A stretch of DNA of 46,356 nucleotides from contig JAGPFL010000005.1 of NCBI GenBank assembly GCA_018056545.1, forward strand, positions 1 to 46,356, written 5' to 3'. The notes beneath the pieces were generated by a model. It had not been told where the DNA came from. It saw only the letters and a program-made list of their open reading frames with translations, and did no database searches. This stretch comes from Syntrophobacterales bacterium. GTDB taxonomy: Bacteria > Desulfobacterota > Syntrophia > Syntrophales > UBA8958. Below are positions 1 through 46,356 of this stretch, piece by piece. Both the position numbers and the translations under genes were made by a program. Each line of letters opens with the position of its first letter. Positions within the stretch are counted from its first letter, which is position 1.

Positions 1-371
1 TGGACGACCAGGGGCGGCTTTGGTTTTGCGGCCGGAAGGCCCATCGGGTGGAAACGGCAACGGGTCGCCTCTTCACCATCCCCTGCGAGGCCCTCTTCAA
101 CCGCCATCCCCGGGTACGCCGTTCCGCCTTGGTGGGTGTAGGCGCCGCCGGAAACCAACGGCCGGTGATCATTATCGAGCTGAAACCGGAGGATGCCGGG
201 CAGGATCGGGAGGGGCTGACGGCGGAACTGTTGGCGATCGCCGGGGCCAATACCGTCACCCGGGAGATAAAGACGGTGCTCTATCACCCGGGGTTTCCCG
301 TGGACATCCGCCACAACGCCAAGATCTTCCGGGAGAAACTGGCAGTCTGGGCGGCGGAGCAGCTCAAATAA
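1..371 (+). CDS. oleC: C-terminal end of an AMP-forming acyl-CoA/fatty-acid ligase, OleC-like (5' truncated by window)
   Basis: The open frame runs from the left window edge (first full codon at 3) to TAA at 369-371, so only about 122 C-terminal residues are present. The peptide starts with D-x-x-GRLWFCGRKAHRV, which matches the hinge and C-terminal subdomain of acyl-adenylate ligases; the variant GRKAHRV in place of the usual GRxKDxI is what I associate with OleC. OleC acts on the beta-hydroxy acid made by OleA and OleD in head-to-head hydrocarbon synthesis; it was first described as an AMP-dependent ligase and later as a beta-lactone synthetase. The OleC assignment is strengthened by the OleD-like gene that follows on the same strand. 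The AMP-binding core lies outside the window, so the ligase family is firm and the exact substrate is inferred. Confidence 0.75.
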   Translation, partial: DDQGRLWFCGRKAHRVETATGRLFTIPCEALFNRHPRVRRSALVGVGAAGNQRPVIIIELKPEDAGQDREGLTAELLAIAGANTVTREIKTVLYHPGFPVDIRHNAKIFREKLAVWAAEQLK

Positions 372-410
372 GGAACAAACCGGGGGATAAACTCAACCAC
401 GAAATGGCGA

Positions 411-465
411 AGAACATTTGCTTTGCCGCTGGCGAACCATTTTTCTACGGATATGCAAAGCCGTC
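411..465. repeat. Dispersed palindromic repeat, copy 1
   Basis: This segment matches about 42 of 54 positions of the segment at 41171-41220 and is more loosely related to 12062-12110. The shared core is GAACCATTTTTC (434-445) followed by TATGCAAAGC. GCTTTGC at 420-426 and GCAAAGC at 455-461 can form a 7-bp stem around the core. It lies between oleC and oleD and overlaps the most upstream start codons possible for oleD. Confidence 0.6.
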
Positions 466-1499
466 AAGACAAGATTACCTCCCCGTTACAGGGAACAGAT
501 GTTGAGACGGTGCTGGTCACCGGCAGCGGGGGCTTCCTGGGCGGGGCCATCGTAGCGCAACTGCTGGCGGCGGGGTTCTCCGTTAGAAGTTTCGCCCGGG
601 GCGACTATCCGGAATTGCGGCGCCGGGGTGTCGCAGTTATCCGGGGGGACCTGACGGATATCGAGGCGGTGAAGAGGGCCTGTGACGGCTGTGCCGTCGT
701 GTTCCACAATGCCGCCAAGGCCGGGGTTTGGGGGGATTTCGATTCATTTTACCGTCCTAACGTCATGGGCACCAAGAACGTCATTGCGGCGTGCGCCGGT
801 ACCGGTGTGGGCCGGCTGGTCTTCACCAGTTCCGCCAGCGTCGTTTTCAGTGACGCCGACATGGCCGGAGTGGACGAGACCGTGCCCTATCCGGAACAGC
901 CCCGCTCTCCCTATACGGCGACGAAGGCGGAGGCGGAGAGGATGGTCCTGGCGGCCAACGGCGCGACACTCAAGACCCTTTCCCTGCGCCCCCACCTCAT
1001 CTGGGGGCCCGGAGACACCCAGATCGTCCCCCGGATCATCGCCCAGGCCCGGGCGGGCAAGATCGTCCGGGTGGGGGACGGAAGAAACGTCATCGACGCC
1101 ACCTATATCGACAATGCCGCCGCCGCCCATCTCCTGGCGGCCCGGGCCCTGGCCGGCAACCCCCGGGCCCCGGGCCGGGCCTATTTCATCTCCAACGGCG
1201 AGCCCGTCAACCTCTGGGATTTCGTGAACCGCATCCTGGCCCTGGCGGGGCTTCCCCCGATCCGTCGGGGCATCTCCAAATCCGTGGCGGTGCTTTTGGG
1301 GACGATTGTCGAGAAGCTCCACCTTACCTTGCGGCTCTCCGGAGAACCGCGGATGACGCGCTTTCTGGCCGAGGAACTGGCGACCACCCACTGGTTCGAC
1401 ATCAGCGCCGCCCGACGGGAACTGGGATATGAACCCCGGGTTTCCATGGAGGAGGGGCTGCGGCGCCTGCAAGCATGGCTGCTGCAGGCGCGGATCTGA
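453..1499 (+). CDS. oleD: NAD(P)-dependent epimerase/dehydratase family, OleD-like 2-alkyl-3-oxoalkanoate reductase
   Basis: This is an extended short-chain dehydrogenase/reductase of the 3-beta-hydroxysteroid dehydrogenase-like group. A Rossmann nucleotide-binding motif TGSGGFLG lies close to the N-terminus, the catalytic serine region reads VFTSSASVVF, and the catalytic YTATK (YxxxK) motif follows. The later RPHLIWGPGD stretch is typical of this family. OleD reduces the 2-alkyl-3-keto acid made by OleA to the 2-alkyl-3-hydroxy acid, which OleC then uses, so the OleC-OleD order supports the call. The start is uncertain: ATG 453 gives 348 aa but lies inside a dispersed repeat and has no clear Shine-Dalgarno; GTG 510, just before the Rossmann motif, is a real alternative. 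OleA and OleB are not in the window. Confidence 0.8.
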   Translation: MQSRQDKITSPLQGTDVETVLVTGSGGFLGGAIVAQLLAAGFSVRSFARGDYPELRRRGVAVIRGDLTDIEAVKRACDGCAVVFHNAAKAGVWGDFDSFYRPNVMGTKNVIAACAGTGVGRLVFTSSASVVFSDADMAGVDETVPYPEQPRSPYTATKAEAERMVLAANGATLKTLSLRPHLIWGPGDTQIVPRIIAQARAGKIVRVGDGRNVIDATYIDNAAAAHLLAARALAGNPRAPGRAYFISNGEPVNLWDFVNRILALAGLPPIRRGISKSVAVLLGTIVEKLHLTLRLSGEPRMTRFLAEELATTHWFDISAARRELGYEPRVSMEEGLRRLQAWLLQARI

Positions 1500-1525
1500 A
1501 AAAGCCCGAGAATTTCCCCTTTCGC

Positions 1526-3400
1526 CTATTCCCGGAAGGTCATCTTGAGTTCCCACAGTCCGGCGACGTTCTTCTTCTCCAGGTCAAAGCCGCCTTTCTC
1601 GAAAACATGCATCATCGGCTTGTTGTCGGAAAGCACCTCCGCCGTGAATCCCAGGAGTCCCTGACGCTTGGCCAGGTAAGTCAGATAGGCGAGGAGTTCC
1701 GTGCCGATTCCCATTTGCTGATGGGTGTCCTTTACGGCGAAAGCCACCTCCGCGGTGTGGGACGTGGCGTCGATGTAGTAGCGGCCTACACCGACGATCT
1801 CCTCGGATTGCTCCCGGGGCATGATGGCCAGGATGGCCATCTCCAACGTGTAGTCGATAATGACGAGCTTTTGGAGAACCTCGTGGGGCATGTCCTTGCG
1901 GGCGGACATGAAGCGACGGTAGAGGCTCTGATCGGACAGGGAATAGATGAAATCTTTCAGCAGGGGTTCGTCGCTGATCTTGATAGGCCGGAAAAGGATG
2001 TTGTGCCCCTTCTTCGTGGTCCGGTAGGACTCCAGATGCTCGGGATACTCGCCCCGGATGCCGGGGATGAAGGCTTGATCCCGGTAGATCAGCCCCAGTT
2101 TCTTGGCCTCTTCGATGAGCCAGGGACGAAATTTGGGATGGGCGATGCCGATAAGTTCCATGGCCCGCTCCCGGATGCTCTTGCCATGGAGGTAGGCGAT
2201 GCCGTATTCCGTGACGACGTAGTGGATGTCCCCCCGGGTAAGGGTTACCCCGGCCCCTTCCCGGAGCATGGGGACGATGCGGGAAACCACATCACAGGCG
2301 GCCGTGGATTGGAGGGTGAGGATGGATTTCCCCCCTCGGGCCAGGACGGCGCCCCGCATGAAGTCCGCCTGACCGCCCACGCCGCTGTGGAAGATCCGGC
2401 CGATGGACTCCGCCGTGGCCTGGCCGGTGAGGTCGATTTCCAGGGCGCTGTTGATGGCGGTCATACGGTCATGCTGGGCGATGATCAGGGGATTGTTGGT
2501 GTAATCGATGGTCCGGAATTCGATGGCCGGATTGTCGTGGAGATAATTGTAGGTTTCCTGATTTCCGAGACAGAAGGTGGTCACTGTCTTGCCCGGGTTG
2601 AGGGTCTTCCTGGAGTTGTCGATGACCCCCATCTTCATCAGCTCGATAATGCCGTCGCCGATGAGTTCCGTATGCACGCCCAGGTGACGCCTATCTTTCA
2701 GATTGGCCAGGACGGCGTTGGGGATGCTGCCGTATCCCACCTGGATCGTGTCTCCGTCTTCCACGAGGCGGGCCACATATTTACCGATGCCCATGGCGAT
2801 TTCCGAGTCCGCCTCCTTGGAGTATTCCAGCAGATTTTCGTCGTAGGGTACAAGGAAGTCGATATCGCGGATATGAACGAAGGAATCGCCGTGGACCCGG
2901 GGCATGAAGCGGTTGACCTGGGCGACGACAACGGCGGCCTTTTGCACGGCGGCCTTGACGATGTCGACGCTGATGCCGAGACTCAGGTATCCGTGATCAT
3001 CGGGAAGTGAGGTCTGGATGAGGGCGATGTCCACCCGGACCAGTCCGCGCCGGAAGAGGTCCGGCGTTTCCGAAAGGAAGACCGGGGTGTAATCGGCAAC
3101 CCCCCGGTTTACGGCCTCCCGGGTGCTGTCGCCGATAAAGAAAGAGTTGTGGCGGAAATTCTGTTTGAATTTTTCCGTGGCGTAAGGGGCGACGCCGAGG
3201 GAACGGATATGGAGGACCTCGGCGTCAAAAAAGGCCTTGGGGTTGGATTTGACATAACGGATCATCCCCTGGACCAGGTGCTGGGGCTCGGCGCAGGCCG
3301 AGCCGATGAAGATGGTGTCCCCCCGGTGGATATGACCGAAGATTTCCGCCTCCGGGGCGAATTTTTCCGGATACAACCCTTTCCATTTTTCCAGAGACAT
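1526..3400 (-). CDS. Acetyl-CoA hydrolase/CoA-transferase family protein with C-terminal GNAT domain
   Basis: A 624-aa two-domain protein. Residues about 15-455 form the acetyl-CoA hydrolase/4-hydroxybutyrate CoA-transferase fold; glutamate 245 in HTELIGDG sits where the catalytic CoA-linked glutamate of this family is expected, and QADFMRGA near 344 and TEYGIAYL near 397 are further family blocks. Residues about 468-624 are a GNAT acetyltransferase domain with the acetyl-CoA loop QQMGIGTELL. The likely role is cytoplasmic CoA transfer between acyl-CoA and a carboxylate, with the GNAT part possibly a regulatory acetyl-CoA sensor or protein acetylase (inference). ATG at 3400 is the start. It is divergent from the ADP-forming acyl-CoA synthetase at 3757, and the two share a palindrome-containing intergenic region. 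The substrate cannot be read from sequence. Confidence 0.85.
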   Translation of the reverse strand: MSLEKWKGLYPEKFAPEAEIFGHIHRGDTIFIGSACAEPQHLVQGMIRYVKSNPKAFFDAEVLHIRSLGVAPYATEKFKQNFRHNSFFIGDSTREAVNRGVADYTPVFLSETPDLFRRGLVRVDIALIQTSLPDDHGYLSLGISVDIVKAAVQKAAVVVAQVNRFMPRVHGDSFVHIRDIDFLVPYDENLLEYSKEADSEIAMGIGKYVARLVEDGDTIQVGYGSIPNAVLANLKDRRHLGVHTELIGDGIIELMKMGVIDNSRKTLNPGKTVTTFCLGNQETYNYLHDNPAIEFRTIDYTNNPLIIAQHDRMTAINSALEIDLTGQATAESIGRIFHSGVGGQADFMRGAVLARGGKSILTLQSTAACDVVSRIVPMLREGAGVTLTRGDIHYVVTEYGIAYLHGKSIRERAMELIGIAHPKFRPWLIEEAKKLGLIYRDQAFIPGIRGEYPEHLESYRTTKKGHNILFRPIKISDEPLLKDFIYSLSDQSLYRRFMSARKDMPHEVLQKLVIIDYTLEMAILAIMPREQSEEIVGVGRYYIDATSHTAEVAFAVKDTHQQMGIGTELLAYLTYLAKRQGLLGFTAEVLSDNKPMMHVFEKGGFDLEKKNVAGLWELKMTFRE

Positions 3401-3438
3401 AGTCTCGCCCCAAAATGAAATGTTTCTTTACGGGGAAA

Positions 3439-3452
3439 TTAGACTTGTCTAA
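3439..3452. promoter_or_regulatory. Inverted repeat TTAGAC-TT-GTCTAA, candidate operator
   Basis: Perfect 6-bp arms separated by two bases lie 38 bp upstream of the CoA-transferase/GNAT start (minus strand), in the region divergent to the acyl-CoA synthetase. A TTGACA read on the minus strand (3480-3475) lies just upstream, so the palindrome would fall near the transcription start of the minus gene, although I see no good -10 at the right spacing. Size and symmetry fit a dimeric repressor site. The regulator is unknown. Confidence 0.4.
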
Positions 3453-3512
3453 CTTCTCATACACATTGCAGGGATGTCAAGGTGAAACCCCGCTGACGGG
3501 TCAAAGGAGGGA

Positions 3513-3541
3513 TTGACAGGGAGGGGTGATTTCTTTATAGG
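3513..3541 (+). promoter_or_regulatory. Sigma70-type promoter for the acyl-CoA synthetase gene
   Basis: TTGACA (3513-3518), a 17-bp spacer, then TATAGG (3536-3541). A perfect 10-bp palindrome GGTCCGGACC (3543-3552) sits exactly over the predicted transcription start and could bind a repressor. The coding start at 3757 implies a leader of about 210 nt in which I recognise no riboswitch. Confidence 0.55.
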
Positions 3542-3756
3542 AGGTCCGGACCAAAAAACGTGTTTCCCGCGGCCGGCAAGATCTCCTAACCGTCATACCC
3601 GAGGACGGGCACGACATAAGATGAATATATCCGAGCAGTTGCCGATATTTTTGTATGAGGGCTCGGCGACCGGGTGATAGAGGGAGCATCAACCGGCGGC
3701 GGCAAATGATTAAAAATCGGGAAAGCAAACAAAATCAGGCTCATGGCGGTGTCCAA

Positions 3757-5829
3757 ATGAAATCTTTCTTTTTTCCAAAAAGCATGGTGGTGATCGGGGC
3801 CTCGGCCACGAAGATGAACCTCGGCCAGATCATCCTTCTGAACAACAAGCAATGCGGTTATCAGGGTAAACTCTACGGGGTGGGATCTCAGGCCGGAGAG
3901 GTGGACGGGATCCCGGTTTTTACCAGGATAGCCGACATTCCCGAGGTTCCCGAGGTGGCCATATTCCTCACCCCCGCCCATACCATCCCCACGCTCATGG
4001 AGGATTGCGGCCGGAAAGGGATACGCCGGGCGGTGATCGAATCCAGCGGGTTCAGCGAATACGCCCACGGCGACCATTCCCTGGAGCGGGAAGTCCTGGC
4101 CGTGGCGAATAAATACGGCATCAAGTTCATCGGTCCCAACTGTGTGGGGACGGTCAATTTCGATATCCGGATGATGATGCCCTTCGCTTTCTTCAAGAAT
4201 CCCCCTTCCGGGGGCCGGGTGGCTATGATCGCCCAGAGCGGCGGCGTGGGGGGTACATATCTCCATGCCCTGCCGGAAAACGCCATTGTTCCCGGGAAGT
4301 TTGTCAGCATCGGCAACAAGCTCCAGTTGGACGAGGTGGATTTTCTCGAGTATTTTCTTGCCGATCCGGAGACGGACGTGGTCACCATGTACCTCGAAGG
4401 GTTCAACCGGGGCCGGGCCTTCTACGAGTTGGCCGTGAAGGCGGACAAACCGATCATTGTCCAGAAATCCAACCGGAGCGAGGCGAGTGCGAAGATCGCC
4501 CGGTCGCACACCACGGCCCTTGCGGCGGGCGACGACGTCGTGGACGGGATGTTTCGCCAGACGGCGGTGATCCGTGCCGAGGACGAGCGGGAATTTCTCA
4601 ATGCCGTCAAGATCATCCGCCTGCCGTTGATGAAGGGCAGACGGGTCGCCGTCCTGTCCCGGTCCGGAGGTCACGCCGTCCTGTCCGCCGACGCCTGTGC
4701 CCGCTTCGGTTTCGACATGGTCGCCTTTCCGTCGGCGTTTCTGGAAAAGCTCAAGACCCTCTACCACACCCGGGTGATCGCCCATCAAAATCCCCTCGAT
4801 CTGGGGGAGATCTTCGATTACACGATCTTTACCGGGATTCTCGAGGAAACCCTGAAACTGGAAAACATCGACGGAGTCCTCTTCAATCATCTCTATGCCT
4901 CCACGTATGAGGCGCAAATGTCCCGGACCTTCCTTGCGGGCGTGGACCGGCTGACCAGGGAGTACGGCAAGCCCGTGGCGGTGGCCATGCTCTCCGATCC
5001 CGCAGAGCTTCTGGACGTCGCCCGGAGCCAAAGCTACCCCATCTTCACGTCCCCGCTGGAGGCGGCGGCGGCCCTGAATGTCTCCGCCACGTATTATGAA
5101 AGAAAGGGCCGGCGTGATCACCGGGGGGAGGTGGACCCTTCTCCGAAGAACGGGGGGGTGTTGCGGACGATCCGGACGCAGTGCCGCAGGGAGGGGCGGA
5201 TGCCTCTGACCGACGAGGCCCTGGAGATATGCGCCGCCGCCGGTCTGACGCCGGTCCGCGGGGAGATTGTCAGGTCCGGCGGTGACGTGAACGGCCTTTC
5301 CCTCCGTTTTCCCGTGGCGGTGAAACTGCTTTCCCGTCAGGCGTCCCACAAGACGGACGTGGGAGGGGTGCGCCTGAACGTCCGGAACCGGAAGGCGTTG
5401 CAGCGGATTATGACGGAGATGGAACGGACCTTCGGGGACGCGGCGGAAGGGTTTCTTGTCCAGGAAATGGCCGCGGCCGGGGTGGAATGCTTTGTGGGGG
5501 GACGTCAGGATCCGGTGTTCGGACCGACCGTAATGACGGGACTGGGAGGTGTTTTCGTCGAGCTCTTCCGGGATACGGCCATCCGCCTGGCCCCGGTGAC
5601 CAGCGCCGAGGCGGCGGACATGATCGGAGAGCTCCAGGCCTATCCGCTCCTCGCCGGGTTTAGGGGGAAATCACCCGCCGATATCGAGGCCTTAAAAGAG
5701 GTGATCCGGAAAGTCGGCGTCCTGCTGGCGTCCCGGCCGGAGATCGCGGAACTGGATCTCAACCCGGTCATCGTCCATCCCGCCGGAAAAGGCGTATCCC
5801 TGGTAGATGCCCGCATCTTCTTCAAATAA
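3757..5829 (+). CDS. Acyl-CoA synthetase, NDP (ADP)-forming, fused alpha-beta type
   Basis: A 690-aa protein with the ADP-forming acetyl-CoA synthetase architecture. Residues 1-about 125 are a CoA-binding Rossmann domain (VVIGASAT), about 150-290 and 295-450 are the two succinyl-CoA-ligase-like domains, and about 484-690 is an ATP-grasp domain. His251 in ARSHTTALAAGD corresponds to the phosphohistidine that carries phosphate between acyl phosphate and ADP; the usual SHTGA reads SHTTA here. The enzyme would couple acyl-CoA to acid conversion with ATP formation by substrate-level phosphorylation, a normal energy step in anaerobes. ATG 3757 is chosen because homology begins at MKSFFFPKSM; an in-frame ATG at 3655 would add a basic, low-quality N-terminus. 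The 3' end overlaps the next gene by 23 bp. Acyl chain specificity is unknown. Confidence 0.85.
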   Translation: MKSFFFPKSMVVIGASATKMNLGQIILLNNKQCGYQGKLYGVGSQAGEVDGIPVFTRIADIPEVPEVAIFLTPAHTIPTLMEDCGRKGIRRAVIESSGFSEYAHGDHSLEREVLAVANKYGIKFIGPNCVGTVNFDIRMMMPFAFFKNPPSGGRVAMIAQSGGVGGTYLHALPENAIVPGKFVSIGNKLQLDEVDFLEYFLADPETDVVTMYLEGFNRGRAFYELAVKADKPIIVQKSNRSEASAKIARSHTTALAAGDDVVDGMFRQTAVIRAEDEREFLNAVKIIRLPLMKGRRVAVLSRSGGHAVLSADACARFGFDMVAFPSAFLEKLKTLYHTRVIAHQNPLDLGEIFDYTIFTGILEETLKLENIDGVLFNHLYASTYEAQMSRTFLAGVDRLTREYGKPVAVAMLSDPAELLDVARSQSYPIFTSPLEAAAALNVSATYYERKGRRDHRGEVDPSPKNGGVLRTIRTQCRREGRMPLTDEALEICAAAGLTPVRGEIVRSGGDVNGLSLRFPVAVKLLSRQASHKTDVGGVRLNVRNRKALQRIMTEMERTFGDAAEGFLVQEMAAAGVECFVGGRQDPVFGPTVMTGLGGVFVELFRDTAIRLAPVTSAEAADMIGELQAYPLLAGFRGKSPADIEALKEVIRKVGVLLASRPEIAELDLNPVIVHPAGKGVSLVDARIFFK

Positions 5830-7360
5830 ACTCCTCCTGATCCATCCTCCCGTGGCCAAGCCCTGCGAACCGCCGGCGGGGATCGCCCGCTTGGCGGCGG
5901 CCCTGGGAGAGCACGAAATACCCTGTGAAATCATCGATGCCAATGCGGAGGGGATGTTCTTCCTGCTGCACCGGGAGAACGCCGTCCCGCAGGACACCTG
6001 GACGAAACGGGCACGGCGGAATCTGTCGCGGCATCTCGAGGCGTTGCGTTCCCCGGCCGTATATTCCAACCCGGACCGATATCGCCGGGCGGTGGCCGAC
6101 ATCAACCGGGTCCTGAAGGTTTCCTCCCCGAACCCGGAAATATACGTGAGCCTGAACGATTATCAGGATGCGGGGCTTGCCCCCGTGAGTTCACGGGATC
6201 TGCTGGCCGCCGCCGCTCAGTCCGTGCGGAATCCCTTTTATACCTACTTCACGGGGCCGCTGGCGGATCGTATAAGGGAAAAGAACCCCCAGGTGATAGG
6301 CATATCCGTAAATTATTTCAGCCAGGCCCTCTGTGCCTTTGCCATGATCGGGGTTATCCGGGCCGCCTGCCCGTCGGTGCGGATTGTCCTGGGCGGCGGC
6401 CTCATCACCTCCTGGCTCCGTCAGCCCCAGTGGCAAAATCCGTTCGGTGCCCTGGTGGATGATCTCGTGGCCGGGCCGGGGGAGGACTTCCTCCTTTCCC
6501 TGTTCGGAAAGGTGCGTGCGGGGAAGACGGGGCCGGTCGCCTCCTGCCCCGACTATGGTTCTTTCCCCTGGCCGCTTTATCTCGCCCCCGGCCCCATCCT
6601 TCCCTACAGTGCCGCCGACGGCTGTTACTGGCGCCGCTGCCGCTTTTGTCCGGAAACGGCGGAACGGAACCCTTACCGGCCCCAACCGCCGGAAAGGATT
6701 CTGACCGATCTGGCCCGGCTTCAAAAGAAAACCAACCCGGTTCTCATCCACTTTCTCGACAACGCCCTGAGTCCGGCCTTGCTGACGATGTTGTCCCATA
6801 ACCCCCCCGGGGTTCCCTGGTATGGATTCGCGAGGATCACGGAGCACCTGGCGGACGAGGATTTTTGCCGGCGGCTGCGTCACAGCGGTTGCGTGATGTT
6901 GAAGCTGGGTCTGGAATCGGGGGACCAGGAGGTTCTGGACCGCCTGGAGAAGGGGATCGAGCTGACGACCGCCGCCCGGGTGCTGCGGAGTCTGAAAGTG
7001 GCGGGCATCGCCTCTTATGTCTATCTGCTTTTCGGGACCCCGGCGGAAGATCGGGTGGCGGCGCGGCGTACGCTGGCGTATGTGGAGGCCCATGCCGCCG
7101 AAATCGATTATCTGAACATCGCCCTCTTCAATCTGCCGGTCTTTGCCGCCGCTTCCTCCGGTCTGGAGGTCCGTCCCTTCTCCGCCGGCGACCTGTCCCT
7201 CTATTGGGACTTCGTTCATCCCCGGGGGTGGAACCGCCGGGAGGTGCGGCGCTTCCTCGCGGGAGAGGTGAGGAGAAACCCCGCCGTGGCCGCCATCCTC
7301 AGAAGGACCCCCCCGGCCTTTACCTCCAATCACGCCCCCCTGCTCAGCCGAGGTATTTGA
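5807..7360 (+). CDS. B12-binding-type radical SAM protein
   Basis: A 517-aa protein. The N-terminus (LLLIHPPVAKPCEPPAGIA) is typical of cobalamin-binding radical SAM enzymes of the Elp3/MiaB/NifB-like superfamily, and the segment around residues 163-225, with LGGGL and a GEDFLL block, completes a B12-like domain. The [4Fe-4S] motif is C273, C278 and C281 in GCYWRRCRFC, a C-x4-C-x2-C spacing with one residue more than the common C-x3-C-x2-C. Downstream MLKLGLESGDQEVLD is the conserved radical SAM strand block. The start overlaps the acyl-CoA synthetase stop by 23 bp, indicating translational coupling. The 3' end overlaps the convergent YihY-like gene by 17 bp. The substrate is not identifiable. 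Confidence 0.8.
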   Translation: MPASSSNKLLLIHPPVAKPCEPPAGIARLAAALGEHEIPCEIIDANAEGMFFLLHRENAVPQDTWTKRARRNLSRHLEALRSPAVYSNPDRYRRAVADINRVLKVSSPNPEIYVSLNDYQDAGLAPVSSRDLLAAAAQSVRNPFYTYFTGPLADRIREKNPQVIGISVNYFSQALCAFAMIGVIRAACPSVRIVLGGGLITSWLRQPQWQNPFGALVDDLVAGPGEDFLLSLFGKVRAGKTGPVASCPDYGSFPWPLYLAPGPILPYSAADGCYWRRCRFCPETAERNPYRPQPPERILTDLARLQKKTNPVLIHFLDNALSPALLTMLSHNPPGVPWYGFARITEHLADEDFCRRLRHSGCVMLKLGLESGDQEVLDRLEKGIELTTAARVLRSLKVAGIASYVYLLFGTPAEDRVAARRTLAYVEAHAAEIDYLNIALFNLPVFAAASSGLEVRPFSAGDLSLYWDFVHPRGWNRREVRRFLAGEVRRNPAVAAILRRTPPAFTSNHAPLLSRGI

Positions 7361-8891
7361 AGGCGTTTTGCCAGGCCCGCTCCCGGTCAAAGGCGGTGAT
7401 CGCGCCGTTCTCCGTCCTTAAAACACCGCTTTGGGCAAGTTCCCCGATGGTTTCCTCGATTTCATTGGCGTCTCTTCCCGTAAGGCGCGACAGCTCGCCC
7501 ACAGGGTCTCCATCCCGAGGCAGGGGATCGTTTTTCAGGAAATACAACATCATGACGAGACGGAGCCAGGCGTGGGTCGTGTCTTCCAGGACCTCGTTGC
7601 TGTGCTTGATCCGGCGGGAGAACTCCTTGAGCATGATTATCGCCACGTTGTCACTCTCTCTCAGGAGGCTGTGGAAGGTGTCGACGTCGATCACCGCCAC
7701 TTCCGCGTCCTCGCATACCCGGGCGGAGGCGGTACGCGGTGCCTGAATGAGGGCCGCTATCTCCCCGAAATAATTGCCGGGGCCCATGTCCGCCAGGATC
7801 TTTTTGACCATCCCCACCGTTTTCTCCAGCTGTATCCTCCCGGAAAGGATGTAGTACATGTCGTTACTGGGGTCGCCTTCCCGGAATATATAGCTGTCCC
7901 GGGGGTAAAGACGTCCGAATTTGTGAAAAAGCCGCTCGTCGATGTTCAGCCATTTTTTCCCCGGCCGGAAGAAGGCCTTTTGCAGGAGGATCAGGTCACG
8001 CCTCATGAAGGAAGCCATGAGCTCGGCGCAGAACAGGAGGATCAGGGCGACGTAGAAAACCCAGATCACCAGGATTACCACCGCCTCCAGGGAGCCGAAG
8101 ATGATGTTGTAACGGGTGTAGTTGGCGACATACCAGGTGAAGAAATATTTCGCGATCTCCATGAGGGCGGAGAAGATGATTCCACCCGTGACGGCGATGC
8201 CCAGGGGAATCTTTCCGGTAGGGATCGCTTTATAGACGATGGTGAAGAACACAACCGTCACCAGATAAGGGATGCCGTACTGGAAAAAGAATCCCTGCAG
8301 GATAGGAAAATGAGGCAGGATGGTTTCGGCCAGCAGGGGCTGCCGGGCAATCAGCGCGGTCAGGGAGGTGATGAAGATGCTGGCCCCGGCCACCGCCCAG
8401 CCAGCGGGGATCATAGCAAAGGCCAGGAGCTTCGACAGGAGGTAATTCCGGTGGCGGTGGGAACGGAAAATGATATTGAAGGCCGTTTCGATGGCCCCGA
8501 AAATCATGGAGGAAAACCAGACGAGGGTAATGATGCCGATCCATCCGAGCACCGCTTTTTTTTCGGCCACACTCCCCAATTGCTGGAGGAGGGGGTCGGA
8601 GAAATAGGGGTTCAATCTTCTGACCCCTTCCACCATTTGCTGCTGGATGTGGGGGTAGGCGCCGAGGATCTCGTTGGCCGTGAGGATGGTCAGGATGAAC
8701 ATGGGAATGAACGAGAGGAGCGAATAAAGGGCGATCGCCGCGGCCTGATTTGTATCCCCGTTCTTGTCGAAGTTCACGGCGGCGTCGGCGAAAACGTCCC
8801 AGACCCCGAGGAGGCGGACCCTCAGCCATAAAAGCCAGGACCGGGGAGCGGGGATCCCGGGCCAAAGCCGGAATGGAAAACCATCGGACAT
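7344..8891 (-). CDS. YihY/BrkB-family membrane protein fused to a cyclic-nucleotide-binding domain
   Basis: A 515-aa protein. Residues about 20-300 match the UPF0761/YihY (BrkB) family, with AAAIALYSLLSFIPM at the start of the first helix and about six hydrophobic segments, ending in a strongly hydrophobic helix with the last polar AELMASF. Residues about 325-445 are a cAMP/cGMP-binding-like beta-roll (IFREGDPSNDMYYILSG, then GNYFGEIAAL and PRTASARV, the phosphate-binding cassette region). The last 75 residues resemble a winged helix (VGELSRLTGRDANEIEETIG). It is presumably an inner-membrane protein with a cytoplasmic ligand-sensing tail. ATG 8891 is preferred to an upstream TTG (8909) because AGAGAGGG precedes it. 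The function of BrkB proteins is poorly known, so only the architecture is claimed. Confidence 0.8.
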   Translation of the reverse strand: MSDGFPFRLWPGIPAPRSWLLWLRVRLLGVWDVFADAAVNFDKNGDTNQAAAIALYSLLSFIPMFILTILTANEILGAYPHIQQQMVEGVRRLNPYFSDPLLQQLGSVAEKKAVLGWIGIITLVWFSSMIFGAIETAFNIIFRSHRHRNYLLSKLLAFAMIPAGWAVAGASIFITSLTALIARQPLLAETILPHFPILQGFFFQYGIPYLVTVVFFTIVYKAIPTGKIPLGIAVTGGIIFSALMEIAKYFFTWYVANYTRYNIIFGSLEAVVILVIWVFYVALILLFCAELMASFMRRDLILLQKAFFRPGKKWLNIDERLFHKFGRLYPRDSYIFREGDPSNDMYYILSGRIQLEKTVGMVKKILADMGPGNYFGEIAALIQAPRTASARVCEDAEVAVIDVDTFHSLLRESDNVAIIMLKEFSRRIKHSNEVLEDTTHAWLRLVMMLYFLKNDPLPRDGDPVGELSRLTGRDANEIEETIGELAQSGVLRTENGAITAFDRERAWQNAFKYLG

Positions 8892-8944
8892 TTTCCCTCT
8901 CTGGTTCAACGCTTGTCGTCGTGTTGCAGTCTCTCGTTGGCCCG

Positions 8945-8974
8945 TTAATAGACATAAATTGTCCCGGAAGGCAA
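8945..8974 (-). promoter_or_regulatory. Possible sigma70 promoter for the YihY-cNMP gene
   Basis: On the minus strand, TTGCCT (8974-8969), an 18-bp spacer, then TATTAA (8950-8945). It lies about 55 bp upstream of the ATG at 8891, within the short gap after the NarL-type regulator gene. The -35 is imperfect, so confidence is modest. Confidence 0.35.
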
Positions 8975-8995
8975 GCGGGGAAGAGAAAGGAAAAC

Positions 8996-9634
8996 TCAGC
9001 CTACGAGTTTATTCTGTACGGCATAGAGGGTGATTTCGGCATTGTTCTTCAGCTTCATCTTTTCGAGGATGTGGCTGCGGTAGGTGCTGATGGTCTTGAC
9101 ACTCAGGCACAGCTCGTCGGCGATGTCGGAGACGGTCTTGCCGGAGGCGATCAGGAGCATGACCTGATATTCCCGGTCTGAGAGCTTCTCGTGGAGAGGT
9201 TTACTGGCGTCTTCATCCAGATAGTCCGTGAGTTTTTCCGCCAGGGAGGCGCTGATGTATTTCCCCCCCTGGGAGATCTTGCGGATGGCGGCGATGAGTT
9301 CGTTGGGGGCGCTGGCCTTGGTCATGTAACCCGAAGCCCCGGCGCGGAGGGCCCGGACGGCGTACTGTTCCTCGGGATAGATGCTGAGGATCATGACGGG
9401 TAATTTAGGCTTTTCCGCTTTCAGGTCCTTCAGGACCTCCAGGCCGTTCCGCCCCGGCATGGAGATGTCGAGCAGGACGATGTCGTAGTCGTGCTTGCGG
9501 ATCAGATTCAGGACCTCCTGGCCGTTCCCCGCTTCGTCGGCCACGGTCATGTCCTGGGTGTCGGAGATGACGAGCTTGAATCCCGCCCGGACGATGGGGT
9601 GATCGTCGGCGATTAAAATCCTGATCTTTTTCAT
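8996..9634 (-). CDS. NarL/FixJ-type response regulator
   Basis: A 212-aa DNA-binding response regulator. The receiver domain occupies residues 1-about 120, with the acidic pair in IADDHP (about 9-13), phospho-acceptor D56 in IVLLDISMP and the conserved lysine in YMTKA. The LuxR-type helix-turn-helix is at about 148-208 (LSDREYQVMLLIASG, then VKTISTYRSHI). Its start overlaps the stop of the upstream histidine kinase by 4 nt (ATGA-type), so the two are translationally coupled and almost certainly form a cognate two-component pair. Target promoters are not predictable from this window. Confidence 0.93.
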   Translation of the reverse strand: MKKIRILIADDHPIVRAGFKLVISDTQDMTVADEAGNGQEVLNLIRKHDYDIVLLDISMPGRNGLEVLKDLKAEKPKLPVMILSIYPEEQYAVRALRAGASGYMTKASAPNELIAAIRKISQGGKYISASLAEKLTDYLDEDASKPLHEKLSDREYQVMLLIASGKTVSDIADELCLSVKTISTYRSHILEKMKLKNNAEITLYAVQNKLVG

Positions 9635-11853
9635 GACGACGCTCCTTTCTGTGTCAGGGGGATGACGACGCTCACCGTGGTTCCCTCTCCCGGTTTTCCT
9701 TTGATGGTCACTTTCCCCCGCCAGTATTCCGCCCGCTCCCGGATGCCGAGGAGTCCGAAGGAGTTGGGTTTACTCATCTGTTCCTTGGTGATGCCCTTGC
9801 CGTTGTCCTTTACGGTAAGCTGGACGCTGCGGTCCGTCGCCCGGAGGTTAACGTTGACCCGGGAGGCCTCGGCGTGGCGGGAGATGTTGGTCAGTGTTTC
9901 CTGGAAGATCCTAAACAGGGAGGTGGTCAGGTCCGGATCGAGGACGATTTCTTCCGGGGCGAAGTTCACCCGGCAGCGGATGCCCGTGCGTTTCTGGAAT
10001 TCCTCCGCCTGCCAGCCGATGGCGGCGGTGAGTCCCAGGTGATCCAGCATCCCCGGTCGCAGGGCCATGTAGATCCGCTTGAGGGTCTGCATGGTCATAT
10101 CGATGAGGCTCGACAGGGACTGGGTCCGCTCGATGAGGGCCGTCAGTTCCGGGGGGATTTTTTTGCCCAGCATGATGATTTCCGTATTGAGGGCGGTGAG
10201 GAGCTGGCCCAGTTCATCGTGGAGTTCCCGGGCGATGCGGGACCGCTCCTTCTCCCGGATCGACTGGAGGTGGGCGGTGAGATTGCGGAGCTGCTCCCGG
10301 GAGTTCTCCAGTTCCATGGCGGCGAGCTTGCGGTCGGTGATGTCCTCATAGGTGATGACGATCTCCTTTTCCCGAAGGCTGGCGCCGATCCGGGCGGCGG
10401 TGACCAGGGAAACGATGTCCTTGCCGTCCTTGCGGCGGCAGGGAAACTCGAAGGTCACGGTCCGCCTCTTTTCGAGGGCGCTGTAAAGGGACTTGGCCAT
10501 CCGTTCGTAATCTTCGTCGCTGCGGTAGAGGATCCGGGTGCTCATGCCGATGAGGTCTTTGGCCTTCCAGCCGAAAACGGTCTGGACGCCGTCGTTGGCG
10601 AAGATGATCCGCCGGTCCTGGAGGCCGATGACGGCGTGGGGAATGGCTTCGAGGATCGAGGCCTCCAGGGCCTCCAACTCCTCGAGTTTTTTCCGGGCGT
10701 TGTTCTGCTCGGTGATGTCCATGGAATTGCCCAGGACGGCCATCTCCCCCCGGAAGGGGATCATCGTCACCGTTTCCATGATCCAGCGGATATCGCCGTT
10801 TTTCGTGATGATCCGGAATTCGTGGGGGGCCTTACGCCTCCCGGTGAGCATGCTCTTGGCGTTCTTCCGGACCATGGCCCGGTCCTCGGGGTGGACGAGA
10901 CTCATGGAATCCATGCCTACCAGTTCCTCTTCCCCATAGCCGGCATAGGCGGCGGCGTGGTGGTTGACGAACTGGAAGGCCCCGTTCTGGACCACATAAA
11001 CGCCGGCCTGAGAACTCTTCGCCAGGGTCTTGTAAACCTCCTCGGCCTGCTTGCGGTCCGTGATGTCCTCGTAGGTGATGACGATCTGTTTGTCTTTCAG
11101 GGTGTCGCCGATCCGGGAGGCGTTGATCATGCAGACCAGATCCTTGCCGTCCTTGTGGCGGCAGGGAAACTCCAGCGATACGGTCTGCTGTTTTTCCAGG
11201 GTGGTGTAAAGCTTGGCGGCGATTTCCTGGAAGTCCCCCTCGGAGCGGTAGAAGCGCCGGGTCCGCTGCCCGATGATCTCTTCGGCCTTCCAGCCGAAGA
11301 CGGTCTGGACGCCGTCGTTGGCGAAGATGATCCGCCGGTTCTTCAGGCCGATGACGGCATGGGGGATCGCCACAAGGATGGAGGCCTCCAGGGCCTCGAG
11401 TTCCGCCAATTTGTTCCGGGCGTTGATCTGCTCGGTGATGTCCATGGAGTTCCCCAGGACGGCCCGCTGTCCCTGGTAGTGAATCGTCGTCACCGTTTCG
11501 GTGATCCAGCGGATGCTCCCGTTTTTGGCGATGGTCCGAAAGACGTAGGGAGAGAACCGCTCCCCTTTCAGCATGCGGATGGCGCCTTCCCTGACGATAT
11601 GCCGGTCTTCGGGATGGACGATATTCATGGAAGGCATCCCGAGAAGTTCTTCCCGGGCATAGCCCCAGTAATTGGAGGTATGTTGGTTGACGAACTTGAA
11701 GATCCCGTTCTGAACCACGTAGATGCCCATGAGCGAGCTGTTTTCCAGGGTCCGGAAGAGACCTTCCTCAAAAACCCGGTCCGTCTCCAGTTTCCTGATT
11801 TCCTCTACGGTCCGGCGGATCTCCTGCAGTTCGTGGAGTAGATTTCTATCCAT
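9631..11853 (-). CDS. Multi-PAS sensor histidine kinase, HisKA_3 (NarX/DegS-like)
   Basis: A 740-aa soluble kinase without membrane segments. Four PAS/PAC domains occupy residues about 28-510 and consist of a two-PAS module (about 28-269) repeated at about 268-510. The two modules are collinear with an offset of 241 residues, and blocks such as GVQTVFGWK, IPHAVIGL and ITYEDITDRK are identical in both. A short coiled coil leads to the dimerisation helix with phospho-acceptor His545 in RELHDELGQ. The HATPase_c domain has the N-box FQETLTNISRHAEA and DNGKGI. It would sense a cytoplasmic signal (redox, gas or small molecule; no haem or flavin motif is evident) and phosphorylate the NarL-type regulator at 8996-9634, with which it overlaps by 4 nt. 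Confidence 0.92.
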   Translation of the reverse strand: MDRNLLHELQEIRRTVEEIRKLETDRVFEEGLFRTLENSSLMGIYVVQNGIFKFVNQHTSNYWGYAREELLGMPSMNIVHPEDRHIVREGAIRMLKGERFSPYVFRTIAKNGSIRWITETVTTIHYQGQRAVLGNSMDITEQINARNKLAELEALEASILVAIPHAVIGLKNRRIIFANDGVQTVFGWKAEEIIGQRTRRFYRSEGDFQEIAAKLYTTLEKQQTVSLEFPCRHKDGKDLVCMINASRIGDTLKDKQIVITYEDITDRKQAEEVYKTLAKSSQAGVYVVQNGAFQFVNHHAAAYAGYGEEELVGMDSMSLVHPEDRAMVRKNAKSMLTGRRKAPHEFRIITKNGDIRWIMETVTMIPFRGEMAVLGNSMDITEQNNARKKLEELEALEASILEAIPHAVIGLQDRRIIFANDGVQTVFGWKAKDLIGMSTRILYRSDEDYERMAKSLYSALEKRRTVTFEFPCRRKDGKDIVSLVTAARIGASLREKEIVITYEDITDRKLAAMELENSREQLRNLTAHLQSIREKERSRIARELHDELGQLLTALNTEIIMLGKKIPPELTALIERTQSLSSLIDMTMQTLKRIYMALRPGMLDHLGLTAAIGWQAEEFQKRTGIRCRVNFAPEEIVLDPDLTTSLFRIFQETLTNISRHAEASRVNVNLRATDRSVQLTVKDNGKGITKEQMSKPNSFGLLGIRERAEYWRGKVTIKGKPGEGTTVSVVIPLTQKGASS

Positions 11854-11972
11854 GGTTTCCTTTCCGGCCAGGCAGCGGCTAAACGACGACAGTCCGCGGG
11901 CCAGGCAGGGGAAAATGCGGTCGGGCGCATAACCGACGAGCGGTGTCTATCCGGGGCTGTTTATGGGAGGGA

Positions 11973-12001
11973 ATTATAGAGTGCCGGCCTGGTTATGTCA
12001 A
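11973..12001 (-). promoter_or_regulatory. Consensus sigma70 promoter of the PAS kinase-NarL regulator operon
   Basis: On the minus strand, TTGACA (12001-11996), a 17-bp spacer and TATAAT (11978-11973) are a perfect match to the housekeeping consensus. The ATG at 11853 implies a leader of about 115 nt, in which GTCGG/CCGAC can form a short hairpin. It is the best promoter in the window. Confidence 0.75.
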
Positions 12002-12061
12002 ATATTTCCTCTGACTTGAAGGTCCGGAAGCAGCGGCCATGGCAGTGAGGGCGTATATCAT

Positions 12062-12110
12062 GAGCCCTCTGTTCGTTCGTGAACCATTGTTCTGCGGTTA
12101 TGCAGGGCTC
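12062..12110. repeat. Dispersed palindromic repeat, copy 2
   Basis: GAGCCCT (12062-12068) and AGGGCTC (12104-12110) form a 7-bp stem around a loop containing GAACCATTGTTC-TGCGG-TATGCA, which matches the core of copies at 411-465 and 41171-41220. The stem sequence differs from copy 1, but the pairing is kept. It lies immediately downstream of the receiver/HD-GYP gene (minus strand) and may also serve as its 3' hairpin. Confidence 0.55.
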
Positions 12111-13100
12111 TCATTCCATCCGGAAACCCCGCTCCCGAAACAGTCGGAGACAGGCGGTCACCACCTGGGGATCGAAACGGGAACCGGCTTCTTCTTTGAT
12201 CAATTCCAGGGCTTTGTCCAGCGGATACTCTTGGCGGTGTGCTCTATGGGAGGTCAGATCCTCCAGGGCATCGGCGACGGCCAGGACCCTCGCTTCCAGA
12301 AGGATGTTCTCCCCTTTGATCCCTTGGGGAAACCCCGTGCCGTCGTAATGCTCCCGGTGTTGCAGGACGACCTCGGCGATGGGCCAGGGGAAGTCTATTT
12401 TTTTAAGGATGCCGTAACCGATGGTGGGGTAGGTGCGGAACAGGGACAATTTGATGCCTTCCAGGTGGTTGACGTTATGCAGCACCTCTATGGGCACATT
12501 GATCATTCCGATGTCGTAGATGCAAGACACCAGCCCGATCCCCTCCACCTGCTGGGCGGACAGCCCCATTTCTGCGGCGATGCCCGTCGCCAGACTTTTC
12601 ACCCGCTGATGATGGCCGGGAAGATAAGGGCCACGCAGTTCAATGGTTTCGGTGAGGGCTTCGATGACGCCCCTGAGGGTGCGGTCGAGACGGAGCTTGG
12701 TGTCCTTCAAGGCCTTTTCCAGTTGATGTCGCTGGAGGGCCATCTCGATATTCGTAAAGAGCTCCATCTTGTTGAAGGGTTTGATCAGGTATCCGTAGGG
12801 GCCGGTCTCCTTGGCCCGGGCAATGAATTCTCCGTTGGTGTGGGCCGTGAGATAGATCACCGGCAGTTCGAACCGGTTGCGGATCAAATCCGCCGTCTCG
12901 ATACCGTCCCGGTCCCCGGGCAGGACGATGTCCATGAGGACCAGGTCGGGTTTTTCCTCTTCGATCATCCGGATCGCTTCCGCCGCCGACCCGGCCAACA
13001 GGCAGGACTCATATCCGAAGGAGCGGAGGCTCCGGCAGATCTGATCGCCCACAATCCATTCATCCTCCACCACCAGGATCTTTTCGCTGTTCACCTCCAT
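12111..13100 (-). CDS. Response regulator with degenerate HD-GYP domain
   Basis: A 329-aa protein. Residues 5-about 125 are a receiver domain with acidic residues in VVEDEW, phospho-acceptor D57 in LVLMDIVLP and lysine in YLIKPF. Residues about 140-325 align with the HD-GYP c-di-GMP phosphodiesterase domain, but key metal ligands are changed. The HD pair reads YD (SCIYDIGM instead of HDIGK), the next HP reads YP (RTYPTIGYGIL), HHE reads HRE, and VAD-x-x-DA reads VADALEDL. DGTGFP preserves the GYP-like motif. The domain is therefore probably not a phosphodiesterase and may bind nucleotides or partners instead. It starts 14 bp after the PAS HisKA_2 kinase stop, so it is probably that kinase's output. 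Confidence 0.88.
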   Translation of the reverse strand: MEVNSEKILVVEDEWIVGDQICRSLRSFGYESCLLAGSAAEAIRMIEEEKPDLVLMDIVLPGDRDGIETADLIRNRFELPVIYLTAHTNGEFIARAKETGPYGYLIKPFNKMELFTNIEMALQRHQLEKALKDTKLRLDRTLRGVIEALTETIELRGPYLPGHHQRVKSLATGIAAEMGLSAQQVEGIGLVSCIYDIGMINVPIEVLHNVNHLEGIKLSLFRTYPTIGYGILKKIDFPWPIAEVVLQHREHYDGTGFPQGIKGENILLEARVLAVADALEDLTSHRAHRQEYPLDKALELIKEEAGSRFDPQVVTACLRLFRERGFRME

Positions 13101-13114
13101 ACTCCTTCAGTAAC

Positions 13115-14590
13115 TTATCGGAACCTGATGCGAAATTCCGTTCCGTTTTCCACCCTGGTTTCCAGTTGTCCGCCCAGTTGATTTTTCACCAGCCCCCGGA
13201 CCAGATACAGCCCCACCGTCCGTGGTTGCTGGGGGTCCGTTTTCCCCGGGAGACCAATGCCGTTGTCCCGAACGACGATCTCGATTTCTTCCGCGGGTGA
13301 TTTGTCGATCACCACCTTTATCTCCCCCTGTCGGTCTCCGGGGAAGGCGTGTTTGCAGGCATTGGAAAACAGCTCACTTAGGACCAGGCCGCAGGGAACC
13401 GCCCGGTCCATGTTCAGGAAGACCTCCTTTTCCGCCCGGATGGAAAGGGCGATTCTTTGGGGATCGATCTTGTAGGACTGGCTTAGCTCCGCGGAAAGAT
13501 CCCGCATGTAGTTGCCGAGATTTATCCGGGAGAACTCTTTGGCTTCATAGAGTTTTTCATGCACCAGGGCCATGGAGCGGATCCGCTTGTTGCTTTCCTC
13601 GGCCATCCGGATCGCCTCCGGATCGCCGCTGGACACGGCCTGCAGATCCAGGAGGCAGGAGATGACCTGCATGTTGTTCTTCACGCGGTGGTGGATCTCG
13701 TGGAGGAGTCTTTCCTTTTCCCGGAGGGCGGCATGGAGCTTTCTTTCCGCTTCCTTGGAGGCGGTGATATCCACCATGACGCCCACAATCCCCGCAATGG
13801 TGCCGTCGGCGTTAGGGTATGTCGCCTTGTTCACCACCACGTCCCGCAAGGTTCCGTCGGCGTAAACGATCTGGTGTTCGTAGATCTGCCGCCCCGGCCG
13901 GCGGAACAGGACCAGGTCCATTTCCCGGTATTTGTTTGCCATTTCCGGAGTGAACAGTTCCTCGGCGGTCCTCCCGATGATTTCCCCCTTGGTCTTGCCT
14001 ACATAGGTCTCGAATTCCTTGTTGCAATCCCGGTAGCGGCCGTCGAGGCCCTTGCAGAAAATTGGGCTGGGAATGGTGTCGATAAGGGTTTGTAAAAAAT
14101 TGAGGAGATCCTGGGACTCTTTTCCTGCCCTTTTCAGTTCCACCTCCGCCGCTTTGCGGTCGGTGATGTCCTGGATCATCCCCTCATGATAGAGGATGTC
14201 TCCCCTTTCATCCCGGACCAAACGGGCGCTTATGGAAGCCCAGCGTGGTCTCCCGTGCCGGTCGTCGAAGGGAAGCTCCAGATTTTCTATGGCGCCTTGT
14301 TCCCGGAGGATGCGGCGTACCTCGTCCCTTTTGGCTGTATCTCCGTATAATTGCTTGCCGATATCCGTGACTGAGGTGACCAATTCCGCCGCGGTATCAT
14401 AACCCAGAATCCTGGCAGCACATGCATTGGCCTTGAGGAAGCGTCCTGCCGGTGAGGTCTGGAAGAGGCCCACGGGCAGCCGGGCAAAGATCTCCTCATA
14501 GGTCCACACCCGCCTTTCCAGGCGCGCCAGGCGGCGGTGCAGTGACTCCAACTCGGAGGCAAGCTGTTCTTGTGTCTTTTGTTCCATCAT
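13115..14590 (-). CDS. PAS-PAS sensor histidine kinase, HisKA_2 type
   Basis: A 491-aa soluble kinase. After an N-terminal coiled coil (about 5-30) there are two PAS/PAC domains (about 32-150 and 160-285), each ending in a conserved PAC block such as IQDITDRKAAEVE and VDITASKEAERK. The HisKA_2 region follows with the phospho-acceptor in LLHEIHHRVKNNMQVI, and a HATPase with DNGIGLPG. HisKA_2 kinases commonly phosphorylate stand-alone receivers. Here the next gene, 14 bp downstream, is a receiver with a degenerate HD-GYP domain. ATG 14590 is used; TTG 14593 is one codon upstream. The signal sensed is unknown. Confidence 0.9.
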   Translation of the reverse strand: MMEQKTQEQLASELESLHRRLARLERRVWTYEEIFARLPVGLFQTSPAGRFLKANACAARILGYDTAAELVTSVTDIGKQLYGDTAKRDEVRRILREQGAIENLELPFDDRHGRPRWASISARLVRDERGDILYHEGMIQDITDRKAAEVELKRAGKESQDLLNFLQTLIDTIPSPIFCKGLDGRYRDCNKEFETYVGKTKGEIIGRTAEELFTPEMANKYREMDLVLFRRPGRQIYEHQIVYADGTLRDVVVNKATYPNADGTIAGIVGVMVDITASKEAERKLHAALREKERLLHEIHHRVKNNMQVISCLLDLQAVSSGDPEAIRMAEESNKRIRSMALVHEKLYEAKEFSRINLGNYMRDLSAELSQSYKIDPQRIALSIRAEKEVFLNMDRAVPCGLVLSELFSNACKHAFPGDRQGEIKVVIDKSPAEEIEIVVRDNGIGLPGKTDPQQPRTVGLYLVRGLVKNQLGGQLETRVENGTEFRIRFR

Positions 14591-14638
14591 CAACGGCCTG
14601 CCTCGGCGATGGTCAGGGGAAGCGGGGCGTCGATCGAC

Positions 14639-14830
14639 TCAGACGAGGCGCGGTGAACTTTCCGTATCCACCGGCAAATTGAATTTCCTGCCCGGAGGGA
14701 CCCGCCTCGGGGAACGAAAATGCTCCGCGGCGTTGTAAACGATGCGGCCACAGCAAATACCCACCCATCCATGTCCATATTTCCTTATCTCTACCGTCTT
14801 GTGGCAAACCGGACATCGATATTGATCCAT
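14639..14830 (-). CDS. Small zinc-ribbon-like protein (63 aa)
   Basis: A 63-aa protein starting MDQYRCPVCHKT with a second cysteine pair in GICCGR about 20 residues later, a spacing that fits a small CPxC zinc finger. A good promoter (14880-14909) lies directly upstream and points at this gene. The PAS HisKA_2 kinase begins 48 bp downstream, so the peptide may be the first gene of that operon. It is too short for a confident family call; coding status is supported by the promoter, the cysteine pattern and operon position. A regulatory or accessory role to the kinase is inference only. Confidence 0.55.
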   Translation of the reverse strand: MDQYRCPVCHKTVEIRKYGHGWVGICCGRIVYNAAEHFRSPRRVPPGRKFNLPVDTESSPRLV

Positions 14831-14879
14831 ATGCTATGAAACCCTTTCCCGTGCAAGAATTTTTTCGCTTGGTGACGTA

Positions 14880-14909
14880 TTGATAAAGGGAAAGGCACAT
14901 AAATGTCAA
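14880..14909 (-). promoter_or_regulatory. Sigma70-type promoter upstream of the zinc-ribbon peptide and PAS kinase
   Basis: On the minus strand, TTGACA (14909-14904), an 18-bp spacer and TATCAA (14885-14880); a 17-bp alternative reads TTATCA. It would start transcription about 40 bp before the ATG at 14830. Confidence 0.5.
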
Positions 14910-14947
14910 TTGTACATTTTCTTATGAATATTGGGTATGTAAAATAC

Positions 14948-16177
14948 CTATTGATCGAGACTTTCCAGATAGGTCAGAAGGTTAGCCTTCCGACTAGTTA
15001 GCCCCAGCTTTTTTCTGATGTTTTTTCGGTGTACATCGATGGAACCGGCGGCAATGCCGATGATCCCGGCTATCTCTTTGGTTGTCCGGCCGCTTTTCAC
15101 CAGGGAAGCCACACGCATTTCCCGGGGGGTGAGGTTGAACTGCCGGATGTTCTTCAGGAGGGGCGTGGCTATTTCATATAGGTGGGTTTCGATAATGTTC
15201 AGATAAGCCCGCTGTGCGGCGTCGAGATGACCTTTCTTCATCATCTCCACATAGGGCAGGACCAGGTTCCGAATATTCAGGACGAACCTCTCTTCCAGGT
15301 CCTTCTTGTCATCCTCCCGTTGTTGCAACAGTACCTTGAGGGTGGTGTTCAGTTCCTGAAGGGCCAGGTTGTTGCTTTCCAGCTCGGCGGTACGTTCCCT
15401 GATCATCTCTTCGAGGTGCCGGCGGTGCTTGTCGAGTTCCTTCTCCACCTGCCTTTTGTCGGTGATGTCCTGTACACAGGCGGTGGCCCCGATGTAGTTT
15501 CCTTGGTCATCCATGATCGGGGTGGTGACGAGGGAGGTGTAAACCACGGAACCGTCCTGGCGACGGAATTCGAATTCGTGGCTCTCCCGGATCCCCTGCC
15601 GGCGTCTTTCCAGGTAATACTGGGCCTTGGCCACACCCTGTTCGTCCATGAATTCAAAGAGATGTTTCCCGATCATCTCCTCGGGCGTGTAGCCCAGCAT
15701 GGCGGCCATATGGCGGTTGACGAAGGTGGTCACGGCGTGACGGTCGATCTGCCAGATCCCTTCGCTCATGTTTTCCACCAGAATGCGATATTTCCTTTCG
15801 CTTTTCTGCAAAGCCGCGTAAGCCTCCCGGCGTTCCATCGTGCCCGTCATGATGGTCCACACGTATTGCCGATCCCCGATGGTTAACATGGCGGCATTCA
15901 TAAGCCCCAGCTTCGTCTCCCCCTCCTTATTTGTCACCGGCATTTCGAGATTTTCCACCCGGCCGCTTTCCGCCAATTTATCCAGGAAGACCGCATATCG
16001 CTCCGCCGTGACGAATCCCGTCTCCACCCAGGTGCGCCCGAGCGCCTCCTCCCTCTCTAACTTCATGAACTGCAGAAAGGCCTGGCATGGGTCCACGAAA
16101 CGCCCATCCTCCCGGGACGTGATCCCTACGGGAATCATGTTTCTTATGTATGACATGGTTACCTCTCTGTCTTTCAT
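14948..16177 (-). CDS. PAS-domain LuxR-type transcriptional regulator
   Basis: A 409-aa protein. An N-terminal PAS-like region (about 10-120) is followed by a clear PAS/PAC domain at about 125-245 (ILVENMSEGIWQIDRH to CVQDITDKRQVEKE), a long coiled coil (about 240-300), and a C-terminal LuxR helix-turn-helix (LTPREMRVASLVKSGRTTKEIAG, then GSIDVHRKNIRKKLG). There is no kinase or receiver domain, so signal binding to PAS is presumably coupled directly to DNA binding. Proteins of this layout are common in Deltaproteobacteria. Two starts are plausible: ATG 16177, preceded by AAGGAGCGGAG, and ATG 16156, preceded by AGAGGT. The first is annotated. Confidence 0.88.
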   Translation of the reverse strand: MKDREVTMSYIRNMIPVGITSREDGRFVDPCQAFLQFMKLEREEALGRTWVETGFVTAERYAVFLDKLAESGRVENLEMPVTNKEGETKLGLMNAAMLTIGDRQYVWTIMTGTMERREAYAALQKSERKYRILVENMSEGIWQIDRHAVTTFVNRHMAAMLGYTPEEMIGKHLFEFMDEQGVAKAQYYLERRRQGIRESHEFEFRRQDGSVVYTSLVTTPIMDDQGNYIGATACVQDITDKRQVEKELDKHRRHLEEMIRERTAELESNNLALQELNTTLKVLLQQREDDKKDLEERFVLNIRNLVLPYVEMMKKGHLDAAQRAYLNIIETHLYEIATPLLKNIRQFNLTPREMRVASLVKSGRTTKEIAGIIGIAAGSIDVHRKNIRKKLGLTSRKANLLTYLESLDQ

Positions 16178-16215
16178 CTCCGCTCCTTCCCTAAAATGTT
16201 AGCCCGGATAGCGTA

Positions 16216-16434
16216 TCAGAACCACCGGGGGATTTCAATCCTGATGAGCTTGTAAAGAGGGGCGTTCGTCGATCCTGCGGTGACGCATTCCAGGGAGGCG
16301 CCCTTGCCGTTCCGGGAAACAGCATGTCCCATCAGCTCGAGAAGCCTGTTGTCACCCGTGAGCGGTTGTGTTAGGATGAATCCCGCACCCACGGCCGTGG
16401 CTTCTATCTGCCGGCAAAGATAAAGAACCTCCAT
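16216..16434 (-). CDS. Hypothetical small protein (72 aa), uncertain
   Basis: A 72-aa frame beginning MEVLYLCRQIEATAVGAG and ending LIRIEIPRWF, placed 38 bp before the PAS-LuxR gene on the same strand and divergent from the PAS-only gene at 16510. It has a sensible amino-acid composition but no motif I recognise and no strong Shine-Dalgarno (GCGGGA just before ATG). It could be a leader gene of the PAS-LuxR operon or non-coding. Confidence 0.35.
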   Translation of the reverse strand: MEVLYLCRQIEATAVGAGFILTQPLTGDNRLLELMGHAVSRNGKGASLECVTAGSTNAPLYKLIRIEIPRWF

Positions 16435-16444
16435 TCCCGCAGAA

Positions 16445-16463
16445 GGTCACTGATAAAATGACC
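16445..16463. promoter_or_regulatory. Inverted repeat GGTCA-N9-TGACC in a divergent intergenic region
   Basis: Perfect 5-bp arms separated by nine bases that include GATAAAAT, which could be a plus-strand -10. It lies between the divergent starts at 16434 (minus) and 16510 (plus), a typical place for an operator. Direct evidence is limited to symmetry and location. Confidence 0.35.
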
Positions 16464-16509
16464 GCACGGCCGAGGCCGTTTTCGAATCGGGAGGCAAAAG
16501 AGGCGAGTT

Positions 16510-18207
16510 ATGGTCGAAAAAAAAACGAAAGGGCAACCGCCGGCGGAACGGGAAGTGTTGCGGTCTCAATTCTCCCCGCCCGCGGGGGAAACAGCGGCAG
16601 CACCGCTGTCTTCCACCGGGAGACCTTTCCTTGACCGGGAAATTTGCGCCGGGCTTTTTGCTTCCTTTCCCGAAGGCGTGTCCGTGACGAATAAAAACGG
16701 CGTCGTGGTCTATGTCAATCCCGCCTTTGTCCGGATCACCGGCTACGACCTCAAGGATATCCCCACGGACAAACAATGGTTCCATAAAGCCTTCCCCGAT
16801 CCTGAAGAACGTCGGGAGGCCCTGTCCGTCTGGGTCAAGTATCAAACCTCCCGGATTCAGAAGAAGAAGGTTTTCCCCGTCGCCTGTAAAAGCGGACGGA
16901 TCTATCCCCTGGAGATTCGTCTCGCGGCCGCGACGGACGAGGGGCTCATCGCCATCTTCACCGAGAAGGAGACTCCGGAGGCCGACGACCCTCTGCACGG
17001 ACAGAGAGAGGACAAATGGCGTCTCCTGCTGGACATCATGAACGAAGGCTTCATCAATGTAAATGCCGATGGGGTGCCGGTCTTCGTCAATCAGCGCCTC
17101 TGCGACATGCTGGGCTACACCGGCGAGGAAATCATCGGCCGACCCCTGACCGTTTTCCTTGATGAAGAGAGCAGAGATATATTCAAGGAGGAGTTTGCGC
17201 AACGGGTCCAGGGCGGGAAAAGGCCGTACGAAATCACGTTCCTGCACAAGAATGGGCAACGCCGGTATTTCATCATCTCTCCCCGGCCATTGTATGACGC
17301 CGCCGGCCGCTTTGCCGGCAGCTATGCTGCCTGCACGGACATTACGGACCGGAAACTCATGGAGGAAGAGCTACGGCGGTCGGAGGCACGGTACCACCAT
17401 ATCTTCGACAATTCCGCCTTGGGCATCTTCCAGGTAACCCCGGAAGGGCGCTTGATCAACGCCAATATGGCGGCGGCCCGGATCCTGGGATACGAAACCC
17501 CCGAGGAAATGATGGCCGCCGTCACTGATGTCCGGACGCAATTCTACGCCGTTCCCGAGGAGCGCGACCGGGCCCTGGCGATCTTGGAAAGGGAAGGGGT
17601 GCTCATGGACTTCGAGACGCGCTGCCGCCAAAAAAACGGCTCTCGGGTTTGGGTGTCCATTAATGCCAATTTGATGCGTGACCGGAGCGGCAGGGTGTTA
17701 TGCCACGACGGCACCCTTCAGGACATCGACCACCGCAAGCGGGCGGAGGAGGAACTGAGCGAATGCCGGCAACGTTACGAGGAACTCCTGGCCGGGGTGC
17801 GGGAAATTGCCTGGGAAACCGATGCCGAAGGGCGGTTCGTCTATGTCAGTCCGGGGGTGACACCGGTGCTGGGTTATCATCCGGAGGAGCTTCAGGGTCG
17901 GATGCCCTGGGAATTTCTCCGGACCGACGACCTGGACAAGTTAAAGTTGCTCATTCGCCGGTTTCTGAACAATCCCGCCCCTTTGATTGTCCGGGAGGGG
18001 ATCGCCGTTCATAAACACGGCTGCCAGGTGGCCGTCACGGGCAACGGTTATCCCTTCTTCGATCGCCGGGGTACGTTTCTGGGATATCGGGGCATCCTCC
18101 GGGATGTCTCCCCGCGTCGGGATCAACTCATTTTTGATATCGGTGCAAAATCCCCCAAATCTCCCCGCAGGCCCGCTGATAAAGAGGCTCCTCCACGGCG
18201 TCCTTGA
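16510..18207 (+). CDS. PAS-only protein with four PAS domains and no output domain
   Basis: A 565-aa protein with PAS/PAC domains at about 45-155, 165-285, 290-415 and 420-540 (for example AGLFASFPEGVSVTNKNG, then LLDIMNEGFINVNADG, and PAC ends TDITDRKLMEEEL and LQDIDHRKRAEEEL). The C-terminus is a short basic tail with no kinase, GGDEF, HD or helix-turn-helix domain, so it would have to work by protein-protein contact, for example by feeding a signal to one of the neighbouring kinases (inference). AGAGGCGAG precedes ATG 16510. Codons 3-6 contain a run of nine A residues, a possible slippage site right at the start. The last 80 bp overlap the convergent gene at 18128-18433; loss of an output domain by rearrangement at this junction is possible. 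Confidence 0.85.
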   Translation: MVEKKTKGQPPAEREVLRSQFSPPAGETAAAPLSSTGRPFLDREICAGLFASFPEGVSVTNKNGVVVYVNPAFVRITGYDLKDIPTDKQWFHKAFPDPEERREALSVWVKYQTSRIQKKKVFPVACKSGRIYPLEIRLAAATDEGLIAIFTEKETPEADDPLHGQREDKWRLLLDIMNEGFINVNADGVPVFVNQRLCDMLGYTGEEIIGRPLTVFLDEESRDIFKEEFAQRVQGGKRPYEITFLHKNGQRRYFIISPRPLYDAAGRFAGSYAACTDITDRKLMEEELRRSEARYHHIFDNSALGIFQVTPEGRLINANMAAARILGYETPEEMMAAVTDVRTQFYAVPEERDRALAILEREGVLMDFETRCRQKNGSRVWVSINANLMRDRSGRVLCHDGTLQDIDHRKRAEEELSECRQRYEELLAGVREIAWETDAEGRFVYVSPGVTPVLGYHPEELQGRMPWEFLRTDDLDKLKLLIRRFLNNPAPLIVREGIAVHKHGCQVAVTGNGYPFFDRRGTFLGYRGILRDVSPRRDQLIFDIGAKSPKSPRRPADKEAPPRRP

Positions 18208-18433
18208 AGTTCGTGTAATCGATGGCGGCGGTCAGGGAGGCGATCTTCTCCACGACCTCCCCACGGGGAAGGAGGGTCCGGTAAAGATAATCGCGGCCCG
18301 CCGTCTTCGTCACCCGGGCTTCGGGAAAGATATTCCGGAGGTGATCGGGAAAACGGGCCCGGACGATGAGCGTATCCGGATCACGCCAGTCCTGGATGAT
18401 CGAAATAAACCCCCGTTCGGTAAAAATCCACAT
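18128..18433 (-). CDS. Conserved hypothetical protein (101 aa)
   Basis: A 101-aa protein starting MWIFTERGFISIIQDW, a pattern I associate with a widespread family of small uncharacterised proteins that begin MW-x-x-T-x-x-GF-x-S. ATG 18433 is preceded by GAGAGGA at good spacing. It is the last gene of a four-gene minus-strand operon (SPFH, zinc-ribbon, ParA-like, this), 28 bp after the ParA-like stop. Its last 80 bp overlap the 3' end of the convergent PAS-only gene. No catalytic motif is visible. Confidence 0.75.
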   Translation of the reverse strand: MWIFTERGFISIIQDWRDPDTLIVRARFPDHLRNIFPEARVTKTAGRDYLYRTLLPRGEVVEKIASLTAAIDYTNFKDAVEEPLYQRACGEIWGILHRYQK

Positions 18434-18461
18434 AACCAATCCTCTCTGCGCGACGGCGTGT

Positions 18462-19322
18462 TCAAACCGGCGTCCGTTTCCCGGGCCGGATTCCCTTTGC
18501 TGCGGAGGCATTCTTCTCCTTGCCTCCGACCTGTCGCGGCCGGCCTTTTCGCTCGGCGGCGGCAGGACCCTTCCCCCGGGCGATGATCTCTCCCGCCAGG
18601 GCCAGAAAGTCTTCGGCCCCGTAACTTTTCGGGGCGTAACGGAAGATCGTCTGCCCGTAGCCGGGGGCTTCGGCGATGCTGATGTTTTCCCGGATAATCG
18701 TTTTGAATAGTTTTGCGCCGAAACGTTCGCTGATCGTTTCGATGATGCCCTTGTTGAGTTTGCGTCGGGCATCGTAACGGGTGCCGATGATCCCCGTGAT
18801 CTCCAGGTCGGGGTTGAGACGTTTCTTCACCGTCTCGATGGTTTCGAGGAGTTTGCTCATTCCCTTGAGGGCCAGAAATTCCGTCTGCAGGGGGATGTAA
18901 ATCTCCCGGGCGGCGGTGAGGGCGTTGAGGGTGAGGATGCCCAGCGAGGGGGGGCAATCGATAAGGACGTAAGGGAAACCGGTGGACTGTTGCAGGGCTT
19001 CCCGAAGAATGAACTCCCTCCCCGGCACACCGGCCAATTCCATCTCCAGACCCGCCAGATCCAGGGAGGCGGGGATCATCGTCAGCCCGTCCACGGTGAT
19101 CAGGACCTCGGAGAGCCCGTGGGTCCCCTTGAAGAGGTCGTAAACCGTCCTGGTCAGCTCATGAGCCGGAACCCCCAGGGAATAGGTGAGGTGGGCCTGG
19201 GGGTCCAGATCGATGAGCAGGACCTTCTCTCCTTTCTTTTCCAGGCCGGCGGCGATGTTCAAGGCGCAGGTCGTTTTCCCGACACCTCCTTTCTGATTGC
19301 ATAGCACGATGATCTTGCTCAT
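18462..19322 (-). CDS. ParA/Soj-like AAA-type ATPase
   Basis: A 286-aa deviant Walker A ATPase. CNQKGGVGKTT is the P-loop with the signature ParA lysine (KGGVGKT), LLIDLDPQAH is the Walker A' strand, and YVLIDCPPSLG is the Walker B region. The C-terminal 30 residues are basic. ATG 19322 is chosen because GGAGGTGTC immediately precedes it; an in-frame ATG 15 nt upstream lacks a site. There is no ParB gene or parS-like palindrome nearby, and the gene sits in an operon behind an SPFH protein and a zinc-ribbon protein. It is therefore more likely an orphan positioning ATPase, perhaps organising a membrane complex, than the chromosome segregation ParA (inference). Confidence 0.85.
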   Translation of the reverse strand: MSKIIVLCNQKGGVGKTTCALNIAAGLEKKGEKVLLIDLDPQAHLTYSLGVPAHELTRTVYDLFKGTHGLSEVLITVDGLTMIPASLDLAGLEMELAGVPGREFILREALQQSTGFPYVLIDCPPSLGILTLNALTAAREIYIPLQTEFLALKGMSKLLETIETVKKRLNPDLEITGIIGTRYDARRKLNKGIIETISERFGAKLFKTIIRENISIAEAPGYGQTIFRYAPKSYGAEDFLALAGEIIARGKGPAAAERKGRPRQVGGKEKNASAAKGIRPGKRTPV

Positions 19323-19339
19323 GACACCTCCGTTCATAC

Positions 19340-20557
19340 TTACATGAAGACGCCGAAACCCAGGGCTTTCCTGTCGATGACGACCTTCATCGTTTCGTGG
19401 ATCAATTCCTGTCTGGTGGCTGTGAAAGGCTGATACACCAAAAGGGCCTCCCGGATTCGTATTTTCAGTCGGGGCAGGGCTTGGAAAAACAACCTTTTAT
19501 CCGCCACGATATTGGCCAGGGTCACCGGAGCGCTCTCCAGGGCCTCCGGTGCCGACAGGGTGACGGGATAGATGTACCGTCCCGGCAGCGTTTCATCATA
19601 GTCGTTTTCCGGCTGATGAACGGTGATCTGGCGGGCCCAGCGCATAAAGAGGCTCGGATGCACCTTGAAGGCCGGCGACCATAGGTGGAATTCCTTTTTT
19701 TCCAGCTCCGGGGTGATCACCCTGGGGAGATTGGCCAACCGGACCAGGTCCGCCAGGGACGCCAAGGCAAGACCTTCGCAGACGATCTTCAGGCGCCAGA
19801 AGGGCAGGTAGTGGGGATCTGCTCCCAACCCGGTCATAACGACGAAGGGAACCTTCTCCAGGGATGTCCCCGGGCAGGACCAGGCGGATTGGCAATTGCC
19901 GCAGGTCAGCACCAGGGTGTCTCTGCTCCCCTGGAGATCCCAGCCGCAGGCTGGACAGAGGGTGGCCAGGAAGCGGGTGCGCTCCCGTTCCCCCGCGGCG
20001 AGGGCCTGATATTTCCCGCTGTCGTCTTCCCTCCAGGGTACAACCTGTTGCGGGCGGAAGGCGTCGCGGAGGGCACCGTTTTTCATGATCATGGGCGTAT
20101 AGATGAGGCTCACGGCCTCACCGATGAAGATGCTTCTTCCCGAAGCGGGGGGGGACGGCGCCGTCTGCGGGATGACCTCCTCCACTTTCTGCAGCGGGCG
20201 GAGAAAGACGCCGGGGGTCTCGGGACTGAGAAACTTGAGCTTCATGGCCTGGGGACGCACCCCGAGGGACGGGTTCAATCCCTTGAGAAGCAGGGCCTGG
20301 CGGTTGGTGTCCACATAGACGCCCGTTACTTCCTGGGGCTGGATTTTATATGACAGGCCCCGGAGCCGCCAGTAGGGGATATAGAACACCTCCGCCGTTG
20401 TCGTCGCGGGGATGTAGTAGTGAAAAGGGGCGGCGGAGACGATATAAAGTCTGGTTCGGCAGAAGGCACAGGACAGGAGCCGGTCCGTCTCCTCCATGAC
20501 GACGGGGGCGCCGCATTGGGGGCACTGAAGCTGAATCTGCCAGTTAGATCCGTTCAC
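19340..20557 (-). CDS. Zinc-ribbon protein encoded with an SPFH protein
   Basis: A 405-aa protein with one zinc ribbon at the N-terminus (LQCPQCGAPVV, then CAFC, residues about 11-33) and a second in the middle (LCPACGWDLQG, then LTCGNCQSAWSC, about 198-230). Each ribbon is followed by a similar aromatic block (FYIPYWRLRGLSY and HYLPFWRLKIVCE), so the protein appears to be an internal duplication of a ribbon-plus-beta unit. I see no convincing transmembrane helix. The GTG start at 20557 overlaps the SPFH gene stop by 14 bp, indicating translational coupling and probably a shared complex. The family is not one I can name. Confidence 0.8.
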   Translation of the reverse strand: MNGSNWQIQLQCPQCGAPVVMEETDRLLSCAFCRTRLYIVSAAPFHYYIPATTTAEVFYIPYWRLRGLSYKIQPQEVTGVYVDTNRQALLLKGLNPSLGVRPQAMKLKFLSPETPGVFLRPLQKVEEVIPQTAPSPPASGRSIFIGEAVSLIYTPMIMKNGALRDAFRPQQVVPWREDDSGKYQALAAGERERTRFLATLCPACGWDLQGSRDTLVLTCGNCQSAWSCPGTSLEKVPFVVMTGLGADPHYLPFWRLKIVCEGLALASLADLVRLANLPRVITPELEKKEFHLWSPAFKVHPSLFMRWARQITVHQPENDYDETLPGRYIYPVTLSAPEALESAPVTLANIVADKRLFFQALPRLKIRIREALLVYQPFTATRQELIHETMKVVIDRKALGFGVFM

Positions 20558-21704
20558 CGCATTGGTTGCAGAACAGGGAATTGGGCAGGTTTTCCGTGCC
20601 GCAGGCGGGACATTTCTTCGGGGCGGGCTTTTGCGCCGCCGGGGCGCCGCACTGCGGGCAGAACTTGGCGTTGGCCGGGAGATTCTTCCCGCAGACCCCG
20701 CACTGCTGGACGATGAGGAGCTGGTGCCCGCAATGGGGGCAGAATCTCGCCTCCCGGGGCACCGGCCGGCGGCAGTCGGGGCATTGGGCGCCGGTTCCGG
20801 CGTCCCCGTCCGCAGAACCGGCGGCGGTGACGCCCCCTCCTCCCCCCGGGGCGGTCGGGGAACGCCAGGCCTCGGCGAACATGGCGGGCATCATGAACCC
20901 CATCCCCATCCCCATGGCGGCGCCGGTTTCCCCCTGATTGAGGGAGGCGTTTTCCAGGGCCAGGGCGGCCTTCATCTTCAGGAGTTTGTTGAGGTCGTCG
21001 AAGACGCCGAGTTTGCTCTTGTCGTCGATGGCCTTCTGCACCTCCGGCGGCGGGGTGATGGAGTTGATGTAAAGGGACGTCAAACCGAGACCGAACTGGC
21101 TGAAATCCTTCGTCAATGCCTCTTGCAGCCCTGCGGCCAACTCGTTGTAACGGGCGGGAAGATTGAAGATCGTATCGACCTTCTCGCCCAGAAAATCGTT
21201 CAGGCGGGAAACGATGACCCGGTTCAGGTATTCGGAGATTTCCTCAGTTGTATAGACCCCCTGGGTGCCCACGAGGCTGTTGATGAACAGGACGGGCTGA
21301 AGAATGCGGATGTTGAACACCCCGAAGGCCCGCAGCCGGATCAGTCCCAGTTCGGTGTCCCGGAAGGCCACGGGATCCCGGGTGCCCCAGGTGAGGTTGG
21401 GAAAAACCTTCAGGTTGGCGAAATAGACCTCCGCCCGCAGGGGACTGGTCATGGCCCAGGGGATGCTCAGGACCTTGGTGAGGATGGGGATGTTGGCGGT
21501 GCGCAGGGTATGACGCCCCGGCCCAAAGGCGTCGTAGGCCTTGCCTTTGTAAAAGAAGACGGCGGCCTGGCTCTCCCGGACCGTGAGCTGGGCCCCCCAT
21601 TTGATCTCACCGGAGCCGGTTTCGGGAATCCTCTGGACCAGTTGTTTCCCCGACTCGTCAAACCATTCGATAACCTCCAGGAAAATGACGTTGTCCGTAC
21701 CCAT
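20544..21704 (-). CDS. SPFH (band 7)-domain protein with C-terminal zinc ribbons, virion-core/YdjI-like
   Basis: A 386-aa protein. Residues about 20-240 form an SPFH domain of the YdjI type (WGAQLTVRESQAAVFFYKG near the start, GLTSLYINSITPP near the end). A helical region and a Gly/Met/Ala/Pro-rich linker (about 265-305) lead to a tail with several CPxC-type pairs (CPDC, CPHC, CGVC, CPQC, CPAC, CNQC) forming three zinc ribbons. GGGGGGAGG precedes ATG 21704. Proteins of this type assemble on membranes and have been linked to membrane-stress responses. It heads a four-gene operon with a second zinc-ribbon protein and a ParA-like ATPase. Confidence 0.87.
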   Translation of the reverse strand: MGTDNVIFLEVIEWFDESGKQLVQRIPETGSGEIKWGAQLTVRESQAAVFFYKGKAYDAFGPGRHTLRTANIPILTKVLSIPWAMTSPLRAEVYFANLKVFPNLTWGTRDPVAFRDTELGLIRLRAFGVFNIRILQPVLFINSLVGTQGVYTTEEISEYLNRVIVSRLNDFLGEKVDTIFNLPARYNELAAGLQEALTKDFSQFGLGLTSLYINSITPPPEVQKAIDDKSKLGVFDDLNKLLKMKAALALENASLNQGETGAAMGMGMGFMMPAMFAEAWRSPTAPGGGGGVTAAGSADGDAGTGAQCPDCRRPVPREARFCPHCGHQLLIVQQCGVCGKNLPANAKFCPQCGAPAAQKPAPKKCPACGTENLPNSLFCNQCGERI

Positions 21705-21738
21705 CGGCCTCCCCCCTTATGGCTGGTAATTTTCCGCC

Positions 21739-21767
21739 ATCCTAAGAGAAAGGAAAAACGCTGTCAA
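21739..21767 (-). promoter_or_regulatory. Sigma70-type promoter of the SPFH operon
   Basis: On the minus strand, TTGACA (21767-21762), a 17-bp spacer, then TAGGAT (21744-21739), giving a leader of about 30 nt before ATG 21704. A second TTGACA lies a further 30 bp upstream. Confidence 0.55.
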
Positions 21768-21803
21768 GGACAAAGCCGCTGTTGTGTCAAGAGCAAATAG
21801 AGT

Positions 21804-21840
21804 TGTCCGGTTTCGTAGCACATGAAATGTCCGGTTTTGT
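21804..21840. repeat. Direct repeat TGTCCGGTTTYGT x2, possible solo mobile-element end
   Basis: TGTCCGGTTTCGT at 21804-21816 and TGTCCGGTTTTGT at 21828-21840 match at 12 of 13 bases with a 24-bp period. Paired short direct repeats of this kind resemble transposase-binding sites at IS ends, but no transposase is adjacent. They lie in the divergent gap between the SPFH operon and the HD gene and could equally be regulator sites. Confidence 0.35.
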
Positions 21841-21989
21841 GACAGATGGATCGGCCATTTTTTGTTCATCCATGGAGGCGGAATCGGCACAGGAAGGGAG
21901 ATATATCGGAAGAGGCGGACAGCGGCGGCCCGACCGGTCGGCGTGCTTTTGAATTGATATTTTAAGGGGAGTGTTATAGTCTTTGGAAC

Positions 21990-23408
21990 ATGAAGATCCC
22001 GGATAGTTCCTTCGCCAACATTTATAAAGGGATGGCCCTCATCGCCGACCCGATCCACCAGTATGCCTGTTTCACCGTGCCGACGGACAAGGGGGGAGAG
22101 GAGAAAACAGAGAAGGATCTCATCGATTCCCCCTGGCTCCAGCGGCTCCGCCGGATATACCAGTTGCAGAGCGCCCGCTGGGTCTATCCGGCGGCGGAGC
22201 ATACCCGTTTTCAACATTCCCTGGGGACCATGCACGTGGCGGGAGAGTTCGCCCGTTCCCTCTATCCCAGCCTCCGGGAAGTGTGCGCGGACCTCCCTTC
22301 GGAAAGATACGTGGAGGAGCTCCTGCGCCTTGCCGGTCTCCTCCACGATGTGGGACACGGCCCCTACGGTCATTTCTTCGACGATCACTTTCTGGATCGC
22401 TATGGTATCACCCACGAGGACCTGGGCGGGGGGATCATCGTCCGGAAGTTGGGCAAAATCATCAGAAAGATCCGCCGCAGTCCTACAGGACCCTTCGCCC
22501 CGGGAGAGGAACTGGAACCCCGGCATGTGGCCTATCTCATCAAGATGCCCGGGGACGGACGGGAGGCGGCGCCCCGTTGGCTGTCCCTTCTCCGCCAGCT
22601 CTTTTCCGGGATCTACACCGTGGACAATCTCGACTACGTCCAGCGGGACGCCTTCATGACCGGCGTGTCCCTGGACATGGTGGATATCGCCCGGATTCGC
22701 TACTACAGCTTCTTCACCGACGCCGGCCTCACCCTCCACGAAGCGGGACTGTCGGCCCTGCGCCGCTTTCTGAACGCCCGGCTGAACCTGTACGCCAATG
22801 TCTATTTCCACCGCACCACCCGGGCCCTCGATCTCCATCTCCAGGAGATATTCAGGGAAACCATGGAACTGTTGTGCCCCGGTGATCCCCGGGAGGACCT
22901 CGAGTCCTATGGACGCCTCGACGAGTGGCGGCTCTTCGAGACGGTCCGGCGGTGGGCCGACCACGGCGATCTCCGGCGGAAAACGCTGGGCCGGGAGTGG
23001 CAGCGGCTCTACAGTCGTCAGGTGAAGTGGAAGATGTCCTATTCCACGGAGATATCGGTGGAGACGGTCCAAAAGGGGACGAGCTTCGCGGCGGCGGGAG
23101 ATTACGAAGAGCAGGTGCGCCGCCGCCTGCCGAAAGCCCTGCGGAATATACCCCTCCGGGTGGACCTGGCCACCCAGGACCCCCGACCCATCAATCCCAT
23201 GGCGCAGACGGACAAGCGGATCAATGTCTTCAATCCGGCGCTGGGCATCACTTCTCAGGAACCCCTGCGGGATATCTACCGGTTCATTCCCGCCCGGATC
23301 GTCCATTTCCGGGTCTTCACCATGAATCACGCCCATGATCCCGAGGTGGCCGCCGCGGCGGAGAAGGTCCTGGCGAATCCACCCACGCCCTCCCGGACGA
23401 ACATATGA
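21990..23408 (+). CDS. HD-domain phosphohydrolase, SAMHD1-like (putative dNTPase)
   Basis: A 472-aa protein of the HD phosphohydrolase superfamily. The four metal-ligand positions appear intact: H76 in RFQHSLG, H119-D120 in GLLHDVGHGP, and D215 in NLDYVQRD. DPIHQY near residue 20 and the position of the HD block match SAMHD1/YwfO-like proteins, which hydrolyse dNTPs or related nucleotides. The next gene, an NrdD-like ribonucleotide reductase, starts 19 bp downstream, so the pair may act on dNTP pools. A TATAGT at 21975-21980 lies only 10 bp before the ATG, which would give a nearly leaderless message if used; no strong Shine-Dalgarno is present. The substrate is inferred. Confidence 0.85.
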   Translation: MKIPDSSFANIYKGMALIADPIHQYACFTVPTDKGGEEKTEKDLIDSPWLQRLRRIYQLQSARWVYPAAEHTRFQHSLGTMHVAGEFARSLYPSLREVCADLPSERYVEELLRLAGLLHDVGHGPYGHFFDDHFLDRYGITHEDLGGGIIVRKLGKIIRKIRRSPTGPFAPGEELEPRHVAYLIKMPGDGREAAPRWLSLLRQLFSGIYTVDNLDYVQRDAFMTGVSLDMVDIARIRYYSFFTDAGLTLHEAGLSALRRFLNARLNLYANVYFHRTTRALDLHLQEIFRETMELLCPGDPREDLESYGRLDEWRLFETVRRWADHGDLRRKTLGREWQRLYSRQVKWKMSYSTEISVETVQKGTSFAAAGDYEEQVRRRLPKALRNIPLRVDLATQDPRPINPMAQTDKRINVFNPALGITSQEPLRDIYRFIPARIVHFRVFTMNHAHDPEVAAAAEKVLANPPTPSRTNI

Positions 23409-23427
23409 ACGTGAAAGGCTGGTGACC

Positions 23428-25482
23428 ATGGCGCCTCCGGAAACGACCGATATGACCCTTTTTGTCCGCTCCAAGGGAGAGGAGGTGGACCGCTGGAACC
23501 GGCGGCGCATCGTGGACGCCCTTATCCGGGAGACGGGCATCGACGCCGAAACGGCGGAGGCGGTGAGCCGGGAGGTGGAAAAGGGGTTGTTTGCCTCGGG
23601 GATTTCGGCGCTTACCACCTCCCTGATCCGGGAGCTGGTGGATGCGAAACTCGTGGAGCGGGGAATGGAGAAGGCCCGCCGGATGCATGCCCGCCTCGGT
23701 TTCCCCCTCTATGACGTGGATCAGCTCATCCTCCACCGCAACAAGGAGGACGCCAATGTGCCGCACGGACCGGAAGGAACGAATCTCGTCCTGGCCCAGG
23801 GGATCAAGCGGGAATACGCCCTGAACAGCGTCTTCTCCCAGGAGGTGGGTGACGCCCATATTACGGGGGATTTCCATATCCACGGTCTGGGATGTATCGA
23901 CCGTCCCTTTGCCTGCTGCCAGAATCTGGAGTACCTGAAGAAATTCGGCCTGAACCTTCCCCGCTCGCTGACCGTGGCCAAACCCGCCAAGCACGCCGAG
24001 GTACTCCTGGCCCATATGGTGCGTTTCGGTGCCATCCTCCAGGGTTATTTTGCGGGCATCATCTGCTGGGACTTCGTCAACCTCTCCTTCGCCCCTTATC
24101 TAACCGGTATGTCCGACCGGGAGGTGCGGCAGTTTGCCCAGATGCTCGTCTATGAATTCTCACAGCTTACGGCGGCCCGGGGTGGGCAGGCCATGTTCAC
24201 CGACATCCATCTCTATTGGGAAGTCCCCACCACCCTACGGGAACTTCCCATGATCGGACCGGCAGGGGAAAGCATGGGGAGGCCCTGCGGGGATTATGAA
24301 AAGGAAGGCCAGCGGCTGGCCTGGGCGCTGGGCGACGTTTTCAAAAAGGGAGACGGTACGGGCAGACCCTTCATCTTTCCCCGGCCGGTGGTGCATCTCA
24401 CGCCGCGTTTTTTTGCCACCCCCGGTCACGAGGACTTCCTCCTCCATTTCTGTGAAGTTGCCGCCGACAAAGGCAATCCCTGTTTCGTCCTGGAGAGGGA
24501 AGGTGCGGCGTGCGGAAACGCTTTTGGGGTTTCGCCGTGTCGGGAGGACGGCGCCGCGCCCTGGCGTCAACGCCAGGCCGCCGTCCAGAATATCAGCATC
24601 AATCTTCCCCGCCTGGGTTACCGGGCGGCGGGCGACACGGGACGGCTTTTTTCCGGACTGGCGGCCCTGGTGGACCTTGCCGTCCAGGCCCATGATCAGA
24701 AGCGCGTCTTTATGGAAAGACTGCTTTCCTATGGCGATCAGGGGCCCCTGTCCGTCCTGGCCATGAATCATGACGGCGTTCCCTACCTGCGCCGGGAGCT
24801 GTCGTCCTATCTTTTGGGAATGGTGGGCTTGAACGAACTGGTGCAGGTCCACACAGGGCAGCCCCTCCACACTTCCCCGGAGTCCCGGGCCTTCGGTCGC
24901 CGGGTGATCGAGTTCATGGCGCAGCAGGTTGCGTCCCTGAGCGCCCGTTACGGCATGAACATCGTTCTGGACCAGCCCCACGCCGAAACGACGGCCCATC
25001 GTTTCGCCCGTCTGGATCTCCGTTATTTTTCCCCCCCGGCCGGGCGACATGTCCAGGGCAATATTGCCGACGGTGCCCTTTACTATACGAATTCCACGCA
25101 TTTTTCCGTTGCCGCACCTCTGACCCCGGCGGAACTTATCAGGGAAGAGGGAAACCTCCATCCCCTGATCGGGGGCAACGCCGCCACCCAGATCTGGTTG
25201 GGGGAAACGTTGCCGAACGCCGCTGATTTAAGACGTTTGCTGATCTGGGCTTACCGGGAGACAACCTGCCGCCAGATCATCTTTTCTCCCGATTTCACTT
25301 CCTGCCGAGAATGCGGCCGGACCCACCGGGGACGTAAACATGCCTGCGATGCCTGCGCCTCGACCGATATGGAAGGAATCGCCAAGATAACCCAGTATTA
25401 CAGTCGGGTTTCGGACTGGAACAAGGGGAAACTCGCCGAGCTCAAGGATCGCCGCCGCCACGAGAGTTTCGATCTTCCGTAG
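23428..25482 (+). CDS. nrdD: Anaerobic ribonucleoside-triphosphate reductase (NrdD)-like protein with Gln at the glycyl-radical position
   Basis: A 684-aa protein. Residues about 8-90 form an ATP-cone (VRSKGEEVDRWNRRRIVDAL), and the rest matches class III NrdD. It has GDFHIHGLGCIDRPFACC with the thiyl-site cysteine region, GALYYTNSTHF late in the barrel, and a C-terminal zinc site with CREC and CDAC. In class III enzymes the motif R-[VI]-[CT/TV]-G-Y follows the zinc site and carries the radical glycine. Here, at the expected distance, the sequence is KITQYYSRVSDWN, with Gln656 (codon CAG, 25393-25395) in place of glycine. GGN to CAG needs at least two base changes, so a single base error does not explain it. 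No activase gene (nrdG) follows. It may be radical-dead, rescued in trans, or a nucleotide-binding partner of the upstream HD protein. Confidence 0.85.
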   Translation: MAPPETTDMTLFVRSKGEEVDRWNRRRIVDALIRETGIDAETAEAVSREVEKGLFASGISALTTSLIRELVDAKLVERGMEKARRMHARLGFPLYDVDQLILHRNKEDANVPHGPEGTNLVLAQGIKREYALNSVFSQEVGDAHITGDFHIHGLGCIDRPFACCQNLEYLKKFGLNLPRSLTVAKPAKHAEVLLAHMVRFGAILQGYFAGIICWDFVNLSFAPYLTGMSDREVRQFAQMLVYEFSQLTAARGGQAMFTDIHLYWEVPTTLRELPMIGPAGESMGRPCGDYEKEGQRLAWALGDVFKKGDGTGRPFIFPRPVVHLTPRFFATPGHEDFLLHFCEVAADKGNPCFVLEREGAACGNAFGVSPCREDGAAPWRQRQAAVQNISINLPRLGYRAAGDTGRLFSGLAALVDLAVQAHDQKRVFMERLLSYGDQGPLSVLAMNHDGVPYLRRELSSYLLGMVGLNELVQVHTGQPLHTSPESRAFGRRVIEFMAQQVASLSARYGMNIVLDQPHAETTAHRFARLDLRYFSPPAGRHVQGNIADGALYYTNSTHFSVAAPLTPAELIREEGNLHPLIGGNAATQIWLGETLPNAADLRRLLIWAYRETTCRQIIFSPDFTSCRECGRTHRGRKHACDACASTDMEGIAKITQYYSRVSDWNKGKLAELKDRRRHESFDLP

Positions 25483-25786
25483 TTTTGCCGCCGTCTTATG
25501 TGATCATCCCGATCGAGATCCCTTTCCGGTCCTTGCCTTATATTTTGTCGTGTTTGGCCAACACCCACCAACGATGAAAAATGTTTTCGATAAAGTAAGC
25601 GGCGTCATTTTTGATCTGATATAGAAGAAATTCTCATTTTTTTAATTCGTTACGGAGGCGATCCGAGACCGCCTTTATCTTTCGCCGGAGAGGGATACCG
25701 TCGCCCGGGGGCCGGGAAACCTGCATATCCGTCCGTCCAATATGTGCCGTAGGCCGGGGCCGCCGGTCTTTTCTTGCCCCCCGGCC
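25483..25786. other. Intergenic region without a recognised gene
   Basis: About 300 bp between nrdD and the gmhA promoter. AGGCG and CGCCT arms around 25653-25671 could form a weak hairpin after an AT-rich tract, but without a convincing U-run. No nrdG-like radical SAM reading frame is present. Confidence 0.5.
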
Positions 25787-25815
25787 TTGACACCGGGGGG
25801 GGCGATAAATATATT
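25787..25815 (+). promoter_or_regulatory. Sigma70-type promoter of gmhA-grpE-dnaK
   Basis: TTGACA (25787-25792), a 17-bp spacer that is almost pure G/C, and TATATT (25810-25815). No CIRCE element is present nearby. The leader to ATG 25845 is about 25 nt. Confidence 0.65.
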
Positions 25816-25844
25816 AGCCGCGCTTTGTGAGGGTCAGAGGAGAT

Positions 25845-26429
25845 ATGGAAGACATCATCGTCAAGATCTTCAGGGACAGCAGCCGGCTCAAGGAGAGTTT
25901 CGTCAACGACAATCTTGCCGCCATCGTCCGGATCGTTGAGGTGATGACCGCTGTCCTCAAGGCGGGGAACAAGATCATGATCTTCGGCAACGGCGGCAGC
26001 GCTGCGGATGCCCAGCATCTGGCCGGGGAGTTCATCAACCGGTTTCTCATCGAGCGGCCGCCTCTGCCTGCCATCGCCCTGAGCACCGATACCTCTGTGA
26101 TAACAAGCATTGGGAACGATTATGATTTTTCCGAGATCTTCAGCAAACAGATCCGGGCCTTGGGACAGACGGGCGACTTGGCTTGGGGGATCAGCACCAG
26201 CGGGAGGTCGCGTAATGTTTTCAAAGGACTGGAACAGGCAAAGAGGATGGGACTTATAACATTTGCTCTTACGGGCAAGGACGGCGGTGACATCGCCGGG
26301 ATAGCCGATTACTGTCTCAATGTGGCATCGGACAGTACCCCCCGTATCCAGGAGGTGCACATAACCCTGGGGCATGTCCTGTGTCAGATGATCGACCTCA
26401 AGCTCTTTCAGAGGCCCGATATGAAATGA
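25845..26429 (+). CDS. gmhA: D-sedoheptulose-7-phosphate isomerase / phosphoheptose isomerase
   Basis: A 194-aa SIS-domain protein of full family length. GNGGSAADAQHLAGE and LSTDTSVITSIGND are the sugar-phosphate-binding blocks, ISTSGRSRNV is the second serine-rich loop, and TPRIQEVHITLGH carries the catalytic Glu and His of GmhA. The enzyme converts sedoheptulose 7-phosphate to D-glycero-D-manno-heptose 7-phosphate, the first step to ADP-heptose for LPS inner core, so the host has a Gram-negative envelope. AGAGGAGAT precedes ATG 25845. It is the first gene after a strong promoter, with grpE 29 bp downstream, an unusual coupling of LPS and chaperone genes. Confidence 0.92.
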   Translation: MEDIIVKIFRDSSRLKESFVNDNLAAIVRIVEVMTAVLKAGNKIMIFGNGGSAADAQHLAGEFINRFLIERPPLPAIALSTDTSVITSIGNDYDFSEIFSKQIRALGQTGDLAWGISTSGRSRNVFKGLEQAKRMGLITFALTGKDGGDIAGIADYCLNVASDSTPRIQEVHITLGHVLCQMIDLKLFQRPDMK

Positions 26430-26458
26430 AAAAAATAATGCGACAGGCGTGAACGGAT

Positions 26459-27070
26459 ATGGTTAAAAAGACAAAGAAAGAAACAACAGAACATCAGGAA
26501 TCCCGACCGGAGGGTGTCCGGGAAGATGAAAAGGAAGCGCCCGTCCAAGGGCAAACGTCACCGACCGCCGCCTCCCTGCCGTCCCGGGAGGAGCTGAAGC
26601 GGGCACTGGAGGAAAAGACCAAGGAATGCGCGGAAAATTACGATAAATACGTCCGCGCCGTGGCGGAGCTGGAGAACTACAAGAAACGGGCGGTCAAGGA
26701 AAAGGCCGAGGCCATCAAATACGGCAACGAAACCCTGATCCGCGATCTGCTCCCTTTGGTGGACAGCCTGGAGCGGGCCCTGAAGCATGCCGAAAGCTCC
26801 AATGATTTCGAGTCATTCAAGAAGGGTTTGGGGCTGCTCCAGGAGCAACTCCTCTGTTCTTTGGGCAAGCACGGCGTGGAGGCCATCGATTGCGCCCGCA
26901 AGGCCTTCGATCCCCACTATCATGAGGCCCTGATGCAGGTGGTGAGCGCCGAACACGAGCATAATCAGGTAGTTGACGAGCTGGAGAAGGGGTATCTATT
27001 GAACGGCAGACTGCTGAGACCCGCCAAGGTATCCGTGTGTAAACGGCCCGACGACGGCGGGCAATGTTAA
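26459..27070 (+). CDS. grpE: GrpE nucleotide-exchange factor
   Basis: A 203-aa protein. A charged, disordered N-terminus (1-about 45) leads to the long coiled coil (about 45-100, with AELENYKKR, the GrpE signature region) and the beta domain (FDPHYHEALMQV, then GYLLNGRLLRPAKVSV). GrpE releases ADP from DnaK. It lies 44 bp upstream of dnaK and 29 bp after gmhA, so all three are probably one transcript. No hrcA or dnaJ is present in the window. Confidence 0.96.
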   Translation: MVKKTKKETTEHQESRPEGVREDEKEAPVQGQTSPTAASLPSREELKRALEEKTKECAENYDKYVRAVAELENYKKRAVKEKAEAIKYGNETLIRDLLPLVDSLERALKHAESSNDFESFKKGLGLLQEQLLCSLGKHGVEAIDCARKAFDPHYHEALMQVVSAEHEHNQVVDELEKGYLLNGRLLRPAKVSVCKRPDDGGQC

Positions 27071-27114
27071 AAGAGACAAAGTCCTGAATCAGGATAGAAG
27101 GAGGATAAGATAAA

Positions 27115-29040
27115 ATGGGAAAGATCATCGGGATTGACTTGGGAACCACCAATTCGTGCGTAGCGGTCATGGAAGGCGGTGACCCGGTGGTGATTGCGAA
27201 TCAGGAGGGCAACCGGACGACCCCGTCCGTGGTGGCCTTCACCGACAGCGGTGAAAGGCTGGTCGGTCAGGTCGCCAGACGCCAGGCCATCACTAACTCG
27301 GAGAATACGGTTTATGCCGTCAAGAGGCTCATCGGGAGAAAATTCAGTTCCCGGGAAGTGCAGTACGACAAGGGCATCTGCTCCTACCGGATAACCGAGG
27401 CGGCGAACGGAGACGCCCAGGTGACGGTCCGGGACCGGAATTACAGCCCCGCGGAAATATCATCGATGATACTGGCGAAGATGAAACAGACCGCGGAGGA
27501 TTACCTGGGCGAAAAGGTCACCGACGCCGTGATCACCGTCCCGGCTTACTTCAACGATTCCCAGCGGCAGGCCACCAAGGACGCCGGGCGGATCGCCGGA
27601 CTGAACGTCCGCCGGATCATCAACGAGCCTACGGCGGCGGCCCTGGCCTATGGCCTGGACAAGAAAAAGGAAGGAAAGATCGCCGTTTTCGACCTCGGCG
27701 GCGGGACCTTCGATATCTCCATCCTGGAGATCGGCGACGGTGTTTTCGAGGTGAAGTCCACCAACGGCGACACCCATCTGGGCGGCGAGGACTTCGATCA
27801 GCGCCTTATCGATTTTCTGGCCACGGAATTCAAGAAGGACCAGGGGATCGACATCCGGGGGGACCGGATGGCCCTCCAGCGCCTCAAGGAGGCGGCCGAG
27901 AAGGCCAAGATCGAGCTTTCCACGGCCATGGAGACGGATATCAACCTGCCTTTCATCACCGCCGACGCCTCGGGACCCAAGCATATGAACATCAAGCTGA
28001 CCCGGGCCAAACTGGAAGGTCTGGTGGAGGATTTGATCGCCAAGGTGGAGGGTCCTTGTCGGACGGCCCTCAAGGACGCCAATCTGTCTCCCCAGGATAT
28101 CAACGAGGTAATCCTGGTGGGTGGTATGACCCGTATGCCCCGGGTGCAGCAGAAGGTCAAGGAGATCTTCGGCAAGGAGCCCAGCAAGGGGGTCAACCCC
28201 GACGAGGTGGTGGCGGTGGGCGCTGCCATCCAGGGCGGCGTTCTCACCGGCGACGTTAAGGATGTGCTCCTTCTCGACGTGACGCCCCTGTCCCTGGGGA
28301 TTGAGACCCTGGGCGGCGTCATGACCAAGTTGATCGAGAAGAACACCACCATCCCCACCCGGAAGAGTCAGATCTTCTCCACGGCGGCGGACAATCAGCC
28401 GGCGGTGAGCATCCATGTCCTCCAGGGTGAACGTCCTATGGCGGCGGACAACCGCACCCTGGGCCGTTTCGAGCTTGTCGGCATTCCCCCGGCACCCCGG
28501 GGTCTCCCCCAGATCGAGGTGACCTTCGACATCGACGCCAACGGCATTGTCCATGTCTCGGCGAAGGATCTGGGGACGGGTAAGGAACAGAGCATCAAGA
28601 TCACCGCCTCCAGCGGTCTGACGGAAGAGGAAATTCAGCGGCTCGTCAAGGATGCCGACGCCCATGCCGAAGAGGATCGGCGGAAACGCGATCTCGTCGA
28701 GGCCCGGAACCATGCCGACGCCTTTGTTTACAGTGTGGAGAAAAACATCAAGGAATTCGGCGACAAGATCGACGCCGCCGAGAAGGCCCGGATCGAGGAG
28801 GCCATCGCCAAGGTCAAGAAGGCCATCGAGGGCGACGATATCGAGGCCATCAAGCGGACACAGGAAGAGCTGACCACCGCCTCCCACAAGCTGGCCGAGG
28901 CCATGTATGCCAAGACGGCTGGGCAGCAGGCGGGCGCCGGGGCTGCCGGCGCCGGCGCGGCCGGTGCGGGAGCGGGAGCCCAGGCGGGCGGTAAGAAGGA
29001 CGACGACGTTGTGGATGCCGATTTCGAAGAGGTGAAATAA
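27115..29040 (+). CDS. dnaK: Chaperone DnaK (Hsp70)
   Basis: A complete 641-aa Hsp70. [11 protein letters not shown] at the N-terminus, [31 protein letters not shown] and the substrate-binding start [17 protein letters not shown] are the standard signatures, and the C-terminus ends in the EEVK-like DADFEEVK that docks co-chaperones. A Gly/Ala-rich linker (AGAGAAGAG type) of about 30 residues precedes that tail. AGAAGGAGG at 27098-27106 precedes ATG 27115. DnaK folds and protects proteins with GrpE, encoded just upstream. Transcription most likely ends at the hairpin at 29238. Confidence 0.98.
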
Positions 29041-29237
29041 TCCTCCACGCCTTCCCCGGACGTGCACCGCGCAATGGTGATGGAGCATTCCGGCATGGGG
29101 CGAAGCGAGACAAACTCACCCGGAGGGCGAACAAGATCTCGGGGACGAGGGGTGACGCTCCAAAAGGAAAGGCGAGAAGCCTTCATCCTCCCTTTCCCGA
29201 AGAGATGCAGCAGGTGAGCGGCGGCATAAATCTTTGG
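29041..29237. other. 3' intergenic region after dnaK
   Basis: About 200 bp between the dnaK stop and its terminator with no reading frame or motif I can support. Confidence 0.4.
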
Positions 29238-29274
29238 ACCCGGAAGTTTCTTGACAAACTTCCGGGTCTTTGTA
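29238..29274 (+). terminator. Rho-independent terminator after dnaK
   Basis: A perfect 12-bp stem, ACCCGGAAGTTT (29238-29249) with AAACTTCCGGGT (29256-29267), encloses a 6-nt loop and is followed by CTTTGTATT. It separates dnaK from surE. Confidence 0.85.
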
Positions 29275-29370
29275 TTAGGGAAACGGAGATTGTGAAAAGC
29301 GGTTTGACAGCCCGGCGGGCTATTTCCCGTCACCCGAGGGGAGCCGACGGTGGGGCATGAGGTAGGAGCG

Positions 29371-30168
29371 ATGCGTTTTCTTTTGACCAACGACGACGGT
29401 ATCTATGCCAAGGGGCTGGCGTCTCTGTATCAGGAGCTTTCCCGGGATGCCGAATGCCTGGTGGTGGCCCCGGAGATAGAGCAGAGCGCCGTCGGGCATG
29501 CCATCACCCTTTTTCGTCCCCTCATGGTCCGGGAGGCCAGAAAGAACGGCGCCGCCCTCGGTTATGCCGTGGCGGGCACCCCGGCGGACTGTGTGAAACT
29601 GGGGATCCGGGAACTGGCCGGCGGCCCTGTGGACCTTGTCGTTTCCGGCATCAACCGGGGGGCCAACGTGGGAGTGAATGTCCTTTACTCGGGGACCGTT
29701 TCGGCAGCCACGGAAGCGGTCATTTTGGGGGTTCCCTCCCTGGCGGTTTCCCTGGACACCCACCGGGAGGCGGATTTCGCCTTTGCCGCCCGGTTCGCCC
29801 GGAAGATGGCGGCGTTCATCCTGTCCAACCCCTGGCCGGGTACGGCGGTAAACGTCAACATCCCCGCCCTTCCGGAGGAGGAGATCAAGGGGGTGGTGGT
29901 GGTCAAGCAGGGGCGGACGCGCCTTCTGGAGAGCTTCGAGCGACGGGTGGATCCCCGGGAAAACATCTATTACTGGCTGGCCGGGGAGACGCAACTGGCC
30001 GCCGACGAATCCCCGGACTCCGACGCCTGTGCCCTACGCCGGGGGTACATCACCGTCACCCCCATCCATTCCGACCTGACCCGTTACGAGCTGCTGGAGG
30101 AATTCAGCGCCCGGGTGCAAGACTTCCGGGAAGGACTCTTCGGTTCCCGCCGCACAAAAAAGAAGTAA
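29371..30168 (+). CDS. surE: 5'/3'-nucleotidase SurE
   Basis: A 265-aa protein of typical SurE length. It opens MRFLLTNDDGIYAKG, whose Asp-Asp pair binds the divalent metal, followed by VVAPEIEQSAVGHAIT (serine and acidic ligands) and VSGINRGANVG (Asn ligand region). YSGTVSAATEA is also conserved. SurE dephosphorylates nucleoside 5' and 3' monophosphates and is linked to stationary-phase survival. ATG 29371 is chosen because homology begins there and TAGGAGCG precedes it. The gene is isolated between the dnaK terminator and a repeat region; the next gene is convergent. Confidence 0.95.
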   Translation: MRFLLTNDDGIYAKGLASLYQELSRDAECLVVAPEIEQSAVGHAITLFRPLMVREARKNGAALGYAVAGTPADCVKLGIRELAGGPVDLVVSGINRGANVGVNVLYSGTVSAATEAVILGVPSLAVSLDTHREADFAFAARFARKMAAFILSNPWPGTAVNVNIPALPEEEIKGVVVVKQGRTRLLESFERRVDPRENIYYWLAGETQLAADESPDSDACALRRGYITVTPIHSDLTRYELLEEFSARVQDFREGLFGSRRTKKK

Positions 30169-30245
30169 AAATGGGGACGGTTCTCAATTTTCAATCCATC
30201 CCCAGGAAAAAATGGGGACGGTTCACATTTTCCAACCCATCCCCA
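30167..30245. repeat. REP-like tandem repeat with ATGGGGACGG motif, two copies
   Basis: Two units of about 40 bp, 30167-30204 and 30207-30245, each begin AAAAATGGGGACGGTTC and end CATCCCCA with a 41-bp period. Each unit is itself an inverted repeat (TGGGGA with TCCCCA). ATGGGGACGG repeats are known next to REP-associated (Y1) transposases in other bacteria; none is present here. Confidence 0.6.
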
Positions 30246-30252
30246 CCCCGCC

Positions 30253-30275
30253 GCCCTCCCCTTGCCGGGGAGGGC
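30253..30275. terminator. Hairpin between convergent surE and universal stress gene
   Basis: GCCCTCCCC (30253-30261) and GGGGAGGGC (30267-30275) form a perfect 9-bp stem with a 5-nt loop. No T-run follows, so it may be a REP-type or Rho-assisted 3' structure serving both convergent genes. Confidence 0.45.
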
Positions 30276-30374
30276 AGCAAACGAAAAGCCGGGAGTCCTT
30301 ATAGTTGAGAAGCGGCGGCGAAACCCTTTGGGCAAGACCATCAGAGGCCGATCGTGACGCTTGCGCCGCCGGCG

Positions 30375-31214
30375 TCAACGGGTGAGGAGGACGGGGATGG
30401 CGCTGTTGCGGATGACGTGGGAGGTCGTGCTGCCGATGAGGAGTTCCTGGAGGCGGTTGCGGCCGTAAGCCCCCATGACCATTAACTCCACGGAACCCTC
30501 CCGGATGAACTGCAGGATCGCCCGGTCCTCCCGGCCGGCCACGACCACCGTATCCCAATCGATGGCAAAGCCCTCCAGATAGGCCTCGGCCTTCTTGGCC
30601 CATTTTGCGGCCCGGCCCTGGTCATCCGTGACCATGAGGAGTGTCAGGGGCCAGGCCATCTTTTCCGCCAGGAAAACCGCCAGTTCCAGGGCGTGCTGGG
30701 CCGGGGGGCTGCCGTCGTAAGCCAGGGCCATACTTTCTATATCCTGATAGCGCTGCGGCGTGACGAGGACCGGTTTACCGGCGTGGCGGGTCACCGCTTC
30801 GGCGGTGGAGCCGAGGATGCCGCCTTTGGCCAGATGAAAGTGTTCGCCCCGCTGGGCGAGGACGATCCAGTCGTGATGTTTCGCTTCGGCGATGATCGCT
30901 TCGTCGATGACCCCCACGGCCTTCCGGGTTTCCGCCTGGACGCCGCCGGCGGCGCAGCGCTCGGCAAAGGCCTGCAGGATGACGTCCGCCCTTTCCTCGA
31001 GGCCCTTTTCGATAACCGGATAAAATTCCTGATAGGGAGGCAGGCCGATGGAACCGGAGATGTCGGTGATCACCGGCCCCTGCATCAGCCGCACATCGAT
31101 GACATGGAAACCGGTAAGGGTCGCCGCCAGGCGTTTGGAGATATAGATCCCGTAATCAATGGCGGTGTTTCCGTACTCGGAACCGTCGGTCGGCACCAGA
31201 ATCGTTTTAATCAT
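30375..31214 (-). CDS. Universal stress protein with two tandem Usp domains
   Basis: A 279-aa protein. The first Usp domain (about 1-150) has ILVPTDGSEYGNTAIDYG at the start and GILGSTAEAVTRHAGKPVLV near its end; the second (about 160-279) has ALAYDGSPPAQHALE and MGAYGRNRLQELLIGSTTSHV. Both contain the G-x2-G-x9-G-[ST]-like ATP-binding loop (GSTAEAV, GSTTSHV), so ATP binding is likely. Such tandem proteins are cytoplasmic stress or starvation factors. Its start overlaps the MORN-repeat gene stop by 8 bp, and the two share the promoter at 31932. The second-domain loop is slightly shortened. Confidence 0.92.
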   Translation of the reverse strand: MIKTILVPTDGSEYGNTAIDYGIYISKRLAATLTGFHVIDVRLMQGPVITDISGSIGLPPYQEFYPVIEKGLEERADVILQAFAERCAAGGVQAETRKAVGVIDEAIIAEAKHHDWIVLAQRGEHFHLAKGGILGSTAEAVTRHAGKPVLVTPQRYQDIESMALAYDGSPPAQHALELAVFLAEKMAWPLTLLMVTDDQGRAAKWAKKAEAYLEGFAIDWDTVVVAGREDRAILQFIREGSVELMVMGAYGRNRLQELLIGSTTSHVIRNSAIPVLLTR

Positions 31215-31908
31215 GGGGATTCCTTTCCTGTTTGCTGAAATTACCGAGATTTTTCAGCAGATCGTCCACCATCTGTTCCCTTTCCCGGATTTCGTGCTCG
31301 TCCTCTTCCGTCTCTCCCTCGCCGTTGGGAGATGAGGCGGTGAGCACGTTCCCCTTCTCGTCGTAGGCGAGGAACTTCCCCACCAGCTTGCCGTTCCGGT
31401 AGGTGGCCTGCTCCTTGATCCTTCCATTCCGGTAGTAGGCCACGTATTCCCCCTCCCGCTTGTCGTTCCGGAAGCTTCCCTTTTCCTTTATCTGGCCGCT
31501 CTTGTAATAGGAGACGTAATCGCCCTCGAAAAGACCGTTTTCGAAGTTTTCTTCGTCCTTTATCTGGCCGTTACGATAGTAAAGCCGGTATGGGCCGTGA
31601 AGTTTTCCCGCCGCGTTGTAGTTTTCCTGTTCCCGGATCTGACCGTTTTCATAATAGGAGGTGTAGGTGCCGACAAGATGATCGTCCTTGAAGGTGCCCT
31701 GCTCGCGCAACTGGCCGTCCCGATAGTAGGAGCAGGCCTCGCCGTTTTTCAGTCCCCCCTGATAATGCAAGCGGACCATGATCTGCCCGTTGCCGAAATA
31801 AGACAGGTATTCCCCCTCCGGCTTACCGTTCATGGTATAGCGTTTTTCGATGATCTGACCTTTGTCGTTGCGGGAGATTTCCTCTTTGATCTTCATCTTT
31901 ATCGGCAT
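31207..31908 (-). CDS. MORN-variant repeat protein (YwqK-like)
   Basis: A 233-aa protein made largely of seven MORN-variant repeats of about 23-24 residues (residues about 20-185), each with a core such as YYENGQIREQ, YYRNGQIKDE, YYKSGQIKEK or YYRNGRIKEQ followed by G-x-x-x-G. The repeats form a beta-meander thought to mediate binding; proteins of this kind include toxin-system YwqK antitoxin-like members. No toxin gene is adjacent. A charged C-terminal helix ends the protein. It is translationally coupled to the tandem-Usp gene (8-bp overlap). AGGAAAGGA precedes ATG 31908. Confidence 0.85.
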   Translation of the reverse strand: MPIKMKIKEEISRNDKGQIIEKRYTMNGKPEGEYLSYFGNGQIMVRLHYQGGLKNGEACSYYRDGQLREQGTFKDDHLVGTYTSYYENGQIREQENYNAAGKLHGPYRLYYRNGQIKDEENFENGLFEGDYVSYYKSGQIKEKGSFRNDKREGEYVAYYRNGRIKEQATYRNGKLVGKFLAYDEKGNVLTASSPNGEGETEEDEHEIREREQMVDDLLKNLGNFSKQERNPHD

Positions 31909-31931
31909 GGAAGCGATCCTTTCCTGACCGT

Positions 31932-31960
31932 TATATAGGGGATGCTAAGGTTGGTGTCAA
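31932..31960 (-). promoter_or_regulatory. Sigma70-type promoter of the MORN-Usp operon
   Basis: On the minus strand, TTGACA (31960-31955), a 17-bp spacer and TATATA (31937-31932), a strong match about 25 bp before ATG 31908. Confidence 0.65.
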
Positions 31961-31985
31961 TGACCTTTCGTTTCCCGGTGTTGCT

Positions 31986-32933
31986 TCAACTGTGGTTTCT
32001 TAACATCAATTCGGCGGGATGGGGGTGGAGATAGATCTGCTCGACCAGATAAGGTTCGCGGAATTTCCGGACGTAATGGGTCAGCATGGTGACCGGGACG
32101 ATCAGGGGCAGTTTGCCCTGACGGTACCGTTCGATGAGTTCCAGCATCTCCTGCTTGTCCTCGGCGGCAAGAACCTTCTTGAAATAACCCAGCATGTGCA
32201 TGAGGACATTGGCCTGTTTCTTCGGGGTGGCGATGAGCTTCAGACCCTCCATGAGGACCTGCAGGTAGGCGGCGGCCGCCCGGGGGAAGGGCAGTTGTTC
32301 GTGATTGGCCACGAGGCGGCCCAGAAGTGTTAGGTGCTTCACGCTGTGGGACATGATCAGCAGCTTGTGCTCCCGGTGAAACTGTTCCAAGTCACGAAAC
32401 CTTGGCCGGCCCGCCATCAGGTGTTGCCAGCGCCGGTAAACGAAGACCCGCTCGATGAAATTCTCCCGCAAGAGCGGATCATGGAGACGACCGTCCTCCT
32501 CCACGGGGAGGAGGGGGAAACGGGCCATGAAGGCGGCGGCAAATATCCCGACCCCACGTTTGACGGGCATTCCCCCGGGGGTGTAAACCTTCACGGCGGC
32601 CATGCCGGAACTCGGGGATTTGCTTTTGAAGATGAAGCCGCAGAGGGATTCCCCGGCCAGGGTTTCGAGCTTCTCCCGCGCCCAGGTCTGCATCCCCGCC
32701 GTGTGATCGATGGCGGTGCGAATGGTCATCAGCCGGGGCGCCGCCGGGTCGCCGACGAGACGCATGGCTTCCCGGGGGACGGGCAGGCCGTACTCCACCT
32801 CGGGGCACACGGGAACCCAGGCGAAGTAGCGTCCCAGGGTCTCGGTTATATACCGGTCCCACTGATGCCCGCCGTCATACCTTACATTCTGACCCAGCAG
32901 GCAGGCGCTGATGCCGATCTTGATCTTTTCCAT
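31986..32933 (-). CDS. DUF523 and DUF1722 (YbgA-like) domain protein
   Basis: A 315-aa two-domain protein of full family length. Residues 1-about 150 are DUF523 (IGISACLLGQNVRYDGGH, VCPEVEYGLPVPREAM, FKSKSPSSGM), and residues about 160-310 are DUF1722 (YbgA-like; FHREHKLLIMSHS, KVLAAEDKQEMLELIERYRQG). Fusions of these domains are common in bacteria. The conserved cysteines in SACLLG and VCPE suggest metal or cofactor binding in DUF523. The biological role is not established. A promoter (33095-33124) lies upstream on the minus strand. Confidence 0.93.
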   Translation of the reverse strand: MEKIKIGISACLLGQNVRYDGGHQWDRYITETLGRYFAWVPVCPEVEYGLPVPREAMRLVGDPAAPRLMTIRTAIDHTAGMQTWAREKLETLAGESLCGFIFKSKSPSSGMAAVKVYTPGGMPVKRGVGIFAAAFMARFPLLPVEEDGRLHDPLLRENFIERVFVYRRWQHLMAGRPRFRDLEQFHREHKLLIMSHSVKHLTLLGRLVANHEQLPFPRAAAAYLQVLMEGLKLIATPKKQANVLMHMLGYFKKVLAAEDKQEMLELIERYRQGKLPLIVPVTMLTHYVRKFREPYLVEQIYLHPHPAELMLRNHS

Positions 32934-33094
32934 GTCTTCCGAAAACCTCCGGAACCGGTTTCCCCGGTGGGTGAAGGGGTCCGGATAGCCGCACCCCGCA
33001 AGGATTCCGGTTCCGCCCTATCGCACCGGTGGCTTGCACGGCTTGCCGCCCTTCTTGACTTCCCTTTGCGTCCGCTTGCGCCTTTTGCCATCAT

Positions 33095-33124
33095 ACTATA
33101 AGGTAAAGAACGTCCGAAGGTCAA
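33095..33124 (-). promoter_or_regulatory. Sigma70-type promoter for the DUF523/DUF1722 gene
   Basis: On the minus strand, TTGACC (33124-33119), an 18-bp spacer and TATAGT (33100-33095). It implies a leader of about 155 nt before ATG 32933. The divergent methyltransferase gene starts at 33161. Confidence 0.5.
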
Positions 33125-33160
33125 AGAAAATTTAGGAAAGTTGTTAATGGGTATGAAGGG

Positions 33161-34381
33161 ATGACCATCAGGTGCGGAATGACCCTTACCATGAGGATCG
33201 ATGGTGTGGCCTTCGGTGGCGCCGGGGTGGGGCGGTATGAAAACATGGCGGTCTTTGTTCCCTTCACGGCGCCGGGCGACGAAGTGGCCGTCACGGTAAA
33301 GGCGGTGAAAAGGCGCTATGCCCGGGGCGACCTTAGGGAAATCGTCACGGCCTCTCCGCGACGTGTCCCTCCCCGGTGCCCGTATTTCACCCGTTGCGGG
33401 GGATGCGACTATCAGCACCTTCCCTACGCCGAACAACCGGCGATCAAGGAAGGACAGGTGCGGGAGATCTTCCGGCGGCTCGGCGGCTTTCCCGAGCCGC
33501 CGGTAGCCGCGATCGTTCCCTCGCCCCGGCCTTTCCATTACCGGGGGAAAGGGGAATTCTGCCTCCGGCGGGAGAGAGGTAAAACGACCGCCGGTTTCCT
33601 CAGGGCAGGCAGTCACGAACTTGTGGAGATAGAAAGCTGCGCGATCGTACATGAAACGATAAACGATGCCCTGACGGCGCTGCGCCGCTCCGGAGACGGA
33701 GAGACAAGGCGCCGGGGATGGCAGAAATTGTCCCTATGGTCACATCCGGAAACCTTTCCCGACGCCGCATCCCGTAACGATCACCGAGGGTTGTCCTATG
33801 TGCGCCGGGAGGTTCTGGGGAAGACCCTCCTGGTTCCCCGCGACGGGTTCTTTCAGGCCAATCTCTTTCTTACGGGGAGACTCGTGGAGGAGGTGTCGGC
33901 GCTGTGCGCCCTGACCGGACGGGAAACCGTGGTGGATGCCTATGGCGGCTCCGGGCTTTTCTCCATCTTTCTCGGTCCGGCCGCCCGGAGGATCGTGGGC
34001 ATCGAGGTACAGGAATCGGCGGTGCGCTGCGCCCGTCTCAATCTGGAGCGGGAGGGTTTGGCAAACGGGGCCTTTGTTGTCGGAGATGCCGGAGAGGTGT
34101 TGCAAGAGATGTTCGTCCGAACCGGGAGTACGGTGGATGTCCTGCTCCTCGATCCGCCCCGGATCGGTTGCGGGCATAAGGTTTTGGAAGCGGCGGCCCG
34201 GCTTGGGCCGGCCCGTATTGTCTATGTTTCCTGCAACCCGGCGACACTGGCCCGGGACTGCCGTTTCCTTGTGGCGAGCGGCTATCGCCTCCGCCATCTC
34301 CAGCCCCTGGACATGTTCCCCCAGACGGCGCATATCGAGATCGTCTGCCTTCTCCAACGGGCGGACCTGATAGCCGGTTGA
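33161..34381 (+). CDS. Class I SAM-dependent RNA m5U methyltransferase (RumA/TrmA family)
   Basis: A 406-aa protein. An N-terminal TRAM-like beta domain (about 8-65, LRIDGVAFGGAGVGRYE) precedes the [4Fe-4S] ligands C-x5-C-x2-C in CPYFTRCGGC (about 72-81) and a later cysteine in ESCAIV. The SAM-binding fold starts at VVDAYGGSGLFSIFL, and the catalytic nucleophile is the cysteine in YVSCNPATLARD. The enzyme methylates C5 of a uridine in 23S rRNA or tRNA; which one is not decidable from the sequence. ATG 33161 follows GAAGGG; ATG 33191 is an alternative. It is divergent from the DUF523 gene. Confidence 0.9.
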   Translation: MTIRCGMTLTMRIDGVAFGGAGVGRYENMAVFVPFTAPGDEVAVTVKAVKRRYARGDLREIVTASPRRVPPRCPYFTRCGGCDYQHLPYAEQPAIKEGQVREIFRRLGGFPEPPVAAIVPSPRPFHYRGKGEFCLRRERGKTTAGFLRAGSHELVEIESCAIVHETINDALTALRRSGDGETRRRGWQKLSLWSHPETFPDAASRNDHRGLSYVRREVLGKTLLVPRDGFFQANLFLTGRLVEEVSALCALTGRETVVDAYGGSGLFSIFLGPAARRIVGIEVQESAVRCARLNLEREGLANGAFVVGDAGEVLQEMFVRTGSTVDVLLLDPPRIGCGHKVLEAAARLGPARIVYVSCNPATLARDCRFLVASGYRLRHLQPLDMFPQTAHIEIVCLLQRADLIAG

Positions 34382-34626
34382 CGATCTGGCCGCCGGAACC
34401 GTCACCGTCTCCAAGCGCGGCGTCGTGGCCTATAAAGAAGCCGCCATGGCGAATTTGCCGGGCCTTTCCCACGATAAAGTCGTCCTGTCTGGATTTGGTG
34501 TGAAAAAGCGGGTTTCCTGTTTTTATCCCTCGCGTAAAAAAGCAAGTGTTTACGCGGAGAACATCTTTATCCTGGGAGCTTTTTGTTTGACCTTACGGAG
34601 GACATAGGGTAAAAAATCGCCCATGA

Positions 34627-34743
34627 ATGAATCTGTTTCCGGAAGTGACCGCCATGGGTGCCACGGGGGTCATCATCGAGATATTGCCCCGGGATCGCCG
34701 TCGGGTGACCATCTTGCCGATCCCGGCCCTGCGGCCGGTATGA
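34627..34743 (+). CDS. Short ORF (38 aa) overlapping the DUF1893 start
   Basis: A 38-codon frame, MNLFPEVTAMGATGVIIEI and on to PALRPV, ending in TGA that overlaps the DUF1893 ATG (ATGA). Its second half is hydrophobic and basic, and the ATGA junction is what real coupled genes show. There is no clear Shine-Dalgarno within 10 bp, and no family is recognised. Confidence 0.35.
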   Translation: MNLFPEVTAMGATGVIIEILPRDRRRVTILPIPALRPV

Positions 34744-35222
34744 AGGAACCTCCCTTTCAATTCTATTCATTGGCCATGTTCTGTGGGGGACAACGGATTT
34801 TCATGTCCCGGGAGGGAGGGCTCAGGCCGCTGGTGGAGTGGCTGGCGATATACGAGGGGAAGTTCCGGGGCTGTCTCCTCCACGACCGGGTCATCGGCCT
34901 GGCGGCGGCCCGCCTGATTGCCTATTCGGGGATGGTCTCCCGGGTGGTGACGCTCCTTGCCTCCCGACCGGCCCGGGAATTTCTGGATGGCGAGGGCATT
35001 GCCCTGGAGGCGGTGCAGACGGTGGACCATATCCTGACGCCGGACCGATCGACGGTCTGCCCGGGGGAGGTCATTGCCCTGGAAACGCCGGAGCGGCAGG
35101 AATTTCTGGCCCGCATCTACGGGCTGCTGAAGATTGATCCCGGGGATTACGAGAATTGCCGGGGGAAATGCGGTTATACACCCTGGTGCCGCCAGTGCGT
35201 GGAATCGCGGGGCCTGCGATAG
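34740..35222 (+). CDS. DUF1893-domain protein with C-terminal cysteine cluster
   Basis: A 160-aa protein. The central part (about 15-115) matches DUF1893, a cytidine-deaminase-like fold of unknown activity (FMSREGGLRPLVEWL, HDRVIGLAAARLIAYSG, then LTPDRSTVCPGEV with a conserved cysteine). The C-terminus carries CRGKCGYTPWCRQC, which could bind a metal. ATG 34740 is chosen because homology begins just after it and it overlaps the upstream 38-codon ORF stop (ATGA); an ATG at 34623 would add a His/Gly-rich, non-homologous stretch. The gene is followed by mazG after 138 bp. Confidence 0.8.
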   Translation: MKEPPFQFYSLAMFCGGQRIFMSREGGLRPLVEWLAIYEGKFRGCLLHDRVIGLAAARLIAYSGMVSRVVTLLASRPAREFLDGEGIALEAVQTVDHILTPDRSTVCPGEVIALETPERQEFLARIYGLLKIDPGDYENCRGKCGYTPWCRQCVESRGLR

Positions 35223-35360
35223 CCGGGATGGTTAGGTTCCGGAAGCGCAAATGATTTCTCAGCGGCGGCGAAGACATTATCCCAAGGTCTCGTTTCGGCG
35301 TTGTTCTTACCGGGGAAAGAGTCGGGGATGTGACCACGGAAGGAGGAGCCATCGGTAAGG

Positions 35361-36155
35361 ATGAGAGAGCCCGAACCAGCGTCAGACATTACGGATCTCC
35401 TGTGCTTGATCAGGACCCTCCGCGGTCCGGAAGGTTGCCCCTGGGATCGGGTGCAGACAGAAAAGGAGCTGGGGCGCTATCTCCTGAGCGAGGCTTATGA
35501 GGTCCTGGACGCCATCGGTTCCGGTTCCCCGGTCGAACTCCGGGAGGAGCTGGGAGACCTCCTCTTTCAGATTCTCTTTCTGGTCGTCCTGGGGGAGGAA
35601 AGGGGTAGCTTCACCCTGGAGGACGTGATCCGGGAGATCTCGGCCAAGATGATCCGCCGCCATCCCCACGTCTTCGGCGATGCCGAAGTCCGCGATGCCG
35701 GGGAAGTGAAGGTGAACTGGGAGCGGATCAAGGCGACTCAGGAGAACAAGGTTTCCAAGGACAGCCCCCTCTTTGCGGGGATCTCCCGCTCCCTGCCCGC
35801 CCTGGCCCGGGCTCAGGCCGTGACGGAACGGGCGGCCACCGTGGGCTTCGATTGGGAGAAGACGGAAGAGGTGCTGGCCAAGGTAGACGAAGAGCTGGTG
35901 GAGCTCCGGGATGCTATCGCCCGTCGGCAACGGGAAGGCGTGGAGGAGGAGCTCGGCGATCTGCTTTTTTCCCTCGTCAACCTGTCCCGCTTCCTCGGCG
36001 TCCAGGCGGAGGAGGCGCTGCGCGGGACGACGGCGAAGTTTCTGAAGCGGTTTCGATATGTCGAGGAGCGTCTCCAGGGGACGGGAAACAGCTTGGAGAC
36101 GGCCTCTCTGGCGGAAATGGACCGCCTTTGGGAAGAGGCGAAACAGTTTTGCTGA
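35361..36155 (+). CDS. mazG: Nucleoside triphosphate pyrophosphohydrolase MazG
   Basis: A 264-aa protein with two MazG domains. The N-terminal domain (about 10-125) has LRGPEGCPWDR and the EEAYE-like helix reading SEAYEVLDAI, then ELREELGDLLFQILF, the Mg-binding acidic pair. The C-terminal domain (about 155-250) repeats ELVELRDAI and EEELGDLLFSLVNLSRF. MazG hydrolyses NTPs and dNTPs to monophosphate and pyrophosphate and acts in nucleotide housekeeping. Length matches E. coli MazG. AAGGAGGAG lies upstream. Together with the HD/NrdD pair and SurE it is one of several nucleotide-handling genes in the window. Confidence 0.95.
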   Translation: MREPEPASDITDLLCLIRTLRGPEGCPWDRVQTEKELGRYLLSEAYEVLDAIGSGSPVELREELGDLLFQILFLVVLGEERGSFTLEDVIREISAKMIRRHPHVFGDAEVRDAGEVKVNWERIKATQENKVSKDSPLFAGISRSLPALARAQAVTERAATVGFDWEKTEEVLAKVDEELVELRDAIARRQREGVEEELGDLLFSLVNLSRFLGVQAEEALRGTTAKFLKRFRYVEERLQGTGNSLETASLAEMDRLWEEAKQFC

Positions 36156-36450
36156 CCCCGGCGCGGCCCGATACATCCCTTCTGAGGGGGTTCTACGAAA
36201 ATACTCTTTGAAAAAAAGATTCCCCAGACCTCCCCTTGATGAGCAAGGAAACAAATTTTTCATCGTCCGTGGTGCTGGCAAGCCGTGATGTTGGTTTCAT
36301 ACAGTTGTGGGACATAGCGGGATGAAAACGTCCGTAAATACAAGATAAATTTTCATTATTGTTATGCCCGCCCGGCAGGCATGGAGGGTTGATCAAAAAA
36401 AGCTGGAAAAAAGAGCAAATATTATATATACATAAGCCGATTTTCATTAC
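36156..36450. other. AT-rich intergenic region upstream of the endopeptidase gene
   Basis: About 295 bp with lower GC than the surroundings, including the A/T tract around 36405-36432. No gene is visible. ATGCC and GGCAT arms near 36364-36382 could form a hairpin. It presumably contains the promoter of the following gene, but no -35/-10 pair with good spacing is convincing. Confidence 0.4.
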
Positions 36451-36522
36451 CGGGGCGGCAAACAGCGGGTGGGTAGCCGCGGTGTACCGCAAGCCGGGCC
36501 AAGATCCATCAGGGAGGCCGGA
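36451..36522 (+). promoter_or_regulatory. Possible GEMM-like (cyclic-dinucleotide) riboswitch leader, weak
   Basis: The leader before GTG 36523 contains GGCGGCAAAC, then a hairpin with GCGG/CCGC arms, then ACCGCAAGCC, and ends CCATCAGGGAGGCCGG. The order of GGCAAAC, CGCAA-GCC and CAT-CAGG-x-x-GCCGG echoes GEMM-class aptamers of Geobacter-like bacteria, but GACGCAAAG is not intact and no GNRA tetraloop is seen. The last part includes the Shine-Dalgarno GGAGG, which would suit translational control. This is a resemblance, not a match. Confidence 0.3.
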
Positions 36523-37554
36523 GTGAAAAGTATACGAAAATATTGCATGATTACCATTTTCGTTCTTCTGGTGTGGGGCTTGGTAGGGGTCCCCGGTGCC
36601 GTGGGAACGGTGATTGCTCCCGAGGCAACCAAGGTCGGAACGGCGAAAAAGATAAAAAAAACTAAAAAGACAACCAAAAAGAAGCAAGCCATAAAATCGG
36701 CAAAAAAAGCCAAACCAACCCCGGCCGCGAAAACTTCCTCCCTACAAAAGAGGCACCGCACCGTAAAAAGCCCGGCGCCGCCGCCGCAAAAACTGGTGTT
36801 GCATTCCGCCTTTGCCCTGGTGGAGGACCAGCGGACCGGCGAACTCCTCGTCCAGAAAAACCCCCAGGCCGTGGTGCCCATCGCCTCCATCACCAAACTC
36901 ATGACCGCCATGGTCACCCTGGATGCCCAGCTGGATCTCAAGGAAGCAATCGTCATCCAGAAGGAGGACATCGACACTCTGCGCCACAGTCATTCCCGCT
37001 TGCCCGTGGGGACGCGGCTAACCCGTCAGGAGGCGCTGCTCCTTGCCCTGATGGCCTCGGAAAACCGGGCTGCCCACGCCCTCGGGCGTACCTATCCAGG
37101 TGGTCAGAATGCCTTTGTCGCCGCCATGAATGCCAAGGCCAAAGTCCTGGGGTTGAACGCAACCCGTTTTACGGAACCTACCGGACTTTCCGGCGGCAAC
37201 ATCTCATCGGCCCAGGACCTGGCCCGGATGGCGAACGCCGCCTATAATTATCCGCTGATCAGGGAATTCTCCACCTGCGAGGAAGCGGTGATTCAAACCG
37301 GACGCCGCACCTTGGCTTTCCATAACACCAATCGCCTCGTCCGGAGCCCGCGGTGGCAGATCGGACTTTCGAAAACCGGCTTCATCGACGAGGCGGGCCG
37401 TTGCCTGGTGATGCAGGCGGAGGTAGCCCACCGTCCGGTCCTGATCATCCTCCTCGACGCCCAGGGCCGGATGACCCGCTTCGGCGACGCCAACCGTATC
37501 AAGCAATGGATCGAGCAGGGGCCGTCCGCCTCCCGCACCGTCCGCGAAGGTTGA
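36523..37554 (+). CDS. D-alanyl-D-alanine endopeptidase / low-molecular-weight penicillin-binding protein (PbpG-like)
   Basis: A 343-aa secreted serine peptidase of the S11 family. A signal peptide occupies about 1-28 (FVLLVWGLVGVPGAVG), followed by a very lysine-rich linker (about 40-80) that may interact with the cell wall or envelope polymers. The catalytic motifs are S122-x-x-K125 (SITK), S179-E-N181 (SEN) and KTG in LSKTGF. It would trim or cleave peptide cross-links in the periplasm, like PBP7 (PbpG). The start is GTG 36523, with GGAGG eight bases before it; an upstream in-frame start at 36469 has no signal-peptide logic. Confidence 0.92.
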   Translation: MKSIRKYCMITIFVLLVWGLVGVPGAVGTVIAPEATKVGTAKKIKKTKKTTKKKQAIKSAKKAKPTPAAKTSSLQKRHRTVKSPAPPPQKLVLHSAFALVEDQRTGELLVQKNPQAVVPIASITKLMTAMVTLDAQLDLKEAIVIQKEDIDTLRHSHSRLPVGTRLTRQEALLLALMASENRAAHALGRTYPGGQNAFVAAMNAKAKVLGLNATRFTEPTGLSGGNISSAQDLARMANAAYNYPLIREFSTCEEAVIQTGRRTLAFHNTNRLVRSPRWQIGLSKTGFIDEAGRCLVMQAEVAHRPVLIILLDAQGRMTRFGDANRIKQWIEQGPSASRTVREG

Positions 37555-37771
37555 TGAACTTGTAAAAGCTCCGTCTCCCTCCCCTTCAAGAACCGGGGTG
37601 GTGAGGGGCTTATATACCGCCGTCTTTATCCCCCTTCCCCTCCTGAACTCCCCTATCCGGAAGGAGGGAAAAATCTTTTACGATGTCGTCAATACTGAAC
37701 TAGGAAAAAAAGACGACTTACCGGCGCCGGGCATCTTGGGTCGAGGGTGGAAAGAGAGAAGGAGAAAGGCT

Positions 37772-38044
37772 ATGCCTCCGGAAATGATCGCCAAGATCGA
37801 GGCCGTTCTGGAACGGGTCAAGGATCCGGAGAGTGATCTTCCCGTGGGGCGGTTGGGACTGATAAAGCGGTTCCGTTACAGCGAAAAGGAACGGAAACTA
37901 TACGTCTTCATGGACGTTTATCGCCATCTTCCCGGTTGTGTCACCTGTGCGGCCATCGCCCGGTTGCTCGTGGCCGGGATCGTCCGGGAGCTGACGGCGG
38001 CGCTGCAAGAGGAGTTTCCCGCCCTGACCATCGAATTCGTTTGA
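37772..38044 (+). CDS. MIP18/DUF59-like small protein (90 aa)
   Basis: A 90-aa protein with IEAVLERVKDPESDLPVGRLGLI near the N-terminus, the pattern of MIP18 (DUF59, PaaD-like) proteins that assist iron-sulfur cluster assembly or delivery, followed by HLPGCVTCA with two cysteines in place of the usual glycine/threonine-cysteine block. AAGGAGAAAGGCT precedes ATG 37772. It is alone between the endopeptidase gene and the convergent ferritin-like gene. The function is inferred from family pattern. Confidence 0.7.
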   Translation: MPPEMIAKIEAVLERVKDPESDLPVGRLGLIKRFRYSEKERKLYVFMDVYRHLPGCVTCAAIARLLVAGIVRELTAALQEEFPALTIEFV

Positions 38045-38164
38045 AGCCCCCTCTTGCTGGTCATCTCCTGTCTCCTGCCTCGAAAGGCTTACCCAAGAAT
38101 ATAACCGGGAAAAGATGCCTCTGTCTGAGGCGTAACCTTATATTCCGGCAGGAAAATGGCGGCG

Positions 38165-38204
38165 GGATAAAACAAGGGGGCGGCTTCCCCCGGGAAACCG
38201 CCCC
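38165..38204 (-). terminator. Strong hairpin with T-rich flank, terminator for the ferritin-like gene
   Basis: GGGGGCGG (38175-38182) pairs with CCGCCCCC (38197-38204), with further pairs inside. On the minus strand it is followed by TTGTTTTATC, which fits a Rho-independent terminator about 90 bp after the ferritin-like stop. On the plus strand no T-run follows. Confidence 0.6.
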
Positions 38205-38291
38205 CGGTTACTTCCGCGTGCCTTCGCCCCGTTTTGCCCGTGGGTAAGGTGCCATCTCGGCGGGCGGCTCGCGGCCGGAGCGGTGCGGAAT

Positions 38292-38813
38292 CTAAAAGAA
38301 CCGGCCGAATCGCAGGGCGGCGTAAGCCGGATCGTGATCGGCCCGGAGATTGGCCACCATGACCACATGGGATTTCTCCTCCTTGGCGATCTTTTCTAAA
38401 AACTTCTTCTGGTTCTTGTCTTTGGAGAGTTTGGCCAGTTCGGTGTAGAGGAGGATGGCGTTCTTCTCCGCCGCCATGGCGACGGCCGCGGCCTGGGCCA
38501 CCGTTTCCACCTTCTCCAGACGCTTGTTGACCGTTTCGCCTTTGGGGAACAGTCTCTCCTGGATGATGGATTCGAGGTAGGCGTCGATCTCCGGGCTCTT
38601 CAGGAACTGATCTATGCCCTTTCCTTCGGCCTGCTCCTTGAAATCGAGGAAGATCTTCATGTGGGTGGCCTCCTCCTTGGCCAGGCTGACGAAGAGATTC
38701 TTGAGGTCCTGATCGGCGGCGAATTTCTTGGCCGCTTTCATGTAAAAGTCCATGCCGTCCTTTTCCGCCTTGACGGCGAAATCAAAGACACCCAGATCCT
38801 GTTTCTTTGCCAT
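38292..38813 (-). CDS. Ferritin-like / rubrerythrin-family protein without rubredoxin domain
   Basis: A 173-aa four-helix-bundle protein. Paired EX2H-type metal ligands are visible in FAVKAEKDGMDFY (E17), LAKEEATHMKIF, AAEKNAILLYTEL and AKEEKSHVVMV, consistent with a non-haem diiron centre. No C-x2-C rubredoxin motif is present, so it needs an external electron donor if it is a peroxidase. Such proteins protect anaerobes from peroxide. AAGGAGGTC precedes ATG 38813. The gene stands alone, with a terminator hairpin downstream. Confidence 0.9.
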   Translation of the reverse strand: MAKKQDLGVFDFAVKAEKDGMDFYMKAAKKFAADQDLKNLFVSLAKEEATHMKIFLDFKEQAEGKGIDQFLKSPEIDAYLESIIQERLFPKGETVNKRLEKVETVAQAAAVAMAAEKNAILLYTELAKLSKDKNQKKFLEKIAKEEKSHVVMVANLRADHDPAYAALRFGRFF

Positions 38814-39065
38814 CTTTTGACCTCCTTTCGCTGATTTACCGTCCGTTGATTACCAAGGCGGGGTCTGTCGTTTCCCGCGCCACTAACCTGCATATCCCTC
38901 CTTGTCCGGCAAGGATCATTTCTGATTTTAGGGGGTTACCTACAGAAAATCTCACCCCCTCACTACCGCTGGTGTGCCCGGTTGCTCCGGCCCGGTTGCG
39001 GCGCCTTCCCGGCCGGTATCCTTCATCGGCCCGCCGACGGTGGCTTGTCCACGTCGGGAGGGGCC

Positions 39066-39752
39066 TTATTTCCCCGGCGTCTTGAGGCCCCCGGGGAGCC
39101 ACTGATAGACCGGGGCCAGGCCGGCCGCGACCTGGCCCCGGGTGGGAATCATGAAAACGAAGGCCTTTTTCTGTTCCGGCACGAGGGCGATATGGCGGAT
39201 CGCCCCCGGGGTCTGATTCCGGTTGAGGAACTGGCGGAGCCGCTGGCGGATCGTTTCGTTACTGTAGTAGAGGAGGAAGTCGTTGTTTCCCCAGCGGACC
39301 GCCTCCTGTTGGAGCCGGTCCGCATTGGTGATCTTCGGTCCCCGAAAGCGGGCATAGGCCGTTTCGATGAGGTGACCTTCAGCCAGGGGTTGATGGCGGA
39401 GATGGAAGGTGATGAAGAGCCGGTCATATTTGCGGATGAGCAGGGAGATGGGCATCCAGAGGAGGGCTTGACGGGGCAGAAACGTGATCGTCGCCTCCAC
39501 CAGCGTCACAGGGTCGGTCTTTCTGGTGACGAGTCGGGCGTGATAGCCGATGGTGCCGCCGATATTGGTGAAGGTCTGATCCTGTGGCCGGATGACGGCG
39601 ACCAGATCCTGAAAGGCGTCGCGAAACATCCGCTCGTTGACCCGCTTGCCCCGGAAAAAGGCGATGCCCAGAAGGGCGGAGCAGACGACAAAGAGGTAGA
39701 ACAGCGGCTGGGTGATGATTTCCTCATGGGCGAAGAGGTTGTTAAAATCCAA
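39066..39752 (-). CDS. Hypothetical protein with N-terminal membrane segment
   Basis: A 228-aa protein with one hydrophobic segment at about 16-35 (PLFYLFVVCSALLGIAFF) and a soluble remainder (ATITFLPRQALLWMPISLL, IRHIALVPEQKKAFVFMIP). The family is not one I recognise. Its start overlaps the ArsA-like gene stop by 11 bp, so it is translationally coupled to that ATPase and probably works with it at the membrane. Confidence 0.7.
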   Translation of the reverse strand: MDFNNLFAHEEIITQPLFYLFVVCSALLGIAFFRGKRVNERMFRDAFQDLVAVIRPQDQTFTNIGGTIGYHARLVTRKTDPVTLVEATITFLPRQALLWMPISLLIRKYDRLFITFHLRHQPLAEGHLIETAYARFRGPKITNADRLQQEAVRWGNNDFLLYYSNETIRQRLRQFLNRNQTPGAIRHIALVPEQKKAFVFMIPTRGQVAAGLAPVYQWLPGGLKTPGK

Positions 39753-40683
39753 GTTCCGCCTCCAGATCTTCGGGGAGATCGTAGAGTTTCCCCGTATTCG
39801 TTGCCAGGGTATCGCTCAGGGCCACGAAACGTACCGGCACATCCTTTCCGGCGGCCTGGCGGAGGGAGGTCGCCACAGCGGCGGCGATCTTTTCGTTGGC
39901 CGTCGTCACCTTGTTCTGGATCAGGAGGCGCAGGGGGAGTTTGAGATCCCGCAAGCCCTCGATGAGCCGCTCCGATTCCCGCCGCGAGAGGAGATCGGGA
40001 TTGAAGACCAGCACGACGCCGCAATCCTCTCCCTGAAGGATGCCCGTAAGCTGCCGGTAGTGGTCGTGGAGCGTCTTGAGACGTCTCATGATCTCGTCTT
40101 CGTCTTCGCGGAACCGGAGTTTGATTTCTTCCGCCCCTTTCCCTTCCGGCCGGGGATGGCGGATCTTATGGATGGTGTAGCGTTTCTCCAGGATCTGCCG
40201 GCGGATGGCGGTCAAACGGTCGATCCAGGTGACCGTCACCTGGGGGAGGGCGAGAAACCGCAGGGTGAGGCCCGTGGGGGGCGTGTCGAAAATGAGGTAA
40301 TCGAAGCCCTTCTCCTCCCGGATCGTCTTTTCGATGCTGGTCAGGAGGGCATATTCCTCGATGCCCGGGGAGTATTTCAGGACTGAGAAATACCGGTCGA
40401 GATTGAGGGTCGTCAGATAATTGTAGGTATCGGTGAGAACCTTTGTTTCCCGCTCCAGATAGGACCGGGCCATCTTCTTGAGATCGACCTCGTCCAGATG
40501 GAGGTGATCCGTAAAGCGCCGCCGCCGCCCTTTGATGGCCACCCCGAAGATGTCCCCCAGATTGTGGGCCGGATCCAAAGAGACGATGAGGACCCGCCGC
40601 CGCCGGGCGAGCTGCCAGGCGGCAGCCGCCGCCAGGGTGGATTTTCCTACCCCCCCCTTGCCGGTGAAAAAGAGGATTTTCAT
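39742..40683 (-). CDS. ArsA/GET3-like ATPase
   Basis: A 313-aa single-domain ATPase of the ArsA-GET3 class. FTGKGGVGKST is the deviant Walker A at the N-terminus, VSLDPAHNLGD is the Switch I region, and FDTPPTGLTLRFLALP is the Switch II/Walker B block diagnostic of ArsA-like proteins. I do not see a cysteine triad for arsenite, so arsenical export is not supported; a GET3-like or membrane-targeting role is as likely. ATG 40683 is preceded by GGGGGTGGA and overlaps the upstream small gene's stop by 1 nt (TGATG). The next gene overlaps its end by 11 bp. Confidence 0.85.
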   Translation of the reverse strand: MKILFFTGKGGVGKSTLAAAAAWQLARRRRVLIVSLDPAHNLGDIFGVAIKGRRRRFTDHLHLDEVDLKKMARSYLERETKVLTDTYNYLTTLNLDRYFSVLKYSPGIEEYALLTSIEKTIREEKGFDYLIFDTPPTGLTLRFLALPQVTVTWIDRLTAIRRQILEKRYTIHKIRHPRPEGKGAEEIKLRFREDEDEIMRRLKTLHDHYRQLTGILQGEDCGVVLVFNPDLLSRRESERLIEGLRDLKLPLRLLIQNKVTTANEKIAAAVATSLRQAAGKDVPVRFVALSDTLATNTGKLYDLPEDLEAELGF

Positions 40684-40964
40684 CAATCCACCCCCAGGGA
40701 GCCCATCATTTCCGCCAGCATGTCGTGGGCATCCTCGGCCCGCTGGTGGAGGACGCGGAGTTCCCGGTCCATAAACGGCAGGAGTTCCACGGAGAGGAAG
40801 GTCGGCGGGGCGGGGAGCCCGACGAAGGAGCCGAGAAGCAGAAGGGCGAAGATGTTTTCCAGTTCCTGAACCTCCAGGCAGGTGAGGGAAACCGCCTGCT
40901 CCCGGTGGGCGGTTTCCATGCCGGCGAGGAGGTCGCGGCACTGGCGGAGGAATGATCTTTTCAC
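40683..40964 (-). CDS. Hypothetical protein (about 93 aa) preceding the ArsA-like ATPase
   Basis: The frame starts MKRSFLRQCRDLLAG and continues to MMGSLGVD. It is rich in Leu and Glu and predicted helical (LEVQELENIFALLLLG, ELRVLHQRAEDAHDML), a shape suited to a helical partner protein. The stop overlaps the ATPase ATG (TGATG). The start is uncertain; GTG 40964 is used, but the frame continues upstream to 41033. No family is recognised. Confidence 0.6.
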   Translation of the reverse strand: MKRSFLRQCRDLLAGMETAHREQAVSLTCLEVQELENIFALLLLGSFVGLPAPPTFLSVELLPFMDRELRVLHQRAEDAHDMLAEMMGSLGVD

Positions 40965-41040
40965 GGCCGCTTCGATGCTGGGCTGCCCCCGTTTAATTGA
41001 TGTGCAGTTATCATGACGGCCTGCCGACACCAAGGGGATG

Positions 41041-41082
41041 AAAGCGCAGCTTAGTGTTCATAAAGTGCAGCTTGATGTTCAT
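41041..41082. repeat. Tandem 21-bp direct repeat
   Basis: Unit 1 (41041-41061, AAAGCGCAGCTTAGTGTTCAT) and unit 2 (41062-41082) differ at three positions. A weaker third match, GTGCAGTTATCATG, is at about 41001-41014. It lies in the gap between the ArsA unit and cstA and could be remnant mobile-element ends or regulator sites. Confidence 0.5.
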
Positions 41083-41170
41083 CACGTGCGGGCCAGACCC
41101 CTCCCCACCCTATCCCTTCCCATGAAGGGGACGGAAATTATTAACAAATGCTTACAATCATCGCCGCAAA

Positions 41171-41220
41171 AAACATTTGATTCGCTGCTTGCGAACCATT
41201 TTTCCGCCGCTATGCAAAGC
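41171..41220. repeat. Dispersed palindromic repeat, copy 3
   Basis: Shares AACATTTG, then GCGAACCATTTTTC-CGC, then TATGCAAAGC with copy 1 (411-465), about 42 of 54 positions. The flanking stem is imperfect here. It lies 3' of cstA between two minus-strand transcription units. Confidence 0.55.
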
Positions 41221-41286
41221 TTTCTTATTTTCGTATTTCGGTATGTCCACCCCCGGTGTGCCGGTCTGGTGAACCACCTGTTACCG

Positions 41287-41308
41287 CTCCCCGGCACCGA
41301 CCGGGGAG
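41287..41308 (-). terminator. Hairpin downstream of cstA
   Basis: CTCCCCGG (41287-41294) and CCGGGGAG (41301-41308) form a perfect 8-bp stem with a 6-nt loop about 70 bp after the cstA stop. There is no T-run, so termination is plausible but not proven. Confidence 0.4.
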
Positions 41309-41379
41309 TGGGGAAAACAGCCCGCCGCCGGGAAGGTGTCTGTCCTGCCCTGCGGCGGGGGTTGTTCATAAACGCCCGG

Positions 41380-43221
41380 TCATTCCTTCTTCCTGGACTT
41401 CGTGAAGTCGTAGATGAACAGGAAGTTGAGGATGACCATGATTCCCATGATGATCTGGATGGTCCAGCCGGGGCCGGCGGCCTTGGCGATGGAAGCCGGC
41501 ATGACGACGGCCATGAACCAGAGGATGGCGCAGGTCACGGTGAACCAGAGGAACCAGGCCGGCACGACGGCCATGACGGCGAACTGGGATTTCATCCGTT
41601 TGGCTACGTAAGCGGCGCCGGTCATCAGGGCGATGGATGCGATGAGCTGGTTCGCGGCACTGAAGGACGGCCAGAGGATGTTGAACTGCCCGCTCCAGGC
41701 CAGGTAGATGCCGATGGCGGCGGGGATGAGGGAGGCCGTCCAGCGGTTCGTCAGGGTACCGTAAAGACCCTCGGCCGTATTCTTGAGGGGTGCCAGCATC
41801 TCCACGAGGCAGTAGCGGGCCAGGCGATTGGTCGTATCCAGGGTCGTCAGGGCGAAGGCGGAGATCCAGAGACCGGCGATGACCTTGACGATCTTCGTGG
41901 GGATGAAGGACAGGAAGCTTGCCGCCACCATGTCGGCGAAGCACTGGACGATCATGTTGGGCGGCGCCAATTTGAGGGTTGTCGTCGTTTTCGTGTAGAG
42001 TTCACCCCAGTTCTCCAGGGTGAGGGCCAGGGGCGGCGCGGCCGGAGCGGCAGGGGCGGCCCCGGCGGCGGCGCCTGCCGCGGCAGCACCCGCAGCACCC
42101 ACTGCGGCGGCGGCCCCGGCAGCAGCGGCCTTGGCTGCGGCGGCAGCAGCGGCGGCCACATGGGCGTTCTGGATGGCCGTATAACCGAAGCCGCCGATGG
42201 CGCAGATGATCACCGTGGAGAGGAAACCTTCGGTGAACATGGCGCCGTAGCCCACGAAGAGACCGTCACTCTCCTTGGCCAACTGCTTGGACGAGGTCCC
42301 CGAGCCGACCAGGGAGTGGAAGCCCGAGAGGGAACCGCAGGCGATGACCAGGGGGATGGCGGGCCAGAAGGGCGTCGGCTTGCCGCCGAGGAGGATCGGG
42401 GAGAAGGACGAGGCCATGGGGATCTCGAAGCCCCGGAAGGTGACGATCGCGGCGATGAAGCCGATGGCGATGCCGAAGTAGAGGAGGAAAGAATTCAAAT
42501 AATCCCGGGGTTGGAGCAGGATGTTCACGGGGATGGCGGCGGCGATGATGATATAGAGGAACAAGACGACCATCCAAACCTCATAGGAGGCCGGTACGGG
42601 GAAGTAAGTCGAACCCCAGATGGCGATGGTCATCAGGATGATGCCGATGACCGTGGCGACCGGGAGGTTCATCTTCACCCGGTAGATGAGGATCCCGAGG
42701 ATGATGGCGGCGATGGTCATGTAGATGGAGGCCCCGGAGATCTCCGGCGTCTTGGCGAACATGGTGCCGATGACGTTGGCGAAGGCGGCGACGACGAGGA
42801 TCAAGAGGAAAAAGACGATCCAGTAGAAGGCCGTTCCCGTCCGCTTGGAGATCAAGTCCGAGGCGACGAACTGAACCGACTTGCCGTCGTAACGCACCGA
42901 GGCCATGAGGGCCAGGTAGTCGTGGACGGAACCGATGAGGACATTGCCGAACCAGACCCAAAGGAGCCCGGGCAGCCACCCCCAGCAGATCGCCATGGCC
43001 GGTCCGACGAGGGGCCCCGCCCCGGCGATGGAGGAGAAGTGGTGGCCGAAGAGGACCGCCTTGTGGGCCGGCACGAAGTCCACCCCGTCATAGAGACGCT
43101 TGGAGGGCGTCTCGATGGCGTCATCCGCCTTGACGACGTCCCGCTCGATCTTCTTGCCGTAGGTGAAGTAAAGTGTGATGTAAATTAGAAAACCAATGAT
43201 TACTACAACAGTTGTGGTCAT
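41380..43221 (-). CDS. cstA: Carbon starvation protein CstA (peptide/pyruvate transporter) with an Ala-rich insertion
   Basis: A 613-aa integral membrane protein with about 15 hydrophobic helices. HHFSSIAGAGPLVGPAMA near 60 and SLSGFHSLVGSGTSSKQ near 297 are CstA signatures, as is TNRLARY-like LDTTNRLARY. CstA imports peptides or pyruvate during carbon limitation. Residues about 353-397 are a nearly pure Ala/Gly/Pro stretch in the middle of the protein (codons GCN, DNA about 42031-42165), which ordinary CstA lacks. AAAGGAGG precedes ATG 43221. There is no CstA partner (YjiX-like) gene next to it. Confidence 0.92.
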   Translation of the reverse strand: MTTTVVVIIGFLIYITLYFTYGKKIERDVVKADDAIETPSKRLYDGVDFVPAHKAVLFGHHFSSIAGAGPLVGPAMAICWGWLPGLLWVWFGNVLIGSVHDYLALMASVRYDGKSVQFVASDLISKRTGTAFYWIVFFLLILVVAAFANVIGTMFAKTPEISGASIYMTIAAIILGILIYRVKMNLPVATVIGIILMTIAIWGSTYFPVPASYEVWMVVLFLYIIIAAAIPVNILLQPRDYLNSFLLYFGIAIGFIAAIVTFRGFEIPMASSFSPILLGGKPTPFWPAIPLVIACGSLSGFHSLVGSGTSSKQLAKESDGLFVGYGAMFTEGFLSTVIICAIGGFGYTAIQNAHVAAAAAAAAKAAAAGAAAAVGAAGAAAAGAAAGAAPAAPAAPPLALTLENWGELYTKTTTTLKLAPPNMIVQCFADMVAASFLSFIPTKIVKVIAGLWISAFALTTLDTTNRLARYCLVEMLAPLKNTAEGLYGTLTNRWTASLIPAAIGIYLAWSGQFNILWPSFSAANQLIASIALMTGAAYVAKRMKSQFAVMAVVPAWFLWFTVTCAILWFMAVVMPASIAKAAGPGWTIQIIMGIMVILNFLFIYDFTKSRKKE

Positions 43222-43382
43222 AAACTACCTCCTTTCCAAAGAATAAACGATAAAACGATCTTATAAGGAATAAATCCTACCGGCACCCGCGGCGCCGTTT
43301 CCGCCTGGAGGTGATTTTCTAAAAACCCTTTAAAAGAGCGGGGGTGCGGGCGATGAAATACCGCCGCTGTCGCTACCGAAGA

Positions 43383-43411
43383 GAAATACTCCCGGACGGA
43401 GGGAAAGTCAA
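43383..43411 (-). promoter_or_regulatory. Possible promoter of cstA
   Basis: On the minus strand, TTGACT (43411-43406), a 17-bp spacer and TATTTC (43388-43383); the implied leader to ATG 43221 is about 155 nt. Confidence 0.4.
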
Positions 43412-43430
43412 CGGTTTATTGCCTATAAAT

Positions 43431-44228
43431 TCAAGGAGGTGAAGAAAATTTTTCATAGGTTTGCCACTCATACCAGCGGTCCAACTCCAACATGGCGGCC
43501 CAGGCGTCGATCATGGCCCGGTCTCCGGCGTGACCGTCCTCCCGCCGGGCCGCCGTGATCCTGGCCAGGGCGGCGCCGGCAAGAATGAAGATCGTGCCGT
43601 GATAGGGACCGAGGAAGTCCGCCTGCAGGTGATCCTCGAGGATTTTGAAGAAGACGAAGTTCATGATGTTGGCGGCCTGATAGATCCGGGCCGGCGTCGC
43701 CCGGCGGACCTCCGGGGTCAGGGACCGGAGGGCCTGTTCCCGCTGGGCCGCGAGGCCCTGAAGCTGCCGGGGGCGCAGTTCGGGAAAACGGTCATGGAGC
43801 CATTTGTTGACCATGATATCCGTGGGCATCCGGGTGAGTTGAAAAACCACGCCCTGGTACCAACGGGCGATCAGTTGCCGCACCTTCTCCCGGCCGAAAA
43901 TCGTGGTGAGACGTTCCAACTCGCTTTCCGTCTCCATGATGAAGACGGCCATGGTCCGGCGGTTGGCGACGGAGACGAAACGCTCTGCCGGGGGTGCCGC
44001 GAAAAAGCGCAGGAGATGCCCCGCCTGGCAAGCGAGGGCGTAGTCGATTTGCTCATGGTCGCGGGGGTTGTAGTAAAGATCGATCCGGTAGGAATTATTA
44101 TCGGGGAGATTGAAGATGACCGGGACGGGCAGCTCCGGCTTTTCCACGGGGGAGATCTTTTTCCCCGCGGCTTCCTCCACGTCGGCCAGGAGCTGACGAA
44201 CGCTGTCCATGAGTTGCAGAGCCATCAT
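43431..44228 (-). CDS. Hypothetical protein (265 aa)
   Basis: A soluble, 265-aa protein with no family I can name. The region ALACQAGHLLRFFAAPP (about 84-100) resembles the ALAHEIGHLLR helix of HExxH metallopeptidases, but the first His and the Glu are replaced, so metal catalysis is not supported. The C-terminal half is helical (RIYQAANIMNFVFFKILEDH). Its stop is 209 bp upstream of the cstA start on the same strand, separated by a possible promoter. Confidence 0.7.
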   Translation of the reverse strand: MMALQLMDSVRQLLADVEEAAGKKISPVEKPELPVPVIFNLPDNNSYRIDLYYNPRDHEQIDYALACQAGHLLRFFAAPPAERFVSVANRRTMAVFIMETESELERLTTIFGREKVRQLIARWYQGVVFQLTRMPTDIMVNKWLHDRFPELRPRQLQGLAAQREQALRSLTPEVRRATPARIYQAANIMNFVFFKILEDHLQADFLGPYHGTIFILAGAALARITAARREDGHAGDRAMIDAWAAMLELDRWYEWQTYEKFSSPP

Positions 44229-44540
44229 GATATTCCCGCGGCCGGGATTTCCCGCCGGCCGTCGCTTGCCGACCGACTATGCTGAGAAAGGTCCATCAAG
44301 TTACGGCATGATAAGATGCCCCAAGGGCGTAACGTTCATTCTGTAGCCCGGGGCGATGAATAATGCAAATAAAACGTTCGGAACTCCTACGGTCAATATC
44401 GGCTTGCCTTTGCCTTAAAATATTTATACAGAGAAACCTGCCGAGTAATTTCACGCAAGTCGCTTCATGATAAGTCACCCCCCAGGGCAGGGGGCGTGGG
44501 CCGCTAACAATTGAGGATTCGAGATGGATATGTACCGTTC
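44229..44540. other. Intergenic region upstream of mobB with a promoter-like pair and a short direct repeat
   Basis: About 310 bp between divergent genes. TTGCCT (44404-44409), 17 bp, TACAGA (44427-44432) may be the mobB promoter. CATGATAAG followed a few bases later by CCCCA-x-GGGC occurs twice (44307 and 44466), a degenerate direct repeat about 160 bp apart. No RNA motif such as a molybdenum-cofactor riboswitch is recognised. Confidence 0.35.
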
Positions 44541-45080
44541 ATGAGCAAGACAATTCCCATTCTCTCCATTGTCGGCAAATCCAATTCCGGCAAGACGACC
44601 CTCATCGAGAGGCTCATCCCGGAGTTCACCCGCCGGGGCTGGCGGGTGGCGACGATCAAGCACAACCGCCACGGCTTCACCGTCGATCACGAGGGGAAGG
44701 ACAGTTGGCGCCATAAACGGGCCGGGGCCCGGATAACGGTGCTCGCCTCCCCCCGTCAGGTGGCGGTGGTGGAGGACACGGACCGGGACTATGAGATCGC
44801 GGAGCTGCGGGATCGGTATATCCGGGATGTGGATCTGATCATCGTGGAAGGCTATAAACGTAACCCCTTTCCCAAAATCGAGGTGTTCCGCCCCTCCCTG
44901 AAGCGGGAACGTCTCTGCGGGCCGGAGGACAACCTGATCGCCGTGGCCAGCGATGAACCGCTGCCGGTGGGGACGGTACCGAATTTTTCCCTGGATGACA
45001 TTACCGGGATCGCCGCCTGGGTGGCGGAAACCTTCGGCCTGGGGGAAGGACAGGGGGCGGCGGATGCTGACCGATATTGA
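44541..45080 (+). CDS. mobB: Molybdopterin-guanine dinucleotide biosynthesis protein MobB
   Basis: A 179-aa P-loop GTPase. ILSIVGKSNSGKTTLIERLI is the Walker A, followed by VATIKHNRHGF, then WRHKRAGA and DVDLIIVEGYKRNPFPKIEVFR (Walker B and the diagnostic MobB block). MobB assists MobA in attaching GMP to molybdopterin, supporting formate dehydrogenases or other molybdenum enzymes. ATG 44541 is annotated because homology begins there; a Shine-Dalgarno is not obvious. It is followed by a small membrane protein gene that starts 50 bp after its stop. Confidence 0.92.
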   Translation: MSKTIPILSIVGKSNSGKTTLIERLIPEFTRRGWRVATIKHNRHGFTVDHEGKDSWRHKRAGARITVLASPRQVAVVEDTDRDYEIAELRDRYIRDVDLIIVEGYKRNPFPKIEVFRPSLKRERLCGPEDNLIAVASDEPLPVGTVPNFSLDDITGIAAWVAETFGLGEGQGAADADRY

Positions 45081-45130
45081 AGCCGCTTTTCGAAGGTTTC
45101 GCTGATGGCCATCGTGGGGGGTCGGAGAGC

Positions 45131-45565
45131 ATGTCCGAATTTCTTGATCTAAGCACCTGGTCGGTCCTCCAGTGGGTCCTCGTGGTTCTGGCGGCGGGGT
45201 TCATCGGCCAGTTCGGCAAGAGCTTCGCCCAGTTTGTCATGGCCAAAATCAAGGCGGTAAGGTCCGGCCCCAGGCGGGAAGACTCCGCCGTTTCCCCGGC
45301 GGTGCCCCCTTTGCCGGCCGTTGCGGGAGAACGCCCCGCGACGCCTAACGAAGAAGGCACGGGCAAGGTGGTGGGAGACAACCCTGCCGAGCCTGTAGAG
45401 ACCTCCCCGGGGGAGGTCCCCATGGAGTATGTCCCCGGAGAGCTTGCCTCGACGAAGAATGCCGCCGGGGAATATCCGCTGCCGTTCCCGGACAAAAAAA
45501 CCCTCAAGGCTCAGCTCAAACGTCGGAAGAAGGCGGTGAAGGCGGCGAAGAAGGCCCGGGAATGA
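45131..45565 (+). CDS. Small single-pass membrane protein (144 aa)
   Basis: A 144-aa protein with one hydrophobic helix near the N-terminus (WVLVVLAAGFIGQFG, about 14-30), an acidic, Pro/Glu-rich middle and a Lys/Arg/Ala-rich C-terminal helix (KAQLKRRKKAVKAAKKARE). The layout suggests an inner-membrane anchor with a basic tail. GGAG precedes ATG 45131; an alternative TTG start at 45077 overlaps the mobB stop. No family is recognised. Confidence 0.65.
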   Translation: MSEFLDLSTWSVLQWVLVVLAAGFIGQFGKSFAQFVMAKIKAVRSGPRREDSAVSPAVPPLPAVAGERPATPNEEGTGKVVGDNPAEPVETSPGEVPMEYVPGELASTKNAAGEYPLPFPDKKTLKAQLKRRKKAVKAAKKARE

Positions 45566-45731
45566 CCACCTCGGGATTCCTTTCCCCGGTGCGGATTATT
45601 GGACAGCCGGGCTGCAAAGGTCGCAAGGCCCGTCGTACCGTTGCGAGGCGGCGGTATGAAAGGGGCGAGACGGTTTGTCGTCGATCTTGTTGGTCAAGGG
45701 TGCGGACGCTGACCCTGACCGTTCTGAGTGG
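45566..45731. other. Intergenic region between convergent genes
   Basis: No gene is visible and no terminator with a clear T-run is seen in these 166 bp. Confidence 0.4.
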
Positions 45732-46356
45732 TCAATGAGAGGTTGCGAGGAAGTCCCGAATGATCTCAGTTACTTCCCCGGGCTTTTCCATGGGAACCAG
45801 GTGCCCCGCTCCAGCCACCACCCGGTGGGTTCCCCGGGGAAACATCGCCGTGGCCTTCGGCAGATCGATGAAATGACGGTTGTCGCTCTCCTCCCCCTCC
45901 ACCACCAGGACCGGACAGGTCACTTTCGTCAGCTCCGGCCAGGGGTTATACTGCATGCCCCCCATGAACAGCGCCGCCTCCCGCTGGGGCGAACATGCCA
46001 GTTGCAGACCCCCGGCATCCCCCGGTTTCAATCCATAGCGGATATAAAGGTCCAGCATCTCCTCGTCCCAGTTCCGGAAGAGGGGCCGGGAACGGGCGTA
46101 ATCCCTGGCGGCCGCGGCGTCATCCCAGTGATTCTTTCTCTTTATGGATTTGGAGGCCAGGGGGTGCTGGTCCACGGTGATTTGGAGGCGGTAGAAATCC
46201 TCGGGCAGAAAGATCGGTTCGATAAGGACCATGCCCCGGGCCGCCAGACCGAAGCGGGCGTTGGCCAGGAGCATGACGGTGGCGCCCATGGAATGTCCCA
46301 CCAAAAAGGGGTGATCGAGATTCATGGCATGATGGAAATCCGCCAGATCCCGGGCG
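45732..46356 (-). CDS. Alpha/beta hydrolase, 5'-truncated by the window
   Basis: About 208 C-terminal residues are visible; the frame is open to the right edge (last in-frame codon at 46355). The nucleophile elbow GHSMG in FLVGHSMGATVML marks the catalytic serine, an acidic residue is present in VLVVEGEESDNRH, and the catalytic histidine is probably in GAGHLVPMEKP near the end. It is a soluble esterase/hydrolase-like protein; the substrate is not evident. The sequence NLDHPF starts at an in-frame ATG (46325), but coding clearly continues upstream (DLADFHHAM), so that ATG is not the start. It is not an OleB by any motif I can see. Confidence 0.85.
   Translation of the reverse strand, partial: ARDLADFHHAMNLDHPFLVGHSMGATVMLLANARFGLAARGMVLIEPIFLPEDFYRLQITVDQHPLASKSIKRKNHWDDAAAARDYARSRPLFRNWDEEMLDLYIRYGLKPGDAGGLQLACSPQREAALFMGGMQYNPWPELTKVTCPVLVVEGEESDNRHFIDLPKATAMFPRGTHRVVAGAGHLVPMEKPGEVTEIIRDFLATSH

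Follow-up and report, generated by a model that had tools for sequence, protein, structure and literature searches.

What is the short palindromic sequence that recurs at three distant places of this DNA, and how did it come to be there? The stretch analysed (hereafter the window) has a length of 46,356 nucleotides and is contig 3 of an assembly of 1.85 Mb in 130 contigs, which is 82% complete. The initial annotation, made from the letters alone, proposed an uncharacterised REP/MITE-like element or an RNA hairpin of the host lineage. We hold with high confidence that these repeats represent degraded copies of a MITE of the IS5-family type, a non-autonomous element that would have been moved in trans by an IS5-family transposase.

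Repeat copies in the window and the anatomy of the full element

A search with the degenerate core of the repeat, allowing at most one mismatch, gave matches at positions 434–457, 12081–12104 and 41193–41216 of the window, all on the forward strand, while 100 dinucleotide shuffles gave an expected mean of 0.01 and never contained three in any one shuffle. A profile of the right 84 bases (R1), built from 33 source copies, none of them from the own genome, found the same three copies alone at 386–462 (E 9e-20), 12074–12111 (E 7e-6) and 41166–41223 (E 7e-18), and the three dispersed copies claimed at the outset are thus real. A full-length profile, applied to the window and 12 loci of the own genome, added a fourth relic that had been missed in the initial annotation. 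The features of the window are as follows.

About 378–463, forward strand: copy 1, a right half covering positions 80–165 of the 167 in the MITE model, with the left half missing; full-length profile, E 7.1e-19.
453–1499, forward strand: OleD-like gene with its likely start codon, the ATG at 453, within copy 1; open frame, with domain matches from residue 19–21.
12062–12112, forward strand: copy 2, short palindromic form with both tips, GAGCCCTCTG ... CAGGGCTCTC; from the sequence and the right-end profile.
35238–35291, reverse strand: fourth relic, a left end covering positions 1–54 of the MITE model; full-length profile, E 3.6e-8.
About 41137–41223, forward strand: copy 3, again a right half, covering positions 74–166 of the MITE model; full-length profile, E 2.5e-17.

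Copies 1 and 3 had been placed rightly, at 411–465 and 41171–41220, but with extents shorter than those given above. With the truncation or decay of the window copies, no target duplication is readable at any of them. The similar short peptides that had been noticed when all copies are read in one frame (EPFFYGYAKPS and the like) do exist, and they are similar because the copies have their DNA in common.

Alignment of the flanks revealed that the core recognised at first is the right end alone of a larger element. Among 64 distinct cores, 42 had sufficient flank and a recognisable left end (GAGACCTTTGAAAAATGGCTTCGCC, up to 5 mismatches), and the length of these bounded copies was 165–168 bp in 32 and 63 bp in 5, both within the 50–1000 bp of MITEs; even 167 bp is too small for an internal transposase gene. 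Better-preserved copies in related Syntrophales genomes have imperfect terminal inverted repeats, GAGACCTTTGAAAAATGG and GAGAGCTTTGCATAACCGG, the left end being GAGACCTTTGAAAAATGGCTTCGCCGC and the right end, when read inwards, GAGAGCTTTGCATAACCGGTGAAAAATGGTTCGC, which repeats the left end with about ten extra bases. In the 63-bp form the left end is fused to the right end and the interior is gone; this form would have arisen through internal deletion. Exact 5-bp target duplications flank 12 of the 42 copies (mean with shuffled pairing 0.39, maximum 4), and duplications agreeing at four or more of the five positions flank 23 (shuffled mean 2.0, maximum 8). Target duplications of this kind are typically left by DDE transposases. 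The alignments A1 and A2 consist solely of copies caught by the core pattern, so that core conservation is inflated in both; the left end and the target duplications are independent of this choice of copies. A1 omits bounded copies outside 155–175 bp (8 of 42).

The own genome contains at least 12 matches to the element at E ≤0.01 in the profile search, which answers the initial call to look for further genome copies; a near-complete one lies on contig 37 (L003, 1497–1663, E 3.3e-29 with the full-length profile). As the mechanism, we propose that an IS5-family transposase acting in trans would have recognised both ends of the intact element of about 167 bp and mobilised it, and that this movement would have left the 5-bp duplications.

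A palindromic repeat may alternatively be a conserved structured RNA (a hairpin, a riboswitch-like element or a terminator) whose base pairing is under selection. The RNA fold of the full element is indeed far better than those of shuffles (z −5.0), the short form treated as single-stranded DNA gave z −3.3 and −4.4, and one pair has five double changes. The good folding of the full element is, however, due to its inverted repeats. In a consensus fold of 34 full-length copies the covariation term was +0.29 kcal/mol and any double change was found in 2 of 21 pairs, which does not amount to compensatory change along the stem; among the window copies the fold of copy 2 is modestly better than that of shuffles (z −2.05), and the folds of copy 1 (z −0.12) and copy 3 (z −0.13) are no better; and Rfam gave no match over the window at the gathering score. 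The 5-bp target duplications already contradict an RNA origin, and we consider both the structured RNA in general and the host-lineage hairpin proposed initially to be very unlikely. The covariation-like arms that had suggested such a hairpin are literally present and can pair, but GCTTTGC of copy 1 and GAGCCCT of copy 2 belong to two different registers: the former corresponds to GATTCGC of the family, a decayed inner stem, and the latter to the outer tip. A permissive Rfam search at copy 1 gave two matches at chance level, and a likeness to the c-di-GMP-I riboswitch was considered and dropped.

Termini common to IS5-family insertion sequences

The same class of ends is found in published systems. 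In a report on the BrickBuilt MITE of Porphyromonas gingivalis (PMC4596501), this non-autonomous element has the terminus GAGACCTTTGCA, present at both ends of BrickBuilt_4, its partners ISPg1 and ISPg9, with closely related termini, belong to the IS5 family, and GAGCCC tips like those of window copy 2 occur among its relatives. The same report gives the terminus GAGACCTTTGCAAAA for ISNme1 of Neisseria meningitidis, also of the IS5 family, and names it as the proposed parent of ATR, a small non-autonomous Neisseria MITE (PMC4596501). The present element carries such ISNme1/ISPg1-type termini at both ends, and because this end class has been published for BrickBuilt and ISNme1, it belongs to a known kind. 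It differs from BrickBuilt, which has a 23-nt minisatellite and duplications of variable length (PMC4596501), in being about 167 bp long with no such repeats and with 5-bp duplications; ISNme1 and ATR belong to other hosts, and the likeness to them is that of the terminus, the IS5 family and a small non-autonomous derivative.

A search for a parent among 17 DDE_Tnp_1 loci in ten genomes found one locus alone, L142 of the same genus, with the termini on both sides; L138 has two nearby termini, on one strand only. The transposase of L142 (P0001) has the domains PF05598 and PF01609 and passes the cut-off of an NCBIfam model of the IS5 family, and its relatives at E ≤1e-20 occur in 27 of the 155 genomes of the order. 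MITE-like termini (GAGA[C/G]CTTTG, at least 8 of 10 positions, at both ends within 300 bp) border 15 of 17 near-full-length P0001 relatives and none of eight other DDE transposases, these controls being the eight of the 16 other DDE_Tnp_1 loci that have a clear long forward frame, L153 omitted. Exact 5-bp duplications surround five of the insertion sequences by the automatic rule, and seven of the 17 when the second-best end is allowed (L158, L159, L160, L166, L167, L173 and L182).

In most of these Syntrophales insertion sequences (L142 and L155 to L183) the two ends also differ from each other as the left and right ends of the MITE do: at the end ahead of the transposase gene the next bases are CATAAC or CACAAC, and at the end behind it they are often AATTTT, AACAAC or AAAAACGG, in some CACAAT. 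The first 16 bases of L157 are identical to the MITE right end, and an end of L167 reads GAGACCTTTGAAAAACGG where the MITE has GAGACCTTTGAAAAATGG. The downstream end of L167 (2746–2765) is present in tandem duplicate, the outer copy yielding the exact 5-bp duplication. Unlike the MITE, these insertion sequences are about 1.4–1.5 kb long and carry a transposase gene, and the likeness stops beyond roughly the outer 16–18 bases; no single one has been identified as the parent because the ends diverge past this point. Four plasmid records assigned to other phyla and orders contain IS5-type relatives, with termini that score 8–9 of 10.

Having the termini of an IS5-family insertion sequence, the repeats might be taken for what is left of the ends of a single complete coding insertion sequence, with no separate small element, as the initial annotation itself had considered in naming what would undo its proposal. 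The 32 of 42 bounded copies of near-uniform length, having both ends together with duplications, contradict this and mark the short element as the unit that was moved; the probability that we leave to such coding remnants is practically negligible.

The present element resembles REP/BIME palindromes, which would be moved by a Y1 (RAYT, TnpA-REP) transposase, in being short, palindromic, dispersed in many copies and frequently located beside gene ends. A search for Y1_Tnp found the domain in 6 of 10 genomes but gave zero in the own genome, G003, G042 and G053, all of which have copies, and the element differs further in its IS5-type termini and its target duplications, which Y1 enzymes are not known to produce. 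Accordingly, the MITE half of the REP/MITE-like description stands on the terminal repeats, 5-bp duplications, order-wide copies and IS5 ends, while its REP half is extremely unlikely.

Distribution in Syntrophales and the partner transposase

Our survey covered 155 genomes of the order and, outside the order, named records and plasmid records. The profile search found the element in 28 of the 155 genomes, including 7 of 8 of the same genus when the own genome is counted, and G026, G042 and G053 have at least 28–29 copies each (44 core matches in G042). The core pattern matched in 9 of 60 genomes and its reversed control in none of the 60, and the named records containing the exact core (8 stretches) are all Syntrophales or 'Deltaproteobacteria' metagenome assemblies. 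No published description of the element, including by the string GAACCATTTTTC, and no publication combining Syntrophales with 'miniature inverted' was found in literature that mostly excluded subscription journals. The MITE explains an odd palindrome, and in an order that has received little study and is known mostly from metagenomes it can serve to mark where genomes were reshuffled in the past. Some MITE copies in G026 have a second palindrome, around GGGGGACACGACTTCGTCATGTCCCCC, within or beside them (L032 at about 1390–1430, L040 and L020), and another common stretch, about AAAAAGTCCGGATGCTTCGTTG(C/T)GCTTCA, is seen near the copies L019, L041 and L069.

Over the 155 genomes, the terminus GAGANCTTTGNANAA occurs 1769 times, compared with 48 for the reversed pattern, and at least 10 occurrences were found in 37 genomes, as against none for the reversed control. 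Exact matches number 239 in G002 and 241 in G038, and in G002 the number is 492 when one mismatch is allowed. The elements in 286 kb of G002 have interiors other than that of the present MITE and like ends, which points to several MITE families with one end type; 12 short terminus pairs in this 286 kb include four with exact 5-bp duplications and five with at least four matching positions (shuffles 0.78, maximum 4). G002 elements with the same termini and an inner dispersed repeat like GTCATTTCGAGGAGCGCGAGCGACGAGAAATCC are found at L125 117, L130 1984, L131 17041 and L137 2298. A pair of ends 1189 bp apart in G002 was tried as one element and rejected, because it appears to be two adjacent MITEs enclosing a gene, which by our reading may encode an endonuclease III-like protein.

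Genomes having the insertion sequence contain a median of 6 termini compared with 2 in those lacking it (one-sided Mann-Whitney p 0.0014, with relatedness ignored). At E 1e-20, P0001-type transposases were not found in the own genome, G002, G026, G042 and G053, all of which have copies, and 14 of the 20 genomes having at least 20 exact termini, G002 and G038 included, gave no transposase match at the threshold. The transposase that the initial annotation advised looking for is thus present in relatives and was not found in this assembly. The abundance of termini in genomes where no partner transposase was found is the main result that a simple scheme does not fit. It would be accounted for if the insertion sequence had been lost, if it lay in a part missing from the assembly, or if the partner were more distantly related. 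We infer that an IS5-family transposase did the moving and that the copies in the own genome are now fossils, apparently no longer moving. G002 and G038 offer natural cases for studying non-autonomous multiplication with no partner transposase in sight.

Insertion sites and gene starts

Copy 1 lies at the junction of the OleD-like gene, for which OleD is the closest NCBIfam model with a score below its cut-off, and an upstream gene, putatively OleC. In six of seven relatives of the same genus, the OleD-like gene directly follows the upstream gene without the element, and in the seventh (G002) the sequence upstream of the OleD-like gene differs. The ATG at 453, coming from the right end of copy 1, is the only in-frame ATG before the nucleotide-binding motif VLVTG and lies 19 residues upstream of it, and in the six relatives 19–22 residues precede this motif, if translation is assumed to begin at the first ATG. 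The ATG within copy 1 is the likely start of the OleD-like gene, and GTG at 510 and TTG at 423 are possible alternatives.

The right-end ATG is kept in 55 of 64 copies, and it is likely to be the start codon of a HAD hydrolase at L042 in G003 (domain from residue 9) and of TrpF at L073 in G042 (domain from residue 6), no other ATG being present ahead of the domain at either locus. These cases raise the tentative idea, which we regard as rather doubtful, that the MITE right end TATGCAAAGC might act as a mobile start-codon cassette replacing the native start at the 5′ edge of genes; if this were true, some gene starts would be transposon-made, and gene calling would also be affected. At the opposite edge of a gene, copy 2 adjoins a response regulator gene with an HD domain on the reverse strand (12111–13100) and gives two bases of its TGA stop codon, and the G002 relative of this gene, 67% identical, ends with TAG without the element.

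Follow-up and report, generated by a model that had tools for sequence, protein, structure and literature searches.

In one order of anaerobic bacteria, a ribonucleotide reductase (RNR) of class III appears to have become a protein without radical chemistry. The window, by which we mean the whole 46,356-nucleotide stretch of DNA analyzed here, carries an NrdD-like gene. Judged from this sequence and those of its orthologs, three catalytic elements (the radical glycine, the cysteine of beta-strand 1, and the finger-loop motif) are lost together in one clade of that order. The gene stands in operon-like linkage to a gene encoding an HD-domain protein with an intact catalytic site, and linkage to nrdG is lost. 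The best explanation, to which we give about an even chance of being right, is that a class III RNR turned into a pseudoenzyme and was kept as a nucleotide-responsive protein, most likely working with the HD deoxynucleoside triphosphate (dNTP) triphosphohydrolase encoded upstream.

Gene and domain organization

The NrdD-like gene, its parts, and its upstream neighbor were placed in the window as follows.

21990–23408, forward strand: SAMHD1/EF1143-like HD-domain phosphohydrolase, 472 aa (PF01966 and PF19276), the predicted partner
23428–25482, forward strand: NrdD-like pseudoenzyme, 684 aa (PF13597, TIGR02487, AF2 model)
23464–23670, forward strand: ATP-cone domain, residues ~13–81 (PF03477)
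23911–23913, forward strand: Ala162 at the position of the beta-strand-1 active-site Cys (ortholog alignment)
24499–24561, forward strand: degenerated finger-loop/thiyl-cysteine region, residues 358–378 (ISECCRLSF in ordinary members)
25303–25356, forward strand: zinc site, four Cys, intact (CCCC in 118 of 118 orthologs)
25393–25395, forward strand: Gln656 (CAG) at the glycyl-radical position (window sequence, ortholog alignment)

The open frame of the NrdD-like gene spans positions 23335–25482; the ATG at 23428 was chosen as the start from the ortholog alignment, and the stop codon ends at 25482. From the N- to the C-terminus, the protein comprises an ATP-cone, an RNR barrel, and a C-terminal domain of the zinc/glycyl-radical type that lacks the glycine. 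In profile searches, PF13597 matched over its full length (positions 1–562, 369 bits), and the score for TIGR02487, the NCBI equivalog of NrdD, was 319 bits, below the cut-off of 326.35. The AF2 model (pLDDT 75.6) matched the class III RNR structures 9dca, 8p2s, 4coj, and 1hk8, and its top Foldseek matches were class III RNRs. By homology, the protein is a member of the class III RNR family, and three tested defining features of a functional class III RNR are missing from it. It shares with class III NrdDs (PF13597, TIGR02487), for which structures have been solved from P. copri, T. maritima, phage T4, and S. thermophilus, homology over the whole length, the barrel fold, the ATP-cone, the NxN flap, the four-Cys zinc domain, and the WN-GK tail. 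It differs from them in the absence of the radical Gly and the beta-1 Cys, in the degenerate finger loop, and in having an HD gene rather than nrdG as a neighbor.

An initial annotation of this DNA had reported a glutamine at the radical position, and this was borne out: Gln656 lies in the context KITQYYS, exactly 13 residues past the last zinc cysteine (C643), as had been stated. The distance to the conserved WN, given there as 11 residues, is in fact eight, and it is likewise eight in Gly-bearing relatives. The zinc cysteines (626, 629, 640, and 643) are intact, and the ATP-cone is present, as had been claimed, although the latter is detectable only as a weak match in the window protein (PF03477, E = 0.008); the domain was matched in 26 of 26 orthologs, at best with 1.6e-5. 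The further claim of an intact cysteine region was wrong. The beta-1 motif reads DRPFACCQ versus DRPYCSGQ in ordinary members, with Ala162 in place of the Cys, and the finger-loop sequence (LEREGAACGNAFGVSPCRED) is degenerate compared with ISECCRLSF.

Catalytic and non-catalytic residues across the orthologs

Orthologs of the NrdD-like protein were found in 53 of the 60 genomes related to that of the window, most of which also encode a second NrdD that is ~27% identical. The genome scan for NrdD-like loci yielded 80 named loci. Across a set of 118 distinct orthologs, the residue at the radical position was Gly (63), Gln (33), Lys (15), Arg (4), Leu (1), Asn (1), or Pro (1). The 55 orthologs without the radical Gly, 33 sharing the Gln of the window protein and 22 with K, R, L, N, or P, all come from the window's order and form one clade. 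Lys at this position characterizes Smithella-type records; Arg characterizes family f19, including the genome G044, whose non-Gly ortholog lies on a single contig of 3179300 bases. The initial annotation had also considered a radical Gly elsewhere in the tail. The nearby Gly of EGIAR is no candidate, being not conserved in the clade (DSVSR in L022, EKIAR in L014).

Ordinary members outside the order carry the motifs DRPYCSGQ, ISECCRLSF, and RITGYF. The beta-1 Cys is present in 59 of the 63 Gly-bearing members versus none of the 55 non-Gly members, where it is replaced by S, A, N, or G in every case. Within the non-Gly clade, the finger-loop motif varies, contains gaps, or has been deleted; about half of the members still have a Cys at its position. 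By alignment, the beta-1 Cys, the finger-loop Cys, and the radical Gly correspond to Cys171, Cys416, and Gly711 of the P. copri NrdD (PMC11226230). The counterpart of the finger-loop (SCCR) cysteine motif in T. maritima NrdD is Cys329/330, and the activity of that enzyme needs both SCCR cysteines (PMC4493059).

Much of the remaining protein is kept, including most of the residues that contact nucleotides. All four zinc cysteines occur in each of the 118 ortholog rows, and at least 96% of the non-Gly rows retain the second Asn of the NxN flap, Gly252-Gly253-Gln254, Arg395, Glu520, Arg525, Asn555, Tyr657 (directly after the radical position), and WN-GK. Of the 55 non-Gly members, 34 have Asn and 14 have Asp as the first residue of the flap; the window protein has Asp. 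Among the retained elements are some that, in P. copri NrdD, link the state of the ATP-cone to whether the C-terminal domain is ordered; there, dATP or ATP at the ATP-cone switches the order of that domain (PMC11226230).

The clade has also gained near-fixed residues, such as the Cys of GNPCF (45/52 versus 0/57). Together with the substrate-contact residues, which are largely retained, such residues would suit a nucleotide-binding barrel that performs a different, non-radical chemistry on the substrates or products of the HD enzyme. The former catalytic loop, however, is hypervariable and often deleted, and it holds no new conserved catalytic set; we regard a non-radical catalyst as improbable.

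Two features of the open frames were examined and set aside. Several orthologs have in-frame TGA codons that might have encoded selenocysteine; where resolved (L008, L015, L031), these lie 5' of the real start. Very long open frames at L006, L019, and L056 resembled HD–NrdD fusions and are instead two neighboring genes, with different frames and a 1412-nt offset at L019.

Phylogeny and selection

We built a tree of the orthologs without the catalytic columns. The 55 non-Gly rows formed one clade (SH-aLRT 98), indicating a single loss of the Gly, after which the site also changed to K, R, L, N, and P and the finger loop was lost repeatedly. As the Gly loss is one event on the tree, the counts across members given above are not independent. 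Those members of the order that bear the Gly are basal to the non-Gly clade. Six of them (L088, L121, L124, L125, L129, and L130) still have the Gly but lack the beta-1 Cys, the finger-loop Cys, or both; they are intermediate steps toward the pseudoenzyme.

Close non-Gly pairs gave dN/dS values of ~0.07–0.17, which indicates that the protein is maintained and not decaying. Missing catalytic residues in a genome that is 82% complete and assembled in 130 contigs could also point to a relic, a decaying gene, or a sequencing or assembly error. This is hardly credible given the dN/dS values, the full-length open frames, the conserved linkage to the HD gene, and the 55 distinct non-Gly orthologs, one of them in the single-contig genome G044. 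The gene is almost certainly functional and under selection.

Outside the order, genomes with the Gly-type protein have a single full-length NrdD in most or nearly all of those sampled. Within the order, nearly all genomes have a second, canonical NrdD, including those with the basal Gly-bearing members. This difference suggests that the gain of the canonical enzyme freed the resident one.

Other ribonucleotide reductases, activases, and glycyl-radical proteins

The initial annotation had called for a genome search for another nrdD and an nrdG, and this search returned a canonical nrdD–nrdG pair on contig C38 of the window genome (G000), so that NrdG exists in trans. A class I/II-type RNR large subunit was also seen (G000:C63:74736-76136, PF02867 match in two pieces); the window organism thus encodes two further RNRs beside the pseudoenzyme. 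Two genomes of the same genus, G003 and G006 (98–100% complete), keep the Gln-type NrdD and the HD gene. Our genome search found no canonical NrdD in either and no NrdG above the cut-off (best ~54 bits versus 131); both carry a class I/II-type RNR (PF02867).

These genomes bear on a reading in which the NrdD-like protein regulates the canonical NrdD as a subunit of a hetero-oligomer, assembled via the dimer surface that class III enzymes share, or titrates NrdG, and in which its gene adjoins the HD gene only since both serve dNTP balance. A canonical NrdD is indeed encoded in nearly all genomes of the order, and both the barrel and the dimer-type core show conservation. However, the two types of NrdD share just ~27% identity, the gene is not linked to the canonical nrdDG, and G003 and G006 keep the pseudoenzyme and the HD gene with neither canonical NrdD nor NrdG above the cut-off. 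We consider such a role unlikely, if less so than the other alternatives.

Small proteins (~120–165 aa) with an NrdD-type glycyl-radical tail (e.g., DQITRITGYFSKVSGWNKGKKGELVER) were detected at L142:3298-3705 (reverse strand) and L141:2205-2687 (forward strand), and further ones at G087:C28:46615-46707 and G092:C3:8135-8224. Their settings include a WOR-1 genome and a phage-like region. The WOR-1 genome has a tandem NrdD pair (G093:C1:1064485-1068292), with the small NrdD-tail protein encoded elsewhere. Rescue of a glycyl-radical enzyme by a spare part (GrcA/YfiD) is known for pyruvate formate-lyase (PFL), and the small NrdD-tail proteins are candidate spare-part glycyl-radical subunits that would serve NrdD as GrcA serves PFL.

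The PFL precedent and the occurrence of these small proteins in other genomes lend some plausibility to the NrdD-like protein still being a radical enzyme, either through a YfiD/GrcA-like subunit, as the initial annotation had proposed, or through an aminoacyl radical on Gln or Lys. That radicals can reside on other residues is established by the aminoacyl radical enzymes (AAREs), which are homologs of glycyl-radical enzymes with Ala, Ser, or Thr radicals and, like the clade, have a non-Gly residue at the Gly position; they are not NrdDs (Fu et al. 2024; PMC11528403). The AAREs, however, retain the catalytic Cys and rely on dedicated activases (PMC11528403), whereas the clade has Q, K, R, L, N, or P at the radical position, has lost the beta-1 Cys in 55 of 55 members and the finger-loop Cys in about half, and has no adjoining activase, with none above the cut-off anywhere in G003 and G006. 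A conserved new radical residue is unlikely because the site tolerates six different residues. The proposed rescue by a YfiD-like subunit fared no better: the clade has also lost the residues to which the radical would be passed, and a search of seven genomes from the genus and family of the window (G000, G001, G002, G003, G006, G008, and G009), of which G000 is 82% complete, returned no PF01228 glycyl-radical protein. A surviving radical mechanism is therefore very improbable, and the NrdD-like protein very probably has no glycyl-radical reductase activity.

Gene neighborhood and the HD phosphohydrolase

Outside the order, the NrdD gene is typically followed downstream by a gene for a small thiol-redox protein and one for an NrdG-type radical SAM protein. 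Based on neighbor clusters named from sequence, the NrdG-type gene lies downstream in 34 outside loci versus 0 non-Gly loci; the initial annotation was correct that no nrdG adjoins the NrdD-like gene of the window. There, the HD gene ends 19 nt upstream of the NrdD-like start on the same strand. An HD gene immediately upstream on the same strand was found at 48 of 55 non-Gly loci, 10 of 18 Gly-bearing loci of the order, and 0 of 45 outside loci (22 of 26 non-Gly loci in a smaller scored set), and the distance between the two genes in the order is usually <200 bp. Among the seven non-Gly loci without an upstream HD gene, four are Arg-type, and L039 and L049 lie at the edge of the examined sequence. 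The flanks beyond the pair vary, with the next most common neighbor present in only nine non-Gly loci.

The HD protein matched 2hek, the E. faecalis HD protein, and SAMHD1 in profile searches, and its AF2 model (pLDDT 79.7) matched SAMHD1 and the E. faecalis HD dNTPase. The catalytic His/Asp motifs HSLG, LLHDVGHGP, and DNLDYVQRD are invariant across 60 orthologs. The upstream protein thus resembles the SAMHD1 and E. faecalis EF1143-type HD dNTPases in its fold and invariant catalytic His/Asp residues, and it is predicted to have dNTP triphosphohydrolase activity.

Orthologs of the HD protein were found in 101 of the 119 genomes sampled in the class, all from the window's order. Outside the order, orthologs occur away from NrdD in G077 and G087, which indicates that the HD enzyme can act alone. 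The pairing is broken in both directions: in family f19 (Arg-type; G044, G028, G055; L136:5328-7523), the pseudoenzyme is present and no HD ortholog was found in the genomes, and in G010 and G039 the HD gene is present and the pseudoenzyme absent. Gene adjacency is not proof of an interaction, and these exceptions are the weak point of the argument; a functional link between the two proteins is nonetheless likely.

Anti-phage defense was considered as a role for the pair and is not favored. PADLOC gave nothing for the NrdD-like protein and only a weak dGTPase match for the HD protein. A further count against it is that the pair occurs in most genomes of the order and is under purifying selection.

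Downstream of the NrdD-like gene, positions 25827–30168 of the window hold look-alikes of gmhA, grpE, dnaK, and surE, named from sequence. The same chain also follows the NrdD-like gene at some Gln-type and Gly-bearing loci of the order.

Proposed role and significance

One of the two meanings proposed in the initial annotation was a paralog that is radical-dead and senses nucleotides. This fits the joint loss of the three elements, the persistence of the ATP-cone, NxN flap, and zinc domain under purifying selection, the second NrdD, and the HD neighbor; the sensing half is something we infer. In the pseudoenzyme we favor, ATP or dATP would still bind at the ATP-cone, and nucleotides would still bind at the specificity site and the former active site. 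The ordering and disordering of the C-terminal domain driven by ATP/dATP, as in P. copri NrdD, would then control the HD enzyme through direct contact, and a former maker of dNTPs would report the dNTP state to their destroyer. Direct allosteric control of the HD dNTPase is possible, and we place it somewhat short of an even chance. Similarly tentative is the full scenario. In it, a second NrdD was acquired and took the place of the resident one, which gave up its radical chemistry and was remodeled into an allosteric sensor subunit for a SAMHD1-like dNTPase. An ATP/dATP switch that formerly restrained dNTP synthesis would now govern the destruction of dNTPs across the order.

Known SAMHD1/EF1143-type dNTPases are regulated by nucleotides bound to themselves, and we know of none with an RNR-derived partner. 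The betaherpesvirus RNR large subunits M45 and UL45 are catalytically dead and have gained another role. They are a precedent for a dead RNR large subunit with a new role, and they differ in being class I and viral, in having a different function, and in being unrelated to the clade. In the literature we searched, which took in only a minority of subscription journals, we found neither a class III RNR described as radical-dead nor an HD dNTPase with a partner derived from an RNR. A published survey of AAREs reported only Gly-encoding class III RNRs (PMC11528403), and the clade adds a non-Gly case to that statement.

RNRs are usually seen as indispensable, and the radical Gly and Cys can be read from sequence. 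Copies of the clade in dozens of genomes would easily be mistaken for "anaerobic ribonucleoside-triphosphate reductase", and counts of NrdD genes are unsafe as evidence of anaerobic dNTP synthesis in syntrophs. In this clade, the chemistry appears to be lost and the allosteric parts kept, and the change is tied to a swap of partner from an activase to a predicted dNTP hydrolase. If the sensor role is true, the pair would represent a new form of control over the dNTP pool and a natural split of RNR allostery from catalysis, with Gly-bearing intermediates still extant.
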